From Candidatus Eiseniibacteriota bacterium (GTDB lineage: Bacteria; Eisenbacteria; RBG-16-71-46), in the NCBI GenBank assembly GCA_016215625.1, contig JACRIW010000097.1:1-64000 (forward strand): DNA of 64,000 nucleotides. The letters are read 5' to 3'. This document shows, in pieces, positions 1 through 64,000 of the stretch. Each line of letters begins with the position of its first letter. Position 1 is the first letter of the stretch. The notes under the pieces were generated by a model. It was not told the origin of the DNA. It did not search any database and saw nothing but the letters and a program-made list of their open reading frames with translations. A program made the translations under genes and the position numbers.

Positions 1-2
1 TC

Positions 3-344
3 TTCGCGAACCGGCGCGACATGCTGCTGCGGCACAACGGTGCGAACCACCGGCGCGAGACGATCGCGTTCTCGAAGCGCGACCAGGGCGTGATCGAGCG
101 GGCGGCGATCCACCTGATGCTGGCGAACTACTGGGCCCCGAACTCGGTAAACCACGACCGAAGCACTCCCGCGATGAAGCTGGGGCTGTTCGAGACACCA
201 CTGGCTCCAGAGGCGCTGCTCGGGAAACGGCACTTCGTCACGCGGGTGGAACCGGCGGAGGAATGGCGGCGCTACTACTTCGGGCTCGTGGACACCGCCG
301 AGATCGGGAACCCGAAGCGCCACACGCTCAAGCTGGCCGCCTGA
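3..344 (+). CDS. Transposase, C-terminal fragment (cut by window edge)
   Basis: The reading frame is open from the first base of the window, so the N-terminus lies outside. The residues GANHRRETIAF, STPAMKLGL and the closing KRHTLKLAA align with GANHKRETIAF, DTPAMRLGL and REHALKYAA of the complete transposase at 37250-38347, at roughly 40% identity. It is therefore a second, diverged member of the same IS family rather than an identical copy. The conserved Glu of GANHRRETIAF corresponds to the last acidic catalytic residue of the DDE set in the full copy. Whether the missing part is intact cannot be judged. The bases 391-410 (cattctgcgaaccacaaccc) partly resemble the right inverted repeat of the complete IS and probably mark the end of this element. 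Confidence 0.8.
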   Translation, partial: FANRRDMLLRHNGANHRRETIAFSKRDQGVIERAAIHLMLANYWAPNSVNHDRSTPAMKLGLFETPLAPEALLGKRHFVTRVEPAEEWRRYYFGLVDTAEIGNPKRHTLKLAA

Positions 345-350
345 ACGCAC

Positions 351-382
351 CACGGGCGCGGCCCCGGAAGGCCGCGCCCGTG
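351..382. terminator. Hairpin between transposase stop and IS right end
   Basis: A perfect 13-bp stem (351-363 with 370-382) with a 6-nt loop starts 6 bases after the transposase stop. No T-run follows on either strand. The complete IS has a hairpin in the same place (about 38358-38384), so the structure appears to belong to the element. It would insulate the IS from the convergent gene at 483-3785. Confidence 0.6.
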
Positions 383-482
383 AACAGCAACATTCTGCGA
401 ACCACAACCCAGCGAAAAACACGAGCGGCCGGGGATCGCGCCCCGGCCGCCGTCACCACCGCCCCACCCTTCCCTTCTTCGT

Positions 483-3400
483 TCAGCGAACGATCGTCAC
501 CCGGCGCTGTGTGCGCGAGGCGCCCTCGGTCAGCTGCAGGACGTACACGCCCGGCGCGAACGCCCCCGTCTCCCCCAGCTCGACCGCGTGTTCGCCCGCG
601 CCGAACCCGTCGAGCGCCCAGCGCTTCGCGACCCGCCCCGCCACGTCGAGCAGTTCGAGCCGGGCCGGAGCGCGCCCCGTGAGCGCGAACGCCACGCGCA
701 GCTCGCGCCGCGCCGGGTTCGGCCACGTGCCCGCGAGCGCGAGCCGCGAACGCACCGGCACGTCCACCCACGTCTCGGTGCTCGAGAGCGCCGCGCCGCC
801 GCTCACCACGCTCACGCGGTACGCGTAACGCCCGCCCGGCGTGATCGCGCGGTCGTCGTACACGAACAGCCCCGTGCCGTCGCCCGTGAGCGTCGCGAGC
901 GACTCCCAGCCGCCGTTCGTCTCGCGCCGTTCGACCGCGACCGTGAGCTGCACGCTGTTGCCCGCCCACCATTCGAGGTGCGTGACGTCGGACGACGCGT
1001 GCATGCGCGCGAGCGAGAGGAACGTCGGCACGAGTCCGCCCGTGCCCCACTGCGCCACGCCGTTCACGTCGAGACGCTGCGCGTACACGTGCCCGCGGCC
1101 CGTGTCGCGCTTGTCGAGCCACACGAGCACCGCGCCGCCGGCGCCGTCGGGCATCGGGCGGCACGTCCACTGGTCCCAGGCCGTGTCGGCGACCGCGACG
1201 CCGTTCGCCGTCCACTGCGCCACGCCCGATGCATTCATGCGCTGCGCGTAGACTTTCCAGTCGGTCCCGTTGCGGAAGTCCGACCACGTCACGAACACGT
1301 CGCTGCTGCCGCCCGCGGCGAGCCTCGGCTCGAGCTGGTAGTCGGTCGCGTTGCACACCGTGCGGCCGCCGTTGCTCCAGAGCAGCGTGGCCGTGGAGTC
1401 GAGACGTTGCGCGACGACGTCGTACATGCCGCCCACGCCCGACACCGTGTATGCGAAGGTCGCGCCGCCCGCGCCGTCGGACAGGATCGCCACGTTGCCC
1501 TGGCCCGAGGACGACGTCGTGAGCGGCGAGCCGTCGCTGCCCCACACCGTCGTGCCGTCGGCGCGCACGCGGCTCGCGTAGATCGCCGAGTTGACCGCGC
1601 GCATGTCCGTCCACGCGACGATCGCGCCACCCAGACCGTCGGCGGCGATCGCGGGATCGATCTGGCCCCAGCCCGCGTGATTGAGCGGCAGGCCGAACGC
1701 ACCCCACGGCCGCGCGCCCGCAGCGTCGATGCGCTGCACGAGCGTGAGCAGCGGCATCGAGTACGGCTCGTGCTGGTACGCCACGATCACGCCGCCGGCG
1801 CCGTCACTGACCGCGCGCGCGTTGCCCTGCTCGGTCGCGTCGTCCGCGAGCGCCATGCCCGCCGCGCCCCAGAGCGGCGCGCCCGCGCCGTCGAGCCGCT
1901 GCACGCGCACTTCCCACACGCCGAGGTTGCGGCGCTCCCACACGACGATCACGCCGCCCGCGCCGTCGGCCACGAGCTGTGGCGGGTACGTGTACGACGT
2001 GTCGTCGGCCACCGGCACGCCGTTCGTGGCCCACAGCATGGTGCCCGAGGCGTCGAAGCGCTGCGCGTAGAGCACCGGGTTGGCGCCCGCGCGCTGGTCG
2101 GTCCACGCCACGATCGCGCCACCCGCGCCATCGGCGACGATCGCCGGCGAGTTCTGCAGATCCGTCGCGACGCACACGCCGCGGCCGTTCCAGAGCGCGG
2201 CCCCGTTCGCGTCGAGCATGCGCGCGCGAATGTCGTACTCGCCCGAGCGCTTCTCGATCCACGCGATCGCCGTGGCGCCGCCGCCGACCGCCGCGGACAC
2301 GACGTTCGACTGCACGCCCACTTCGTTGACCGCGACTCCGCCGCTCGCCCACTGCGGCGCGCCGCTCGCGTCGAGGCGCTGCGCGAGACGGTCCTGATCC
2401 AACCGGCTGCGTGAGTCGGTCCACGACACGATCGCGCCGCCGGCGCCGTCGGACGCGATGCCCGGGTCGAACTGGTAGCCATGTCCTGCGGCGACCACGA
2501 CGCCGTTCGCCGTCCACTGCGCGACGCCCGAACCGTTCACGCGCTGCGCGTAGAGGTCGGCTTCCGCCGAAGCGCGCAGGTCGCGCCAGACCGCGATGAA
2601 TCCGCCCGTCGCGTCGGGTGCGAGGTACGGATCGGCCTGCGCGTTCGGGTCGGCGCACACCGCCACGCCCGCCGCGCTCCACTGCAACGCGCCCGTCGAG
2701 TCGAGGCGCTGCGCGTAGAAATCGTGGTTCGCGTCCGCGCGGTCGTCGGCCCACAGCACGTCGATGCCGTGCGCGCCGTCGGAGATCGCACGCGGCCAGA
2801 ACTGCAGGGCCGGGTCGGCGCACACCGTGAGGCCACCCGCACCCCAGCGGGCCGTGCCCGCCGCGCTCAGGCGCTGGCCGCGGATCTCGATGTCGGTGAG
2901 CGCAGGCGTCAGCTCCGCCCACACGAGGAAAACACCGCCCGCACCGTCCGAGACCGCGGACGGCTGGAACTGGTCCACGTACGTGGTGGTGGCCGCGACG
3001 CCGTTCGCGGTCCACAGCATCGCGCCGGTCGCGTCGAAGCGCTGCGCGAAGATGCGCTCTTCTTCGTCTGCGACGCGCAGGTCCGTCCACGCCACGATCG
3101 CGCCGCCCACGCCGTCCGCGACGAGCACCGGCGTCACCTGGTCACGGCTCGCCGTGCACACCGCCACGCCGCCGGCCGTCCACGACACCACGCCGAGCGC
3201 CGTGACGTGCTGCGCGTAGACGTCGTTGTTGGAAACGCCCGCGCGGCGGTCCTGCCATGCGACGTACACGCCGCTGCCACCGTCGGAGACGATCTGCGGC
3301 TCGATCTGGCGGCCCGTCGCCGTGCACACGGCGAGGCCGTTCGCGGCGAAACTCGGTGCGCCGTTCGTGTCGAAGTGCTGCACGTAGATGTCGGTGGACA

Positions 3401-3785
3401 TCATGTCGTCCGTGGGATCGTGCTGCCACACGACCCACACGCCGCCCGAGCCGTCGGGCAGCACGTGCGAGTTCGACTGGTAGCCGACCGCGACCGAGAC
3501 CGGGACCGCCGGCTGGCCCCAGTCGGTCGTGCCCGCCGCGTTCACGCGCTGCACGAAGATGCCCGAGCCCCACGGCCCGCGCGTGTCCGTCCACGAGAAG
3601 AACGAGTTCCCGAGCGGATCGAGCGCGGTCTGCGAGAACAGCGGGCCGGGCGAGCGTTGCGCGCCGGAAGGAACCGCGGCGAAGCGCGCCGCGGCAGGAG
3701 GAGCAGCGAGCGCTCCCGAAGAGTTCACGCAGACGAGCGCGAGGGCGAACAGCGCCGCGAGGGGCGCACGCTTCCATGCGAGCAT
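483..3785 (-). CDS. Secreted repeat protein with FlgD-like C-terminal sorting domain
   Basis: About 1100 residues. ATG at 3785 is preceded by an AGGAG ribosome site 7 nt upstream; a TTG five codons earlier is a poorer choice because it would lie within that site. Residues 1-27 form a signal peptide (basic MLAWKR, then a hydrophobic stretch ending around ALAAP). The body is about 16-18 copies of a roughly 50-residue unit, consensus near SDG.GG..VAWTD.R....D.YAQR.D..G...W...GVAV, a pattern expected to build beta-propeller or beta-helix-like layers. A short fibronectin-like segment (YDDRAITPGGRYAYRVSV) follows. The last ~85 residues (WPNPARRELRV to RRVTIV) are a FlgD-like or type IX-style sorting tail. 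A surface-exposed or exported protein of unknown ligand is likely; there is no enzymatic motif. It ends convergently with the IS fragment. Confidence 0.8.
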   Translation of the reverse strand: MLAWKRAPLAALFALALVCVNSSGALAAPPAAARFAAVPSGAQRSPGPLFSQTALDPLGNSFFSWTDTRGPWGSGIFVQRVNAAGTTDWGQPAVPVSVAVGYQSNSHVLPDGSGGVWVVWQHDPTDDMMSTDIYVQHFDTNGAPSFAANGLAVCTATGRQIEPQIVSDGGSGVYVAWQDRRAGVSNNDVYAQHVTALGVVSWTAGGVAVCTASRDQVTPVLVADGVGGAIVAWTDLRVADEEERIFAQRFDATGAMLWTANGVAATTTYVDQFQPSAVSDGAGGVFLVWAELTPALTDIEIRGQRLSAAGTARWGAGGLTVCADPALQFWPRAISDGAHGIDVLWADDRADANHDFYAQRLDSTGALQWSAAGVAVCADPNAQADPYLAPDATGGFIAVWRDLRASAEADLYAQRVNGSGVAQWTANGVVVAAGHGYQFDPGIASDGAGGAIVSWTDSRSRLDQDRLAQRLDASGAPQWASGGVAVNEVGVQSNVVSAAVGGGATAIAWIEKRSGEYDIRARMLDANGAALWNGRGVCVATDLQNSPAIVADGAGGAIVAWTDQRAGANPVLYAQRFDASGTMLWATNGVPVADDTSYTYPPQLVADGAGGVIVVWERRNLGVWEVRVQRLDGAGAPLWGAAGMALADDATEQGNARAVSDGAGGVIVAYQHEPYSMPLLTLVQRIDAAGARPWGAFGLPLNHAGWGQIDPAIAADGLGGAIVAWTDMRAVNSAIYASRVRADGTTVWGSDGSPLTTSSSGQGNVAILSDGAGGATFAYTVSGVGGMYDVVAQRLDSTATLLWSNGGRTVCNATDYQLEPRLAAGGSSDVFVTWSDFRNGTDWKVYAQRMNASGVAQWTANGVAVADTAWDQWTCRPMPDGAGGAVLVWLDKRDTGRGHVYAQRLDVNGVAQWGTGGLVPTFLSLARMHASSDVTHLEWWAGNSVQLTVAVERRETNGGWESLATLTGDGTGLFVYDDRAITPGGRYAYRVSVVSGGAALSSTETWVDVPVRSRLALAGTWPNPARRELRVAFALTGRAPARLELLDVAGRVAKRWALDGFGAGEHAVELGETGAFAPGVYVLQLTEGASRTQRRVTIVR
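1090..3590 (-). repeat. In-frame tandem ~150-bp coding repeats
   Basis: The gene at 483-3785 is built of degenerate repeats with a period near 150 bp, recognisable by the recurring DNA for SDGAGGA.VAWTD and YAQR.DA.G. Spacing varies by a few codons, so these are old protein repeats, not a recent tandem expansion. Confidence 0.75.
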
Positions 3786-3969
3786 CGCAATCTCCTGCAA
3801 CCGCCGGGGCCGGAGGATGGAAGAGCATCCGGACGATGGCCGTGGGTGAAGGAGTCCGCGAGGGGTGCGGGCAAGTTAGCACCGCGGCGGCCCGTGGGGA
3901 ACGCCGGAGGGGTGCCCGGAAGTTGTCGGCCGTTTCGCCGGCCGGAGCAACCTCGAAAATGCCGGGCCG

Positions 3970-4698
3970 CTACTCCTTCACTTCGAGGTCGTAGGCTTCG
4001 ATCTCCGCGAAGAGCTTCCGGGGATCCTGCGGCTCGAACCGCTCCTGCGCCCGGGCGGCGGCGGCGCGGATGCGGTCGACGCGGAACATGCGCGGCTCGC
4101 CGCGGAGCCGGTCGTGCGCGAGCAGGTACCAGAGCGGCGCCGCCACGAGCAGCCCGTGCGGCTCGACCACGCGCGTGCTCGGCCTGCCGTGGCGGTCGCA
4201 GTACTCGAGCTCGAGCGCGTGCCCGGCGATGAACGCCCGCTCGCACGCGCGGTAGGTGGCGGCGTCGAGCGGCGTCGACGCGCTCACGAGCTCGGCGCCC
4301 GCGGGGCGCGCGACCACGATGCGTTCGATGACCGCGAGGATCGCCGCGCGGCGCTCGCGCGGGACCGAGCCGAGCACCTTGTCGACCGCCGGCGCGAGCG
4401 AGCGGCCGGCGGGCAGGCCGCCGAGCACGCCGGCGAGGCGGTAGGACAGCCACAGGCTGACGGCCTCGTCGACCGAGAGCGCGAGCGGCGGCATCTGGTA
4501 GTCCCGGTGCAGTTGGAGTCCCCCGCCCCGGCCGGGCTCGCCGACGATGGGCACGTGTTGTTCGCGCAGGGCCGCGAGGTCGCGGAACACCGTGCGTTCG
4601 TCCACCTCGAAATGGCGCGCGAGGTCGGCGACCGTGACCGGCGTGCGGCGGCGGCGCATGTATTCGGTGATCGCGTGCAGGCGTTCGCTGCGTTTCAC
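3970..4698 (-). CDS. WYL-domain transcriptional regulator (YafY/DeoR-like)
   Basis: About 242 residues starting at GTG 4698 (MKRSERLHAITEYMRRR); this matches the usual start of the family. An upstream in-frame GTG at 4731 would add 11 unlikely residues. The N-terminal winged helix-turn-helix (residues 1-60, with TVADLARHFEVDERTVFRDLAAL) is followed by a WYL domain carrying the ligand-binding WYL motif itself (LLVAAPLWYLLAHD) and the WCX-type C-terminus (EPRMFRVDRI). WYL regulators sense nucleic-acid or small ligands and usually repress themselves and neighbours. The gene diverges from the DinB-family gene at 4826, a pairing common in many genomes, so DinB is its likely target. Confidence 0.85.
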   Translation of the reverse strand: MKRSERLHAITEYMRRRRTPVTVADLARHFEVDERTVFRDLAALREQHVPIVGEPGRGGGLQLHRDYQMPPLALSVDEAVSLWLSYRLAGVLGGLPAGRSLAPAVDKVLGSVPRERRAAILAVIERIVVARPAGAELVSASTPLDAATYRACERAFIAGHALELEYCDRHGRPSTRVVEPHGLLVAAPLWYLLAHDRLRGEPRMFRVDRIRAAAARAQERFEPQDPRKLFAEIEAYDLEVKE

Positions 4699-4737
4699 GG
4701 CGTGATTTCCGCGCGGAACATGGGACTCCACAAAGGT

Positions 4738-4750
4738 GACACGGTCTGTC
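4738..4750. promoter_or_regulatory. Candidate operator in WYL/DinB divergent promoter
   Basis: GACA-cggtc-TGTC is an inverted repeat in the short shared region between the two divergent genes. Short hairpin-forming sequences follow (AGGG/CCCT near 4751-4763 and GCGGCGG/CCGCCGC near 4779-4797), lying in the DinB 5' leader. Assignment to the WYL regulator is inference. Confidence 0.35.
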
Positions 4751-4825
4751 AGGGTTGCGCCCTAGGTTGCCTGGCGTCGCGGCGGACGGACCGCCGCAGG
4801 ACTCATCTTCGACAAGGAGCCTCTC

Positions 4826-5338
4826 GTGAACAAGCAGGTCCATCTGGGTAGCTGGGAAATGATGCGTCTCCGCCACGGCATCACGATTCGCGTCGTGGAC
4901 CAGCTGTCGGACGAGCAGCTGAATGCGAAGCCGATTCCCGGCATGCGTTCGGCGCTCGAGATCGTCGTGCACATGTACTCGGGCATGAAGCAGATGCTCG
5001 ACGGCGTGGTGAGCGGTTCGCTGGGCGAGAGCGTGGAGAAGTCCGTGCTCGAGAAGGTGAAGACCAAGGCGCAGCTGCTCGCGTACCTGGCCGAGACCTG
5101 GACCGCTTCGAACACCGTGGCGCTGGGCCTGACCGACGCGCAGATCGGCGGGCTCGTGAAGACCCCGTGGGGCGAGCCGTTCCCCGGCTTCGCGATTCTG
5201 GGATTCATCCACGACGAGTACCTGCACCACCGCGGCCAGGTCTACGCGTTCGTGCGCACGTTCGGGATCGAGCCCGTGATGCTGTGGGACTTCGACCACA
5301 ACGCGCCGGAGTTCCAGAAGCAGGACGTGAAGGCGTAG
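4826..5338 (+). CDS. DinB family putative metal-dependent hydrolase
   Basis: 170 residues. GTG start preceded by AAGGAG at a 7-nt spacing. The DinB four-helix fold is signalled by SALEIVVHMYSG (His49) and HDEYLHHRGQVYAFVR (His129 and His134/135), which supply the usual three-histidine metal site. DinB/YfiT-like proteins in bacilli act as thiol transferases or remain uncharacterised; the exact reaction cannot be deduced. The first helix has a clean start and there is no signal peptide, so it is cytosolic. Transcribed divergently from the WYL regulator and followed by a strong hairpin. Confidence 0.85.
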   Translation: MNKQVHLGSWEMMRLRHGITIRVVDQLSDEQLNAKPIPGMRSALEIVVHMYSGMKQMLDGVVSGSLGESVEKSVLEKVKTKAQLLAYLAETWTASNTVALGLTDAQIGGLVKTPWGEPFPGFAILGFIHDEYLHHRGQVYAFVRTFGIEPVMLWDFDHNAPEFQKQDVKA

Positions 5339-5360
5339 TCGTTCGGTCGGGAACAGAGAA

Positions 5361-5390
5361 GCCCCCGAGGGTGGTGCCTGCCTCGGGGGC
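5361..5390. terminator. Bidirectional terminator hairpin
   Basis: Perfect 10-bp stem (gcccccgagg/cctcgggggc) with a 10-nt loop between the convergent DinB gene and the MqsA-like gene. A T-rich stretch (tgctgttgttg) follows on the plus strand. Confidence 0.7.
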
Positions 5391-5420
5391 GATGCTGTTG
5401 TTGGGGGGGCGTGACCGGCG

Positions 5421-5918
5421 TCAGGCGGTCTTGAGCCGCCAGCTCGTGCGCGTGGCTTCGAGCGTGAGCCGGGGCGCGGTGGCGCGCGAGGCGTCGATCT
5501 GGCGGAGACGGTCGGTCGGGTACGCAGTGGTGAGGTGGCCCTGGGCGACGAGGAGTCGCAGCAGGCGGTCGGCCTGAGGCCCGATCGGCGCCGCGTCGGT
5601 CTCCCATCGCGACACCGTCTCGACCGCGACGCCCATGTGGCGAGCGAAGTCGACGCCCGACCAGCCGAGCGTCTTGCGCAGGAAGCGCACTTCCTCGCCG
5701 CGCAGTCGCGGGGGTTTGTGGATGACGGCCTCGGCGATGATGCGAAGAAGAGACTCGATCCGCGGGAAGACGTATTCGACGTTGTCGCACCGGGTGCAGT
5801 GGTGCGACTCGAGGTCGGCAATCCAGACGTTCGACAGGCCGGATTCGCGGAAGTGGTGGGCGCCGTGTTTGCGCTTCATGCCTGATCGGCATGTCGTGCA
5901 ATGAAAGTCCGTCTTCAT
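5421..5918 (-). CDS. MqsA-like antitoxin (zinc-finger plus HTH)
   Basis: 165 residues. ATG at 5918 overlaps the stop of the upstream toxin gene (ATGA). Two CxxC pairs (FHCTTC near residue 7 and HHCTRC near 40) form the zinc-binding, toxin-binding domain. The C-terminal half is an XRE-type helix-turn-helix (GEEVRFLRKTLGWSGVDFARHMGVAVETVSRWE), the layout of MqsA/YgiT-type antitoxins. It should neutralise the product of 5915-6196 and repress their joint promoter. About 40 residues of extra C-terminus follow the HTH. A paralogue without a toxin lies just upstream (6254-6718). Confidence 0.85.
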   Translation of the reverse strand: MKTDFHCTTCRSGMKRKHGAHHFRESGLSNVWIADLESHHCTRCDNVEYVFPRIESLLRIIAEAVIHKPPRLRGEEVRFLRKTLGWSGVDFARHMGVAVETVSRWETDAAPIGPQADRLLRLLVAQGHLTTAYPTDRLRQIDASRATAPRLTLEATRTSWRLKTA

Positions 5919-6196
5919 GGTGCTGCTCTCCACGCGGTGACGACGACGAAGTAGTCCTCGCTCCGAAATGCGATGACGACCGTGATGCGAGAGGTCTCGA
6001 CTCGGTGACGCCACGATCCGTGCTCCCACTCGGCCGGGTGCACGACTCCACCGCGGAGCACATTCACGCAGTCCGCGATCGACAGGTCCTCGGCCTCCAT
6101 CTCTTCGCGTGCGTGGCCCGTCACGCTGAAATCCCCGGACGCGAGAATCGACCGAATCCTCTGCTTCGCCTCGACCGGCGACAGCGGCTCGAGCAC
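5915..6196 (-). CDS. DUF4258-type toxin, partner of MqsA-like antitoxin
   Basis: About 93 residues if started at GTG 6196, which has GGAGG 5 nt upstream; a TTG at 6238 would be longer but has no ribosome site, and its TTGACA looks more like a -35 element. The protein carries the DUF4258 pattern: FSVTGHAREEMEAEDLSIADCVNVLRGG, then R.ETSRITVVIAFRSEDYFVVVTAW. These folds resemble the RelE/MqsR/BECR ribonuclease toxins and are commonly encoded directly before YgiT/MqsA-type antitoxins, as here (toxin first, 4-base overlap). Predicted mRNA interferase; catalytic residues are not certain. Confidence 0.8.
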   Translation of the reverse strand: MLEPLSPVEAKQRIRSILASGDFSVTGHAREEMEAEDLSIADCVNVLRGGVVHPAEWEHGSWRHRVETSRITVVIAFRSEDYFVVVTAWRAAP

Positions 6197-6253
6197 GACG
6201 CCCTCCGCATGTTCGGCGGGGGCTTGATGATTTGTCAATACTCACGTGCGGCG

Positions 6254-6718
6254 TCACATGCTCACCATCCGCCACTTGCGGCCGGAGAGTTTGAGGAGCA
6301 CGCGGGTGGCGTCGGCGCGGGTGAGGTCCACGGCGTTCACGCGGTCGAGCGGGAAGCGCCAGCGCAGGCACTGCTGCGCGGCGACCACGCGCAGCACGCG
6401 GTCCTCGAGCGGCGTGATGCGGCGCGTGCCGTCTTCGAGCGCCTGCACGCCGTCGAGGGACAGGCACAGCAGCCGGGCGAAGTCGTGCACCGGGAGCGCG
6501 AGCTGGTCGCGCAGGAAGCACACCTCCTCGCCGCACAGCATCGTGGTCTTGAAGATCACGGCCTCGACCAGCTTGCGGAAGAGCGAGCGCACTTCCGGCA
6601 CGGTGTAGTCGAGGCACCCGCAGAGCGGGCAGGTGCGGTACTCGAGGTCGGCGAGCCAGACGTTGGACAGCCCGCAGGCGCGATACCAGAGGCGCCCGCG
6701 CAGCTGCTCCATGGGCAT
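6254..6718 (-). CDS. Orphan MqsA-like protein, N-terminus damaged or non-canonical start
   Basis: From ATG 6718 the product is 154 residues and clearly paralogous to the antitoxin at 5421-5918 (shared ACGLSNVWLADLE / ESGLSNVWIADLE, the second CxxC as CPLC, and a similar HTH). The first zinc CxxC (CHDC) is encoded in frame immediately upstream of 6718 (6722-6733), but no ATG, GTG or TTG precedes it before a stop. Either the gene starts at a rare ATC (6742, with GGAG about 10 nt before it) or it has lost its start and makes a protein missing half of the zinc site. No toxin gene accompanies it. A decaying antitoxin or an anti-addiction solitary antitoxin are both possible. Confidence 0.6.
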   Translation of the reverse strand: MPMEQLRGRLWYRACGLSNVWLADLEYRTCPLCGCLDYTVPEVRSLFRKLVEAVIFKTTMLCGEEVCFLRDQLALPVHDFARLLCLSLDGVQALEDGTRRITPLEDRVLRVVAAQQCLRWRFPLDRVNAVDLTRADATRVLLKLSGRKWRMVSM

Positions 6719-6790
6719 GCGGCAATCGTGACAGCGGCGGATGGCGGCGGTGCTCCGCGGGGGCGGGGTGAACTCTCGGCGCGGCGAGGG

Positions 6791-7246
6791 CTACGCGGCG
6801 CCTTCCTGCCTCCCGTCGCGCTTCGGCACGACGCCGCGCTTGGCGGCGAGCTTGGCGAACACCGCGACCGGCACGTCGTCGAGCACTTCGATCAGCCGGC
6901 TCGCCGCGAGCGAGGGCAGCACGCCGCCGCGCTCCCAGCGCACGACCATCTTCGAGCCGATGCCGAGCAGGCGTTCGAGCTGCGCCTGCGAGAGGCCGTA
7001 GCGAGCGCGCAACGCGCGGATGCGCTCGGGCGAGACGAGACCGACCTTGGCGCGGACGGAATCGGCGGCAGTGCGAAGCGAGGCCTTGAGCTGCGGCACG
7101 TCGTAGTACTCCTCGCCACATGCGTCGCAGGCACAGCACCGGTCTTCGTACTCCGTCTTCCAGCGCCCCACGACCGATTCCCGGCGAACCACGACCTCGC
7201 GCACCGGGCGGCCTCCGCACTGCGGGCAGGCTTCCTCGCGGATCAT
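6791..7246 (-). CDS. mqsA: Antitoxin MqsA
   Basis: 151 residues; ATG at 7246 overlaps the mqsR stop by four bases. N-terminal zinc domain with CPQC (residues 8-11) and CDAC (near 41); the MqsA-specific DACGEEYYDVPQLKA follows. C-terminal HTH: ERIRALRARYGLSQAQLERLLGIGSKMVVRWERG, then PSLAASRLIEVLDD as in the MqsA dimer. It binds MqsR through the zinc domain and DNA through the HTH. The C-terminal ~20 residues are a basic extension not seen in the compact E. coli protein. Together with mqsR it forms a standard toxin-first operon. Confidence 0.9.
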   Translation of the reverse strand: MIREEACPQCGGRPVREVVVRRESVVGRWKTEYEDRCCACDACGEEYYDVPQLKASLRTAADSVRAKVGLVSPERIRALRARYGLSQAQLERLLGIGSKMVVRWERGGVLPSLAASRLIEVLDDVPVAVFAKLAAKRGVVPKRDGRQEGAA

Positions 7247-7560
7247 CGGCTGGTGTCCTTCTTGAACGAGAGTACAAGGACCCGGTCACGGTCGGGCGTG
7301 AGCTTGAACTTCAGGTAGATCCGAGCCTTCACCAGGAACGGGCGATAGACGTCGAGCATCGATCGGCCGTCACGCTCGCTCAGCATGCTCTTGTGAAAGT
7401 CGACTTCGGTCAGCCGCAACAGCGTTGCGATGAGATCAGCGACGGAGAGCTCGTCACGGGTCATGGTCCGCTGGACCTCGACCGTCGTGGCGACCCGCCC
7501 CCGCCTCACCAGGTACTGCACCTCCAGCAGGTCGTAGCTCGGCCCATCGCGCTCGGTCAC
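7243..7560 (-). CDS. mqsR: Toxin MqsR (GCU-type mRNA interferase family)
   Basis: 105 residues from GTG 7560. The reading frame is open much further upstream (to 7704), but MqsR proteins begin at this point and an operator-like palindrome sits just before 7560. Diagnostic block: LTEVDFHKSMLSERDGRSM, LDVYRPFLVKARIYLKFKL and DRVLVLSFKKD, matching the E. coli MqsR core SDFYKSM / WQDVYRP / VYLKI / VLIVSFKEK in order and spacing. MqsR is a RelE-fold ribonuclease that cleaves mRNA; the conserved Lys, Tyr and Arg of this core are present. Four-base overlap with mqsA indicates translational coupling. Confidence 0.9.
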   Translation of the reverse strand: MTERDGPSYDLLEVQYLVRRGRVATTVEVQRTMTRDELSVADLIATLLRLTEVDFHKSMLSERDGRSMLDVYRPFLVKARIYLKFKLTPDRDRVLVLSFKKDTSR

Positions 7561-7572
7561 GGCCGCTCGGAG

Positions 7573-7591
7573 TGGTAGCGCAGCGCTACCA
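7573..7591. promoter_or_regulatory. Palindromic operator upstream of mqsRA
   Basis: tggtagcg-cag-cgctacca: an 8-bp perfect inverted repeat with a 3-base centre, ending 13 bases before the mqsR start codon. MqsA proteins bind palindromes in their own promoter, so this is the natural candidate site. Its sequence differs from the AACCT/AGGTT boxes known in E. coli. Confidence 0.55.
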
Positions 7592-7743
7592 ACAGTTTCC
7601 GCGACGGCGTATGCGAGGTCGAGGGATTTCTCTGGGCGACAGCGGGCACGGACGTGCTCCGCGGGGGCGGGCCGGGCGAACAGTTCGCACCTTTCCCAGC
7701 GCATTCAGTGCCGGGCGCAAGCTGTTGCGCGGGAACGGCGTCA

Positions 7744-7764
7744 GGCGTGGCGGCCGGCCACGCC
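7744..7764. terminator. Hairpin downstream of TPR gene
   Basis: 8-bp stem ggcgtggc/gccacgcc with a 5-nt loop, 36 bases past the stop of the minus-strand TPR gene. No T-run, so only a possible terminator. The rest of 7592-7799 shows no gene I can support. Confidence 0.4.
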
Positions 7765-7799
7765 GTCGACGCGCCGTCCACGGCGGCGACGGGCGGCTG

Positions 7800-8954
7800 T
7801 CAGCCCAGCCCGAGCTTGTCCCGCATCGCCTGATCGCGTGCCGCCTTCTCCTTCTTCATGGCGGCCGCGAGCCGGCTCACGCGCTTGCGGATGTCGGGGA
7901 TGTTGGCCTCGATCGCCGTGCCGAACCTGCGTACGTGCGTGCGCAGCAGCGCGAGCGCCTCGCCGTCGGCGAAGTCGAGGCGGATCGCGTTCAGGTACGC
8001 GCGCGTCGCGTCGCTGTGGCGGCCGACGGCGGCGAGCGCGACGCCGTACACGCGCCAGGTCGCACCCTCGAACGGGTCCATTTCGATCGCATCGCGGGCG
8101 GAGTCGAGCGCCTCCTGCGCGTCGCGCTCGAGGAACACGAGCGAGCGAGCGCGGATGAGCGTGAGCCAGCGCCGCATGGGATAGCTGGGCGGATCGAACG
8201 CCAGCCCGAGGTCGCACTCCTCCACCGCGTCGGCGTAGCCCTGCACGTTGAAGTGCGCCACCGCGCACCGCGCGTGACCGAGCGCCTCGTGCGACGGCGA
8301 GCCCTCCGGTCCGCCGATCGAGACTCCGTCGCCGAACACCGGCGCCGAGCGGCCCGGCCGCGGCTCGATCCGCCGGCGGAACTCGGCGAGGCGCCAGTCG
8401 AGATCCGGCCACGCGACGAGCAGTGCGCCGCGGTGCGCAGCGGCGAGCGCTTCCAGGTGATGCAGCGCGCGCGGATCACCGGGCCCGGCCGTGCACGCGT
8501 GCATGAGGTGCAGCGACGCCTCGGCGTGGCGCCCCTGACCGGCCAGCGCGTTGCCGAGGTTCTTCATCGCGTTGTACCGCAGGCGATCCACGCGCAGCGC
8601 CGCGCGGCAGAAGCGCTCGGCCTGCGCGTGGCGGCCCTGCTGGCCGAGGATGTAGCCCGTGTTGTTGTGGAGGAAGTACGCGGTCTCCTCGTGCACGGGC
8701 TCGAGCGCGAGGCCGGCGGCGAGATGCGCGAGCGCGCGATCGAAGTGCCCCGCGGTCTCGAGCACGCGGCCCGCGTCGAGGCAGCGCGCGGCGCGGACCT
8801 CGGAGTTCTCCGACTTGTCCTCCCACGCTCGCAGCCACAGTTCCGCCATGTCGGGCTCGTTCGACTGCAGGCAGGCGCGCGCCAGGGCCAGCGCGTCGAC
8901 GACGGGCTCGCCAGTGGCGGGATTGGTGCGAGGGCGGCGGGGTTTGCGGGGCAT
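7800..8954 (-). CDS. TPR-repeat protein
   Basis: About 384 residues from ATG 8954 (MPRKPRRPRTNPATGEP); the open frame extends to 9059 but the added N-terminus looks non-coding. No strong ribosome site is visible. Helical TPR pairs recur: AGRVLETAGHFDRALAHLAAGLALEP, NTGYILGQQGRHAQAERFCRAALRVD, NLGNALAGQGRHAEASLHLMHACTAGP and VYGVALAAVGRHSDATRAYLNAIRLD. No signal peptide; the C-terminus is Lys/Arg-rich. TPRs mediate protein binding; the partner is unknown. A similar but diverged TPR gene sits at 13588-14859 in the same island, suggesting related roles. Confidence 0.75.
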   Translation of the reverse strand: MPRKPRRPRTNPATGEPVVDALALARACLQSNEPDMAELWLRAWEDKSENSEVRAARCLDAGRVLETAGHFDRALAHLAAGLALEPVHEETAYFLHNNTGYILGQQGRHAQAERFCRAALRVDRLRYNAMKNLGNALAGQGRHAEASLHLMHACTAGPGDPRALHHLEALAAAHRGALLVAWPDLDWRLAEFRRRIEPRPGRSAPVFGDGVSIGGPEGSPSHEALGHARCAVAHFNVQGYADAVEECDLGLAFDPPSYPMRRWLTLIRARSLVFLERDAQEALDSARDAIEMDPFEGATWRVYGVALAAVGRHSDATRAYLNAIRLDFADGEALALLRTHVRRFGTAIEANIPDIRKRVSRLAAAMKKEKAARDQAMRDKLGLG

Positions 8955-9075
8955 TGTCTGTAGGTACACGTGAGGTGAAGGCGAAACCATGGAAGTGGAC
9001 AGTCGGTCCCACATGCTCGAATCCGGCGAACTGTGACCGCGAGCGCGTCGCTGCGTCAATGCCGACGTGCCGCGA

Positions 9076-9729
9076 TCAGCGGCGAGGTGCAGACGGAAAT
9101 ACGTAGTCCGCGTGTTCGAGCAGCGTGCGCTTGACCGGCCGTCCCATTCGATCGAGATAGACGCGCAGCCCCTCGCGGCGAGCGAGCTTCATGGCGGGCA
9201 CGAGATCGCTGTCGCCCGTCACGAGCACGACGACGTGGACGATGCGGCGTACCGCAAGCAGCGCGATGTCGAGACCGATGCGGAGGTCGACGCCCTTCTG
9301 CTCGACGTTCGGCACGAGATCCTCTCCGATCAGTGGGCGAGGAGCGACCGCCAGCTCGACCAGAGCTCGATGGCGGAGTCGCCAGCCTCGAAACACGGCT
9401 TCCCCCCGCCGAACTGCGACGTCGTCCGAGGTCGAGAGAGCCGCCTGCAGTTGCAGGTTCGCGCTGTGCTCGGCGTGACTCGTGAAGTCGAAGCGCTCAC
9501 CGCTCAGTGGGTTTCGCTCGCGCCCGGACAGCGGTGGTGCGTCATGCCAGTAGATGCGGTGACGATCGAGGGCGAGAAGACGTGCGTGTGCCTCGAGCGA
9601 ACGGACGTGCTCGAGCACGTCCAGGCATGTCGGCTGCGACACATGCTCTGCCTCACCCGCGCCGGAAGAGAGCTGCAGGCACTTGCGAACGAATCCACCG
9701 TCCAGCATGACGACGTACGACTTGCCCAT
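9076..9729 (-). CDS. NYN-domain (PIN-like) putative ribonuclease, copy 1
   Basis: 217 residues from ATG 9729, which has GAGG 7 nt upstream; GTG 9735 is too close to that site. NYN/LabA-type acidic residues are in order: Asp10 (VVMLDGGFV), Asp148 in KGVDLRIGLDIALLA with Asp154, and Asp173/Asp175 in VLVTGDSDLVPAMKLAR. These form the metal site of PIN-like ribonucleases. A 50-residue insert separates the first and second motifs. Cytosolic. Its 5' leader contains a large GNRA-capped hairpin (9767-9822); the second NYN gene at 24782-25387 has a comparable leader at nearly the same distance. Confidence 0.8.
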   Translation of the reverse strand: MGKSYVVMLDGGFVRKCLQLSSGAGEAEHVSQPTCLDVLEHVRSLEAHARLLALDRHRIYWHDAPPLSGRERNPLSGERFDFTSHAEHSANLQLQAALSTSDDVAVRRGEAVFRGWRLRHRALVELAVAPRPLIGEDLVPNVEQKGVDLRIGLDIALLAVRRIVHVVVLVTGDSDLVPAMKLARREGLRVYLDRMGRPVKRTLLEHADYVFPSAPRR

Positions 9730-9766
9730 GCACACGCCTCAACCGGGGGCGGGCACGAAAGAAGTT

Positions 9767-9822
9767 GGCCTCCCGGTCGCGCGGGGCTTGCGCCCACTTG
9801 GATCTCGGCGTGACGGGAGGCC
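9767..9822 (-). other. Structured leader hairpin before NYN gene 1
   Basis: A 9-bp outer stem (ggcctcccg/cgggaggcc) encloses an inner hairpin whose minus-strand form is GGGC-GCAA-GCCC, a GNRA tetraloop. The structure ends 38 bases before the start codon and is followed on the minus strand by a pyrimidine-rich aacttcttt. It may be a leader RNA, attenuator or antitoxin-like RNA. Confidence 0.45.
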
Positions 9823-9940
9823 GGTAGGCCAAGAACATGCTTCGCCGGCACCGACGATGTCAACGGCCAAGTGGATCGTCGACACGGCCGACGACCTGTC
9901 GACACTGTGGCCGGAGCACGCTAGTCGCTTCGATTGGCAA

Positions 9941-10585
9941 TCAACGCACCGGGTCGTCGGACGCTCGTACCGGTGCGGGCATGTTGCTCGCAGTCCGCTC
10001 GAAGGCGGCGCGTAGCTGTGCGTAGGCCACCCACTCGCCACCCAGTTTCGAGAGGCTGCTCGGGGCGATCTTCTTCTGCTTGCCGCACCGTTCGTCGATC
10101 GTGCTCGTGGGGATGACGAGGAACCGCCATTGCGCGAGGTCGAGCGGATCGGCGGCGGGCTTGTCACGATGCGCATGCAGCGCGAACACGAACACGTCGG
10201 ACCAGCGGGCCTGTCGCTTTGAGAACTCGCCTAGCGCGCGCGTCCATCCGGCGCGACGCGCGACCCCGAATGACGGCGCGGAGAGCGACTTCTGCGCCCA
10301 AGCCTGAACGTAGCCGCTGCACTTCACCTCGATGCGCAGGCCATCGGCGGTCTCGAGATCCCATGCGTTCCATTCGTCGCGGACGTCGGTCGCGATGCCG
10401 AGTGCTCGCGCGACGAGGAACTCGGCCATGGCGCCGCGGAGCGTGTTGCCGATCACGTCCGAGCCGCTCCATCGCCAGAACTCGAGAAGGTCGAACCCGG
10501 CAGGCGCAGAGCCCTCGCGGAACGGCTCGCGGCCGTCGAGGCGCGTGAGCGGGAGTGCGGGAAGTTCCTGGGGCAGTCGGGACAT
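9941..10585 (-). CDS. PD-(D/E)XK nuclease-like hypothetical protein
   Basis: 214 residues. The segment GAMAEFLVARALGI (Glu55), NAWDLETADG (Asp76) and LRIEVKCSGYVQAW (Glu86, Lys88) has the order helix-Glu, strand-Asp, strand-E.K expected of the PD-(D/E)XK fold. The rest is unfamiliar, including a basic segment with CGKQKK near residue 168. It lies 20 bases downstream of the DUF91/NucS-like gene on the same strand, so two nuclease-fold proteins are probably co-transcribed. A role in defence or DNA processing is inferred from fold and neighbourhood only. No strong ribosome site is seen at ATG 10585. Confidence 0.6.
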   Translation of the reverse strand: MSRLPQELPALPLTRLDGREPFREGSAPAGFDLLEFWRWSGSDVIGNTLRGAMAEFLVARALGIATDVRDEWNAWDLETADGLRIEVKCSGYVQAWAQKSLSAPSFGVARRAGWTRALGEFSKRQARWSDVFVFALHAHRDKPAADPLDLAQWRFLVIPTSTIDERCGKQKKIAPSSLSKLGGEWVAYAQLRAAFERTASNMPAPVRASDDPVR

Positions 10586-10605
10586 GACGATTCGAGGTGA
10601 AGCGT

Positions 10606-11670
10606 TTAAGAGCGCTTCGCAGGCCGCAGGCGGAAGTCCACCTCGTAGAGCATCAGATTGACCGCGGGCGTCATTTCGAGCGCGTAGCGAATCTTGTCGT
10701 CTCCCGAGTGAGAGATGATCAGTCCTTCGACCTGCTCGCCCTTCTCTGCCACATGCTCGCGCACATAGCCCATGTACCGCAGCGCCTGCCCCACCGTGGA
10801 GTCGCTGGATTGCTCGCGTTTGAGCTCCACGACGAGCCAGCGCTTCTCACGTTTGTGGCGCGCCAGAAGATCGATGCGACCGATAGGGGTCGGGTATTCG
10901 TACCCGACGACCTCTCCGTCTTCGGAGTGCAGGACCCAGTCCCGCCCGAGATCGGTGTTGTCCCAGTTGTCGACGAGGAAATCATGGAGGTGGCGTTCGA
11001 GGCCGAACGAGCTCTCGAATTGCGCCTGCGCCTCCCCCGTCACTTCCGGCACCGACTCGGATTCGACGGCAGCATCGACGGAATCAGTACTGACCGCGCG
11101 CCACCAGAGCCCATCAAGGGTCCAGAGGTCCACTTCAAGCTCGCGGGCGACCTCGAGGATCACGCTATTCACTCGGGCATACCTCGCGCCGAGCGTCATG
11201 CCGCGATCAAACTCCGGCCACACCCCCAACTGCTCCATCGCTCCCTGGGAAGTGTTGTTCCACACGCCGTACTTGTCAGGAAAGGCGACGAGCAGCACGG
11301 CGGTCATGATCCCGCGCCCCATGCCAGAGACCGCCTTTGGGCGACCGGGAGCAAGGTCGTTGATCCGCTCGGCAATCGGGCGTGACTCGTCGACGAGCAA
11401 TGCGAGGGCGTTGCGCAGACGTGGCATGTCCGCGCAGACCTCGGGGCCTTTGCGGTGCAGACCGACCCAGTGACGATTGTTGCGAAAGACGAGGAACGAC
11501 TTGAACTCGTCCGCGGTGAGCTTCGGCAGGTTCTCGCTGCGGAAAGTGGGCTGATAGCGCGCCAGCACGCCGTCGCGGTCCGCAATCATGCGCTGCAGCC
11601 CCTCGTGTCGGATCGCTCGACAAGCCCGGAGCTTTCCAAGCGCCTCTTGGAGATTCGAAGCTGGACACAT
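10606..11670 (-). CDS. NucS-like (DUF91) endonuclease-domain protein
   Basis: 354 residues from ATG 11670. The C-terminal third matches the NucS/DUF91 nuclease signature: PIGRIDLLARHK (Asp267), RWLVVELKRE (Glu282, Lys284) and VGQALRYMGYVREH (Gln295, Tyr299), then GLIIS. This is the RecB-like catalytic core of NucS enzymes. The N-terminal 200 residues (with FLVFRNNRHWVGLHRKG and MGRGIMTAVLLVAFPDKYGVWNN) are not the NucS DNA-binding domain, so this is a distinct architecture and not a mismatch-repair NucS. Probably operonic with 9941-10585. Confidence 0.75.
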   Translation of the reverse strand: MCPASNLQEALGKLRACRAIRHEGLQRMIADRDGVLARYQPTFRSENLPKLTADEFKSFLVFRNNRHWVGLHRKGPEVCADMPRLRNALALLVDESRPIAERINDLAPGRPKAVSGMGRGIMTAVLLVAFPDKYGVWNNTSQGAMEQLGVWPEFDRGMTLGARYARVNSVILEVARELEVDLWTLDGLWWRAVSTDSVDAAVESESVPEVTGEAQAQFESSFGLERHLHDFLVDNWDNTDLGRDWVLHSEDGEVVGYEYPTPIGRIDLLARHKREKRWLVVELKREQSSDSTVGQALRYMGYVREHVAEKGEQVEGLIISHSGDDKIRYALEMTPAVNLMLYEVDFRLRPAKRS

Positions 11671-11788
11671 GCGGAAGCCCCCTCGGTCGCACTCGTGACC
11701 ATCACCGATGGTGAATCGAAAGCAGTTTGCCGCTGTCGAGGAGAACGGGCAAACGCCAAAGGACGAAGCTTCGATCCGGGCCCAAACC

Positions 11789-12091
11789 TCAAGGCCCCCA
11801 TGTCCCGTGACAGTCCTCGCTCACCAGTTCCGCCTCTCCCCCGCGCGCCAGCCTTCGCGAGCACACCTGGCCTGCGGCGAGTGCGATCCGCCAGGCTTCG
11901 CGACGGCTCACGAACCGGCCGGTCGTCGTCACGAAGCCCTCGCCGCGCTTGCCGAGCAGCCGCCACACGGTGGCGGGCTTGAGCCGCAGCCGCAGCGACG
12001 CCACATGCACCGCCTCCTTATGCGACTGCGCGGTGAACACGCGGCCGCGCAACCGCACGGCCGCCACACGCACCTGCTCGCGCGCGCTCAT
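11789..12091 (-). CDS. Phage-like small protein
   Basis: 100 residues from ATG 12091 (MSAREQVRVAAVRLRGRVF), overlapping the stop of 12088-12672 by ATGA. The pattern AVRLRGRVFTAQSHKEAV then GEGFVTTTGRFVSRREAWRIALAAGQ and a closing SED matches a family of small hypothetical proteins frequent in phage and plasmid genomes (a recalled pattern, not a search). Function unknown. The open frame reaches 12289, but the extension is the shadow of the upstream gene. Confidence 0.7.
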   Translation of the reverse strand: MSAREQVRVAAVRLRGRVFTAQSHKEAVHVASLRLRLKPATVWRLLGKRGEGFVTTTGRFVSRREAWRIALAAGQVCSRRLARGGEAELVSEDCHGTWGP

Positions 12092-12672
12092 CGCACACCT
12101 CCGTTCTCGCGACCGGCCCGCTCGGCCCACGCCGCCCCGCTGCGCCACCACGCGGCGAACGCCGCGAACACAGCGGCTCGCTCGGCGGCGCCCAGCCACA
12201 CGCGCTCGAAGTACGCCGACGGCGCGAAGCCGTCGTCGCGCCCGAGCCCGGCCGACAGCAACAGCGCCCCGACGCGCATGCGGCGCCACTGCGCGAGCGC
12301 GTGACGCGCCGCGGTCATGGCTTCTTCGGAGCGGAGTTCGCGCTGCATCGCGGCCGCCATGCCGTGCGCCTTACGGGTCGTGCTCGCCGCGTGACGGCGG
12401 TGGTCGTCGTACACAGGCAAGTAGGGCGAGCCCCCCTGCGCGTTGAACTCGTCCGCGAGCGCGTGGCAGGCGGCGCAGAAGAGCGCTTCGGCGACGACGC
12501 CCGTGTCGGCGACGGCGTCGGTGCCGACGGGCGCGGCGCCGCAGCAGTGGCACAGGCGTGGCACGCCGCGCTCGGCGGCGACGCGCAGCACGTCGGCGTG
12601 CGTCAGGCGGACTCCTTCGACCAGTTCGGCTCCGCGAACGTGGGAACGGCCGGCGTTCGGTTCGTGCGACAT
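12088..12672 (-). CDS. CxxC zinc-binding hypothetical protein
   Basis: 194 residues from ATG 12672, chosen because AAAGGAG lies 8 nt upstream; the open frame to 12780 runs into the structured element. CHCC (residues 40-43) and CAAC (66-69) form a probable zinc knuckle, followed by HALADEFNAQGGSPYLPVYDDHRRH and an Ala/Arg-rich helical C-terminus ending NGGVR. I do not recognise the family. It is preceded by a SAM-type leader (12733-12840) and followed by the phage-like gene with translational coupling. Confidence 0.65.
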   Translation of the reverse strand: MSHEPNAGRSHVRGAELVEGVRLTHADVLRVAAERGVPRLCHCCGAAPVGTDAVADTGVVAEALFCAACHALADEFNAQGGSPYLPVYDDHRRHAASTTRKAHGMAAAMQRELRSEEAMTAARHALAQWRRMRVGALLLSAGLGRDDGFAPSAYFERVWLGAAERAAVFAAFAAWWRSGAAWAERAGRENGGVR

Positions 12673-12732
12673 GTGAGGAACTCCTTTCGGAAACGTGCTC
12701 GCCATGCGTGGCGTTAGAAACGCTTCCTGTTT

Positions 12733-12840
12733 GTCCGGCACCGTGCCGGACCTCATCCCCGCGGGATTGCGGGAAGGCACCTTCGGGCGTTCGCCCCAGG
12801 TTGCCGGGCCCGCCGCAAAACGGGCGGGCCGCTCGTGATG
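12733..12840 (-). ncRNA. SAM-I/SAM-IV-like riboswitch element A
   Basis: Read on the minus strand: P1 CAUC (12840-12837) pairs with GAUG (12757-12754); AUCACGAGCGG follows; P2 is an 8-bp hairpin GGCCCGCC/GGCGGGCC; then CGGCAACC, a P3 GGGC-gaac-GCCC, GAAGGUGCC, and a P4 CCCGC/GCGGG. A 3' hairpin (GUCCGGC/GCCGGAC, 12733-12751) follows the core. The invariant pieces AUC.(A)GAG, GGCAACC and AAGGUGCC are those of the SAM-I clan; the simple P2 without kink-turn and the extra 3' hairpin look more like SAM-IV or SAM-I/IV. It starts about 14 bases after the stop of 12854-13591, so it is inside a transcription unit. A small UCC-GAAA-GGA hairpin at the ribosome site of 12672 could be the translational output. 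Confidence 0.55.
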
Positions 12841-12853
12841 TGTGGTGGTGCTG

Positions 12854-13591
12854 CTACATGCCGAAGTGTCCGCCCGCCGGCCGGCGCTTGCCTTCGTAGT
12901 TGTCGCGCTCCTCCCGAATCCACTCGCGGCACTTCCGGGCGCCGAGGCGCTCGTAGTAGTCGCCGAGCTGCGGATAGAAGTCGCTCTCGGCCACTGCGAA
13001 GGCGACGGCCTCCTCGGCTTCCATCCAACCCGGGTGGTAGTGCGATTCCCAGTGACGTTCGAGAAGCCCGCGCTGGTACTCCTCGCCGCTCTTCCGCGTG
13101 CTGCTCATGAACTCCACCAGCTCGGCGAGCGTGAGCGGCTGGTCGCTCTCTTCGAACGGCAGCACGAACGGGAACTCCGCCGCGCTCTCGGGATCGTCCT
13201 GGTACTCGTCGACCACCCGATACCCGATCCGCCCCGACGGCAGCCGGCGCGCGCGCACGCTGGTGACGTCGCACATGACCGAGTCGAGCACGACGCGCGC
13301 GATCTCGACTTCGCCGTCCTCCATGTCCGGCAGGTACTCGCCGCCCATGAGCGAGGGATGCAGGTTCGCCATGCCCTGCCGCTGCTCGGCCGTGAGCCTC
13401 GGCGCCAAATAGTCGCCGGGCGGCAGCTCTTCGTCTGGGTTCTCGAGCGCCTTGGCGACCATCGCCCGGCGCACCTGCCCCTGCACCGAGTTGAGCAACA
13501 GCTTCGTCGGGTCGGTCTCCGACCAGTACGACGGACGAAAGCTCATCCGAATCGCCGGCTTCCGCTTGGCCTTCCCACGCTTCTCGCTCAT
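12854..13591 (-). CDS. Hypothetical acidic protein
   Basis: 245 residues from ATG 13591, with AAGGAGG 6 nt upstream and an ATGA overlap with the TPR gene stop; an upstream GTG/ATG at 13615 lies inside the TPR gene. The N-terminus is basic (MSEKRGKAKRKPAIR). The remainder is acidic, with DEYQDDPESAAEF and REERDNYEGKRR. No catalytic motif, membrane segment or known family is recognised. Translational coupling to the TPR protein suggests the two act together. Confidence 0.65.
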   Translation of the reverse strand: MSEKRGKAKRKPAIRMSFRPSYWSETDPTKLLLNSVQGQVRRAMVAKALENPDEELPPGDYLAPRLTAEQRQGMANLHPSLMGGEYLPDMEDGEVEIARVVLDSVMCDVTSVRARRLPSGRIGYRVVDEYQDDPESAAEFPFVLPFEESDQPLTLAELVEFMSSTRKSGEEYQRGLLERHWESHYHPGWMEAEEAVAFAVAESDFYPQLGDYYERLGARKCREWIREERDNYEGKRRPAGGHFGM

Positions 13592-14859
13592 GAGCGACCT
13601 CCTTCTGTTTCCCAAGCCTCGGCCAGCGCTTCGTGCTCCTCAAACGTGAATCTCTTGCCGACGAACTCCGCGTAGCGTTCCCGCTTGGTGCGCATCACCG
13701 CTCGGAACTCCGCGATGTAAGAATCGAGGAACGGCAGGCGCCTCACGGCCTCCGGCCCCTTCCATGCGATCCACCGTTCCAGTGTGCTCTCGCGGGCATT
13801 GACGCTGCCCATGACGATCCAGCCGCGACGCATCGCGTGGAAGAACTCGATCGGGTGCTCTCGCGAGCCGAGCAGTTCCCAGATCAGCTGCCAGCTGTAC
13901 TCGTCGAGCGGATAAGCCTCGACGGCCGCCCTCGCGTAGAGCAGCGCCTCGGCTTCGCGATCCGCCGCCATGAGGCACTGCGCCACCAGCCCTTGCATGA
14001 TCGCGAACAGCCTCGGCTCTTCGTACTCGTACGCCTGCATGCGGTTCAGGTAGCGATCCATCTCGGCCCGCCGCTCCCAGCGCGACATGGCGAGCGCCGC
14101 GTTGCAGCAGCGCGACAGCGCGTCGGTGGGATTGCCGGCCGCGGCGATGTGTTCGTCGGCGAGGACTTCGGCTTCGCGAATGCGACCCGCTTCGAGAAGG
14201 TCTTCGATCATGACTTCGGGCAGCACCGGACCATTGGGCCGACTGACTTTGTCCGGCGTTCCCGGCGCCTGCATGCGCCGGCGTTCGGTGAGCATCGAGA
14301 GTTCGGGCAGCGGCCGGCGCCGCAGCCGACGCACGTGATCGTGCAGTTTTGGGTAGACCGTCCGCAGCAATGCGCCGTGTGTTTCGACCAACCGTTCGAG
14401 CGCCGGCAGCGCGCTTTCGTCGCGGTACACGTTCTCGAGCGCCATGCTGAGCCAGCGGTACGCGTCGAGCGCCTGGCCGAGTCCCGCGTGGGCGATCCCT
14501 CGCTCGCGGATCGCGTCCAGGTGAACCGGTTCGATACGCATGGAGTGCTTGGCGGCTTCGAGCGCCTCGGCATGCCAGCCGAGGCCGTTGAGCACCGCCG
14601 CCTGGTCGGCGAGCAGCTTGTAACGGAGCACCGGGTTCGCGACGCCGTCGGCCAGCGCGGCCGACAGGTGACAGAGTGCTTCCTCGAACTGATCGTGGCC
14701 GCGGAGGAGCGCCGCGCACTGCCTGCGCCGCTCGGCGCGTTTGTCGGAGCTGCGTTCGTCGTTGCAGTACCGGCGAAGGGTCTGGATGCCCGAAGGCATT
14801 CGGCCGGACTTCATCTGGTGCAGCGCGAGGCGCACCAGCAGCGGATTCGAATCGTGCAT
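13588..14859 (-). CDS. TPR-repeat protein under tandem riboswitch-like leader
   Basis: About 423 residues from ATG 14859 (MHDSNPLLVRLALHQMKSGRMPSG), preceded by AAAGGG; the frame remains open to 14949 but upstream is leader RNA. TPR/SEL1-like helices: ECALLRGHDQFEEALCHLSAAL-type repeats near residues 60-85, VLNGLGWHAEALEAAKHSMRIEP, AHAGLGQALDAYRWLSMALENV and CLMAADREAEALLYARAAVEAYP. No signal peptide. Its leader carries two SAM-type aptamers (14926-15226) separated by an intrinsic terminator, so expression is predicted to respond to a ligand. Coupled to 12854-13591 by ATGA. Confidence 0.7.
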   Translation of the reverse strand: MHDSNPLLVRLALHQMKSGRMPSGIQTLRRYCNDERSSDKRAERRRQCAALLRGHDQFEEALCHLSAALADGVANPVLRYKLLADQAAVLNGLGWHAEALEAAKHSMRIEPVHLDAIRERGIAHAGLGQALDAYRWLSMALENVYRDESALPALERLVETHGALLRTVYPKLHDHVRRLRRRPLPELSMLTERRRMQAPGTPDKVSRPNGPVLPEVMIEDLLEAGRIREAEVLADEHIAAAGNPTDALSRCCNAALAMSRWERRAEMDRYLNRMQAYEYEEPRLFAIMQGLVAQCLMAADREAEALLYARAAVEAYPLDEYSWQLIWELLGSREHPIEFFHAMRRGWIVMGSVNARESTLERWIAWKGPEAVRRLPFLDSYIAEFRAVMRTKRERYAEFVGKRFTFEEHEALAEAWETEGGRS

Positions 14860-14925
14860 GTACTGCCCTTTCTTCGGGCGCCGGTGCTGCTGGCGCCTTA
14901 GGAAACGGGCGCGGACACTGTGATT

Positions 14926-15031
14926 GTCCGGTGTATCGCCGGACCGCATCCCCGCGGGAAGCGGGAAGGCACCTTAGGGTGTCCGCCCCAGGTTGCCGGG
15001 CCCGGCGAGTGCTGCCGGGCCGCTCGTGATG
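14926..15031 (-). ncRNA. SAM-I/SAM-IV-like riboswitch element B
   Basis: Same architecture as element A: P1 CAUC (15031-15028) with GAUG (14950-14947), AUCACGAGCGG, P2 GGCCCGGC/GCCGGGCC, CCGGCAACC, a P3 with GGG/CCC, CUAAGGUGCC, P4 CCCGC/GCGGG. A 3' hairpin GUCCGG/CCGGAC lies at 14926-14944. Its 3' strand can alternatively pair downstream (CGGACA with UGUCCG at about 14911-14930), so two exclusive folds are possible. The element lies about 70 bases before the TPR start codon, with a GGCGCC/GGCGCC hairpin between them. Sequence identity to element A is high in loops as well as stems. Confidence 0.6.
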
Positions 15032-15067
15032 TGCTGCGTGCTGTTTGATGCGTGCTGCAGATAACAG

Positions 15068-15102
15068 AAAACCCGCCTGCTTGGAGTCATCAAGAAGACG
15101 GG
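15068..15102 (-). terminator. Intrinsic terminator of element C, switch output
   Basis: Minus-strand stem CCCGUCU/AGGCGGG, extended by inner CUUG/CAAG, followed by UUUUCUGUU. The loop side contains UCUUGAUGAC (15095-15086), perfectly complementary to GUCAUCAAGA (15225-15216), the 5' strand of element C's P1 and J1/2. When P1 forms, the terminator is free to fold; when it does not, that strand can pair with the terminator arm. This is a ligand-OFF layout. Confidence 0.7.
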
Positions 15103-15124
15103 CCGCTGACGTTGTTTGCCGTCT

Positions 15125-15226
15125 GGGGATCGCTCCCCGGCCTCATCGCCGATTTCTCTCGGCGGGCACCTTGGCCGTCTCGCCAGGTTGCCGGGCTTCG
15201 TGCTGCCGAAGCCGCTCTTGATGACG
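15125..15226 (-). ncRNA. SAM-I/SAM-IV-like riboswitch element C
   Basis: P1 UCAUC (near 15224) pairs with GAUGA (15147-15143). AUCAAGAGCGG is an exact match to the SAM-I 5' motif. P2 GGCUUCG/CGAAGCC, CCGGCAACC, P3 UGGC/GCCA, AAGGUGCC, P4 CGCCGA/UCGGCG, then a 3' hairpin GGGGA-gcga-UCCCC (15125-15138). Stems differ in sequence from elements A and B while the conserved loops are kept, i.e. covariation that supports a real RNA. Preceded by a -35/-10 promoter (15232-15260) that would start transcription right at the aptamer. Confidence 0.65.
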
Positions 15227-15231
15227 TGCGG

Positions 15232-15260
15232 AATATATCGGCATCATGGTCGCGAATCAA
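15232..15260 (-). promoter_or_regulatory. Sigma-70-type promoter for tandem riboswitch leader
   Basis: TTGATT (15260-15255), a 17-base spacer, and TATATT (15237-15232) on the minus strand. A start about 7 bases later falls at the first bases of element C. Confidence 0.7.
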
Positions 15261-15322
15261 TAGGTCGGCGGCAGATTGTTCGAGTCTTTGCGGGGAGTAG
15301 ACATTCGTGCGGGAGGTGCGTC

Positions 15323-16180
15323 GTGCCGAGCACGGTGTGGGACGTGTTGAAGAAGCGATACGCGGTGACCGGTGAGATTCGCACGGTGCGTTGGGGCGAG
15401 ACTCCCAAGACACGGGGCACGGGGCTGTACGTGGTGTCGCTGAGTGCAGACCCGCGCTCGCTGCAAGGCTGCCTCCCCGCGGCGCCGATCGACCACTCGG
15501 CGCTCGACGACTGGCTGACGCGTTGCCCCGAGCTTCACCTCGACGGGAAGCGTCCCACAGCGGAGCAGCTCGCCGCGAAGCTGCAGCGATTCTGGTTCTC
15601 CGACGAGGTCGTGCTCTACATGGGGTTGACTGCGGACTCGCTTCGACGCCGGATCACCGCTTACTACAAGACTGCCCTTGGCGCTGCTGGCCCGCACGCA
15701 GGCGGGTATTTCCTCAAGACTCTCTCCTGCCTCGAGCAGTTGCACGTTCACTACGCGGTCGGCGATGGCACCGCAGTCGAAGAACGCCGCGCGCTGCTCG
15801 CGTTCAGCGAGGGATTGTCGGATGAGAGCCGCTCTCGGCTGCGCGGCCCCAGGGACGGGCTCCCGTTCGCGAACATTTGCTGGGCGGCCGGTGGGAAGAA
15901 GGTGCACGGACTGACGGGCACGCGCAGCAGAAAGGGCAAGTCGGTCACGACGAAGCCACAGACCAAGAAGCCGACGCTGCACGCCGAGATGGCGCGCATT
16001 CTCGAGCCTGTGGACGGCGCCTGGTACCCCTGCGAGGCCCTCGCGAAGGACGTGAACGAGGCGAAGCGGTACCGAAAGAAGGATGGATCTGCGGCTTCGC
16101 CGTGGCAGGTCTGGGCGCGGGCGAGGAACTATCCGGAGTTGTTCGAAGTCGCAGCGGGGATGGTGCGGCTGGTCGACTGA
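15323..16180 (+). CDS. GIY-YIG-nuclease-like hypothetical protein
   Basis: 285 residues from GTG 15323, which has GGGAGG 6 nt upstream; the frame is open to 15116 but that region is the riboswitch leader on the other strand. GLYVVSL (residues 34-40), then VLYMGLTADSLRRRITAYYKT (97-117) with the spaced Arg residues, PHAGGYFLKTL and VEERRALLAF (Glu154 region) resemble the GIY-YIG strand-strand-helix order. The C-terminal 80 residues are basic and carry PTLHAEMARILEP, possibly a DNA-binding part. Divergent from the riboswitch-controlled operon and 250 bases before the methyltransferase gene. Could be a nuclease of the same accessory module. Confidence 0.55.
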   Translation: MPSTVWDVLKKRYAVTGEIRTVRWGETPKTRGTGLYVVSLSADPRSLQGCLPAAPIDHSALDDWLTRCPELHLDGKRPTAEQLAAKLQRFWFSDEVVLYMGLTADSLRRRITAYYKTALGAAGPHAGGYFLKTLSCLEQLHVHYAVGDGTAVEERRALLAFSEGLSDESRSRLRGPRDGLPFANICWAAGGKKVHGLTGTRSRKGKSVTTKPQTKKPTLHAEMARILEPVDGAWYPCEALAKDVNEAKRYRKKDGSAASPWQVWARARNYPELFEVAAGMVRLVD

Positions 16181-16431
16181 GGCGAAGCGCCGACATGCCT
16201 TGCACGAAGTGCGGGAGTTTGACGTTGACCCTCGTCCCGGGCTAACCCATCTTCTCCTCGCTGCTAATAGCTGCTGGCGTGAACGCGCAAGATGCGACCG
16301 TGTGGAGCCCTCTTGCAAGTCCAATAGCGACCTGCGGCGGCCAGAGAACAGAGCCAACGATTCACCTGCAGCAGCGGAACCTACCCGCTGCCTAGAATGC
16401 AACGGACAATACCCCGCCGTCGAGGAATGCA

Positions 16432-17916
16432 ATGAAGCGAACCACACGACCTCGCCTTAAGGAGTCACTCGCGATCAAGATGGGCGCTCAAGCGGCCAAG
16501 CGTCCGAGCGGGAAACGCACGCGCCCCGCAATGTACGGGGCGCTCACGGGAGTGAGCCTCTTTACGGGAGGTGGAATCGGCGATCTCGCACTCCGCGCCT
16601 GCGGGGTCGAGGTAGTTGTAGCGTCCGAACTGCTCTCTGATCGCGCAGAGGTCTATCGCGCCAACTATCCTGAAACACACATGATTGTTGGAGATATTCG
16701 GACCACCAAACGTGACTTGTTAAAGCTGGCACAGAAGCGCCTCGACGGCCGCACTCTCGATGTACTTTTTGCAACCCCCCCCTGCCAGGGAATGTCGCGC
16801 AATGGGCGCGGCAAGCTTCTCAATGGCATTCGTTCTGGGATCAAACCCAAGTTCGACGAACGCAATGGCCTTGCACTTGAGGCCGTCGAAATTGCCCTGA
16901 AGCTCGACCCAAAGCTTATCGTATTCGAAAATGTCCCTGAAATGGAGTTCACACTCGTCGAACGATCCGACGGCAGCGTTGGCGGGCTATTGGAGACCAT
17001 TGCCGAGCGACTTGCCCCTCGCTATAGCGGTCGATGGGAAGTCGTTGAGTTCGCTGACTACGGCGTCCCGCAGCGACGCCAGCGACTTATAACAATCTTC
17101 TCACGCGTGGAGCCATCCAAGCAGCTTGCGCAACGCGGCGCCAGCCTCTTGCCACCACGAACGCATTCCTCGTCAGCGACGATCTTCACGAAACCGTGGA
17201 TAACGGTTGACGACGTGCTCTCTGAAATACCATCACTGGATGCTACGTCCAAGAAATCCGCGGAACATCCGTCGCTCCCCTTTCACCGCGTCCCCGTACT
17301 TGATCAAGACAAGTACTTCTGGGTTAGCAACACGCCGCCCGGCAAGGGGGCTTTCGACAATCAGTGCGCGAATCCAAAGTGCCGCTTTGATGGCAATCCC
17401 ACCCACAGTTCCAAGCACGACCTTCACGGCATCAATCGCGCTAGCAAGGAAACGCCGGTTCGATGTCTCAGATGCGGGGAGCTATTGCCGAGGCCATGGG
17501 TTGTCGAGGGCGGAACACACCGCCTGATGTCAGGCTTTACGAGTGCATACAAGCGCATGCGCGGCGACCTGCCCGCGAGTGCGCTCACGAGGAACCTCTC
17601 TTACGCTTGTTCGGATCAGAAGCTTCATCCTCGAGAACACCGCGTGCTCTCGCTACACGAGGCCCTGCTCCTTCACACCGTCTCGGACTATCACTTCGAC
17701 TGGCGGCGTGCAGATCAGAAGCAAGTGTCCGACAAGACGATCAGGGAGATTATTGGGGAGAGCATTCCGCCGCGCGGCTTGCAGAGGATCTTCGCATATG
17801 TGCTCGAGCTGCAAGGTCTCGCTCACAGCGAATCGCGCGCGCGGGGGGCGCGGTCGACTTCCGTCAAGCGCAGTGGAGGCTCGCGGATGAGAAAAGCAGC
17901 CGCAGGCACAAACTGA
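16432..17916 (+). CDS. DNA (cytosine-5) methyltransferase of type II R-M system
   Basis: 494 residues, ATG with GAGGAAT upstream. C5-MTase motifs are in order: motif I SLFTGGGIGD (42-51), motif IV TPPCQGMSRNG with catalytic Cys118, motif VI FENVPE (165-170), motif VIII QRRQRLI (214-220). The target-recognition region contains an unusual four-cysteine insert (CANPKC and CLRCGE, around 315-365), a likely zinc ribbon. Uses S-adenosylmethionine to make 5-methylcytosine. It converges on the restriction endonuclease gene with 5 bases between the stops. Base composition is visibly less GC-rich than the neighbourhood, suggesting recent transfer. Confidence 0.92.
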   Translation: MKRTTRPRLKESLAIKMGAQAAKRPSGKRTRPAMYGALTGVSLFTGGGIGDLALRACGVEVVVASELLSDRAEVYRANYPETHMIVGDIRTTKRDLLKLAQKRLDGRTLDVLFATPPCQGMSRNGRGKLLNGIRSGIKPKFDERNGLALEAVEIALKLDPKLIVFENVPEMEFTLVERSDGSVGGLLETIAERLAPRYSGRWEVVEFADYGVPQRRQRLITIFSRVEPSKQLAQRGASLLPPRTHSSSATIFTKPWITVDDVLSEIPSLDATSKKSAEHPSLPFHRVPVLDQDKYFWVSNTPPGKGAFDNQCANPKCRFDGNPTHSSKHDLHGINRASKETPVRCLRCGELLPRPWVVEGGTHRLMSGFTSAYKRMRGDLPASALTRNLSYACSDQKLHPREHRVLSLHEALLLHTVSDYHFDWRRADQKQVSDKTIREIIGESIPPRGLQRIFAYVLELQGLAHSESRARGARSTSVKRSGGSRMRKAAAGTN

Positions 17917-17921
17917 GATGG

Positions 17922-18707
17922 TCAGTGGCCATTGGCGTCGAGGGCGCCTTCGAGAAGACGTCCGCCATTCCGCTCATCAAAGAACTTCGCGTACGGTCGG
18001 GAGTTCAGGAGCACAACCCAACCTTCATACATCTTTCGCACGCCATCCCTGGTCATGATCGAGACCGAAGTCGTCCTACCTCCGCCCTCACGCGGCTGTA
18101 CAATGCGCCCCCAATCCGCTTCTTGGAGATCGGATCGATAGAACACGGCTACGATTGCCGGGCTGCCGTCAATGAAGTCCCACACAAGTCCAAACAACCG
18201 ATTGGTTTCTCTATGGTGGGCCTTCCAGTCATAGGCTGTTAGGCAATGGACCCTCTGGTCTCCCATATCAGGCTTTGGGAAGCCGCGCGCAATACACTGC
18301 GCGGGGGTCGGCACCGCCCCACATGTGGCTTTGACCTCAAATCCGCCGGGCCCGAAGGGACTAAATGGCGCCTTCTCTCTAAGCCTTCCGCTCAGGCGCG
18401 CCCATTCTCGTGCGCCTTCAGCATCCATCACGAGGAGATCCGGGTAGCCGTCCTGATGCGGGTTCTTTCGTAGAAGGTCCGAGTGCTCGAGAATCATCGC
18501 TGCGGCGAACACTTCACCAACAAACGCACTGAGGTTGCGCATTCCCAAGAGCGCGAAGACGTCTACCTCAAAGTCTGCTAGTTGCCGAATAAGCACACGC
18601 GTTCGGTGAACGGCTCTCTCGATGCTGTCAGATTGCAGCGTGAACCTTCGCGGTCCGCGGACTACCATTTGCGGATTGCAGGTGTACTCAAGCCGTCGGT
18701 TAGGCAT
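17922..18707 (-). CDS. Type II restriction endonuclease (PD-(D/E)XK)
   Basis: About 261 residues from ATG 18707, which overlaps the end of the controller gene by 8 bases; the longer frame to 18881 is the shadow of that gene. The catalytic pattern is clear: HQDGYPDLLVMD (Asp90) and GGFEVKATCG (Glu124, Lys126), with a helix Glu in SAFVGEVFAAA (Glu64). The middle region has DMGDQRVHCLTAYDWKAHHR. Function as the cognate nuclease is inferred from its position: C-protein and nuclease in one operon, convergent with the C5 methyltransferase. The target site cannot be read from the sequence. Confidence 0.8.
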   Translation of the reverse strand: MPNRRLEYTCNPQMVVRGPRRFTLQSDSIERAVHRTRVLIRQLADFEVDVFALLGMRNLSAFVGEVFAAAMILEHSDLLRKNPHQDGYPDLLVMDAEGAREWARLSGRLREKAPFSPFGPGGFEVKATCGAVPTPAQCIARGFPKPDMGDQRVHCLTAYDWKAHHRETNRLFGLVWDFIDGSPAIVAVFYRSDLQEADWGRIVQPREGGGRTTSVSIMTRDGVRKMYEGWVVLLNSRPYAKFFDERNGGRLLEGALDANGH

Positions 18708-18969
18708 GACGTGTCCGAGGCGAGTACCTGGCGGAGCTTCGGGCGCGAATACTTGAGGGTGGAGCCTGGAACAACATCGAGACGGGGAGCTCAAGAGCTG
18801 CAGCCAATGCACAAATATTCTTGAGGCCGATGTTGCGCTCGCCCCGTTCAACACCACCGACATAGGTGCGATGGAGGCCACTCAGCTCCGCGAGGGCTTC
18901 TTGCGAGAGCCCCTTGCGAGTCCGCAACTCCCGCACCCTCTTCCCAAACGCTCTTAGTTCACTGTCCAT
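18700..18969 (-). CDS. XRE-family controller (C) protein of R-M system
   Basis: 89 residues. A compact HTH occupies residues 6-65 (FGKRVRELRTRKGLSQEALAELSGLHRTYVGGVERGERN, then KNICALAAALELPVSMLF), the typical form of C proteins, which delay nuclease expression until the host is methylated. It precedes and overlaps the endonuclease gene. The C-terminal 20 residues (PPSSIRARSSARYSPRTRHA) extend beyond the usual ~75-80 residues. Confidence 0.85.
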   Translation of the reverse strand: MDSELRAFGKRVRELRTRKGLSQEALAELSGLHRTYVGGVERGERNIGLKNICALAAALELPVSMLFQAPPSSIRARSSARYSPRTRHA

Positions 18970-19273
18970 GTCTGACAGAGAATCGCAGAGATGACGATTG
19001 GTCTACAGCCTATGAGTAGCGCTGTGGTAGTACATGTGCTACTTGATGCTCAGCATGGACAGTACCGGCGGTTGCCAAGGCAATAGGCCTGCCCGGCGAG
19101 ATCGCACTTGGACGGCGCATCGAGGGCTATGCGGCGCCAGGAAGTGACTTCAATGCCAACCTCCCGAGCGTGAGGATGAGCTATTGCACTTCGCGAACCT
19201 CAACCTCAGGCAAGGACGCGCTCGCAGATCCTGAACGAGACGCATCAGCAAGAGTGCTCCATCCCTCGTCGAA
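18970..19273. other. Intergenic, holds candidate C-box; otherwise no gene
   Basis: Upstream region of the controller gene. Apart from the palindrome at 19027-19042 I see no supportable gene; short frames here lack start signals. Confidence 0.5.
19027..19042. promoter_or_regulatory. Candidate C-box operator
   Basis: GTAGTACATGTGCTAC matches its own reverse complement at 14 of 16 positions and lies about 58 bases upstream of the controller start. C proteins bind paired short palindromes in this position; a second half-site is not obvious. Confidence 0.45.
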
Positions 19274-21220
19274 CTACCGCCCCCCTCCCCCCACCCAAAA
19301 CACCGCCGTCTCCCGCTTCACCCTCAGCACGATCAACTGCTCGCTCGCGCGTGAGTACGCCACGTAGTTCCACTTCGCGCTCGGCACGTTGTGATCCGGG
19401 TCGTTGTCGTCCACGACCACCACGCGCGGCCATTCGCTGCCCTGGGCCTTGTGCACGGTCAGTGCGTAGCCCCAGTCGGCGCGCAGCACCTTGCTCCGCG
19501 GACCAGTCACATGGCTCGTCATCACCACTCCCTCGCGAATCTGGTCGCCCGCCAGCATCTGCGAGCTCACGATCCACTCGGCCGTGTCGCGCGGCCGGCC
19601 CTCCGGGTGCCCGACGACCACGTACTCCACCAGCCCGGGCACATCCATGCGCTCGGCGCTCGTGCCCACGAACTCGGTCACCACGAAGCGCTCGCCGTTC
19701 GCGATCTTGAAGCGCTTCTCGGGGTGCATGTAGTTCTCGCTCGCCACCAGCAGCTCGCCAGCCTTCGGCTTGAAATCCACGGGCGTCGTCATGTACCCGC
19801 GCAGCCGCCGCACGTACTCGTTGATCTGCACGCGAAGCGAGTTGCGCTGCACCAGCACGGCGTCGGCGCTCTGGATGATCTCGCGCACCTGCGACACGCC
19901 AAAGTGCCCGTCGGCCTCGCTCAGGAACGTCACGCGCCCGTCGTCGGTCGTGCCCCACGCAATGGGCTTGCCCGCGCGCGCCGCGGTCGCGATCGCGTGC
20001 AGCGACGTGTCCACGCCGTGCCGATGAATGCGCTGCAGCTCGGCGTCGGGCTTCTCCAGCACGCCGCACGTGCCCAGCTCGCCCTCGAGCGACGGATCCT
20101 CCACCACGGGCGGCAACTGGTTGGGGTCGCCGGTGTACAGCACGCGCGCGTACTGCTTGAGCGCCTCGAAGTCGCGCTTGGTCACCATGGACGCCTCGTC
20201 CACGATCACCAGCCGCACGAACTGCTCGGGCGGCTTCTTGCCCTCGAGCGCGAACTTCACGTCCTCGCCGTCGTAGCCGCTCATCTTGTACTTCCACAGG
20301 AACCCGGCCAGCGTCCGCGCGCGCGACTTCCATCCGCGCGGCAGGCGGTCCTTGAGCGCTTCCACGGCCTTGCCGGTCGGCGCGACCAGCCACACGTTGT
20401 CGGGCTTCAGCCCCAGGCGCCGCACCACGGCGCCGGTCACCGTGGTCTTGCCCGTGCCCGCGGCGCCCGCGAGCGCGAACCATCCGCGCGAGTTCTCGCC
20501 CGCAAACCACTTCGCGATTCTTTCCACCGCGTCACGCTGATCGTCCGACAGCTTGCCCTCGATGCTCGTGTCTTCCGGGTCGAGCGGCTTGCGCGTGCCC
20601 TTGATCGGCTTGGGCATCGGGAACGGAGGATCCACCACGTAGGTCGGGGCTTCCTCGCCGATCGCTTCGCGCGGCGTCGGCGCGGGGGCCGGCTGCGTCA
20701 GCCCGCCCATCACCAGCGTCGCGCTCCCGTTCGCGGCGACCGCGCCCACCACGATCGAGCCGTCGAGCAGCCCGGCGATGTAGCGCGCCAGCTCGGCGAT
20801 CTCGCCTTCCTCGCGCTTCGATCGCAGCGCCTTCACGATCCGCTGCGTCGCACCCAGGAAGTTGCCCGACCACTCGTCAGTCATGAACCGATAGCGGCCC
20901 TGCGCGTCTTTCTTGGGGTGCACGAGTTCGTTGCGATAGCGGCGCACGGTGTCGGGATCGTCGGGGACGATGCCGAAGCTGGTGGCGATCGCTTCGAGCA
21001 GGTGGCAGATCACACCCACGTCGCGGCCGGCCGCGCGGATCTTCTCGGCGTCGGAGGGCGCGAACACACCGTTCTGCGCGAGCGCGAGCGACAGCAGCTG
21101 TTCGCGGGTGGCGGTCTCCTCGCGATTCCAGCGCTTCTCGAACGCGACGGCGAACTTGGTCAGCACGCGAGTGGCCGCGGTGCTGACCTCTTCGTACGTC
21201 TGGGCGGGACCCGCACTCAT
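19274..21220 (-). CDS. RecD-like/UvrD_C_2 ATP-dependent helicase
   Basis: About 648 residues from ATG 21220; an earlier GTG (21283) adds 21 basic residues without a ribosome site. The SF1 helicase part has Walker A AGAAGTGKTT (251-260), VIVDEASMV (motif II), TGDPNQLPPV (motif III), QRIHRH (motif IV region), and the C-terminal ALTVHKAQGSEWPRVVVVD with NYVAYSRASEQLIVL. The first ~210 residues are an extra N-terminal domain (PDDPDTVRRYRNELVHPKKD) of unknown role, followed by a Pro-rich linker. There is no partner RecBC gene nearby; it resembles the stand-alone RecD2-like helicases of accessory regions. Confidence 0.85.
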   Translation of the reverse strand: MSAGPAQTYEEVSTAATRVLTKFAVAFEKRWNREETATREQLLSLALAQNGVFAPSDAEKIRAAGRDVGVICHLLEAIATSFGIVPDDPDTVRRYRNELVHPKKDAQGRYRFMTDEWSGNFLGATQRIVKALRSKREEGEIAELARYIAGLLDGSIVVGAVAANGSATLVMGGLTQPAPAPTPREAIGEEAPTYVVDPPFPMPKPIKGTRKPLDPEDTSIEGKLSDDQRDAVERIAKWFAGENSRGWFALAGAAGTGKTTVTGAVVRRLGLKPDNVWLVAPTGKAVEALKDRLPRGWKSRARTLAGFLWKYKMSGYDGEDVKFALEGKKPPEQFVRLVIVDEASMVTKRDFEALKQYARVLYTGDPNQLPPVVEDPSLEGELGTCGVLEKPDAELQRIHRHGVDTSLHAIATAARAGKPIAWGTTDDGRVTFLSEADGHFGVSQVREIIQSADAVLVQRNSLRVQINEYVRRLRGYMTTPVDFKPKAGELLVASENYMHPEKRFKIANGERFVVTEFVGTSAERMDVPGLVEYVVVGHPEGRPRDTAEWIVSSQMLAGDQIREGVVMTSHVTGPRSKVLRADWGYALTVHKAQGSEWPRVVVVDDNDPDHNVPSAKWNYVAYSRASEQLIVLRVKRETAVFWVGGGGR

Positions 21221-21581
21221 GGCGGCCAGACTTCCTTGCCGGGCTCGCTGGCCCGGCCGTACGGCGGACACTCTCCCGATCACCGGCCCTGTGGGGGCAT
21301 GGCGCGGCGGCCGAATGTCCGGGCAGCGGGGGATCTGCCGCGAATATCCACATCAGCGCGACGCCGCCCCCTGCGTTAGGGCCACGCCGCGGAGTTTCAG
21401 AGCAAAGCGAAGGGCGAGATTAGTCCCGTGCGAGCGGGCCGGTCCACGGAAAACTGGGCCTGGCGCCCGCCGGCCACGGCGAAGACGCGGAGTGGCACCT
21501 TGGCCGACCGGGCTCCGGAGGGCGAAGACGTCCGGATGCCTGGAGCGCCCACCGCTGGGCGGGCCCGCTGGCCCCCCTCCC
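21221..21581. other. Intergenic between helicase and sigma-54 regulator
   Basis: Contains the helicase promoter region on the minus strand and the 3' end of the regulator. GC-rich with several short inverted repeats; no gene or clear terminator T-run is visible. Confidence 0.4.
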
Positions 21582-23105
21582 TCAGCGCTTCCCCTTCACC
21601 CCATGCCGCGCCATCCAGTTGGTCAGCGTCTGGTAGCTCGGCAGTCCCACGAGCCGCGCGGCCTCGCTCTTGTTCCCGTTCGCCTCGGCGAGCGCGCGCT
21701 CCAGGTAGTGCCGCGCGACTTCGTTCAGCAGGTCGGGCAGGCTGAAGCCCTCGCCCATCGCGCGCCCGAGCACGTCTTGCCCAGCGGCGCCGGGGCCGCG
21801 CGTGCTGTCGAGCAGCGCCTCTCGCACATCGCTCGCCTGTATCGTGTCGCCCAGCGTCCACAGCGCGGCGCGGCGCAGCGTGTTCGACAGCTCGCGCACG
21901 TTGCCGGGCCATGCGTGGGCGAGCAGCGCGTTGCGCGCGCCGGACGACAGACGCTTGGGCCGATAGCCCGGCTGCGCCTGCGACTCCGCGTTGATCGCCG
22001 CGAGGAAGTGATCGACCAGCAGCCCAACGTCGCCCGTGCGCGCATGCAGCGGCGGCAGCCGCAGCACGGCGACCGCGAGCCGGTAGAAGAGGTCCTCGCG
22101 AAAACGTCCCGCGCGCACTTCGTTGACGAGCGTGCGATTCGTAGCGGCCACCAGTCGCAGGTCCACCGTGCGCGGGGCGGTCGCGCCCACGCGCGTGACT
22201 TCGCCTTCCTGCACTGCGCGCAGCAGCTTGACCTGCGCCGCGGGCGGAAGCTCGCCGACTTCGTCCAGGAACAGCGTGCCGCCGTCGGCGGCTTCGAAGT
22301 AGCCCGCGCGCGCCTGGGTGGCGCCGGTGAACGCGCCCTTCTCGTGACCGAACAACTGCGACTCGACCAGCTCCGCTGGAATGGCGCCGCAGTTGACCGC
22401 GACGAACGGCCGCTCACGCCGCGCGCCGCTGCGGTGGATGGCGCGCGCGAGCAGTTCCTTGCCCGTGCCCGACTCGCCCTCGATCAGCACGGGCACGCTG
22501 CGCAACGCGACCAGCCGCGCCATCTGCACCACGCGCTTCATCGCGGGACTGCGGTGCGCGATGTCGGCGAACTCGGGCGCGTCGGGCGGCAGCGCGGCGG
22601 CGAGCTGTTCCAGCCGGCTGTCGGAGTCGCGCAGCAGGTCGGGCACGAAGTCCGCGCTCAGCTCGAACGGCACGTCGGCGGTGCGCACGCCGTGCTCGCG
22701 CGAGGACTCGAGCAGCTCGGCGGGAAAGCGCGTCTTGGCGATCAGGATCCACACCGCCGCCATGGGCGGCGTGCCCGGGCTCAGGTGAAACGTCAGCCGT
22801 GGCCGCGCGTGGCGCTTGCGCGCGTCTTCCACCGCGCGCTTGGCCGCCAGCCAGATCTCACCGAAGTGCACCGGGCTCGTGAGCTTCTCGTGCTGCAGCT
22901 TGATCACCAGCTTCGGCGCGCGCGCGCGCAACCAGCGCGCGTACGCGGCGCCCTGCGCCTCGGGGTAGTTGCACAGCAGCACGGCTTCGGTGAACGCGCG
23001 CGCGCCCACGGCCTGGGCAATCGGGCCGACGCCGTTGGTGGCCGACTCGGTCATGGCCTTCAGGTCGGTCTGGCCCACCCAGCAGATGAGGATGTGCTCG
23101 GGCAT
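21582..23105 (-). CDS. Sigma-54 activator with CARF-like N-terminal sensor
   Basis: 507 residues. Residues 1-165 form a Rossmann-like domain: strand [12 protein letters not shown], then [10 protein letters not shown], and [27 protein letters not shown], where SPGTPPM (109-115) resembles the CARF ligand loop T.GT..M. The AAA+ module follows with Walker A GESGTGKE (210-217), the sigma-54 contact loop GAFTGA (257-262), [10 protein letters not shown] (Walker B), and VAATNR. A Fis-type HTH ends the protein ([25 protein letters not shown]). The layout is that of RtcR, which activates RNA-repair operons on sensing an oligonucleotide ligand, but no rtcAB genes and no CRISPR array lie in the window. 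It starts at ATG 23105. Its target genes are unknown. Confidence 0.8.
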
Positions 23106-23519
23106 GGCCGGACAGTAGGAGTTCTCTTGTAGTTCTACAAGAACTCTTGTGGTCCCCGCGCGGGTCGGGCGCTACTTCTTCATGGCCGCGCGGGCCCCGC
23201 TTGGCGCAGCGGCCACGCACTCGCCGGCGGGCCGCCGTGCGCGAATCCCCGCGTCATTCGCGGGCGCGGCGCATGCGCGCGTCGCGCCGGCGCCGCCCGG
23301 GGGATCCCTGCGCGCGAATCGCTCACGCGTCCCGGCACGCCGCCTGCAGTACGCCGAATGCTCACCCGCCCAGTCCCGCCCGTGCGGCCCCTACCCCGGG
23401 GCCGAACGCTCCGGTGTCGGAATGCGGTTCCTGCTCTGCGTTCGGGGGAATCAGGCAGGAGTCCGGCACCGGAGTGTTCCGGGCGGGAACTCGCGACACT
23501 CCCTACAGAGGACCTCCCC
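23106..23519. other. Divergent promoter region between sigma-54 regulator and OM protein
   Basis: Holds the inverted repeat at 23120-23145 next to the regulator start. The rest is GC-rich without a gene I can support; no good -24/-12 element is present before 23520. Confidence 0.45.
23120..23145. promoter_or_regulatory. Inverted repeat near start of sigma-54 regulator
   Basis: CTTGTA-gttc-TACAAG (23126-23141) nested in an outer AGTTCT/AGAACT pair, 15 bases upstream of the start codon. It is AT-rich against a GC-rich background, and is likely an operator or leader hairpin for autoregulation. Confidence 0.5.
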
Positions 23520-24209
23520 ATGTCGCTTCGCCGCATGCTGCTCCCGCTCGCGCTTCTGCTCACGCTCCCCACGCTCGCCTTCGCGGGCCCGCTGCGCCCG
23601 TGGATCGCCGGCGGCCTCGGCGCCTCCACGTATCACATGACCGACGTGAACGACGACATCGGCGACGTGAACTCGGCCCTCTCCGGCAGCGGCCTGCGCA
23701 TGAAACAGATCGACGGCGGTCTGGGCTTCGGGATCGCCGGCGGAGTCGACCTCGGCAACGGACTCGCGTTCGGGATCGGCTACGACCGGTTCCCTGCCAA
23801 CAGCGACGTCGGCGATTGGTCAGGCTCGATCGAGTACGACTTCCCCGGCTCGTTCATCCGCGGCTTCACTCGCTACTCGTTCCAGGGATCGAACAAGGCG
23901 AACGCGTTCGTCGAGGGCTCGGTCGGCCGTGTCTCCACCTCGGGCGAGGTGACGGTCTCCGTCACCGGCTCGGGCTCGGTGTCGGGCGATGTCGAGGGCT
24001 CGGGCTTCGGCTTCGAGGAATGCGCCGGCTTCGAACTCTGGGCTTCACCGCAGTTCGCGTTCACGGGGAGCGCCGGCTTCCGCCAGCTCGCCGCCAAGGA
24101 CGTCACGCTCGATGGCACCAATATCCGCGACAACGCGGGCGGCGAGTACACGATCGACTACGGCGGCATGTTCATGCGCCTGGGCCTGAAGGTCGTGCTC
24201 ACGCCGTAG
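23520..24209 (+). CDS. Outer-membrane beta-barrel protein
   Basis: 229 residues from ATG 23520 (GAGGA upstream). Signal peptide MSLRRMLLPLALLLTLPTLAFA, then an alternating small/hydrophobic pattern with many Gly and aromatic residues (GGLGFGIAGGVDL, GLAFGIGYDRFPA, FIRGFTRYSFQG, FVEGSVGRVSTSG) and a final MFMRLGLKVVLTP strand. This is the profile of small 8-10 stranded OmpA/OmpW-like barrels. No ligand can be assigned. Confidence 0.75.
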   Translation: MSLRRMLLPLALLLTLPTLAFAGPLRPWIAGGLGASTYHMTDVNDDIGDVNSALSGSGLRMKQIDGGLGFGIAGGVDLGNGLAFGIGYDRFPANSDVGDWSGSIEYDFPGSFIRGFTRYSFQGSNKANAFVEGSVGRVSTSGEVTVSVTGSGSVSGDVEGSGFGFEECAGFELWASPQFAFTGSAGFRQLAAKDVTLDGTNIRDNAGGEYTIDYGGMFMRLGLKVVLTP

Positions 24210-24280
24210 GCACTTGTTCACGCGAGTGACGTGCCGCCGCCTGCATTGGGCGGCGGCCCGCGCTCGCCGACGAGACCCCC

Positions 24281-24772
24281 ATGCACCTCCACCACACCTA
24301 CGACCTCTCGTTCCGCCCGAGCCGGTACGGTGACGGGCTCGCGCTCGGCGAGCGCGTGACGATCGCGCGCATCGCGATGTACGAAGAGCCGAACTCGGTC
24401 GCGCTCGAGGCCACGCTCACCGCGAAGGGCTGGCGCTACGCGTTCACGAATCCGTTCGGCTGGCGGCTCGCGCCCGGGCGCGAGCGCTCACGCGACCCGC
24501 TGTCGCTCGGCGAACTGATCGCGTCGCTCGAGAGCGCGCGCGTCGCCGACGGCGAGGACGCGTGGCTCATGTCGCCGATCTGCGGCGGCTTCAACCTGCT
24601 GCCGGGCGACCCGCCGCTCGCCGTGCAGCGCGAGCACCTGCGCCGCGCCACGCAGTTCCCCGTGCCGGCGTCGCCGCTCTACCCGCGCCTGCGCGAGTGG
24701 TACGCCGACCAGCACGACGCCTGGCTCGACCGCCACCTGATCGAGTGCATGGAGCTGCGGGAGCAGGCGTAG
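24281..24772 (+). CDS. Hypothetical protein
   Basis: 163 residues starting MHLHHTYDLSFRPSRYGDGLALGERVTIARIAMYEEP. Codon usage fits the genome and the frame is open across the full span. No motif, signal peptide or membrane segment is recognised; it contains LMSPICGGFNLLPGDPP in the middle and an acidic-aromatic C-terminus. It ends convergently next to the NYN gene. Confidence 0.6.
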   Translation: MHLHHTYDLSFRPSRYGDGLALGERVTIARIAMYEEPNSVALEATLTAKGWRYAFTNPFGWRLAPGRERSRDPLSLGELIASLESARVADGEDAWLMSPICGGFNLLPGDPPLAVQREHLRRATQFPVPASPLYPRLREWYADQHDAWLDRHLIECMELREQA

Positions 24773-24781
24773 CGGCGGAGC

Positions 24782-25387
24782 TCATCCCTCGAGGCAGCGC
24801 TCGTACTCCTCGCGCGTGATCGGCAGCCAGTCCGTGCGATCGATGCCGCGCGAAAACCGCGTGCCCGAGCCCACGGGAAACGCGCTCGCGATCTTGATCC
24901 AGCGCCCCTGCATGCGAGCGATCGCGCGGATCTCGCTCGCGACTTCGCGCAGGTCTTGATCCTGGCTGAACAGCACCGCGACGTCGTAGGCATCCTCACG
25001 CGCCAGCCGCACGACATCGAGGGCGATGCGAACGTCGATGCCCTTCTCTTGGCCGACGCGCACGCGCATGCGCTTGCCGCCTGGGCCGAACGTCGTCTCG
25101 GTTCGATACACGAGATCCCTGCTCACCGTTCGCACGCCGTGGCGGCGCATCTCCGAAAGCTTGAGCACCCAGAAACCTCGCCATCGTGGCGACTCGGCGG
25201 CGCTCGGCAGCCCCGTGTAGGTGTGAATCCCTCCCAACTCCCAGCCGCTCCGCGCGGCAACCAGTTTCGAAAGAGCGACGACGTTGAAGTTGGGGTAAGG
25301 CGTACCGAAAGCGTTTCGAACTGCGTGGAAGAGATTCTGGCCGTCGAAGAAGACGGCAACTCGCTTGTTGCTGGGCTCGGTGAACAT
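24782..25387 (-). CDS. NYN-domain (PIN-like) putative ribonuclease, copy 2
   Basis: 201 residues from ATG 25387 (MFTEPSNKRVAVFFDGQNLFH); the longer frame to 25483 runs through the leader hairpins. Acidic residues are in order: Asp15 (FFDGQNLF), Asp118 in EKGIDVRIALDVVRLA with Asp124, and Asp143/Asp145 in VAVLFSQDQDLREVA. FFDGQN is a close match to LabA/Limkain-type NYN domains. Predicted metal-dependent RNase in the cytosol. Its leader contains two tandem GNRA-capped hairpin repeats, the proximal one ending in an intrinsic terminator 33 bases before the start codon. Confidence 0.85.
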   Translation of the reverse strand: MFTEPSNKRVAVFFDGQNLFHAVRNAFGTPYPNFNVVALSKLVAARSGWELGGIHTYTGLPSAAESPRWRGFWVLKLSEMRRHGVRTVSRDLVYRTETTFGPGGKRMRVRVGQEKGIDVRIALDVVRLAREDAYDVAVLFSQDQDLREVASEIRAIARMQGRWIKIASAFPVGSGTRFSRGIDRTDWLPITREEYERCLEG

Positions 25388-25409
25388 TCGAGCCTCGAGC
25401 GGGGGCGAG

Positions 25410-25454
25410 AAAAAAATAACCCCGTCGAAGGACCTTGCGGTGGATTCGACGGGG
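25410..25454 (-). terminator. Intrinsic terminator in NYN gene 2 leader
   Basis: Minus-strand stem CCCCGUCGAA (25454-25445)/UUCGACGGGG (25429-25420), inner ACC-GCAA-GGU, followed by UUA and seven U residues (25416-25410). A textbook terminator placed before, not after, the gene. Confidence 0.75.
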
Positions 25455-25524
25455 AGGAATCTTTGCTGCATAACCCCGCCCAAAGGCCTTTCGGCTGATT
25501 AGACGGGGAGGAAGTTGCTGCGGC
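25418..25524 (-). repeat. Two tandem ~53-nt hairpin repeat units
   Basis: Each unit on the minus strand reads approximately UUCCUCCCCGUC.AAUC, an upper stem with a GNRA loop (CCGAAAGG or CCGCAAGG), CCUU, then CGGGGUUAU. Unit 2 hairpin spans 25474-25508 (CCCCGUC/GGCGGGG, GAAA loop); unit 1 spans 25420-25454. Loops and internal-loop sequence are conserved between units, suggesting a functional RNA rather than chance hairpins. Confidence 0.65.
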
Positions 25525-25600
25525 CCAAATCCTACGATCCCGGTTTCGGCGCTCGCAACGATTTTCTCGAGCCGCCGCATCAAGCGCTCGCCAAGAAAGC

Positions 25601-25634
25601 CCCCGCCCCATGACCTCGCGGTCACAGGGCGGGG
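25601..25634. terminator. Terminator after ARPP-1-type gene
   Basis: ccccgccc (25601-25608) pairs with gggcgggg (25627-25634), with an inner tgacc-tcgc-ggtca hairpin. On the minus strand a T-rich ctttctt follows. It begins 10 bases beyond the stop codon of 25644-26663. Confidence 0.65.
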
Positions 25635-25643
25635 CGCCCCCCC

Positions 25644-26663
25644 CTACTGCCCGAACACCGCCACATGCGCGGGCGCGTCGTCGACCCACAGGCCGGCGCC
25701 GTGCAGCGCGGGCGACTCGAGCCCGATCGTCGAGCCCATGCCGATGCCGCGACGCGTCAGCACGCGGGCGCCGGCGATGTGCTTGATCCACTCCTGCGGC
25801 GTGCCGGTCACGGGCGCGACCGGCGCTTCCTCGCGCATGCGCCCGAAGAACCCGCGCTTACGCTTCGGCGCACCTGCGGTCGCGAGCATGTCGAGGCCGG
25901 CGAACAGGTAGGACTTCGCGAGCCGATCGCCGATCGACGTCCAGTTCTCCGGCACGCCCAGCACATCGAGCGCCACGAGCCGTCCCTCCGCGCACGCGAG
26001 CAGGCCGACCTGGCCGTCCACGCGCGGCACGTCCTTGAGCATCGCATTCACGTCGGCCTGCGCGTGCTGCGTGAACGCGTGGTAGTTCGCCGAGTCCGAG
26101 CGCACCTCGTGCGTGCTCAGCTTCTCGTCCACGTCGCTCCACAGGCGCGACTGGTCGAGGTGCCCCTGCTCGCGCACTTCACGCACGGCGCGCGCGCGCA
26201 TCATCGGCTCGACCGGCACCTCGGCCACCGCGAACTTCGCCGAGTGCGACACGTGATCCCAGCGGCCGCGCTCGACGCAGCCCACGGGCACGCACGCCTC
26301 GGCGCCGGGCGCGATCATCACGTCCGCGGTCACGACGCGATTCTGCTTCGCGCCCACGATGCTCTCGCCCTCGAGGATCAGCACGGGCAGCTTGCCGAGG
26401 TTGCGGGCGACGACGGTGTTGACCACGCCGCCGGCGTGCTCGCCCACCTGCAGCGCGCCGCTCGCGATCGCGTCGTGCAGCAGCATGGGCGCGGGCCCGA
26501 ACGGACCGGCGTGCACCAGCGGGGTGAACTCGAGCGCGCCGACGCTCGCGGTGTCGGCGATGCGGACCTCGGCGAGCCACCAGGCGAGCTGGCCGGGGAT
26601 CTGGTGGTAAGGCGCGAAAGGCTGGGGCTGGCGCGAGTCGGGACCGGGGATCATGCGCGTCAT
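25644..26663 (-). CDS. ARPP-1 (DUF6569)-type protein
   Basis: 339 residues from ATG 26663 (MTRMIPGPDSRQPQPF), preceded by GGAG at 7 nt. The protein resembles the ARPP-1 family: LVHAGPFGPAPMLLHDAIASGALQVGE, then NLGKLPVLILEGESIVGAKQNRVV, MIAPGAEACVPVGCVERGRW and SRLWSDVDEKLST. The family is described in genomic surveys as associated with ADP-ribosylation/phosphatase-like enzymes, but its reaction is not established. A variable C-terminus follows (KRKRGFFGRMREEAP). No signal peptide. Divergent from an XRE/S24-like regulator with shared palindromes between them, which probably controls it. Confidence 0.75.
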   Translation of the reverse strand: MTRMIPGPDSRQPQPFAPYHQIPGQLAWWLAEVRIADTASVGALEFTPLVHAGPFGPAPMLLHDAIASGALQVGEHAGGVVNTVVARNLGKLPVLILEGESIVGAKQNRVVTADVMIAPGAEACVPVGCVERGRWDHVSHSAKFAVAEVPVEPMMRARAVREVREQGHLDQSRLWSDVDEKLSTHEVRSDSANYHAFTQHAQADVNAMLKDVPRVDGQVGLLACAEGRLVALDVLGVPENWTSIGDRLAKSYLFAGLDMLATAGAPKRKRGFFGRMREEAPVAPVTGTPQEWIKHIAGARVLTRRGIGMGSTIGLESPALHGAGLWVDDAPAHVAVFGQ

Positions 26664-26684
26664 GGCAGGCTCCATTTGTTTTGT

Positions 26685-26699
26685 GACCATTCAGTGGTC
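26685..26699. promoter_or_regulatory. Palindromic operator 1 (ARPP-1/XRE intergenic)
   Basis: GACCA-ttcag-TGGTC, a perfect 5-bp inverted repeat just upstream of the ARPP-1-type gene start. Confidence 0.5.
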
Positions 26700-26776
26700 G
26701 CAGGCCGGGCATACGAAACACCCGCCGGCAGCGCTCGGGGGGCGGGCCAGCGGAAGGCGAACGGGCGGCACCATAA

Positions 26777-26790
26777 GACCATTGTGACCA
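26777..26790. promoter_or_regulatory. Related operator 2 (direct GACCA repeat)
   Basis: gaccattgtgacca repeats the GACCATT core of operator 1, about 50 bases before the XRE gene. The pair suggests one regulator binding both promoters. Confidence 0.4.
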
Positions 26791-26838
26791 GAAAGCAAGA
26801 ACAAATATCCGGACCGCTGTGTTAGTGTCCGCGACCGC

Positions 26839-27807
26839 ATGAACGAAGACGCTCCCCGCAAGCGCGGCCGCCCGTCGCGGCCCACCACGAACGCCATGGG
26901 CCAGTACCTCCGCTCGCTCCGCGAGGAGCGCGGGCTGACGGTGCGCGAACTCGCGCGCGCGGTGGGGCTGCCCGAAAGCTCGGCCTCCTACATCTCCCAG
27001 CTCGAGGCCGGCCTCAAGGCGCCGAACCCCGAGCTGGCGGTCGTCCTGGGCCAGCAGCTGCGCGATCGCCAGGGGATCTTCCGGCTCTGGGCGCTCACGA
27101 GCCCGCGCGCGAACGATCCGCGCACGGTGGCGATGGCGCTGCGCGAGCTGTCGCGCCTGCTCGGCGACCCGAGCATCGCGCCCGACTCACTGTTCGACGA
27201 CTACCGCCGCACGCGCATCGAGCACGCCGGCGAATCGCTCGCGGCCCGGCGCATCCCGCCGCCGGACGACACGTTCGACGAACCGGCGATCGCACGCCTG
27301 TCGAGAAGCGAAGAGCCGGCCTTCGCCGCCTTCGCGCTCGAACGGCGTCACGACGGCGGCGACGTGCGGATTCCGTTCGTGATCGAGGACGTGCTGCTCC
27401 ACTCGCACGTCGGCGAGGACCTGCTCGATCCGCACACGCTCGAGCACTACTCGAACCGCACGCTGCGCCTGGACGCGGCCTCCGCGCGCACGCTGCCGCT
27501 GCACGGCGCGTTCGCGTGCGAGGTCACCGACCGCCTGCGCGCGCGCGTCTCGCAGCTGCTGCGCTCGGGCGACGTGATCGTCTTCACGCGCGAGGTGCTG
27601 CCGATCGTGCCGCAGGACGTCTACCTCGTGCGCTCGCGGCGCCAGCACGGGCTGGTGCTCTCGCTCGTCATGCACAACGGCGAGGAGCTGCTGCTGCTGC
27701 CCGACCAGGGCCGGAGCGACTTCGAAGTGATGCCCGCACGCTCCCCACACGAGCTTCGCGAGCTGCTGATCGCGCACGTCGCGCGCGTCATCCGCTACCC
27801 GCGCTAG
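26839..27807 (+). CDS. XRE-family regulator with S24/LexA-like C-terminus
   Basis: 322 residues, ATG start without a clear ribosome site. HTH at residues 18-75 (MGQYLRSLREERGLTVRELARAVGLPESSASYISQLEAG). The C-terminal half (HGAFACEVTDRLRARVSQLLRSGDVIVFTREVLP, then QDVYLVRSRR and GEELLLLP) has the beta pattern of S24 peptidase-type repressors such as LexA or CI. The Ser-Lys dyad is not evident, so it may sense without self-cleavage. Divergent from the ARPP-1-type gene. Confidence 0.7.
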   Translation: MNEDAPRKRGRPSRPTTNAMGQYLRSLREERGLTVRELARAVGLPESSASYISQLEAGLKAPNPELAVVLGQQLRDRQGIFRLWALTSPRANDPRTVAMALRELSRLLGDPSIAPDSLFDDYRRTRIEHAGESLAARRIPPPDDTFDEPAIARLSRSEEPAFAAFALERRHDGGDVRIPFVIEDVLLHSHVGEDLLDPHTLEHYSNRTLRLDAASARTLPLHGAFACEVTDRLRARVSQLLRSGDVIVFTREVLPIVPQDVYLVRSRRQHGLVLSLVMHNGEELLLLPDQGRSDFEVMPARSPHELRELLIAHVARVIRYPR

Positions 27808-28226
27808 CGATGGCTGGCTGCGAGCACGTGCGAGCGGGTACTCGCAGCAGCGAGCAGCAGCCAGCGTCGAGCGTCGATCGGAGACCGCGAACGCCCTCCG
27901 CTCCCCCGCCAAACGTGCCGCCCCGGTCAAATCCCCCGAACTTTCTTTCGTGCGCGAGCAGCCGCCCTCATCGCCCATCGCCCGGGAAAAAACCTTCAAA
28001 GCGTGCGCCACACGCAACTTGACCCCGAAATCGCTCGCCGCGACGCCGGGGATCGGCCCACGACCTCACGCGAATGAGTCCTATCTATTTCCCTCGAACT
28101 CACCGATAGTCCATGCGGTCACCGGATGAACTCCGGGGGCAACGGTCACAGAGACCGGACGTCGCCGCGGCGGTTATCGCGGCAATCAGTGCGGACCTTC
28201 GGGTCCGGGTACATCAGGAGTTTCAA
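27808..28226. other. Intergenic with cspA 5' leader
   Basis: No gene is supported in this 419-base stretch. A hairpin CGGACC-TTCG-GGTCCG (28192-28207) with a UUCG tetraloop lies 13 bases before the cspA ribosome site, part of a long untranslated leader typical of cold-shock genes. Confidence 0.55.
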
Positions 28227-28427
28227 GTGGCGAGTGGCACCGTGAAGTGGTTCAACGAAGCCAAGGGCTTCGGTTTCCTTTCGCAGGCGGATGGCGAAGA
28301 CGTGTTCGTGCATTTCTCCGCGATCGCCGGCGACGGCTTCAAGACCCTCGCCGAAGGCGAAGCGGTCGAGTTCGAAGTCACGCGTGGCCCGAAGGGCCTG
28401 CAGGCTGCGAACGTTCGCAAGGCCTAG
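28227..28427 (+). CDS. cspA: Cold-shock protein
   Basis: 66 residues from GTG 28227, with AGGAG 7-8 nt upstream; upstream in-frame codons belong to the leader. The OB-fold signature is intact: [14 protein letters not shown] (RNP-1 KGFGF) and DVFVHFSAI (RNP-2), ending [13 protein letters not shown]. Binds single-stranded RNA/DNA as a chaperone. Single gene with its own strong terminator. Confidence 0.95.
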
Positions 28428-28450
28428 TCACTCGCAAGGGTGAGTAGAAA

Positions 28451-28478
28451 AGGGCGGCGTCCTCACGGACGCCGCCCT
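28451..28478. terminator. Strong bidirectional terminator
   Basis: 12-bp perfect stem agggcggcgtcc/ggacgccgccct with a tcac loop, followed by ttcgtatttt on the plus strand and ttttct on the minus strand. Serves cspA and the cytochrome gene. Confidence 0.85.
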
Positions 28479-28508
28479 TCGTATTTTGCCCGCGTGTCGC
28501 TCCCCCGG

Positions 28509-29975
28509 CTATCGCACCACTGTCACCCTCGCCGCGGACGTGCGCCCGTCCTGCTGCCAGCGCGCGAAGTACGTGCCCGGCCCCACGCGCACACCGCGTG
28601 CGTCGCGCCCGTCCCAGGCGAGTACGACCCGCGCGCTCGCGGGCGTCGCCTCGAGCATGCGCACGATCCGCCCCTGCGCGTCGTGCACGAGCAGCCGGCC
28701 GCTCACGCCCGGCGTCGCGCCCGCGCCGAACGAGCACGCCTGGCGCACGGGGTTCGGAGAGACACTCAGCCGGGCCGCGGAAGCGAGCAGTTCGTCGCCG
28801 ACGCCCGCCGTGCTGGCGACGTGCGGCCCGCCGCCCTGCGGCACGCCGTCGCCGTGGCACACCGCGCACTCGCGCAGCGTCCCCGCGTAGCCCTGCAGCG
28901 CGACGTTGTTCGCGTTGTCGTTCTCCTCCCGGCTCGGGAAGTCCGCGTGCGTGCTGCCGTGACACGCCTCGCACGCGACGCCGCCGTGGCCGGTGCTCAT
29001 GCGATAGAGCTTGCCGGGCTGCTCGGCGTACGCGGCGCCGTGGCAGGTGCCGCACGAGGGCTCGTTGGCCCACGGCACCCGGCCGTTCTCGATCGAGCTC
29101 GCCATGGCCGCCATGTTGCCGTGGCAGCTCTGGCAGCTCAGCGCATGGCGCTGGCTCATCGCGCCGCGCAGGCACTGCGTCTTCGGTCCCGGGTGGCACT
29201 TGTTGCACAGGTCCACGCCGCTCATCTGCTGGTCGAGGAACTGGTGCCGGTCGTGGATCTGGAACGAGAAGTAGCGCGCTTCGGGCCTGCCGGCGGTGCC
29301 CAGCGCGGGCGAAGCGTGGCACTTCGCACACAGGATCGGACGCACGTTCGGATCGAAGCCCGCGACGCGCGGATGCCCGTTGAGGATGCCGTTGATGCTC
29401 GCGTGGCAGCCCGAACTGACACAGTTCACTTCGATGGACACCGGGATCACGGGCGTGCTGCGCGCGAGTTCGTGCCCTTGCGTATCGCGCGCGATCACGA
29501 GCGCCCTCTGGTAGGGCTTCTCGACCGTCGGCTGCGCGTCGTCGAAGGGCGTGATGGGAATGCCCTTCGCCTCGTACATCGAGCCGCCCGCGGGATCGAG
29601 CGTGCCCGTGAGTCCCTTGCCCGTCAGGCCGACGTCGGGCGGCAGCGTCACGCCGAAGATCGCGGGCGCGTACGTCCAGAAGTCGGTCTTGCCCATGGAC
29701 GTCGTGTTGCCCGGGATCGAGTACTCGAGGTCCACCCCGCTCACGAGCAGGTAGGGCTTCGACGTGGCGCTGCCGCGGCGAATGACCTGCGCCTGCAGGT
29801 TGTTGAACGGCGGCAACACCATGAAGTCGGCGCTCCACTGGTTCATGCAGTGCATGCCCAGGTCGTTCCAGGAGAGCACGACGTGGTCGCCGAGCGGCGG
29901 AATGGCCGCGGCGATGCCGGCGGTACCGACCAGGACGGCGGCGGCGAACAGCGCGAGGCGGGTGCGGCGGGGCAT
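28509..29975 (-). CDS. Secreted multiheme c-type cytochrome with sorting tail
   Basis: 488 residues. Signal peptide at 1-24 (MPRRTRLALFAAAVLVGTAGIAAA). Six CxxCH heme sites (CAKCH, CNKCH, CQSCH, CGTCH, CEACH, CAVCH) plus a C-VSSG-CH site, spread over residues ~175-365. The N-terminal third has LGDHVVLSWNDLGMHCMNQWSADF and no heme. The last 75 residues (SVSPNPVRQACSF to AARVTVVR) are a FlgD-like sorting domain with WDGRDARGVRVGPGTYFARW. Likely an exported or surface electron-transfer protein; no reductase catalytic motif is recognised. Confidence 0.85.
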   Translation of the reverse strand: MPRRTRLALFAAAVLVGTAGIAAAIPPLGDHVVLSWNDLGMHCMNQWSADFMVLPPFNNLQAQVIRRGSATSKPYLLVSGVDLEYSIPGNTTSMGKTDFWTYAPAIFGVTLPPDVGLTGKGLTGTLDPAGGSMYEAKGIPITPFDDAQPTVEKPYQRALVIARDTQGHELARSTPVIPVSIEVNCVSSGCHASINGILNGHPRVAGFDPNVRPILCAKCHASPALGTAGRPEARYFSFQIHDRHQFLDQQMSGVDLCNKCHPGPKTQCLRGAMSQRHALSCQSCHGNMAAMASSIENGRVPWANEPSCGTCHGAAYAEQPGKLYRMSTGHGGVACEACHGSTHADFPSREENDNANNVALQGYAGTLRECAVCHGDGVPQGGGPHVASTAGVGDELLASAARLSVSPNPVRQACSFGAGATPGVSGRLLVHDAQGRIVRMLEATPASARVVLAWDGRDARGVRVGPGTYFARWQQDGRTSAARVTVVR

Positions 29976-30140
29976 GACGTCCTCCAGTACGAAGGGTGCA
30001 GCAAGACTGGTGACGTGGGGTACCGGATAGGAGCCCTGCCTGCCGCAAAGGATACGCGGGCCGGACGAGATTGCCGGCGCCCGAATGCGCGCTCGAACTC
30101 GCGGTTTGGAGACGGCGAACCCCGCGGGTTCTCCCGGCGG

Positions 30141-33008
30141 TCAATCCACCAGCGCGAGCCGCCTCGCCACGCGCCGGCCGCCCGAGTCGGCGACCACGAA
30201 GTACACGCCCGATCGCAGCGCGCGCCCCGCGCCGTCGCGGCGGTCCCACGTGAGCTGCTGGTCGCCCGCCTCGAGCACGCCGTCGTGCAGCGTGGCCACG
30301 ACCGCGCCGCGCACGTCCATCACGCGCACCCGCACCGCGCCGCGCTGCGACAGGCGGAACGCGATCGTCGCGGCCGCCACGCGAGCGGACGGATTCGGGA
30401 ACACGTTCAGCCCGCGCACGCGTCCCTCCGCGCCCGCACCCGTGTCGGTCGGTTCGGGCATGGGGCGAATCCGATAGGTGGCCATCTCCTGGCGTGCGAG
30501 TGCGTCGGTGAGCACGCCCGCGTCGGCGACCGCGCCGCTCACGTCGGTCTCGATGTGCGTGGTGTGCGTCGCGACGATCTCCCCCACCCGCGGCAACGAG
30601 AGCGAGAACGTGCGCGGCGCGTTCGCGAGGTTCCAGACGCGCACGATCGTGCCCGTGGCGGCGCCGTCGTCGGCGGGCTTGAGCGCCCACAGCAGCACGT
30701 CGGGTGACGGCATGCGCACGAAGCACAGCGTGTCCGCGGGCAGCGGCCCGGCGGCGGCGCCGGTCAGCCGCGCCGAAACGAACGGATTCTGGTGCTCGAG
30801 CGAGAAGCGCATCGCCGCGGCCGGGTCGTACGTGCCGTGCCGCTGCAGCGCGAAGCGATTGAGGAACTGCGTGTCGCCGCCCTGATTGAGGATGCCGTAC
30901 GCCGTGCCGTCCACCTGCATGCCCACGACCGCGCGGATCTGCGGCGAGCCCGCGTCGAGCGTGGTCGTCGTGCTCGCGCCGAGCTGGAAGAACGAGCAGT
31001 CGGCGTTCGAGAGCGTCACGCCGCGCGCGGCCTCCGAGAAGTCGGCGAAATGCCCGAACGTGAGGTAGTCCGTGCGCGTGTTCGCGTCCGCGTAGTCGCC
31101 GCCGGCGGCCGCGCGCGCGGCGGTCGCGATCATGCCGACCTCCTCGTGGCGCACGGTGGGCGCGGTCAAGTTGAAGCGCGAGAAGTACTCGGCGAGGCCC
31201 GAAAAGTTCGCCGTGATCGTGTTCTCGATCTCCACGCGATCCACGCCGGCATACAGCGTCACGCGCGTCGTGTGCGCGGGCGTGCTCGGCGCGCTCACGC
31301 GCAGCGTGGTCGAGACCGGCCCGCTGCTCTCGAGCGACACCGTGCCGTTGCCGGTCGCCAGGTCGTTCAGCCAGCTGCCGGCGGCGACCAGGTTGCGGTC
31401 GCCGTCGCGATGATCCACGACGCTCGTGAGCTGGCCGCGCGTGCCGAGCGTCACCGCATACCGCCCGTCGTCCATCATGGCGCCGAGCACGGAGGCCGAC
31501 GCGGGCCAGGCTGCGGGCGCGCCCGGCTGCACTTCGTAGACGCGATAGCCCACCGAGGGCACGGCGCTCGCGCGGATGCGCAGCGCGCCCGAGGGCAGCG
31601 TCTGGCTCGGCACTTCGGCGCCGCTCGCCACGTCGATCACCCGGCGCGGCGCGGCGACGCTCGTCGTGAGATCGGCGTAGTCCGTGCGCACCCACGAGAG
31701 CGGATTGAAGACCAGGTGACGCTCGGCGGCGCCCGGCTTCGCGACGTCCGCGGCGACCTGCGCGAGCGCGTCGGACTGCAGCGTGTTCACGTAGGCCTCG
31801 AGCAGCGCGAGCTGGTCGCGCTGGAACTGCGCGCGCACGCTGCGCGCCACGGGGCCGTCGGCGGTCCAGTCGTGCTCGTAGTACAGCCCCGCGGCCATGA
31901 ACGCGAGGTCGCGCGCGCTCTCACGCCCGGCCATGAAAGCGGGGTGCGCCTGCGTCGCGATCGTCGCGAGCGCCTCGGCCGTGCGCAGCTTCTCGAGCGC
32001 GCGCCGGAAGCGCGCGGTCGTGTTCCCCATGGACGCCTGGTAGAGCTCCCATTCGTTGCCGAAACTGCCCGAGAACGTGGGCAGCGACGCGCCGTACGTG
32101 GCGAGGAAGTCCTCGAAGAAGTCGACTTCGTTCGAGACGATCACGCGGCGGTTGGCGTTGCTCTTCTGCATGGACGTCGTGAGGAATCCGGTCGTGCGTG
32201 TGTCGAGCGCGTCGCCGCCGTAGCCGAATGCCGCGGACACGTCCGGGTACGGCCACAAGGCCGCGAAGGCGCCGCTCTCGAGATGGGTGACCATGTTGCC
32301 GAGCGAGGACGCCTCGAGGTAGCCGCCGATGCCCGTCGTGCCGTTGGTCATCGTGTTCCACTTCATGGTGACGCCCTGTCCGTCCGGCCCGACGTAGCGG
32401 TAGATCTCGCGCGGCCGCGGCGCGTAGCTCGTGCGCGTGGCGCAACCGCACACGCCGCGCCACGAGTACAGCGCGCCGGAGCCCGCCCAGAGCGACGCGA
32501 GCCCGGCGGGCAGCGTCTGGTTCTCCATCGCCACCGCGAGCGGGAAGCGCAGGCCGAAGCGCCGCTCGAGCCGGCCCGCGTAGTACATGCTGCGCAGCAC
32601 GGCCTCGGCCGGCGAGCCGCCGTAGCAGAGCACGGCGTTGTTGAGCGGCATGCTGATGTTGCCGGCGCGCACGTGGTTCATGAGCCTCGCGAACTGCGCC
32701 GGCGTGCGGTTGCGCTCGTACTCCCACATCCACAGGCTGCAGTCGGCGTTGAAACGGCCGCGCGAGTCCACGGGATTACTCACGGTGGACTCCGCCTGCG
32801 CCATGTAGAAGTCGAGCATGCCGAGGAACGCGGTTCGGTAGGTCACGTCGTCCGCGGTCCAGAAGTAGTCCGTGTGCTCGTCGTTCGCGAGGTAGATGCG
32901 CTTGACCGCGTGCGCGGGCACGGCGCCGGTCACGAGAACCGACGACGCGAACAGGGCGACAGCTGCGAATCGTGTCGCGGCGCGCACGAGTGATCGGGCC
33001 GAGGGCAT
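30141..33008 (-). CDS. Secreted GH38-like alpha-mannosidase family protein
   Basis: 955 residues with a signal peptide (residues 1-34, ending VPAHA). The start of the mature protein, RIYLANDEHTDYFWTADD (His45, Asp47), corresponds to the N-terminal metal-binding HxD of GH38 enzymes, followed by a helical region and beta-sandwich domains (LVFNPLSWVRTDYADL, then VGYRVYEV). The pattern is divergent from characterised mannosidases, so the substrate is uncertain. The C-terminal 90 residues (LNVFPNPSARVAAATI to RRLALVD) are a FlgD-like tail. It diverges from the kinase gene at 33184. Confidence 0.7.
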   Translation of the reverse strand: MPSARSLVRAATRFAAVALFASSVLVTGAVPAHAVKRIYLANDEHTDYFWTADDVTYRTAFLGMLDFYMAQAESTVSNPVDSRGRFNADCSLWMWEYERNRTPAQFARLMNHVRAGNISMPLNNAVLCYGGSPAEAVLRSMYYAGRLERRFGLRFPLAVAMENQTLPAGLASLWAGSGALYSWRGVCGCATRTSYAPRPREIYRYVGPDGQGVTMKWNTMTNGTTGIGGYLEASSLGNMVTHLESGAFAALWPYPDVSAAFGYGGDALDTRTTGFLTTSMQKSNANRRVIVSNEVDFFEDFLATYGASLPTFSGSFGNEWELYQASMGNTTARFRRALEKLRTAEALATIATQAHPAFMAGRESARDLAFMAAGLYYEHDWTADGPVARSVRAQFQRDQLALLEAYVNTLQSDALAQVAADVAKPGAAERHLVFNPLSWVRTDYADLTTSVAAPRRVIDVASGAEVPSQTLPSGALRIRASAVPSVGYRVYEVQPGAPAAWPASASVLGAMMDDGRYAVTLGTRGQLTSVVDHRDGDRNLVAAGSWLNDLATGNGTVSLESSGPVSTTLRVSAPSTPAHTTRVTLYAGVDRVEIENTITANFSGLAEYFSRFNLTAPTVRHEEVGMIATAARAAAGGDYADANTRTDYLTFGHFADFSEAARGVTLSNADCSFFQLGASTTTTLDAGSPQIRAVVGMQVDGTAYGILNQGGDTQFLNRFALQRHGTYDPAAAMRFSLEHQNPFVSARLTGAAAGPLPADTLCFVRMPSPDVLLWALKPADDGAATGTIVRVWNLANAPRTFSLSLPRVGEIVATHTTHIETDVSGAVADAGVLTDALARQEMATYRIRPMPEPTDTGAGAEGRVRGLNVFPNPSARVAAATIAFRLSQRGAVRVRVMDVRGAVVATLHDGVLEAGDQQLTWDRRDGAGRALRSGVYFVVADSGGRRVARRLALVD

Positions 33009-33183
33009 CGGGTCGAGGGGCTCCTTGCGGCTCGCGGGTCTCTGGGGGGGGACGAAAGTCTAGCGAGCCGGAGCGCTTTCCGGCGACGAAACTCCGTGTG
33101 AACGGGTCGCACTGGGGCACCCGACCCAGCGCCCGCCAAAGAGGTCTCGACACGCTGCCCGGGCTTTGCGAGATTCCGCGCCC

Positions 33184-35706
<2,523 letters not shown>

Positions 35707-35746
35707 CGCCCGCCGCCACGTCGGCGGCACGGGGCGCCGCCGCGCC

Positions 35747-37069
35747 TCAGCGCCGCAGCGGGTGCGTCTCGCGCCCCAGCGTGCCGGTCTCGAGCACTTC
35801 TTCGATCTTGTACACGCCGAGCTTGCGGTTCTTGATGAAGCCCGCGAGCGCACGCTCGGCGAGCGAGCCGTCCTTGAGCCGGTCGGTCAGCCACTCGGCC
35901 GCGTGCGTGGGCGTGTACTGCGGCAGCGCGCAGCCCTTGTCCATCAGCCAGCGGAGGTTCTTGTCCTCCTGCGAGCCCAGCGGCGGCGACGCGACGATCG
36001 GGATGCCGAGCGCGGTGTAGAACGACAGCTCGCTCGGCTTGGTCCAAAGCACGTCGGTCTCGCGCATGAGCGCGTTGAAGCGGTCGAAGTACGCCTGCTT
36101 CGAATCCTCGCGCACGATCACGACGCCGTCGCCGAGGTGCGAAGCGAGCCCGAGCGCGAGCACGCACTGCTTGAAGGCCTGCTCGACCACGCGGTGCGTG
36201 CCCGCGACGAGAACGAGCCGGAACTTGCCCGCGCGGATGCCGGGCGCGAGCCCCTGCGCGATCTGCGCGCCGATCTCCGCCTGCGCGCCGGCGCCGCCGA
36301 CCGCGAACGTCACCGTCACGCGCGCGCCGGGCTGGGGCTGCGGCGCGTCGCCGAGCAGGTCGCGCACGGTCGAGCCGTACACGCTCGAGAAGCGCCCGCG
36401 CGGATCGAGCCGGCCGATGCGCGCGAGCAGGTCGGACTTGAGCACCGGCATGTCGGGGCCTCCGATGTTCTCGCGCGGCAGCGTGAAGCCCGTGAGGAAG
36501 ATGCGGTCGTCCGGCACGCCGTACTGGCGCAGGCGGCGCATGACGCGGCCGCACGGCGCGAAGTAGCGGATGTGGCTGTCTTCCGTCTTCGAGGCGACCC
36601 ACACGCGGTTCAGGTCGGCGTCGCAGATGACGCAGTAGATGTCGTCGAGGTGCGCGTGGTCGGCGACGTGCACCGGCGCGTAGAACGTCGAGATGAGCGG
36701 GCGCGGGTTCGCGCGCAGCTTCTCGAGCAGCGAACGCCCGAGCCCCTGGCGCACGAGGTGGTCGACGATGAAGTTGTTCGGCGAGGGGTGCGACAGGTCG
36801 CGCAGCGGGTAGAACGGCGGGATCTTGAGCAGCGAGTCGAGCGCGCCGAAGAGCGCGTGGCCGACGAGCGGCAGGCTGCGCGTGCGCGAGAGCGCTTCGT
36901 AGGACCAGCGGAGCCGCTGCCAGAAGCGCGCCTCTTCGGGGTCGTTCGTGTCGTGCTCGCCCGCGGTCACGACCCCTTCGTCCGTCAGGTGCGTGAGCGC
37001 GTGCGCGGCACGCTGGTGCCCGAAGCCCATGTCGGCCGAGACGACCCATGCCCGCAACGACGAACCCAT
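35747..37069 (-). CDS. MGDG-synthase/MurG-like glycosyltransferase
   Basis: 440 residues. The N-terminus LRAWVVSADMGFGHQRAAHAL matches the glycine-rich GT28-type start (ADxGxGH.RAA). The middle holds LISTFYAPVHVADHAHLDDIYCVICDADLNRVWV; the nucleotide-sugar domain has ARVTVTFAVGGAGAQAEIG and LWTKPSELSFYTALGIPIVASPPLGSQEDKN. No signal peptide; a membrane-associated cytosolic enzyme of glycolipid or envelope synthesis is likely, acceptor unknown. Confidence 0.7.
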   Translation of the reverse strand: MGSSLRAWVVSADMGFGHQRAAHALTHLTDEGVVTAGEHDTNDPEEARFWQRLRWSYEALSRTRSLPLVGHALFGALDSLLKIPPFYPLRDLSHPSPNNFIVDHLVRQGLGRSLLEKLRANPRPLISTFYAPVHVADHAHLDDIYCVICDADLNRVWVASKTEDSHIRYFAPCGRVMRRLRQYGVPDDRIFLTGFTLPRENIGGPDMPVLKSDLLARIGRLDPRGRFSSVYGSTVRDLLGDAPQPQPGARVTVTFAVGGAGAQAEIGAQIAQGLAPGIRAGKFRLVLVAGTHRVVEQAFKQCVLALGLASHLGDGVVIVREDSKQAYFDRFNALMRETDVLWTKPSELSFYTALGIPIVASPPLGSQEDKNLRWLMDKGCALPQYTPTHAAEWLTDRLKDGSLAERALAGFIKNRKLGVYKIEEVLETGTLGRETHPLRR

Positions 37070-37198
37070 CGGACCTTCCTGTCGGCGCCCGCACGGGCGC
37101 GGCGATGACGAAACCTCCGGGCGCGCATCTTCCCGCTCCCGGGTGCCGGGGTCACGCTCTAAGGTTTCGTGCGAGGGGGGCGGTTCCTGAAGGGGTGC

Positions 37199-38414
37199 GT
37201 TGTGCTAGGAAGATTGGTGAAGGAACGGGTCGTGCAGAGGTAGCCGTGCATGACCAAGACGCCTGCCCCCCAGGCGCCCCCGTTCTGTCCCAACCCCGGG
37301 TGTCCATTCCACACTGCGCCAGAGGGTTGGCGCTACCAGCGTGACGGCTACCATTCGCGTAAGGCCCCGCCGCACCGGGTCCAGCGTTACCGCTGTTGTC
37401 ACTGCCGGCGACGGTTCAGCGACCAAACGTTCTTGCTCACCTACTGGCTCAAGCGGCCGGAACTCCTGTTGCCGACCTTTCACGGGCTGCTGTCCTGCTC
37501 ATGCCTGCGCCAGATCGCACGCGCCCAGGAATGCTCACCGCAGACCGTGCTGCTGCATGCGAACCGACTCGGGCGGCACTGCCAGCTCTTTCATGAGCAG
37601 TTGCGGCCCAAGGACGGCATCACCGAGTCGGTGGCGATGGATGGGTTCTTCTCATTCGAGTACAGCCAGTTCCATCCCACCAGCTACAACGTGCTCGTGG
37701 GACGGAAGAGCTACTTCCTGCATGGGTTCACGGTCACAGAGCTGCGCCGATCGGGAACCATGACCAAGGCGCAGCATGTCTATCGCAAGGAGAACGAGGC
37801 GCGCCTCGGCAAGCCGGATCCGCGCGGCACGGAGAAGGACTGCGCCGAGTTGCTCTGCATCGTGGCACCGAAGCCGCAGTCGCTCGTGCTCCACACCGAC
37901 GAGCATCGGGACTATCCGCGAGCGATCGCACGGGCCACACACTTGGACGTTACGCACCGCACGATCAGCTCACGCGCGGCACGCACGCCGGCGAACCCGA
38001 TCTTCAGCGTGAACCTGAACGACATGCTGACGCGGCACACGGGCGCGAATCACAAGCGCGAGACGATCGCGTTCCCAAAGCGAAGGCAGATGGCGATCTG
38101 GCGCATGGCCGTGTTCATGGTGTGGCGCAACTACATGAAGTGGGCGTCGGAGCGAAGGCATCGCGACACACCGGCGATGCGGCTGGGGCTCACGGATCAC
38201 CTTCTGAAGCCACGAGAGGTGCTGACGACGAGACTGTTCCCGACGAGGGTGCGACTGCCGGAGCGATGGAGCGAGTACTACTGGGGCAAGGTGAAGTCGC
38301 GAGAGATCCCGAACGGCCGAGAGCACGCACTCAAGTACGCCGCCTGAGACAATGAAGCGGGCGGCCGCCGAGAAGGTGACCGCCCGAAATCTTCACCAAT
38401 CTTCCGAGCACAAC
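37199..38414 (+). mobile_element. Complete insertion sequence with 24-bp inverted repeats
   Basis: Ends: 37199-37222 (gttgtgctaggaagattggt...) and 38391-38414, which match as inverted repeats at 23 of 24 positions. It is about 1.2 kb with one transposase gene and an internal hairpin (cgggcgg/ccgcccg near 38358-38384) before the right end. No target-site duplication is visible next to the repeats, so the insertion is old or the family makes none. A diverged relative is truncated at the left window edge. Confidence 0.85.
37250..38347 (+). CDS. DDE transposase with N-terminal zinc ribbon (IS1595/IS1-like)
   Basis: 365 residues. Zinc ribbon: FCPNPGC (Cys13, Cys18) and RCCHC (Cys49-52) followed by RRRFSDQTF. 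The catalytic core has SVAMDGFFSFE (Asp131), VLHTDEHRDYPRA (Asp217) and GANHKRETIAF (Glu271). The order and zinc ribbon resemble the IS1/IS1595 superfamily. Intact from end to end and flanked by its inverted repeats, so it is potentially active. Confidence 0.85.
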   Translation: MTKTPAPQAPPFCPNPGCPFHTAPEGWRYQRDGYHSRKAPPHRVQRYRCCHCRRRFSDQTFLLTYWLKRPELLLPTFHGLLSCSCLRQIARAQECSPQTVLLHANRLGRHCQLFHEQLRPKDGITESVAMDGFFSFEYSQFHPTSYNVLVGRKSYFLHGFTVTELRRSGTMTKAQHVYRKENEARLGKPDPRGTEKDCAELLCIVAPKPQSLVLHTDEHRDYPRAIARATHLDVTHRTISSRAARTPANPIFSVNLNDMLTRHTGANHKRETIAFPKRRQMAIWRMAVFMVWRNYMKWASERRHRDTPAMRLGLTDHLLKPREVLTTRLFPTRVRLPERWSEYYWGKVKSREIPNGREHALKYAA

Positions 38415-38417
38415 CCA

Positions 38418-41078
38418 CTATTTGCGCCCCAGCCCGGCGCGCCAGTTCACCATCACCGTCATGGGCGTGCCGCTGTCGCTGAGCGGCAGCATCCACAGGA
38501 AGCGCTGGCCGTCCTTCGCCGGGCAGTACACGTTGCGGCGGCGGGTCTGCTCGACCTGCACCCGGTACAGCGCCTGCGGCAGGCCGAAATCGAAGCCCGC
38601 CCCGGGCACGATCGGCACCGAGGTGAACGAGCCGTCCGCGGCGATGAAGAACAGTTCGCGGCCGTCGGCGCTCCACTGCGGGTCGGTGCCGCCACGCGGC
38701 GAGATCTGCCACTTGCCGTCCGTGCCCTGGAACGGGACGACGTAGATCTCGGGCCGGCCGGACTCGTCGGATTCGTAGGCGACCCAACGGCCGTCGGGTG
38801 ACGCGTAGGCGCGCTGCTCGACGAACTTGGAGTTCAGGAACGGCGAGAGCTGCTTCGGCCCGGGCTCGAGCGAGAACTTGTACACGTCCGCGGGCGTGCC
38901 CGGAGTCGAGAAGTGCCCGAGCAGCCCGTACGGCGACCATTGCGTGATCGCGCCGTCGCCCGGGGCCACGGCGAGGCGATCGTCCGCGCCCACGCCGTTC
39001 GACGCTTTCACGTAGATCCCCTGCTGGTTCGCGCGGAACGACGTCCACAGGATCTTCGAGCCGTCGGGTGACCACACCGGGTTGCCGTCGTCCCCGGCGT
39101 CGTAGGTGAACCGGCTCGTCGTGCGGCGCGCCATGTCGATCACCCAGACGTCGAGATTGTTGTCGCCCGGATCCACGACGCGCACGGCGACGCGGTTGCC
39201 GTCGGGCGAGAGCGCGGGCGCGCGGTAGTTCGCGGGAGCGCCGACGTCGCCCAGCTGCCGTCCCGAGCGATCGATCCACACGAGCCGCGACATGAGCGTG
39301 CCGGTCGCGCGGAACACGAGCACGCCGTTGTCGGAGACCGAGAAGTTCGCGACACCCGAAGCGCCCGTCGGGAGGTCCTCGGCGATCGGGAACGCCTCGC
39401 CCACCACCTTGAGCGCGCGCGCGTCGAACTTCTGCGCGAAAAGCGCGCGGTCGCGCGCGAACAGCACGTAGCCCTCGCGCGTGTACTCGGTGCGCGAGCC
39501 CGCGAGCGGCAACTCCTTGGCGTTCGTGCTGCCGAGCGAGCCGACCATGAGCTTCGAGCCCGTGGCGGTGATGTGCATGTAGAGGAAGTGTTTGCCGTCG
39601 GGCAGGAACTCCGGCCAGCCGACCTGGTTCACCGAGTCGCCGGGGACGGCGACGGCGCGCGCGCCGCCCGAGGCGTTCACGCGATAGATCGGATCGGCGT
39701 CCGAGCCGTCGAACAGGATGACGCCGTCCTTGCTCCACGAGCCGTCCGAGCCGGTCGGCGCGTCGCAGATCACTTCGGCCGGGCCACCGGCGACCGGAAT
39801 GCGCTTGAGCTTGCCGCCCGCGACGAACGCGAGGTAGCGCCCGTCCGGCGACCAGAAGGGCGGGCGCGCACCCTCGGTGCTGGGAATGGGATTCGCGGAG
39901 AGCGAGTTGAGCGGACGCAGCCAGATGACGGTGCGACCGAGCGAGTCCGATGCGGTGAACGCGATGCGTGAGCCGTCCGGCGAGATGCGCGGCATGGACT
40001 GCGCGAGCACGCCGTCGGGGATCGGGACGTTGAAGCGCAGCTGCTGCGTGCCCATGCCGTCCCCGGCGCCGAACGAACGCCACGCGAAGAACGCGGCGGC
40101 GAGCAGCATCACTGCGGCGACGCCCCACGCGAGCGGCTCGCGGCGCGCGGCCCGCTTCGCCGGCGCGGTGGGAATCGCGGGCGCGCCCATCTGCGAGGCG
40201 GGCTGCGAGATCCACGTGAGCTGCAGCTTCACGTCGTGCGCGGTCTGGATGCGCTCTTCGGGGTCCTTCGTGAGGCAGGCGCCGATGAGCGACTCGAGCG
40301 CGGGCGGCAGGCCCGGCGTGATCGTCGAAGCCGGAGCGGGCGTCGTGTGCATGACGGCGCCGATCAGGCTCGCCTGCGACTTGCCCTCGAACGCGCGCTT
40401 GCCGGTCGCCATTTCGTAGAGCACGCAGCCGAGCGCCCAGAGGTCGCTGCGCACGTCGGGCTCGCGGCCCTCGAGCTGCTCGGGCGACATGTAGAGGAAC
40501 GTGCCGACGAGCGTGCCTTCCGCGGTGAGCGGCGACGCCATGGTCGGAGACTGCGTGAGGTGCGCCATCGTGATGCCCGAGCCGGCGGCGGTGCCGCCGA
40601 GTCCGGTCACGCGCGCGAGCCCGAAGTCCATGAGCTTCGCGCCCATCTTGGACAGCATCACGTTGCCGGGCTTGAAGTCGCGGTGCACGATGCCCGCGCG
40701 GTGCGCCCGATCGAGCGCGTCGGCGATCTGCACGCCGATGCGCAGCATCTCGGGCAGCGGCAGGGCCCCGCGCGCGAGGCGCTGCGCGAGCGTCTCGCCC
40801 TCGACCAGTTCCATGACGAGGTACTCGTTCTCGCCCTCGCGGCCCACGTCGTGGAGCGTGCAGATGTGCGGGTGGTTGAGGCTCGAGACGGTGCGGGCCT
40901 CGCGCTCGAAGCGCGCGCGCACTTCGGGGTTCGAAGTCAGGTGCTCGGGCAGCACCTTGATCGCGACGTCACGGCCGAGGCGCGTGTCCTTCGCGCGATA
41001 GACTTCACCCATGCCACCCGCGCCCAGGGGCGCGATGATTTCGTAGGGACCGAGCGTGGTACCGGGGTTCAGGCGCAT
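38418..41078 (-). CDS. Membrane-anchored Ser/Thr kinase with PD40/TolB-like propeller
   Basis: 886 residues from ATG 41078 (MRLNPGTTLGPYEIIAPLGAG); the open frame to 41306 adds only basic filler. Kinase: Gly loop LGAGGMGEVY (18-27), Lys41, HRDFKPGN (Asp134), DFGLARV (151-157), YMSPEQ. A single transmembrane helix near 316-334 (LAWGVAAVMLLAAAFFAW) separates it from an outer propeller with repeats like ISPDGSRIAFTA, WSPDGRYLAFVA and LSPDGNRVAVRV. Domain order is the same as in the kinase at 33184, but here with a membrane anchor. The IS inserted just past its stop codon. Confidence 0.9.
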   Translation of the reverse strand: MRLNPGTTLGPYEIIAPLGAGGMGEVYRAKDTRLGRDVAIKVLPEHLTSNPEVRARFEREARTVSSLNHPHICTLHDVGREGENEYLVMELVEGETLAQRLARGALPLPEMLRIGVQIADALDRAHRAGIVHRDFKPGNVMLSKMGAKLMDFGLARVTGLGGTAAGSGITMAHLTQSPTMASPLTAEGTLVGTFLYMSPEQLEGREPDVRSDLWALGCVLYEMATGKRAFEGKSQASLIGAVMHTTPAPASTITPGLPPALESLIGACLTKDPEERIQTAHDVKLQLTWISQPASQMGAPAIPTAPAKRAARREPLAWGVAAVMLLAAAFFAWRSFGAGDGMGTQQLRFNVPIPDGVLAQSMPRISPDGSRIAFTASDSLGRTVIWLRPLNSLSANPIPSTEGARPPFWSPDGRYLAFVAGGKLKRIPVAGGPAEVICDAPTGSDGSWSKDGVILFDGSDADPIYRVNASGGARAVAVPGDSVNQVGWPEFLPDGKHFLYMHITATGSKLMVGSLGSTNAKELPLAGSRTEYTREGYVLFARDRALFAQKFDARALKVVGEAFPIAEDLPTGASGVANFSVSDNGVLVFRATGTLMSRLVWIDRSGRQLGDVGAPANYRAPALSPDGNRVAVRVVDPGDNNLDVWVIDMARRTTSRFTYDAGDDGNPVWSPDGSKILWTSFRANQQGIYVKASNGVGADDRLAVAPGDGAITQWSPYGLLGHFSTPGTPADVYKFSLEPGPKQLSPFLNSKFVEQRAYASPDGRWVAYESDESGRPEIYVVPFQGTDGKWQISPRGGTDPQWSADGRELFFIAADGSFTSVPIVPGAGFDFGLPQALYRVQVEQTRRRNVYCPAKDGQRFLWMLPLSDSGTPMTVMVNWRAGLGRK

Positions 41079-41140
41079 GGGGCGGCACGCTACGCGAGCG
41101 GGGCCCCGGTGGGAACGAATTTGTTCGCTCCCGGCCGTGC

Positions 41141-43810
41141 TCAGCGCCGCGTGCGGCTCGTCCCGAGAGCGCTGTCGCAGGCCGCCATGCCCTGCAGGCA
41201 GCGCACGTGGTCCTGCTGCCAGAAGTCCATCAGCGCACCGCCACCCTTCAGGCGCTCGAAGACTTCGGCGCCGCGCACGAAGTACGTGCGCGCCGCGCGC
41301 CAGCATTCCGGCCGGCGCGCGGGCGGCGTGCGCGAGTCGCGCGCCTCGGCGAGATACGCGAGGCCGACCGCCCCGGCCGCGCTGCCGAGATTGCCGATGT
41401 TCGCGGCGTCACCGGCCGAACGCGTGAGCAGCGACTCGCGCACGGCCAGCGCCTCGAGCGATCGGGAGATCGCCTCCTCGTGCCGGCCCAGCCTCGTGAG
41501 GCACTGGGATTCCCACATGAGCGAGGTCGAGAGGTTGCTGCCGTCGGAGTGATTGCTCGCGTCGCGCTCGAACAGCCAGCGCTGTTCGGCGCTCGCGCGC
41601 CGCAGCGCGGGAATCGCCTCCGCGGGGCGGCCGCCGTCGAGCAGCACGCCACCGAGATGGTTCCAGCAGGACGCGAGATTGCGCCGAGTGGAGAAGTTGC
41701 TCGCGTCCACGACGTACTGCTGTTCCGCGACGGCGACCGCACGGCGGTAGATCGCCTCGGCCTTCCCGGGTGCGAACACTTCGTAGGCCTCGCCCAGCTG
41801 GCGCATCAGCCCGAGCTGGCGGCGGCGCAGGCGCACGTGCGCCGGGTGCGTGAGCGCGAGCGTGTCCAGTTCGGCGATCACGGGCTCGATCTCGCGCGCC
41901 ATGTCCGTGTAGCGGTTCGCGAACTTGAGCCCGTCGGTCAGGTCGATCGTGGCTTCGGCCCGCGCGAGCGCGAGGTCGAGGTTCCCGGAATGGCGTGCGC
42001 GCATCGAGTCGAGCACCGCGATGCCGGCACGCACGTCGGCGGTCCCGGGCTCCAGGTCGCTCGCCCAGATGCGGAACCAGCCGCGCTCGATCCGCACGCA
42101 CGCTTCGTCCACGACGAGAGCCGAGTCCGCGGGCTGCCCGCGGCGCAGCAGCGTGAGCGTGTCGAGCGCGCCGCTCGCGAGCGTCACGGCGGCCGCGTTG
42201 TCCCCGCCCCACGAAAGCGCGGTCGCGAGCCGTGCGGTGACACGCGCGAGCGCGTGCAGTCGTACCGGATCGCCGGGCGCGTCGGCGAGCGCCTGCTGGC
42301 GCAGCACGCGCGCCTGGCGATAGCTCGCGATCGCGCCCGGCAGGTCACCGAGACTCGCGAACGACGGGTCGCCCTGCAGTTCGCCGAGCTGCTCGTACGC
42401 CGCCGCCAGCTCGCCCCGCAGCGCGGGATCGCGCTTCGCGTCCTCCGCGAGTCCCGCGAGGTGCGCGGTCGCGCGGTTCACGATGCGCTCGCGCAGCGGC
42501 GTCATGCCGGGCTGGTCGCGGATCTCGCTCTGGATGTCGAACAACAGCGTGTTCGCGAGCGCGCGCACCTGCTCGAACCGGCGCTTCGTCTGCTGCGCCT
42601 GCCGGGCCGTGCTCACGACGCCGGCGACGAGCGCGAGCAGCACGAGCGCGAGCGTCGCGAGCACGCCGCGGTTGCGCCCCGCGAACTTGCGTGCGCGGTA
42701 GCCGATCGTGTCGGGCCGCGCCTGGATCGGCAGCCCCGCGCGGAAGCGGCGCAGTTCGTCCGCGAGATCGGCCGCGCTCGCGTAGCGCCGCGACGGTTCC
42801 TTGGCGAGCGCGGTGAGCACCACGAGGTCGAGGTCGCCCGCGAGCGAGCGCGCGAACGGTCCCGCGTACGACGACGGCTTGCGCGGCTCTTCCGTGCACA
42901 CGATGCGTTCGGCCTGCCCGGCGGTGAGACCCGCGAGCCGGTGCGGACGCTCGCCCGTGAGCAGCTCGTGCAGCACGACGCCGAGACTGTAGACGTCGGA
43001 CAGCGTCGAGGGCGGCTCGGCGCGGAACTGCTCGGGGCTCGCGTACTCGGGCGTCAGCACGTGCTGCCCCGTGCGCGTGGCGTCCTCGACTTCGCCCGTG
43101 TCGCCGAGCCGCTTCGCGATGCCGAAGTCGAGCAGGCGCGGCGCACCGGACGCGTCCACGAACAGGTTCGACGGCTTGAGGTCACGATGCACGATCAGGC
43201 TGCGGTGAGCCGCCTGCACGGCCATGCAGATCGCCTCGAACAGCTCGAGCCGCGCGTGCAGGTCGAGCCGGTGCGAGCGGCAGTGCTCGAGCAGCGGCTC
43301 CCCTTCCACGTACTCCATCGCCAGGTACGGCGTGCCGTCCTCGGTGATTCCGGCGTCGAGCATGCGCGCGATGTGCGGATGCTCGAGCCGCGCGAGGATG
43401 CGCTGCTCGTCCCGGAAGCGACGCAGGTCCTCGGGACGGTAGTCGCGGCGCAGGAGCTTCACGGCGGCGCGCTGTCCGAGGCGGGCGTCCGTGTGCTCGC
43501 CGCGATAGACGACGCCCATGCCGCCGTGACCGACGAGCGCCTCGAGCCGCCACGAGCCGACGACCTGCCCGATCCGGGCGGTGTCCTGCTCCCCTCCGGA
43601 CGGAGCGGGCAGGTCGAACGCGGCCGTGATCGCCCCGCTCGACTCGGCGCGGTCCCAGGCGGCGAGCAGCGACTCGACCTCGGCGCGCAGCGCGCCGTCC
43701 CCGGCCGCACGGCGTGCGACGAACGCCGCCCGCTCGGCCTCCGGCCTCTCGAGCGCTTCGTCGAGCAGCGCTTTGACCTGCTCCCACGCGGGCGCGGGGA
43801 CGTTCGTCAT
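41141..43810 (-). CDS. Ser/Thr kinase with C-terminal TPR-like repeats
   Basis: 889 residues from ATG 43810, which has GGGAGGAG 5 nt upstream. An N-terminal ~80-residue helical segment (WEQVKALLDEALERPEAERAAF), typical of kinases paired with this sigma factor class, precedes the kinase domain: Gly loop GHGGMGVVY, Lys118, HRDLKPSN (Asp210), DFGIAKRL (228-235), YASPEQ. Transmembrane helix 383-401 (VLATLALVLLALVAGVV). The remaining ~480 residues are helical TPR-like repeats, lacking a catalytic motif. Lies 76 bases downstream of the sigma factor gene in the same operon. Confidence 0.9.
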   Translation of the reverse strand: MTNVPAPAWEQVKALLDEALERPEAERAAFVARRAAGDGALRAEVESLLAAWDRAESSGAITAAFDLPAPSGGEQDTARIGQVVGSWRLEALVGHGGMGVVYRGEHTDARLGQRAAVKLLRRDYRPEDLRRFRDEQRILARLEHPHIARMLDAGITEDGTPYLAMEYVEGEPLLEHCRSHRLDLHARLELFEAICMAVQAAHRSLIVHRDLKPSNLFVDASGAPRLLDFGIAKRLGDTGEVEDATRTGQHVLTPEYASPEQFRAEPPSTLSDVYSLGVVLHELLTGERPHRLAGLTAGQAERIVCTEEPRKPSSYAGPFARSLAGDLDLVVLTALAKEPSRRYASAADLADELRRFRAGLPIQARPDTIGYRARKFAGRNRGVLATLALVLLALVAGVVSTARQAQQTKRRFEQVRALANTLLFDIQSEIRDQPGMTPLRERIVNRATAHLAGLAEDAKRDPALRGELAAAYEQLGELQGDPSFASLGDLPGAIASYRQARVLRQQALADAPGDPVRLHALARVTARLATALSWGGDNAAAVTLASGALDTLTLLRRGQPADSALVVDEACVRIERGWFRIWASDLEPGTADVRAGIAVLDSMRARHSGNLDLALARAEATIDLTDGLKFANRYTDMAREIEPVIAELDTLALTHPAHVRLRRRQLGLMRQLGEAYEVFAPGKAEAIYRRAVAVAEQQYVVDASNFSTRRNLASCWNHLGGVLLDGGRPAEAIPALRRASAEQRWLFERDASNHSDGSNLSTSLMWESQCLTRLGRHEEAISRSLEALAVRESLLTRSAGDAANIGNLGSAAGAVGLAYLAEARDSRTPPARRPECWRAARTYFVRGAEVFERLKGGGALMDFWQQDHVRCLQGMAACDSALGTSRTRR

Positions 43811-43886
43811 GCCGGCTCCTCCCGGAAGTTCCGCCACCCGGGTAATCGCGAAATCCCGCTCGCGCGGCTCACGCGGCGCGCCCGGC

Positions 43887-44462
43887 TCATCGCGCGCTTT
43901 CGATCTCGCGCTGCAGCCAGGCGCGGGCCGTCGCCCAGTCGCGCTTCACGGTCGCGGCGGAGATGCCGAGCACCTCGGCGACCTCGGTCACCTCGAGCCC
44001 CACGAAGTAGCGCAGCTCGACGACCCGGGCCTGCCGGGCGTCCATGGCTTCGAGCCGCGCGAGGGCGTCGTGCACCGCGACGACCTCGTCGTCCTTCACC
44101 TCGGGCAGCGCGTCGAGATCGGTCAGCTCGGCGTCGGGAACGCCGCCGCCGCGTTTGGCCGCGAGGCGCCGCCGGGCGTGATCCACGAGGACGTTGCGCA
44201 TGACCCGCCCCGACACGCGGAAGAAGTGCACGCGGTCCTGGTACTCCGGGGCGGAGTCACCCGAGAGCCGGAGGAACGCCTCGTGCAGCAGCGCGGTCGT
44301 GTTGAGCGTCTGTCCACCCGAGAGGCGCCAGCGGTGGTGGCTCGCCTGCCGGTGGAGCTCCGCGTAGAGCAGCGCGACGACGCGCTCACGTGATTCCGCG
44401 TTACCGCTCGCGGACTCGCGCAGCAGCCGGGTGATCTCGGGCTGGGCTTCGTCGTGCGACAT
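43887..44462 (-). CDS. ECF-like RNA polymerase sigma factor (kinase-associated type)
   Basis: 191 residues. Region 2: VALLYAELHRQASHHRWR, then QTLNTTALLHEAFLRLSG and HFFRVSGRVMRNVLVDHARRR; region 4: ARVVELRYFVGLEVTEVAEVLGISAATVKRDWATARAWL. This is the sigma-70 ECF-like class found next to Ser/Thr kinases in Acidobacteria and Planctomycetes, where phosphorylation by the kinase is thought to control it. No anti-sigma gene is adjacent, consistent with kinase control. Confidence 0.9.
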   Translation of the reverse strand: MSHDEAQPEITRLLRESASGNAESRERVVALLYAELHRQASHHRWRLSGGQTLNTTALLHEAFLRLSGDSAPEYQDRVHFFRVSGRVMRNVLVDHARRRLAAKRGGGVPDAELTDLDALPEVKDDEVVAVHDALARLEAMDARQARVVELRYFVGLEVTEVAEVLGISAATVKRDWATARAWLQREIESAR

Positions 44463-44891
44463 GGGGAGCCGTTCGAACGGAACAGGGAGAGAGTGGGTCC
44501 GGAAAGTCTAGCGCACGAAGACCCCGCCGCGGCCAGCGAATCCCGGATGCCGAGCGTTCGGCGCGGGGCGCCTCGGTGATTCCGGCCACTTCTTGCGTCC
44601 GAGGCCCTTCCGGCTCACCCGACCAAAGCAGTCGGGTCGAAGGTGTGCTCCTGGGCGGCCCCGAGGGCGGCGCTCCGAATGGACGACGGGCCGAAGCGGA
44701 TCTCGCAGGCGTTGACCGAATGGCGCCGGACTCGCGGCGCGGACCATGTTCTCCTTGCGGGTTCGCGGTCTGGAGTATTCGTTGCCGGCTCGGAATGTGA
44801 GGACTAGCCTCTGCCGGACTTTCGCAAGAAAGTTTCAGCACTCGTTCCACGCACGCGCGAATCACGTACCCGAAATCGAGGAGGTCGCACG
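44463..44891. other. Intergenic between sigma factor and zinc-knuckle gene
   Basis: Promoter region of two divergent units. A small hairpin ACTTTC-GCAA-GAAAGT lies at 44818-44833. I see no coding gene here; the long minus-strand frame covering it is a shadow. Confidence 0.45.
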
Positions 44892-45047
44892 ATGGCAGAC
44901 TGCAAAGGTTGCGGCGGCTCCGGCCGGTGCAAGAACTGCGACGGCAAGGGCAAGAAGATGTGGACGAGCGGACTCGGCTACGACAAATGCAAGTTGTGTG
45001 ATGGTGAGGGCAAATGCCCTGTGTGCGGCGGCAGCGGAAAGAGCTGA
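44892..45047 (+). CDS. 51-residue DnaJ-type zinc-knuckle protein
   Basis: A very short gene with GAGGAGG 7 nt before ATG 44892. It contains four CxxC(x)G knuckles: CKGCGGSG, CKNCDGKG, CKLCDGEG and CPVCGGSG. This is the repeat of the DnaJ cysteine-rich domain, isolated without J-domain or substrate domain. Two zinc ions would be bound. A stand-alone chaperone cofactor or RNA/protein-binding module is possible. The strong ribosome site and regular motif spacing make coding very likely despite the length. Confidence 0.85.
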   Translation: MADCKGCGGSGRCKNCDGKGKKMWTSGLGYDKCKLCDGEGKCPVCGGSGKS

Positions 45048-45205
45048 ACGACCGACGGCGACTCCGCACGAGTGCAAGCGCGTCGCCGTCGCCCGGCCGA
45101 ACGCACCCAGCCGAGCTTCCAGATCGCAGCAGGACCGGCCGCGAGCAGGTCTCGATCCCGGAAGGCGCTCACGTCCGTCTTCACTCCACACATGAGGGAG
45201 GTTCC

Positions 45206-45469
45206 GTGCGCTACGACGTCGTACCGTTCACCGCGAACATCATCGCTGGACAGGGAGCGAAAGCGGCGGCGAGCCAGTTGGCGGACATCATCAACCAGCA
45301 TGCAGCCGACGGCTGGGAGTACGTGCGGCTGGAAAGCGTCCAGACGCTCGTGACGACGCCCGGTATCGAAGGTTCCGCCGGCTGCATGGGATTCGGCGCG
45401 AGGCCCGGTGTTCCGGATTCCGAAGACGTTCGCTTCGTCTACATGATCGTGTTCAGGAAGCCCGCGTGA
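45206..45469 (+). CDS. DUF4177-like small protein
   Basis: 87 residues from GTG 45206, with AGGGAGG 5 nt upstream. VRYDVVPFTANIIAGQGAKAAASQLADIINQHAADGWEYVRLESVQT, then FVYMIVFRK: the alternating strand-helix pattern with GWEYVRLE and a closing I.FRK is that of DUF4177 and related small proteins. Function unknown. Its stop overlaps the start of the YidD-like gene (GTGA). Confidence 0.7.
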   Translation: MRYDVVPFTANIIAGQGAKAAASQLADIINQHAADGWEYVRLESVQTLVTTPGIEGSAGCMGFGARPGVPDSEDVRFVYMIVFRKPA

Positions 45470-45825
45470 AGCACTGGGTCGAACAGCTGATTCTCGCCTA
45501 CCAGCGCACCCCCGCACTGCGCCGGCGGAAGTGCCTGTTCCGGGAATCCTGCTCGAACTACGTGCTGAGACGTCTTCGCGAGGATGGTGTTCTGGCCGCG
45601 TTCAAGGCTTTCGCCGAGCGCTGGGCCAGATGCCGTCCTGGATTCGAGGTCAAATGGAACATCTATGCGGGAACCGCCACCGTTCGACTTGCGGACGGCT
45701 CCCGCGTGTCCGCGGATGAGCTGGTGCTGGGCTGCGTGAACCACCGGAGCTCCCTCGGAGGGAAGACCCCTGTCGCTCCTCCGGGGGAGCTTACGAATCC
45801 TGTCCGTCCGCGGTGCCAACTGTGA
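45466..45825 (+). CDS. Divergent YidD-like protein
   Basis: 119 residues, GTG start overlapping the upstream stop. RRRKCLFRESCSNYVLRRLREDGVLAAFKAFAERWARCRPG follows the YidD pattern CR..PSCS.Y....I...G...G.....RL.RC.P, which in YidD assists YidC-mediated membrane insertion. It lacks the usual GG.DPVP ending; instead a 50-residue extension (VKWNIYAGTATVRLADGSRVSADELVLGC) follows. The coupling to a DUF4177-like gene, not to rnpA/yidC, indicates an accessory paralogue. Confidence 0.7.
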   Translation: MKHWVEQLILAYQRTPALRRRKCLFRESCSNYVLRRLREDGVLAAFKAFAERWARCRPGFEVKWNIYAGTATVRLADGSRVSADELVLGCVNHRSSLGGKTPVAPPGELTNPVRPRCQL

Positions 45826-46204
45826 ACACCATCTGGTAATGCGGTCGCCGCTCGCAGAGCCGCGCCACAGTTGCGTCCTCAAAAGATAGAGACGTCAGCC
45901 CGCCGAGCACATCCGTCTCCTCGTCGAAATCCGGAAGCCCAAACTTCTCGTCCAAGCGCGCGAGAATGATGTGGAACACCCGCCCAGGCCGCAGCCCTTC
46001 GCAACCACTCGCCACGAGCTTGGGTACCCGATCCGCCAGAACGAGGCGAAGCTCTTTCTTGACTCCGCCCTCGGGGACACGCCGCAACTCCTGGAGGACA
46101 CCGGCCGGAGCGATTGGCCCCTGATAAGGGTCCCCCGTTTTCCACATCCAGCCACGGGCGCTCTTCACTTTGTCGCTCAACGCTTCGAAGACTTTGGCGT
46201 CCAT
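45791..46204 (-). CDS. Hypothetical protein
   Basis: 137 residues, ATG with GGAG upstream. Sequence includes RGWMWKTGDPYQGPIAPAGVLQELRRVPEGGVKKELRLVL and VFHIILARLDEKFGLPDFDEETD. No known family is recognised. Its 3' end overlaps the convergent YidD-like gene by 35 bases. It lies 21 bases downstream of 46226-47293 in the same orientation, so both are probably co-transcribed. Confidence 0.6.
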   Translation of the reverse strand: MDAKVFEALSDKVKSARGWMWKTGDPYQGPIAPAGVLQELRRVPEGGVKKELRLVLADRVPKLVASGCEGLRPGRVFHIILARLDEKFGLPDFDEETDVLGGLTSLSFEDATVARLCERRPHYQMVFTVGTADGQDS

Positions 46205-46225
46205 CGCAGTTCTCCACTGGAAAAG

Positions 46226-47293
46226 CTATTCGTCGTCGTCGTCCGGGTCCTCATCGTCTCCGAACCAGCCGTCGGGAAATCGGGAGACGCTCATCGAGAT
46301 CAGGCGGCGAATGACTGCTTCTTTGGGGAGCCCGGAACTGAGCTCGAAGGCCTTTTGGAGAGCGTCCGCAGCCTCATCATGCTCGTCGGCATCGACGAGC
46401 ACGTTCGCTTGGTTCACGAGCGAGAAACAGAGGACTTGGCGAGCATAGGGGTGTCCTCCTTCGGCCCCGGTCTGGGCGAGGGCCACGGATCGATGGGCGA
46501 TCGCGGCGGCCTCGGCTGCTGGAAGGGGTCCAGTCTGGCCAGAGACAAGCGAGATACCGGCCTGTGCACCGGCAAGCACGCCCTCGAGCCCCTCTCCACC
46601 TTCCGCGAGCACGAGCGCGTCGAGGTATGCCGCCCGTGCTCGAGCGGGCTGCGCGTTGTCGCGCAGCCAGTCACCGAGCTGGGCGGCAGCCCATGCCGCC
46701 ATGCCTCGTGTCTTGCTGTCGTCGCTGTCACGCCCTCTGGAAATGGCGAGTTCGAGCAGGTCTCGAGCGCGTTCTGAGTGACCGAGCTCGGACTCGATCA
46801 GGGACAAGCGAACCGCCGATTCGGCCGCCATCGCCAGCATCCCAGAAGTCTCGTCGTGCCCGGCGGCTTCCAGCACAGCCTCGAAGCTCCACACTGCCTT
46901 GTCGCGGAGGCCCTCCCGCGCACAGATCTTCCCGAGGGTCGCCCCCGTATTTTGCACGAAGAACGCGCACTCACCTGTCTTGCGGAAGTTGGCGAGATCG
47001 AGGGCGAGAGCGAGATCCAGATGTTCGAGAGCCCGAGCAGTGTCATCCTCAATCAGCGCTTCCATTCCCCAGACCAGGCAGTCGCTGGACTCCTCCAAGC
47101 CTTCGGGAGATGACGCGATCTCGCCGATCAACTCGTCTGCATTGGAGAGCGCCTCCTCCAACTGCGACAGGGTGGCCCGAACGTTGGCATCCGCCGAGCC
47201 AGCATGCATTCGCTCCAGAACTTCATTCCTTTGGCCTTCCAGCTCCGCACGGTGCTGCCGGGCCGAAATGAAATCTTCGATTGTGTAGGACAT
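46226..47293 (-). CDS. TPR-like helical repeat protein
   Basis: 355 residues from ATG 47293. Starts with a coiled-coil-like helix (SARQHRAELEGQRNEVLERM), then repeats such as ALEHLDLALALDLANFRKTGECAFFVQNTG, RDKAVWSFEAVLEAAGHDE, SERARDLLELAISRGRD and EHDEAADALQKAFELSSG. Ends in an acidic tail GDDEDPDDDDE. No signal peptide. A scaffold role is likely; partners unknown. Confidence 0.65.
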   Translation of the reverse strand: MSYTIEDFISARQHRAELEGQRNEVLERMHAGSADANVRATLSQLEEALSNADELIGEIASSPEGLEESSDCLVWGMEALIEDDTARALEHLDLALALDLANFRKTGECAFFVQNTGATLGKICAREGLRDKAVWSFEAVLEAAGHDETSGMLAMAAESAVRLSLIESELGHSERARDLLELAISRGRDSDDSKTRGMAAWAAAQLGDWLRDNAQPARARAAYLDALVLAEGGEGLEGVLAGAQAGISLVSGQTGPLPAAEAAAIAHRSVALAQTGAEGGHPYARQVLCFSLVNQANVLVDADEHDEAADALQKAFELSSGLPKEAVIRRLISMSVSRFPDGWFGDDEDPDDDDE

Positions 47294-47433
47294 CAGCGGT
47301 ACTCGAGGAGCAAACGCTCATTGGGGTGAGTGGTTGCGACACCGCAGCGCATTTCTCGCACGGACTGTTCGAAGAGCAGTTACGCGACAGCAGGCCAGAA
47401 TGCGAGCATGGCACCGAGTGCCTCTTCGCCGAC

Positions 47434-48408
47434 TTAGCGCCGGATTTCGTTCAAGCGATCCAGCCCGTTCTCGGCCAGCTTTCGAGGCCACTCCTGGGGA
47501 GAGATCCGCATCACATGCATGAACTTTCGCTCGCACGCCGCGAGATTCCCGGGATAGATACCCTCGATCTGCCTCAAACGGTGTGTCACCGAGCCGTTAT
47601 GACCGGTATTCTCGAGCAGGGAGACGATTCGCAGCGGATTCAGCATGAGCCCGACCCCCAGTGCCAACTCCAAGAGATCGTCGTCACTCTCCTGATTCCG
47701 AAGTTCATCGTCTACGTCGGCGAGCTTGGAAAGCAGGTCATCAGGATCACCGGGATACCACTTCATACACAGGTAACCGACGACGTATGCATGCAGCGCC
47801 ACGCATTTGCCCACCGTCATCCTGTCCAATCCAAGCGAAGGCACGGACTCCATGAGTGCAGAGACATGCTTGAGATCGTCCAAGAAGTCGATCCGCCGCT
47901 CGTTGGCCTTGTGACCAACCAATCGTTCGAGCGCCGGCCGCAACTTCTCCGAGTAGAATCTCTCCTTCTCCCGCCGCTCCTCGGCCTCTGCCCTCGCCAG
48001 TTCCGGCCGAAGCGTGACGAGTTCGTCCGCGACATGCGCGGCACGGGCCTCGGCCTCCACGATCTTGCTTGGGATAGCCTCGAGTTCCCGCGCGGCTTGC
48101 TCGATCACGGACTGCAGCTGATCTTCGAGTCCCTTCACGTCGGCCTTTAGACTCGCGACCTTTTCGGCGTGCTTTCCCTTGAAGAACAGCGGCGGGCGGG
48201 CTTCGCACTGCTCCAGTTCTCGGCGACTCTCCCGAAGTGCAGCTTCGATTCGCTCGCGCTCCGAGCGCCTTACCGTCTCGGGGTGGCCCTGCGTGTCACG
48301 CCAGCCCGCCAAACGCGCGGCCAGTTCCTTGGATTCGCTTTCCAGCACGACGACCCGCTCTCGCATCTCCTTCAAACCCCGGACAGTCGAATCTGGCGTT
48401 GCGGTCAT
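47434..48408 (-). CDS. Coiled-coil hypothetical protein
   Basis: 324 residues from ATG 48408, with GGAGG 4-5 nt upstream; the frame to 48564 would add a hydrophobic stretch, but the ribosome site favours 48408. Residues 10-170 are dominated by heptad coiled coil (MRERVVVLESESKELAARLAGW; KVASLKADVKGLEDQLQSVIEQAARELE). The C-terminal half is globular with DFLDDLKHVSALMESVPSLGLDRMTVGKCVALHAYVVGYLCMKWYPGDPDDLL. Family unknown. Confidence 0.65.
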   Translation of the reverse strand: MTATPDSTVRGLKEMRERVVVLESESKELAARLAGWRDTQGHPETVRRSERERIEAALRESRRELEQCEARPPLFFKGKHAEKVASLKADVKGLEDQLQSVIEQAARELEAIPSKIVEAEARAAHVADELVTLRPELARAEAEERREKERFYSEKLRPALERLVGHKANERRIDFLDDLKHVSALMESVPSLGLDRMTVGKCVALHAYVVGYLCMKWYPGDPDDLLSKLADVDDELRNQESDDDLLELALGVGLMLNPLRIVSLLENTGHNGSVTHRLRQIEGIYPGNLAACERKFMHVMRISPQEWPRKLAENGLDRLNEIRR

Positions 48409-49369
48409 GTTGCCTCCGTACCCTCCGGGCGCGCATCGGCTGACCATACCCAGCATCGCTATGATCGCGATGATCCGGGCGGACGCGGCCCAACGACCTT
48501 GAGTTGCGAGTATACCCCCCCAAGAATGTGGTTGTGCTAGGCGAGATTCTCTCTCTCGGCTCACTCGTCGCGTATCTCAGCCGGTTCGCCGACCTTTGTG
48601 TCCCTCCTCATTCCGCAGGCGGCAGGCAATGGTGCGCACGCAACGCGTCGGCGTTCGACCGCACCACCTTTGCCGGCTCCTGCGTGAAGCTCAGTGAGTG
48701 GCCACCCTCGTCATCGTCGAGCCCGGGGACCCAAGAGACTTCGCCCAGAGAAGCCGGATTCCCGATTCGTCCTGCAGCTTCCCGCCCCCGCCGCGACGCA
48801 GTGCACGCACCCGTTCGATCGCTTCCCAGTCGGTTCAAGCCCTGATGCCCACGAGAGCTCGGGAGGAGCCTCACGTTTGGGGACTGGATGGGAGGGGCAA
48901 TAGCCAAACTCCTCTTGCACTCGGCAGCGTCAAGGCGCGGGCGCGCGAACGCTACCCACAGCAGCGATCCGGACTGCTCCCCATGGGGAGGCCCCGATTG
49001 CCACGCCTCCTGACCCGTGCTACTTCTCCCCATGCGCCACCCGGATCCCCGGGACCCACGGCGCCTCACTCCAGGTCCGGAGTTCTTCACCTCGGTCGCT
49101 GATTCGATTCGCGCCTGACGCCAGAAGCCACGAGCCCTTCGGGGCGGAGCTCTGCCTGCGTCACATCATTGCGCGATCGCGGCCGGACCACCCACTCCCG
49201 CAAGAGACGTCTCCACGACATCACATGGGGTCACTGCGCCCGGGCGGCGCATGCCCGGCGTGTGACGTGAAAGCAACCGCTCTTTGAAAACCGATTCGGC
49301 AAGCAGGACGGCGGACCGCGAAGGCGGTCCTCCGAGTGCTGTCCCACACCCGATCGAAAGGAACAAGAC
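48409..49369. other. 961-base gene-poor stretch
   Basis: GC content is lower than the flanks and no frame has a credible start, ribosome site and motif together. A possible solitary copy of the IS end motif lies at 48531-48548 (gttgtgctagg followed by gagatt). A hairpin GGACCGC-GAAG-GCGGTCC (49313-49330) precedes the gene at 49370. A minus-strand frame covering 48608-49090 cannot be excluded as a decayed gene. Confidence 0.5.
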
Positions 49370-49693
49370 ATGAGCGACAAACCCGATGAAGCGCGCGTCT
49401 TCCTCGTCGGCGAACTGCTGGCGCAGGTCCTGGCGACTGCCAGGGACAAGTTGTCCGACGCTCCTGCTGCAGCCCCGAAGGTCGAGCGGATCGCACGGCG
49501 GCTGCGTCGCCGCCGCGGCGCCACTCGGACCGACCCGCAGGCGATGGAACTGGCGCGCGAACGACTCGCGGAAATCCTCCGTGAAGCGATCGAGGAGCAG
49601 GCCCGCGAGGAAGAACGCGAAGAGTTGCGCCGGCGCGCGGAAGAGGCCCGACGACTGCGCGACGCCACGGACGACAAGAGGTGCGACAGCTGA
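49370..49693 (+). CDS. Small charged helical protein
   Basis: 107 residues, ATG with AAAGGA 7 nt upstream. N-terminal half is mixed (VFLVGELLAQVLATARDKLSD), while the C-terminal half is a long charged helix (EILREAIEEQAREEEREELRRRAEEARRL). No family recognised. It precedes 49740-50507 by 46 bases in the same orientation; each has its own strong ribosome site. Confidence 0.65.
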   Translation: MSDKPDEARVFLVGELLAQVLATARDKLSDAPAAAPKVERIARRLRRRRGATRTDPQAMELARERLAEILREAIEEQAREEEREELRRRAEEARRLRDATDDKRCDS

Positions 49694-49739
49694 ACAGCCG
49701 GCAAGCGAGCCAAGCAGCACGAACCCGAAAGGAGCTCTC

Positions 49740-50507
49740 ATGGGAAGCGTTTCGACGGACTACCGCGGCACACTCGAATCCACCCGCGCGCAGGACCGCC
49801 TCGCCCGCGCGCTCGTGCAGATCGGCGAGGCGCTCGCACCGGCGCTCTGTGCGGTGTTTCGGCCGGTCGACATCACGCTCGACTGGCCGGTACTCGTGAG
49901 GGTGCCCGGGACCGAGACGGACTTCGTCGAGATCGGCGACGTGCGCGTCGTCGGCGCCGAACTCGTGCTCGCCGACTTTCGCCGCGACCGGCATCGGCTG
50001 CCGTTCACGTTCATTCGCGACATCGGGCGCAACCACCTTCGGCTGCCGGACATCCGAGGCACGCTGGTGACGGTCGAAGACCGCGAAGAGTGCCGGTTCT
50101 ACACCGCACCGCGCATCCGATCCGCGCAGTGCTTCCTGGCCCCCTACGCGACCCAACACCTGCGCTACGACCTCGAGGGCGAGTTCGACCTGCTCATGGC
50201 GTACGTGAGGCAGTTCCACATGCCGAACCTGCACTACTGGCGCTACAGCCCACTACCGCGGTTCGGCGAGTATCGGAAGTGGGTGGGCTGGCTCCACGGC
50301 GTTCCGCGTGCACGGCGGACCATCGCCGACGCGCTGCAGGAGTGGCAGCGCCGAGCCGCCTGGCCCGCCCCCACGGAATGGACCAAGTTCCGGATCGAGG
50401 ATTCCGATCGCCGAGAACTCGAGGAGCGTGGCTCCGTCGAAGCCATCGCCCGGGGCGTCCTGCTGGACCTGCTGCGCTGCGCCCACAACGAGCCGTTCGA
50501 CGCGTGA
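49740..50507 (+). CDS. Hypothetical protein
   Basis: 255 residues from ATG 49740, with AAAGGAG 6 nt upstream. Contains FRPVDITLDWPVLVRVPGTETDFVEIGDV, DRHRLPFTFIRDIGRNHLRLPDIRG and FHMPNLHYWRYSPLPRFGEYRKWVGWLHG. Many Trp/Tyr/Arg residues in the C-terminal half. No catalytic motif is recognised and no signal peptide is present. Probably operonic with 49370-49693. Confidence 0.65.
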   Translation: MGSVSTDYRGTLESTRAQDRLARALVQIGEALAPALCAVFRPVDITLDWPVLVRVPGTETDFVEIGDVRVVGAELVLADFRRDRHRLPFTFIRDIGRNHLRLPDIRGTLVTVEDREECRFYTAPRIRSAQCFLAPYATQHLRYDLEGEFDLLMAYVRQFHMPNLHYWRYSPLPRFGEYRKWVGWLHGVPRARRTIADALQEWQRRAAWPAPTEWTKFRIEDSDRRELEERGSVEAIARGVLLDLLRCAHNEPFDA

Positions 50508-50517
50508 ACGGGCCTCG

Positions 50518-50859
50518 CTACCTCGCCAGCACGCCGAGGATCGCGTGCACGAGACAGGCGAAGTCGCCGATCTCCTTGCGATCCGAGCCCAGTTTGCGGC
50601 GCCACTCGTCGGGGCGCTCGAACTTCACGCACGCACGGCTGAGGATGTCGCAGCTGTCGATGAATGCGTTGTGCGCCAGGCGCCGGCGAGCATCCATGGC
50701 GATGCGTCCTTCGAGGTCTTCCATGCGCCAGTCCGCGCGCAGCCGCGCATATCGGATGGCCAGTTCCAGCAGGTCGCGTTGCAGCGAACGCAGGCCGTCC
50801 ACGCCGTCGGAAGACTGCATCATCTCGTCGTAGATCTTCCTCGCGTCGATCATGTCCAT
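50518..50859 (-). CDS. Small hypothetical protein
   Basis: 113 residues from ATG 50859, with GGGAGG 6 nt upstream. All-helical by composition: DARKIYDEMMQSSDGVDGLRSLQRDLLELAIRYARLRADW. Converges on 49740-50507 with 10 bases between them. Not recognised. Confidence 0.6.
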   Translation of the reverse strand: MDMIDARKIYDEMMQSSDGVDGLRSLQRDLLELAIRYARLRADWRMEDLEGRIAMDARRRLAHNAFIDSCDILSRACVKFERPDEWRRKLGSDRKEIGDFACLVHAILGVLAR

Positions 50860-51001
50860 CGGCGACCTCCCATGCGGTGCGACTCCGGAACCGCCGGATG
50901 CGCTCACCCTGTCGTGCCGCGCAGGCGATCGGAGGCGTCTCCTCGCCGACGATCAGGACACGCCCCGAGTTCCGCGGCGCGGGAGACCGGATCGGCCGCG
51001 C

Positions 51002-52240
51002 TCACGCGTGCGCGAGGATCGTCTTCTCGGCGAGCTTGTCGAACGCCGTCACGCAGAGCTCGAGGTGCTCTTCCTTCGTGTCCTCGATCTTGTTGTGGCT
51101 GATGCCGTGCAGGCTCTGCACGAACATCATCACGGTGGGCACGCCGGCGCGCGCGACTTCGGCCGCGTCGTGCAGCGGGCCCGACGGCAGCAGGTGCAGC
51201 TTGCCGCACGTCTCGAGAATCGCTTCCTCGCAGAACTTCTTGAGCTGCGCGTCGAACAGCACGGGCTCGATGTTCCAGAGCCGCTCCCACGACACTTCGA
51301 CGTTGCACTCCTTCGCGAAGCGCTCGCTGGCCGCTCGCGCGTCCGCGTAGAGGCTCGCCAGGCCCTTCGCGTCCAGATTTCGCTGGTCGAGCGTGATGCG
51401 GCAGTCCTCGACCACGCTCGTCACGATGCCGGGCCTGGTGGTGCACGAGCCGATCGTGCACACGCCGCCGTGGCGCTTCGCGATCTCGTAGATCTCGGGA
51501 CTCATCTTCGCGGCGGCGAGGAACGCGTCGCGGCGGCGGTTCATCGGCGTGCTGCCCGAGTGCGCCGCCTGACCGTGGAAGCTGATGGCGTGCCGCTCCA
51601 CGCCGAACGTGCCGAGCACGACACCGAGCGGGAGGTCGAGATCGAGGAGCACCGGCCCCTGCTCGATGTGCAGCTCGAGGTAGGCGACGGCGTCCTTCAG
51701 CTCGGCGTGGCTCGCCTTCACGTTCTCGAAGTCGATGCCGACTTCCTTCAGCGCGTCGGGCAGCCGGATGCCGGCCTTGTCCACGAGCGCGCGCGCTTCG
51801 TCCATGTCGAGGTTGCCCGAGCACGCCGAGGAGCCGAACAGGCTCTTGCCGAACCGCGCGCCCTCTTCGTCCGCCCAGTCCACGAGGCGCACGGTCACCG
51901 GGGGCACGCCGTCGTACTGCGCGGCGACGCGGCGCAGGATCTCGACGCCCGCGAGCACGTTGAGGCAGCCGTCGAGCCAGCCTCCGTTGGGCACGGAGTC
52001 CATGTGCCCGCCGATCAGGACGCACTTGTCGGATTTGCCCTTCAGCGTGCTCCACAGGTTGCCCGCGGCGTCCACGTGCGTCTCGACCGGCAGCGCGGCG
52101 AGCTTGGACTTGAGCCAGGCGCGGACCTGGACCCACATGGGCGTGAATGCGATGCGCTGGGCGCCGTGGTCGTCTGCGGAGAAACTGCGGAGCTCCTTGA
52201 GCTCCGCGATCGTGCGTTTCGGATCGAGTGTGTGGGCCAT
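51002..52240 (-). CDS. M20-family hydantoinase/carbamoylase-type amidase
   Basis: 412 residues. Metal and substrate motifs: GGHMDSVPNGGWLDG (His79, Asp90), VDWADEEGARFG (Glu125/126), HIEQGP, FHGQAAHSGSTPM (dimer-domain His), SGPLHDAAEVA and SHNKIED. This set is diagnostic of the Zn-dependent allantoate amidohydrolase / N-carbamoyl amino acid hydrolase group, which hydrolyses ureido or amide bonds. The specific substrate is not readable. Cytosolic; single-gene unit. Confidence 0.9.
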   Translation of the reverse strand: MAHTLDPKRTIAELKELRSFSADDHGAQRIAFTPMWVQVRAWLKSKLAALPVETHVDAAGNLWSTLKGKSDKCVLIGGHMDSVPNGGWLDGCLNVLAGVEILRRVAAQYDGVPPVTVRLVDWADEEGARFGKSLFGSSACSGNLDMDEARALVDKAGIRLPDALKEVGIDFENVKASHAELKDAVAYLELHIEQGPVLLDLDLPLGVVLGTFGVERHAISFHGQAAHSGSTPMNRRRDAFLAAAKMSPEIYEIAKRHGGVCTIGSCTTRPGIVTSVVEDCRITLDQRNLDAKGLASLYADARAASERFAKECNVEVSWERLWNIEPVLFDAQLKKFCEEAILETCGKLHLLPSGPLHDAAEVARAGVPTVMMFVQSLHGISHNKIEDTKEEHLELCVTAFDKLAEKTILAHA

Positions 52241-52349
52241 GGCGGGAATGTAAACCTAAGGCCGGGCCGGGCGCGAGAGTGCGTGGTCGTCCGGCGGGAG
52301 GATGCGCCTCGGCCGCCACCGAGTGCTCCGGCGGCGGCCGAGTACGGCC

Positions 52350-53312
52350 TCAGGGCTTGTCCACGAAGGCCGGCCCGGTGGCGTGCACGACGGGCGGCAC
52401 GCTCTTCAGGTAGCGGTAGATCGCACGCACGTCCTCTTCGTGCAGCCCCCGGAACTCCGACCACGGCATGGGCGAGCCGGGGATCAACCGCCCCGCATGG
52501 AACCGCGCGACGAACTCGTCCTCGGTGAACTGGGCGAGCCGTCCGGTGGCGGGATCGCTGGTCAGGTTGGGCGGGAACCAGATGCGCTTCGGGTTGAAGT
52601 CGTCCGGCATCTTCCCTCCCGCGAGGTGAGCACCCACCATCTGACCGGTGTTGTAGTCCCGTTCCGTGTGGCACGCCCAGCAGTTCGCCACGGCCTCGAC
52701 GAGGTAACGGCCGTTCTCGATCGTCGCGCCGCTCGGATTGCGGACGGGCGGGGTCTCCTTCGGACCGACGGGCTTCGAGAGCACCGTCGCCTTCACGATC
52801 GTGCCGAGAAAGTTGTACTGGTGGTCGGGTACGACGTGATGCACAGGCGGCTGCGAGCGCAGGTACGAGATCACGGCGACGAGGTCCTCGTCCGAGAGCC
52901 CCTGCATCTCCATGAACGGCAGGAGCGCACGACCATCGTTGCCGACGCCGTCGCGAAGCGCGCGGGCGATCTGGCCGTCCGTGAACGCCCCGATGCCGGT
53001 GGCGGAATCCGGTGTGATGTTTCGCGGATAGAACTTGCCGGGCGGGATGCTGAACTCGAATCCGCCGGTCAACGGGATCTCTTCGCCGGCCTCGGCCTGC
53101 TCGCGCATCGTCGGATCGCCGTGGCAGCCGCCACAACTGGCAAGGTGGCGGACGAGGTAGCGCCCCCGTGCGATCGCCGTGGAGTCGGTCGTCGCGGCGA
53201 TGGCGGGCGGCGCGACGTCGAACCGCAGGTGCTGGCGCGAGGCGACGTACAGTGCGAAGGCGCCGATGGCGACGGCGAGGACGGCCATCAGGCCGAGCAG
53301 GACCTTCTTCAT
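52350..53312 (-). CDS. Membrane-anchored diheme cytochrome c
   Basis: 320 residues from ATG 53312 (MKKVLLGLMAVLAVAIGAFALYV signal anchor). Two heme sites, CGGCH (about residue 60) and CWACH (about 214), each with a following Met-rich segment (LPFMEMQG; SPMPWSEF) as sixth ligand. A cytochrome c family electron carrier exported to the periplasm. Redox partner unknown. Confidence 0.85.
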   Translation of the reverse strand: MKKVLLGLMAVLAVAIGAFALYVASRQHLRFDVAPPAIAATTDSTAIARGRYLVRHLASCGGCHGDPTMREQAEAGEEIPLTGGFEFSIPPGKFYPRNITPDSATGIGAFTDGQIARALRDGVGNDGRALLPFMEMQGLSDEDLVAVISYLRSQPPVHHVVPDHQYNFLGTIVKATVLSKPVGPKETPPVRNPSGATIENGRYLVEAVANCWACHTERDYNTGQMVGAHLAGGKMPDDFNPKRIWFPPNLTSDPATGRLAQFTEDEFVARFHAGRLIPGSPMPWSEFRGLHEEDVRAIYRYLKSVPPVVHATGPAFVDKP

Positions 53313-53604
53313 GCGTGATTCCCATCCGGACGCCGAGGTGCCCAACAGGGACGACTCGCGGCGTCACGCGGCCGAATCAGTCCCCACCCGAGCGCTCGGC
53401 CACGCCGCCGCGCACGATCGCGTGCACGGTGGCGGCCGAGAACGACGCGCATTTCACTGTGGGCGAAGCTGGTGCGGCAAGAAGAATCCGTCGGGAGTGA
53501 GCACTCGTCCTCGCGCGAACGGCCCGGCGCACGACATCGGCCGGAAATGCCGGGATGTCGTGGGCCGAGCCGCGCGAGACATGCGGTGGAGTGCCTGCGC
53601 CCGG

Positions 53605-56319
53605 CTACTTCACGATCGCCACGCGGCGGGCGAGCGACACGCCGCCGGACTGCACCCGCACGAAGAACAGTCCGGGCGACAGCCGCGCACCGTCGAGCGT
53701 CACCGCGTGGCGGCCGGCTTCGAACGCGCCGTCGGCGAGCACGGCGACTTCACGGCCCTGCACGTCGAGCACGCTCACACGCACGTCCGCACGATGCGGC
53801 AGCGCGAAGCGCAGGGGCGTGGCGCCGCGCGCGGGGTTCGGCGCGATCGGGTCCATCGCGAACGCCGCGACGGGGCCGCCGGGCGCGTCGAGCGTGCCGC
53901 TGTCGAACGTGAAGCTCGCGTTGCTCACGTCGGCTGTGACCTGCCCGGTCCAGTCGCGCGCCTGCACACGGATGAGACCTGTGGTGCCCGCAATCACGCT
54001 CGTGGGGACCACGAAGTCGTAGCCGCCCGTGTTCGGAACGCCGGCGCCGACCAGGGTCCAGGGTCCGCCTGCCCCCGCGGTGCTGTACGAGATGTCCACC
54101 GACTGCACGCCGGGCGTGGACGCCGTCGCGCTCCAGGTGACGCGGTAGGTCGTGCCGCGGCGCAGCCGCTCGCCACCGTTGGGCTTGAGCACGCTCACCG
54201 CCGGCGGCGACACCGGCGCGGGCCACAACCTCGCCAGCCCTCGCACCGGCTGCTGCCGCATGGCCGAGAACGCCCCGCCGGCGATCACGGACGTGCCCGA
54301 TATCGCCAGCGTGCGCACGTCACGCACGTCGGGCGCGGGATTCCAGCCCGTGGCGACGTAGCCGTTCAGCAGCGACTGTCCGAGGCCGCTGCGCGTGGAG
54401 TCGTAGAGCATGGAGAAGCCGCCGGCCATGTAGACGTGGGGACCGGAGATCGCGAACGCGGCCACGGAGGAATCCGGGAACCAGTTGTCCGAGAAGACTC
54501 CGGGCCCCGTCGGATCCGTCATGAGGAAGTACCCGGGCGTGCCGGGATTGTCGTTGGCCACGTAGACCCGGTCACCGACGCGTTGGACCTGCTTGATCTT
54601 GTTCGAGGTGGGGCGCCAGACGTCCCACGCGCCGGTGCTCGCGTCCACGGCCGCGAGGTTGCCGCGCGTGGCCGTGCCGACGCCCGTGAACTTGCCGCCG
54701 AAGTAAAGCAGCGAACCGTACAGGTGCATGGTGTTGACGTACGTGTACGCGTTGCCGCTCGACGTGACATTAGGATTGAACGCCGTCATGGCTCCCGTGG
54801 TGAGGTTCACCGCCGCGAGGCGATTGCGCAGGTTCGTCGAGAACTGGATGGAGCGGAACGTGCCGCCCAGGTACAGCACGCCGTTTCCGTAGGCCATGCA
54901 CATCACCGCGGAGTCGGGGTTCGCGTTCCAGTTCGTGGCCGCGCCGCCCGACGTGTCGAGTTGCGCGACGAAGAAGCGAGAGGCGCCGCCGACATAGGAG
55001 AACGGACCGGCGGCGTACACGTGCGCGCCGCCCCGCAGGACGGCGGTCACCGGCCCGTTGGCCTGTGGCGCCCAGTCCGTGGCCTGCCCGGTCGTGAGGT
55101 CGAGGGCCGCGAGGTGGGTGCGGCGAACACCGCCGAAGCTCTTGAACGCGCCACCCGCGAACAGATCGCGAGCGTCCACCTGCAGCGTGTGCACTTCGCC
55201 GTCCGCGGGCGCGGCGGCGCTGCGAAGCCCGCCGGTGCCTTCCGCGTCCACCACGAGCATCCCCTGGCGGATGTAGCCTCCGTCGAAGACATCGATGGCG
55301 CCGCCGAGGTAGGCGTAGAAGTCGTCGAACGCGATCGCGTTGACCCGGCCGTACAGCACCGGGGCCCATGCGCTCGGCGTGGCGCTGGCCGTATCCACCG
55401 AAGCCGCGCTCAGGCGTGCGCTGCCGGCGATGGTCGAGAACCCGCCGACGACGTACAACTGTGCCCCGCGAAGCGCGAGCGCGTTGACGTCGCCATCGCA
55501 GTTCGGGTCGAGGGCGTACACCGTGGCGGTCGCCGGCTTCAGCGCCGCGAGCCGATTGCGCGCCGTACCGGCGATGTTCGTGAACGATCCGCCGACGTAG
55601 ACCTGGTACGGAGTCGCGACGATCGTGCGGACCGTGCCGTTCGCGTTGGGGTCCCACACCACCAGCGCACCGGTCAGCGTGTCCACGGCCGCGATGCGGT
55701 TGCGCGCCGTAGCGCCGACCGACGTGAAATCGCCGCCCAGGTAGACGCGATTGCCGCTCGCCGCGAGCGCGAGCACCGAACCGCCGAGCGCGCCCGGGTT
55801 CCACGAGAGCAGCGCGAGGGACGCGATGTCGAACGCCGCGAGCCGCTGGCGGCCAAGGCTCGCGATCACGAGGAAGTCACCGCCCACGTACAGCCTGCCG
55901 TTCATGCGCAGCAGCGCGCGCACGGGCGCGGAGGGATTGGGCGCCCAGCCGTCGAGCGTGCCGTCGGCGCGGAAGTGCGCCAGGTTCTGGCGGGTCGCAC
56001 CGTTGATCCGCGAGAACGAGCCACCCACGAACCAGCCGCCCGCGCCGTCGCTCGCCGAGCAGTACACCGTGCCCTCGACTCGAGGAGGCGTGGAGTACGG
56101 GCGGTAGCCGGGGCGCGCAACCGAAGCCCACGCGCCCGTTTGGGGCCCGACATATTCGAAGTCACCACCCAGGTAGAGCTTGTTGCCGTCGAGGAACGTG
56201 GTGTTCACGACGCCGTCGGTGACCCAGAGGTTCGGGTCCGCGACTTGCGCGCGCGCGGCGGTGGCGGAGAGCAGCAGGAACGCGGACAGCAGGAGACTCG
56301 GGTGGGATGCGCGGCGCAT
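53605..56319 (-). CDS. Secreted propeller-repeat protein with sorting tail, paralogue 1
   Basis: 904 residues from ATG 56319, with GGAG 6 nt upstream. Signal peptide MRRASHPSLLLSAFLLLSATAARAQ. The body consists of repeats of about 40-45 residues with LYVGGDF..I......RLAA.D..TG....WNP (delta-60/kelch-like). A penultimate domain (GGERLRRGTTYRVTWSA) is fibronectin-like. The last 90 residues (PIAPNPARGATPLRFALPH to RRVAIV) are a FlgD-like tail almost identical to that of 56507-59239. Likely a surface protein. Confidence 0.85.
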   Translation of the reverse strand: MRRASHPSLLLSAFLLLSATAARAQVADPNLWVTDGVVNTTFLDGNKLYLGGDFEYVGPQTGAWASVARPGYRPYSTPPRVEGTVYCSASDGAGGWFVGGSFSRINGATRQNLAHFRADGTLDGWAPNPSAPVRALLRMNGRLYVGGDFLVIASLGRQRLAAFDIASLALLSWNPGALGGSVLALAASGNRVYLGGDFTSVGATARNRIAAVDTLTGALVVWDPNANGTVRTIVATPYQVYVGGSFTNIAGTARNRLAALKPATATVYALDPNCDGDVNALALRGAQLYVVGGFSTIAGSARLSAASVDTASATPSAWAPVLYGRVNAIAFDDFYAYLGGAIDVFDGGYIRQGMLVVDAEGTGGLRSAAAPADGEVHTLQVDARDLFAGGAFKSFGGVRRTHLAALDLTTGQATDWAPQANGPVTAVLRGGAHVYAAGPFSYVGGASRFFVAQLDTSGGAATNWNANPDSAVMCMAYGNGVLYLGGTFRSIQFSTNLRNRLAAVNLTTGAMTAFNPNVTSSGNAYTYVNTMHLYGSLLYFGGKFTGVGTATRGNLAAVDASTGAWDVWRPTSNKIKQVQRVGDRVYVANDNPGTPGYFLMTDPTGPGVFSDNWFPDSSVAAFAISGPHVYMAGGFSMLYDSTRSGLGQSLLNGYVATGWNPAPDVRDVRTLAISGTSVIAGGAFSAMRQQPVRGLARLWPAPVSPPAVSVLKPNGGERLRRGTTYRVTWSATASTPGVQSVDISYSTAGAGGPWTLVGAGVPNTGGYDFVVPTSVIAGTTGLIRVQARDWTGQVTADVSNASFTFDSGTLDAPGGPVAAFAMDPIAPNPARGATPLRFALPHRADVRVSVLDVQGREVAVLADGAFEAGRHAVTLDGARLSPGLFFVRVQSGGVSLARRVAIVK

Positions 56320-56384
56320 GTCGGTCGGACTCCGGGTCGTGGTCAGCGGACGTCGCAGGATGGAGGGCGCCGGGGAGTTCCGCA
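56320..56384 (-). repeat. Upstream region shared with 59240-59302
   Basis: About 62 bases before paralogue 1 and paralogue 2 are nearly identical (tcggcggactcc-type run including aggatggagggcgccgggga). With the near-identical 3' ends this shows duplication of a whole unit including its promoter region. Confidence 0.7.
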
Positions 56385-56506
56385 TGCGGCCCGAGCGTAC
56401 ACACGAGCGTAGCGCGCGGTTCCGCGGGAACGTGAGTGGAAAATCACGGCTCGGCCGCCCGAGAACGGCCGAGTCGTGCGCAACGCGAGCGGTGAGACCG
56501 TGCGAG

Positions 56507-59239
56507 CTACCTCACGATCGCCACGCGCCGGGCGAGCGACACGCCGCCGGACTGCACCCGCACGAAGAAGAGTCCGGGCGAGAGCCGCGCGCCATCGAGC
56601 GTCACCGCGTGGCGGCCGGCCTCGAACGCGCCGTCTGCGAGCACCGCGATTTCGCGGCCCTGCACGTCGAGCACGCTCACCCGCACGTCCGCGCGATGCG
56701 GCAGCGCGAATCGCACGGGCGTGGCGCCGCGCGCGGGGTTCGGCGCGATCGGGTCCATCGCGAACGCCGCGAGGGCGGCGTCGTCCGCGCCGGTGGTGAT
56801 CGCATTCCCGATCGTCCACGGGCCGTTGCTCCGATCGGTGCCGATCTGCCCGGCCCAGTCACGCGCGTCGAGACGCAGGTAGCAGTTGGTCGGCCACTGC
56901 CCCGGCGACGGCAGGTACAGATCGTACGATCCGGTGTTCGGCAGACCGGACGCATAGAGCACCCACGGCCCCGCGGCGCCGGTGTAGCTGATGTAGAGGT
57001 CGAGCGACTGGACGCCCGGGTAAGGCGCGCTCGCGGTCCAGGTGACGTGATACGTCGAGATCTGGTTGATGATCTCGCCCCCGTTCGGCTTGAGCACCGT
57101 GACGGTCGGAAGGCCGGCGGGAGTCGGCAGCAGCTTCGCGAGCCCCTTGCACGGCGCCGCGCCCATGCGCGTGAACGCGCCACCGGCGTACACGTTCTCG
57201 CCCTCGAGCGCGATCGCGTTGACGACGCGCGTGTCGGGCATGGGGGCCCAGCTGGTCGGCAGCGTACTGAAGTAATTGCACGAGCCGAGCCCGTCGCGCA
57301 CGGAGTTCTCGAGATAGTGGAACCCCCCGGCGAGGTACACCTTCGAGTTCGCCACGGCGAACGCCGACACGAGCGAGTCCGCGAAGTAGTTCGTCGGGTA
57401 CACCCCGCTGCCGAGCGTGTCGGCGATCATGAAGTTCGCGGGGCGCGACCCGATGACCTCGGGGAACGCGCCGGAGACGTAGATGCGCTGGTCACCGTAG
57501 GTGATCTGCGTGATCGGGACGCCCGTGGACTGGGGATTCCAGGTGTTCAGCGCTCCGTTGAGCAGGTCCACCGACGCGAGGTACTGGCGGTAGACGCCGT
57601 TCACGCGGTTGAACCTGCCGCCGAAGTAGAGCGCGTTGTTCCGGACGGTCAGCGCACTCACGTACGTGTACACGTCGGGCCCCGCGTTCGCGGTGGTCAC
57701 GCTGGCGTTGAACGTCGTCGGCGCACCGGTCGAGACGTTGAGCGTCGCGAGCCGGTTGCGCGCCGCGCCGCCGATATTGAGGAAGTGCCCGCCCACGTAG
57801 ACCGCGCCCGGCGTCGCGTGGATGCAGCGCACGAGCGAGTCCGGGTTCGGGTTCCACGTCGAAGCCAGCCCGGCCGTCGTGTCCACGCGCGCCACGAAGA
57901 AGCGGGACGCGCCACCGATGAAGCTGAACGGACCGGCCGCGTACAACCAGCCCGCCGCGCGCGACATCGCGAGCACCGCGTCGTTCGGATTGGGAGCGAA
58001 CGGCAGCGCCTCGCCGCTCGCGACGTCGAGCGCGGCGAGATTGTCGCGCAGCACGCCGCCGAAGCTCGCGAACGCGCCGCCGACGAACGTCTCGCGCGGC
58101 CCCGGCGCGACGACGAACACCTCGCCGCCGGCGGGGACATCCGGCGCGAGCGCCGTGCCCGTGCCGCCGGCGGTGACGACCGCGAAGTTCTCGCGGCGCA
58201 CGCCGCTCATGTACGTGAAGCTGCCGCCGAGATAGGTGTGCATCTCGTCGAAGGCGATGGCGTTCACGGACCCGTTCCAGCCGGGGTTCCACGTCGTGGC
58301 GGCGCCGTTGATCGTGTCGAGCGCCGCGATGCCGTGGCGCGTGACGCCGCTCGCGACGTCGAAGCCGCCGCCGACGTAGAGGTGCGGCGACCGCATCGCG
58401 AGCGCGAGCACGCGGCCGTTCGCGCCCGGGTTCCAGCCGAGCGCGAGGCCGCTCGCCGTGCCCAGTGCCGCGACGCGCGACCGGTTCTGGCCGCCGACGT
58501 TCGTGAAGTCGCCGCCGACGTACACGCGGCTCGGCGTGGCGAACACCGCGAACACGGCGGCGTTCGCGTTCGGGTTCCACGCCGTCGCGGCGCCATTCAG
58601 CGTGTCGAGCGCGGCGATGCGGTTGCGGGCCTGCCCGCCGATGGTCGTGAACGAGCCGCCGGCGAAGATCTTGTCGTCGAGCGCGACGATCGTGTTCACG
58701 GCGCCGGAGGCGTTCGGGTTCCAGGCCTGAGGGGTGCCGTAGACGGCGTCGAGGCAGGCGGCGCGATTGCGCGGCGTGGACGAAATGGTCGTGAAGTCGC
58801 CCGCGACGTACACCTTGCGCCCGCGCACCAGGATGCTGCGCACCGCGCCGTTGGGATTCGGGTTCCACTGCACCGTGCCGCCGCCGGCGTCGATGTGCGC
58901 GACGTTGTTGCGCGTGAATCCCCCGACCTTCGTGAACGTGCCGCCGATGTACCAGCCGCCCGCGCCGTCGGGCGCGGCGCACAGCACCGTACCGTCCACG
59001 CGCGGCCAGCGTGTCTTCAGGTGCTGGTCGATCCAGTCGTACGACGTGAACGAACCCGTCTGCGGGCCGACGTACGAGAACTGGCCTCCGACGTAGAGCC
59101 GCGCACCGTCGAGCAGAGTGGCGCTCACCTTGCCGTTCGTGACCCACAGGTTCGGGTCCACGACCTGCGCGTGCGCGGCGATGGCGGAATGCAGCAGGAA
59201 CGCGGACAGCAGGAGACGCAGGGGGGATGCGCGGCGCAT
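56507..59239 (-). CDS. Secreted propeller-repeat protein with sorting tail, paralogue 2
   Basis: 910 residues from ATG 59239. Signal peptide MRRASPLRLLLSAFLLHSAIAAHAQ, then repeats of the type KVYVAGDFTTI....RNRAA.LD...G....WNPNA over most of the length, a fibronectin-like domain (GGEIINQISTYHVTWTA) and the sorting tail (PIAPNPARGATPVRFALPH to RRVAIVR). Overall a diverged tandem duplicate of 53605-56319, with the last 75 residues far more similar than the rest, suggesting gene conversion or selection on the tail. Confidence 0.85.
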   Translation of the reverse strand: MRRASPLRLLLSAFLLHSAIAAHAQVVDPNLWVTNGKVSATLLDGARLYVGGQFSYVGPQTGSFTSYDWIDQHLKTRWPRVDGTVLCAAPDGAGGWYIGGTFTKVGGFTRNNVAHIDAGGGTVQWNPNPNGAVRSILVRGRKVYVAGDFTTISSTPRNRAACLDAVYGTPQAWNPNASGAVNTIVALDDKIFAGGSFTTIGGQARNRIAALDTLNGAATAWNPNANAAVFAVFATPSRVYVGGDFTNVGGQNRSRVAALGTASGLALGWNPGANGRVLALAMRSPHLYVGGGFDVASGVTRHGIAALDTINGAATTWNPGWNGSVNAIAFDEMHTYLGGSFTYMSGVRRENFAVVTAGGTGTALAPDVPAGGEVFVVAPGPRETFVGGAFASFGGVLRDNLAALDVASGEALPFAPNPNDAVLAMSRAAGWLYAAGPFSFIGGASRFFVARVDTTAGLASTWNPNPDSLVRCIHATPGAVYVGGHFLNIGGAARNRLATLNVSTGAPTTFNASVTTANAGPDVYTYVSALTVRNNALYFGGRFNRVNGVYRQYLASVDLLNGALNTWNPQSTGVPITQITYGDQRIYVSGAFPEVIGSRPANFMIADTLGSGVYPTNYFADSLVSAFAVANSKVYLAGGFHYLENSVRDGLGSCNYFSTLPTSWAPMPDTRVVNAIALEGENVYAGGAFTRMGAAPCKGLAKLLPTPAGLPTVTVLKPNGGEIINQISTYHVTWTASAPYPGVQSLDLYISYTGAAGPWVLYASGLPNTGSYDLYLPSPGQWPTNCYLRLDARDWAGQIGTDRSNGPWTIGNAITTGADDAALAAFAMDPIAPNPARGATPVRFALPHRADVRVSVLDVQGREIAVLADGAFEAGRHAVTLDGARLSPGLFFVRVQSGGVSLARRVAIVR

Positions 59240-59429
59240 GTCGGTCGGGCTCCGGATCGTGGTCAGCGGATGTCGCAGGATGGAGGGCGCCGGGGAGTTC
59301 CGCTGATGCCCGGGCATGCGCGTGAGCGTAGCGGTTCGGGCCGCCGTCGAGGTGAAAAAAATGCGGTGTGCGGGCCGGCCGGCGCGCCCGGCCGTGCACT
59401 TCGCACGTGCCTCCTCGCCCGGCGCGCGT

Positions 59430-60506
59430 TCAGCGCGGCGGGCCACCGTGCAGCCGCTCGAACTCCGCCTGCATCGCCTCGGTCCGGTAGCGCTCCGCGA
59501 ACTCCGCCGCGGGCACCTTCGAGTACCAGCGCCCATTCGCGCGCGCGAGCACGTACGCGCCGAGCAGCACGGCGATCGCGACGACGGGCACCCAGACCGG
59601 CGCCCAGCCTTTCCGGCGAGGCGCACCGACCGTGAGGCAGTCCTCGACCGGGCACACGGTGACGCAGTCCATGCAGCCCGTGCACTCGGGGGTGAGCACG
59701 ACCAGTTCCGTGTGCACGCGAATGGCGCTCGGGCAGACCTGCGTGCAGCGCTTGCACGACGTGCACGTGGCTGCGTCGCGCACGACGCGCTGCGGCGACG
59801 CCCACGCGACGAGCCCGAGGAACGCGCCGTACGGACACACGAACCGGCACCACAGGTGACGCACGAACAGCGAACCCACGAAGAACGCGCCGATCACGAC
59901 GATCGCCGTGCCCGAGGGCGCGGCGAAGAACGCGAGCAGCCGCGCGTCGGCGACGTGGTTGTAGGGCGATCCGAGGAACTCGCTCACCGTGCGCACGTCC
60001 ATCACGACGAACATCATGTAGAGGAAGAAGCCGAGGACGACGTACTTGGGCGCGTGGCCGATCAACGCGAGCGTGCTCTTCTTCTGGCTCGGCTTGCGGC
60101 GGCGCATCCAGCCGAGCCGGCCTCCCACCCATTCGAGCGCGCGCGACAACGTGCCGACCGGGCACACCCACGAGCAGAACGCCTTGCGCGCGAGCAGCGC
60201 GCTCGCGATGACCGCCACGAGGATCGTGAGTCCCGCCGGATGCAGATCGTCCCACGCGCCGGTCGCGACGAAACGCCGCAGCGCCATGAGCGCGCTGATC
60301 GGGAGCAGCGCCTCGACGGCGGCCGGACGTGCGGGCAGCGGCCCGGCGCCGGAGAGCGCGGCGGCGTGGAAGCGCGCGAACTCGAAACCGACGAGCACGA
60401 CGAACGCCGCGCACACGAGCTGCACCACCCAGCGTGCGAGCGGCAGGCGGGCGAACGGGTTCGGGTGATCGTGTGATGCGGGTTCGGAGGGTTCGGGCAG
60501 GTCCAT
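59430..60506 (-). CDS. NapH/NosR-like 4Fe-4S membrane protein
   Basis: 358 residues from ATG 60506 (MDLPEPSEPASHDHP). About six transmembrane segments; the poly-ferredoxin membrane signature CSWVCPVG (111-118) and CRFVCPYG, then two 4Fe-4S clusters CTSCKRCTQVCP and CTGCMDCVTVCP. This family passes electrons across the membrane to periplasmic reductases; no such reductase is adjacent, though a hemerythrin gene lies just upstream. A short C-terminal soluble tail follows the last helix. Confidence 0.85.
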   Translation of the reverse strand: MDLPEPSEPASHDHPNPFARLPLARWVVQLVCAAFVVLVGFEFARFHAAALSGAGPLPARPAAVEALLPISALMALRRFVATGAWDDLHPAGLTILVAVIASALLARKAFCSWVCPVGTLSRALEWVGGRLGWMRRRKPSQKKSTLALIGHAPKYVVLGFFLYMMFVVMDVRTVSEFLGSPYNHVADARLLAFFAAPSGTAIVVIGAFFVGSLFVRHLWCRFVCPYGAFLGLVAWASPQRVVRDAATCTSCKRCTQVCPSAIRVHTELVVLTPECTGCMDCVTVCPVEDCLTVGAPRRKGWAPVWVPVVAIAVLLGAYVLARANGRWYSKVPAAEFAERYRTEAMQAEFERLHGGPPR

Positions 60507-60600
60507 CGTTCGGCTCTCGAATGCAGGTCGTCGGCGCGAGGGCGGCTCTCGTGCCGCCGCCACTCGCGCACCATACGCCTTCGGGAGCGTCCCGTCCGGC

Positions 60601-61140
60601 TCAGCGCGCGTCGAGCTCCTCCATCTCGCGCGCCACGACGGCGAGCTGGGATTCGTCGAGGAGGTTCCGGCTCATCGGGAACAGGATCTGCTCTTCCTTG
60701 GCGAAATGATCGTCGATCAGCGCGAGCAACTGCGCGCCCAGCGTCCGCAGCGCCGCCGGATCCGCGGCGTCCTCGACCAGCCGGCGAAGCTTGGCGCCGC
60801 CCTCGACGATGGCCGGGTGCTGGACTTCGTTGAGCTCCTGCAGCGTCGCGTGGAACTCGTCGGCGCCCGCGTGGATCGAGGCGTGCTCCGAGCGCATGAC
60901 GGTCGTGGGACCGAACGCGCCGCCGACGGCGGCTTCGAGCGCGGGGAAGAACACGTCGTCCTCGCGCTTCGCGTGCGCGATCAGGTCCGTGGTCATGATG
61001 CGCGCCCCTTCGCGCAGGGCGGCGAGCGTGGCGTCGTCGGCGGCCTCGGGCGCGGTGGACACCGCGCGGCGGAACGGCTCGAGACGGGCCATGAGGTCCT
61101 GGTGCTCGGACAGCAGACGGGCGATGGGATCGGTCGACAT
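60601..61140 (-). CDS. Hemerythrin-domain protein
   Basis: 179 residues, ATG with AGGAGA upstream. Diiron ligands are in place: His13, His56, Glu60, His86, His90, His145 and Glu149 (HFAKEEQILFP). Hemerythrins bind O2 or act in NO/iron-sulfur repair. It lies 95 bases upstream of the NapH-like gene in the same direction, and co-function in redox stress is plausible. Confidence 0.9.
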   Translation of the reverse strand: MSTDPIARLLSEHQDLMARLEPFRRAVSTAPEAADDATLAALREGARIMTTDLIAHAKREDDVFFPALEAAVGGAFGPTTVMRSEHASIHAGADEFHATLQELNEVQHPAIVEGGAKLRRLVEDAADPAALRTLGAQLLALIDDHFAKEEQILFPMSRNLLDESQLAVVAREMEELDAR

Positions 61141-61481
61141 CGAAGACTCTCCTGCTCGGAGGGTGAGGCCGGTGCGGCCGGCCGGCGCGGCGACTTGCCT
61201 GACCGGGAACTTCGCAGGCCCGTGCGCGGCCGGGGATGACGCTCGTCATACGCGCACGAGATTTCCGGTCCACCCCGGCGCGGAATCCGCTATCGTGCCG
61301 GCCGGGTCGGCAGTTCACCCAGGCGTCGCCGCGCGAGCCTCGCTCGCGAGCTCAACCTGCCATCTCCCATCGGCCCATCGAGTCGCACCACGTGTGCGGC
61401 GCGCCCGGCCGGCAAGTCGGCGACCCCCGGCAGCCTTCTTTCGAAGGCCGCGAGCGCGCGTCACGCAGACGAGGTTGCGCC
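61141..61481. other. Divergent promoter region
   Basis: 341 bases between hemerythrin and DUF2087 genes. No gene or strong structure is seen. The frame that is open from 61236 has no ribosome site and non-coding composition. Confidence 0.4.
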
Positions 61482-62045
61482 ATGCCCCGAGAGCTCATTC
61501 CCTTCGCCACGCCCGACCTTTCGACCTTCGCCCGGGCGCTCGCCCGCGCGCTCGCCGAGCGCGGGCCCGAATCACGTCCGTCGCACGTCGAGATGCTCAA
61601 CCTCATCGCCCGCGCCGCCGGGCACCGCAACCTGCAGGCGTTGCGCGCGGCGATGCGCGTGCCCCGCGCCGCGCGCACGCCGGACGACGACGCCGTGCCG
61701 CTCCCTCTCACGGAGCACGCGCGCAAGGCGCTGCGGCAGTTCGACGGCGCGGGCCGGCTCGTGCGCTGGCCGAGCCGCTTCGCCGTGCAGCGCCTCGCGC
61801 TCTGGGTGCTGTGGACGAAGTTCGAGCCCAGGCGCACGTACACGGAGAAGGAAGTGAACGCCGTGCTCATGACCGCGCACCTGTTCGGCGATCACGCCAC
61901 GCTCCGGCGCGAGCTGGTCAACCACAAGCTGCTCGCGCGCAAGGACGACTGCTCCGAGTACCGCAAACTTCCGGCGCGCCCCGACCCGGAAGCGCGCGCG
62001 GTGCTGACGGCATGGCGGCGGCGCGAGCGCGAAGCGGTGGAGTAG
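61482..62045 (+). CDS. DUF2087-domain protein
   Basis: 187 residues from ATG 61482 (MPRELIPFATPDLSTFARAL), with GAGG 7 nt upstream. The C-terminal half matches DUF2087: LVRWPSRFAVQRLALWVLWTKFEPRRTYTEKEVNAVL, then FGDHATLRRELVNHKLLARKDDCSEYRK. The N-terminal 65 residues are an HTH-like helical domain (SHVEMLNLIARAAGHRNLQALR). Predicted transcriptional regulator; the sensed signal is unknown. Confidence 0.8.
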   Translation: MPRELIPFATPDLSTFARALARALAERGPESRPSHVEMLNLIARAAGHRNLQALRAAMRVPRAARTPDDDAVPLPLTEHARKALRQFDGAGRLVRWPSRFAVQRLALWVLWTKFEPRRTYTEKEVNAVLMTAHLFGDHATLRRELVNHKLLARKDDCSEYRKLPARPDPEARAVLTAWRRREREAVE

Positions 62046-62258
62046 CGCCGGGCGCGAGAAGAGACGGCGCGGGCGGACGGAACCGGCGCGGGTGGCGGGA
62101 GCACGATTCCCCACCCGCGCTCGGCGCCGCTCCTCCCGCGCCCGACCGTCGAACACTGCGCGGGCCGCCGTGGCCGTTGTGGAATGCGCCGAACGACCGG
62201 TAGGTTTCCGCGTCGCCGTTTCCCGCACTTCCACCCGACACCCGGGAGCCGCCCCCTT

Positions 62259-64000
62259 ATGAAGAGGTACTCCGCCGTTTCGCGCGCCACGGCCGCCCCG
62301 CTGTTCGCCGCCGCGCTGTCGTTGGCGCTCGCGCTTCCCCTCCACGCGGCGACGGCCACGACCGCGAAGAAGCCCGCGGCCAAGCCCGCCGCCGCGGCCA
62401 AGCCCGCCGCCGCGGCCAAGCCCGCCGCGCCGGAGCCCGCGCTCTCCAAGGTCTCGCTCGACGGGCTGTCGTTCCGCAGCATCGGGCCCGCGGTCACCGG
62501 CGGCCGCGTGGTCGGCATCGCGGTGAACCCGCGCGACAAGTCCGAATGGTTCGTGGCATCCGGCCACGGCTCGCTGTGGAAGACGAGCAACGCCGGCGTG
62601 ACGTTCTCCCCCGTCTTCGACGGCCAGTCGTCGTTCTCGATCGGCGCGGTCGCCTACGACCCGTCGAACCCGAACACCGTGTGGGCCGGCACCGGCGAGA
62701 ACAACGCGCAGACCTACGTGGTCCCCGGCGACGGCGTGTACCGCAGCGACGACGGCGGCGCCAGTTGGACCAACATGGGCCTCAAGGAAACCCAGCAGAT
62801 CGGCGCGGTCGTCGTGCACCCGAAGCAGTCGAACACCGTGTGGGTCGCGGCGTACGGACCGCACCGCACGTCCGGCGGCGAGCGCGGCGTGTTCAAGACC
62901 ACCGACGGCGGCAAGACCTGGGTCAACGTGCTGCACCCGAGCGACCACACCGGCGTCTGGGAGCTGCACATGGACCCGCGCAATCCCGACGTGCTCTACG
63001 CCGTCGCGCACCAGCGCCAGCGCTACCTGAGCACGACGATCGCGGGTGGCGACGAGAGCGGCATCTACAAGACGACCGACGGCGGCACGAAGTGGACGCG
63101 CCTCACCGGCGGCCTGCCGCAGAAGATGGTCGGCCGCATCGGCATGGCGGTCTCCCCCGTGAATCCCGACCGGCTGTTCGCGGTGGTGGACGCGAAGGAG
63201 AAGAAGGACAAGGGCATGTACGTGAGCGCCGACGGCGGCGCGAGCTGGACGCGCGCGGGCGACTACGTCACAAGCTACCCCTTCTACTGCCAGAAGCTCT
63301 TCTGCGATCCCGTGAACGTGGACCGCGTGTACGCGATGGACGTGTTCAACCAGGTCTCGACCGACGGCGGCAAGTCGTGGTCGCGGCTCGGCGAGGACCT
63401 GAAGCACGTGGACAATCACGCGCTGTGGATCGATCCCGCGGACCCGCGCCACATGATCTCGGGCAACGACGGCGGCGTGTACGAGTCGTTCGATCGCGCG
63501 GCGACGTGGCACTTCAAGTCGAACCTGCCGATCTCCGAGATCTATCGCGTGACGGTGGACAACGCGAAGCCGTTCTACCACGTCTTCGTGGGCACGCAGG
63601 ACAACAACAGCCTCGGCGGACCGTCGCGCACGCTGAACTCGAGCGGCATCACGAACGGCGACTGGGTGTTCACGCTCGGCGGCGACGGCTTCCAGTCGCA
63701 AGTGGACTGGGCCGACCCGAACACCGTGTATTCGCAGGCGCAGAACGGCGCGCTCGCGCGCTACGACCGGCGCACCGGCGAGCGGCTCTACCTGAAGGGC
63801 TTCGAGGAAGCGGGCAAGGCGGCCTACCGGTTCGACTGGGACACGCCGCTGCTCATCTCGCGCCACGACCACAAGCGGCTCTACCACGGCGCGCAGCTCG
63901 TGCTGCGCTCGGACGACCGTGGCGAGACCTGGCGCGAGATCAGCCCCGACCTGACGCGCGGCGTGCCGAAGGAAATGCACGACCTGATGGGCCGCAGCTG
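62259..64000 (+). CDS. Sortilin/BNR-type propeller exoprotein (partial, runs off window)
   Basis: ATG 62259, open to the window edge without a stop: at least 580 residues. Signal peptide 1-30 (ALSLALALPLHAA), then a low-complexity AKKPAAKPAAAAKP linker with a small DNA tandem repeat (aagcccgccgccgcggcc, near 62381-62430). BNR/Asp-box repeats follow: SLWKTSNAGVTF, VYRSDDGGASWTN, VFKTTDGGKTWVN, IYKTTDGGTKWTR, MYVSADGGASWTR. This is the VPS10/sortilin-like glycosyl-hydrolase-fold propeller common in secreted proteins of this group. The C-terminus is not visible. Confidence 0.85.
   Translation, partial: MKRYSAVSRATAAPLFAAALSLALALPLHAATATTAKKPAAKPAAAAKPAAAAKPAAPEPALSKVSLDGLSFRSIGPAVTGGRVVGIAVNPRDKSEWFVASGHGSLWKTSNAGVTFSPVFDGQSSFSIGAVAYDPSNPNTVWAGTGENNAQTYVVPGDGVYRSDDGGASWTNMGLKETQQIGAVVVHPKQSNTVWVAAYGPHRTSGGERGVFKTTDGGKTWVNVLHPSDHTGVWELHMDPRNPDVLYAVAHQRQRYLSTTIAGGDESGIYKTTDGGTKWTRLTGGLPQKMVGRIGMAVSPVNPDRLFAVVDAKEKKDKGMYVSADGGASWTRAGDYVTSYPFYCQKLFCDPVNVDRVYAMDVFNQVSTDGGKSWSRLGEDLKHVDNHALWIDPADPRHMISGNDGGVYESFDRAATWHFKSNLPISEIYRVTVDNAKPFYHVFVGTQDNNSLGGPSRTLNSSGITNGDWVFTLGGDGFQSQVDWADPNTVYSQAQNGALARYDRRTGERLYLKGFEEAGKAAYRFDWDTPLLISRHDHKRLYHGAQLVLRSDDRGETWREISPDLTRGVPKEMHDLMGRS

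Follow-up and report, generated by a model that had tools for sequence, protein, structure and literature searches.

S-adenosylmethionine (SAM) riboswitches are best known for the feedback control of methionine and SAM metabolism. In the window (the whole stretch of 64,000 nucleotides analysed here) an element of this type stands instead before accessory genes that lie beside defence genes, which raises the question of what this RNA is, how it would switch and what it might do there. A sequence-only reading had proposed a promoter, a SAM-type aptamer with a four-stem fold and a U-tailed terminator whose arm can pair with the 5′ strand of P1, together forming a ligand-OFF switch over a TPR gene. 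We call this aptamer C and two further ones B and A; the features of the locus are collected in Table 1.

Table 1. Features of the three-aptamer locus and its neighbours (window coordinates)
Feature	Position	Strand	Basis
Promoter, sigma-70 type: TTGATT (15260-15255), spacer 17, TATATT (15237-15232)	15232..15260	-	promoter scan
Aptamer C, SAM-I/IV class	15102..15229	-	RF01725 full length 1-99, 48.8 bits vs gathering 41.1 (cmscan)
P1 5′ strand + J1/2, GUCAUCAAGA, antiterminator 5′ half	15216..15225	-	exact complement of 15095-15086
P4 hairpin GCCGA/UCGGC	15148..15163	-	sequence and aptamer fold
P1 3′ strand GAUGA, rival of the terminator arm for the P1 5′ strand	15143..15147	-	cmscan alignment
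Pseudoknot 3′ tail strand CGUC, partner of P3 loop GACG (15179-15176)	15108..15111	-	sequence; homologue covariation
Intrinsic terminator, hairpin and U-tract	about 15068..15103	-	-16.6 kcal/mol, then UUUU
UCUUGAUGAC, terminator 5′ arm/loop, antiterminator 3′ half	15086..15095	-	complementarity and folding
Aptamer B, SAM-I/IV class, in tandem after the terminator, just before the TPR gene	14910..15037	-	RF01725 40.8 bits, E 0.0037, just under gathering 41.1
TPR protein, 423 aa, first operon gene	13588..14859	-	Pfam TPR_9/TPR_14, weak
245-aa protein, second gene; start overlaps TPR stop (ATGA)	12854..13591	-	no Pfam, NCBIfam or PADLOC family above cut-off
Aptamer A, SAM-I/IV class, between second and third genes	12717..12846	-	RF01725 38.7 bits, E 0.011, under gathering 41.1
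194-aa protein with CxxC/CxxC motif, third gene	12088..12672	-	no Pfam or PADLOC family; motif from sequence
PDC-S02 candidate defence nuclease, NucS-like C-terminal domain	10606..11670	-	PADLOC E 5e-50
C5 methyltransferase, type II restriction-modification	16432..17916	+	PADLOC MTase_II E 1e-45
Endonuclease, type II restriction-modification	17922..18881	-	PADLOC REase_II E 2e-62
Control protein, type II restriction-modification	18700..18969	-	PADLOC Control_protein E 3e-24

A cmscan against the Rfam SAM models, suggested beforehand as a check, matched aptamer C to the SAM-I/IV class above the gathering score (E 6e-5 in the window), and AUCAAGAGCGG, GGCAACC and AAGGUGCC all lie inside this single covariance-model match. 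The aptamer consists of P1, P2, P3, P4, P5 and a pseudoknot between the P3 loop and the tail; the proposed SAM-type aptamer stands, but its four-stem fold had left out the P5 hairpin and the GACG/CGUC pseudoknot. The core blocks AUCANGAG, GGCAACC, AAGGUGC and GAUG are present in copies C, B and A, and the P2 hairpin is uninterrupted in all three, an undivided P2 being a SAM-I/IV trait. The published definition of the class requires an undivided P2, a P4, and a P5 with a P3-loop-to-3′-tail pseudoknot (PMC6890682; PMC2864571), and each copy has all of these. Aptamer C thus shares with SAM-I/IV (RF01725; Weinberg et al., 2010, PMC2864571; compared in PMC6890682) the core, the undivided P2, P3, P4, P5 and the pseudoknot. 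The SAM-I model (S-box, RF00162) gave only 27.2, 23.6 and 22.7 bits for the three copies against a gathering score of 44.4; SAM-I shares the ligand-binding core and the SAM-OFF attenuation logic, but has an internal loop or kink-turn in P2 and no P5/tail pseudoknot, the opposite of the window copies. SAM-IV (RF00634) has P5 and the P3-loop/tail pseudoknot in common with them, whereas it lacks P4 and its P2 is divided, with a second pseudoknot (PMC6890682). Judged by its sequence, aptamer C is a genuine RNA of the known SAM-I/IV class, with SAM as its presumed ligand. A search of the window with the core pattern gave exactly three matches, with none expected by chance, and the rest of the 4.2-Mb Candidatus Eisenbacteria genome holds no further SAM-I/IV match. 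Elsewhere in the window we saw a COG3860 RNA motif at 61304-61362 (+) with 63.5 bits (cut-off 42.5), and matches of the cspA thermoregulator model at 28190-28481 (+), which were under the cut-off, lie over a cold-shock-type coding region and are probably driven by its coding sequence.

Compensatory changes in the stems of homologues had been set as a test in advance, and they were found in the outer pair of P1, in P2, in the P3 tip and in P4, as well as in P5 and the pseudoknot. When 36 loci drawn from several phyla were aligned, the structure including the pseudoknot was paired in 94.3% of cells, with 17 pairs changed on both sides and a covariation of 0.291, compared with 0.132 for shuffled and at most 0.094 for slid alignments. 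The pseudoknot was 92% paired and had two-sided changes at four of its five pairs. The search pattern had fixed the core columns, so the evidence from covariation lies in the outer pair of P1, in P2, P4 and P5, in the tip of P3 and in the pseudoknot.

The proposed promoter is indeed present and is the sole promoter-like site within 12.5-15.5 kb, where 0.2 are expected. P1 starts 6 nt downstream of the -10 box, and the predicted transcript start (about 15225) is the first base of P1. The U-tailed terminator was likewise confirmed, its hairpin strands being GCCCGUCUUCUUG...CAAGCAGGCGGGUUUU. The first 10 nt of the predicted RNA, GUCAUCAAGA, are the exact complement of UCUUGAUGAC, as had been claimed; when the 76 nt that follow P1 were shuffled 20,000 times with dinucleotides preserved, no such 10-nt run arose, and complementarity to the P1 strand reached 9 nt at most. 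Folded without constraints, the 166-nt leader took the antiterminator as its minimum-energy structure (-80.4 kcal/mol, pair probabilities near 1). With P1 enforced the terminator formed, at -76.9 kcal/mol, which is 3.5 kcal/mol worse than the antiterminator in Vienna energies that leave out the pseudoknot and co-transcriptional kinetics; SAM binding plus the pseudoknot could close a gap of this size. In folds of growing transcripts the antiterminator was complete before the 3′ arm of the terminator had been made. The computed antiterminator and terminator are mutually exclusive and P1 takes part in the exchange, as in an attenuator.

The same platform, in which the terminator arm can pair with the 5′ strand of P1, was found in Eisenbacteria loci L010 and L039 (UCUUGGUGAC and UCUUGGUGA) and in Acidobacteriota, at L015 and L032 (metK) and at L024, L036 and L106 (methionine synthase). 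Inspection by eye added a shorter, 6-nt match in L086, between the P1 strand UGCAUC and its own terminator loop GAUGCA. The P1-complementary arm always follows P1 by about 40-51 nt in the listed loci. Position 10, in J1/2, and its terminator-arm partner vary in concert, from A-U (window and L010) to G-C (L015, L032) and C-G (L106); read from these sequences, this is covariation of the alternative pairing itself. When P1 strands were swapped among platform loci, cognate strands paired more stably than the foreign average by 2-9 kcal/mol, and foreign strands at times paired as well as the cognate one because the strand core is shared. The antiterminator of SAM-I riboswitches usually takes the 3′ strand of P1. 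The metK and metH loci tie the 5′-strand platform to genuine SAM genes: these riboswitches, of Thermoanaerobaculia-type Acidobacteriota (L015, L032, L024, L036; also L106), have the same expression platform as the window's and control genes of SAM and methionine synthesis, unlike the window's. Most other matches of the core pattern also precede metX, metK, metH or related genes (classified by eye), as do most of the other SAM-I/IV riboswitches retrieved, whereas in the window three aptamers stand before TPR and other genes in a defence island.

Closer relatives of the unit were found within the genus. Their promoters read TTGACG-17-CATATT (L005/L006) and TTGACG-17-CAAGTT (L004), each 6 nt before P1 (spacing by eye). 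A sister genome, G021, carries the promoter-aptamer-terminator-TPR unit twice, with a homologous TPR gene each time, one copy beside an NYN gene and the other beside DarT/DarG, and its islands also hold homologues (by eye) of the window genes 15230-16180 and 9941-10585. The two copies (L005/L010 and L006/L039) are near-identical from promoter through riboswitch to TPR gene. Their upstream sequences are unrelated (NYN in one, DarTG in the other) and the likeness sets in just before the -35 box, as in a mobile cassette; each contig ends within the TPR gene. The riboswitch of a third species in the genus (L004/L086) lies ahead of a lone 126-aa protein without assigned function. A SAM-I match in G021 (L121) was sub-threshold and inside coding sequence, and we dismissed it as chance.

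Aptamers B and A were recovered by a permissive scan, and some of the metK and metH aptamers retrieved likewise failed to list above the cut-off. The pseudoknot of aptamer B, GCGGACA/UGUCCGC, forms a duplex of -11.2 kcal/mol; that of aptamer A, which starts 8 nt after the 245-aa gene, is GAACGC/GCGUUU. In folding of aptamer A, reserving the pseudoknot tail left UUUCC free to mask the Shine-Dalgarno sequence, and otherwise the tail paired with the UUUCC stretch, which makes a translational OFF design plausible. The Shine-Dalgarno sequence downstream of aptamer B was sequestered with or without the pseudoknot in simple folding. Aptamers B and A probably add translational control within what would be one transcript. 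SAM pairs acting on transcription and then on translation are described in the portion of a tandem-riboswitch survey available to us (PMC9481103). In these bi-mechanism tandems (SAM-II/SAM-V; SAM-II with SAM-I/IV) the terminator aptamer comes first and the second lies near the ribosome-binding site of the same gene, as here; that portion discusses sulphur-metabolism genes and lists no tandem of SAM-I/IV with SAM-I/IV, whereas the window adds a third aptamer before a later gene.

Aptamer C had been read as a single aptamer over a TPR gene. That gene does follow, but C is the first of three aptamers over the TPR, 245-aa and 194-aa genes, which form an apparent operon with a presumed single transcript. 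The absence of a methionine link was borne out: no methionine or SAM gene lies under aptamer C, B or A, the genes encoding the TPR protein and two proteins without a fitting family in Pfam, NCBIfam or PADLOC, in a defence island. None of the three operon proteins matched a described defence family in the PADLOC scan, whose matches fell only among the neighbours (Table 1); an NYN protein and an RtcR-type regulator also lie nearby. The TPR protein is homologous to a second one, at 7800-8954, and to the riboswitch-led TPR proteins of G021. This second TPR gene (minus strand) has 42% identity to the riboswitch-led TPR of the sister species, to which it is closer than to the riboswitch-led TPR of the window, and no SAM-I/IV match adjoins it. 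Around the non-metabolic riboswitch loci PADLOC found complete systems (DarTG, type II restriction-modification with control protein, PDC-S02). Since control loci with methionine genes also gave methylase and helicase matches, the enrichment of defence genes is suggestive, not proven.

The 245-aa family was found elsewhere only in two Pirellula-type genomes, both with the order aptamer, 165-aa protein, 245-aa relative, and a SAM aptamer precedes it in all three genomes in which it was seen. It was found in none of the 46 other genomes of the phylum and in one of 398 genomes of the class of the planctomycete relative, and had no match in viral contigs, phage records or plasmid records; nor did the TPR protein match in plasmids, or the aptamer core pattern in viral contigs. 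Because the aptamer pattern itself led to these loci, the link is notable through the rarity of the gene in broad samples. The predicted structure of the 245-aa protein (pLDDT 44) was too poor for use. SAM-I/IV-like aptamers precede a 165-aa protein at four Pirellula-type loci, L085:742-2113, L065:5000-5961, L016 and L057; L085 and L065 carry the 245-aa relative, and L016 and L057, which are without it, look decayed. Near L065 are a tRNA, an integrase fragment and a TacA/GNAT toxin-antitoxin pair. SAM or SAM-I/IV aptamers also stand before other small proteins without assigned function, two of them with CxxC motifs, at L017, L023 and L087 (in Bryobacteraceae, Gimesia and another genome).

The energies of antiterminator and P1, together with the covarying homologous platforms, indicate that the element is most likely a SAM-I/IV riboswitch acting as a SAM-OFF transcription attenuator, to which we give a probability of roughly 0.86; SAM as the ligand and termination in vivo are what we infer from these models. 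They support the ligand-OFF logic through the 5′ strand of P1 that had been proposed, and its direction follows from the anatomy. RNA polymerase would start at the first base of P1. When SAM is scarce, the 5′ 10 nt of the RNA would pair with the 5′ arm of the terminator, the terminator would not form and transcription would read through into the operon. At high SAM, P1 would be locked by the ligand together with the P3-loop pseudoknot, leaving the 5′ strand of P1 unavailable, so that the terminator would form and the operon would be off.

Other explanations of the locus fare less well. Recombination might have brought the leader here from a methionine gene, and its present contribution might be just a promoter and a leaky terminator, without a response to SAM that selection maintains. 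The near-identical platforms before metK and metH in Acidobacteriota, the accessory nature of the region and the Pirellula loci that keep the aptamer while downstream genes decay would all fit such a history. We nevertheless regard it as unlikely: the three aptamers differ in sequence and each retains the core, P4, P5 and a complementary pair of pseudoknot strands of its own, the antiterminator pairs without a mismatch, and the link to the 245-aa gene in two phyla, with aptamers of different sub-type, would not be expected under neutral hitch-hiking. It is also quite improbable that the aptamer derives from SAM-I/IV but has changed its ligand, for example to SAH, a polyamine or another SAM derivative, with the same switch mechanics. 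A changed ligand would account for the controlled genes having no methionine link, and there is a precedent in a SAM-I variant that switched to spermidine and controls different genes (PMC10853860). Those spermidine variants, however, carry changes in J1/2 and in the internal loop of P3 (PMC10853860), whereas the core here (AUCANGAG, GGCAACC, AAGGUGC, GAUG) is identical to that of metX, metK and metH aptamers, in a comparison restricted to sequences sharing the core that the pattern had fixed, and aptamers B and A have P3-loop/tail pairing of the standard type. The presence of AUCACGAG rather than AUCAAGAG had suggested a ligand variant, an idea that we dropped given how commonly metX aptamers carry AUCACGAG.

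A switch of opposite sign, in which SAM binding favours read-through, is very improbable. We found nothing for it; once P1 forms, the terminator arm is released, the antiterminator uses up the 5′ strand of P1, and SAM-I riboswitches are usually OFF switches (PMC9481103; PMC10853860). A chance fold, or an artefact of a GC-rich genome, could be suspected from the GC-rich flank with its many stable hairpins, but is refuted by the full-length model match, the copies in the same genus, the strong covariation and the expectation of zero chance matches to the core pattern.

The RNA class is already known, and its use on mobile, non-metabolic genes appears undescribed: in the literature searched, no paper joined an S-adenosylmethionine riboswitch with anti-phage defense. 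Three SAM-I/IV aptamers over mobile, non-metabolic genes are an unusual variant system. If the switch is a SAM-OFF attenuator, an accessory, horizontally moving gene set of a defence island should be turned on by low SAM. Tentatively, and with considerable doubt, one may picture a SAM-depletion sensor of a mobile defence or safety module, in which low SAM releases the operon for anti-phage action or for protecting the host from self-restriction. SAM might fall because a phage SAM lyase blunts restriction-modification, or because methyl donors run short; phage SAM lyases are a known counter-defence (PMC7877911). Release at low SAM beside a restriction-modification system would fit either a response to such a lyase or protection from self-restriction when methylation fails. 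For SAM-I/IV, the locus offers a clear case of an expression platform built on the 5′ strand of P1. If the SAM-dependent release is true, a metabolite-sensing RNA would join the triggers of mobile and defence genes, with SAM depletion as the signal.
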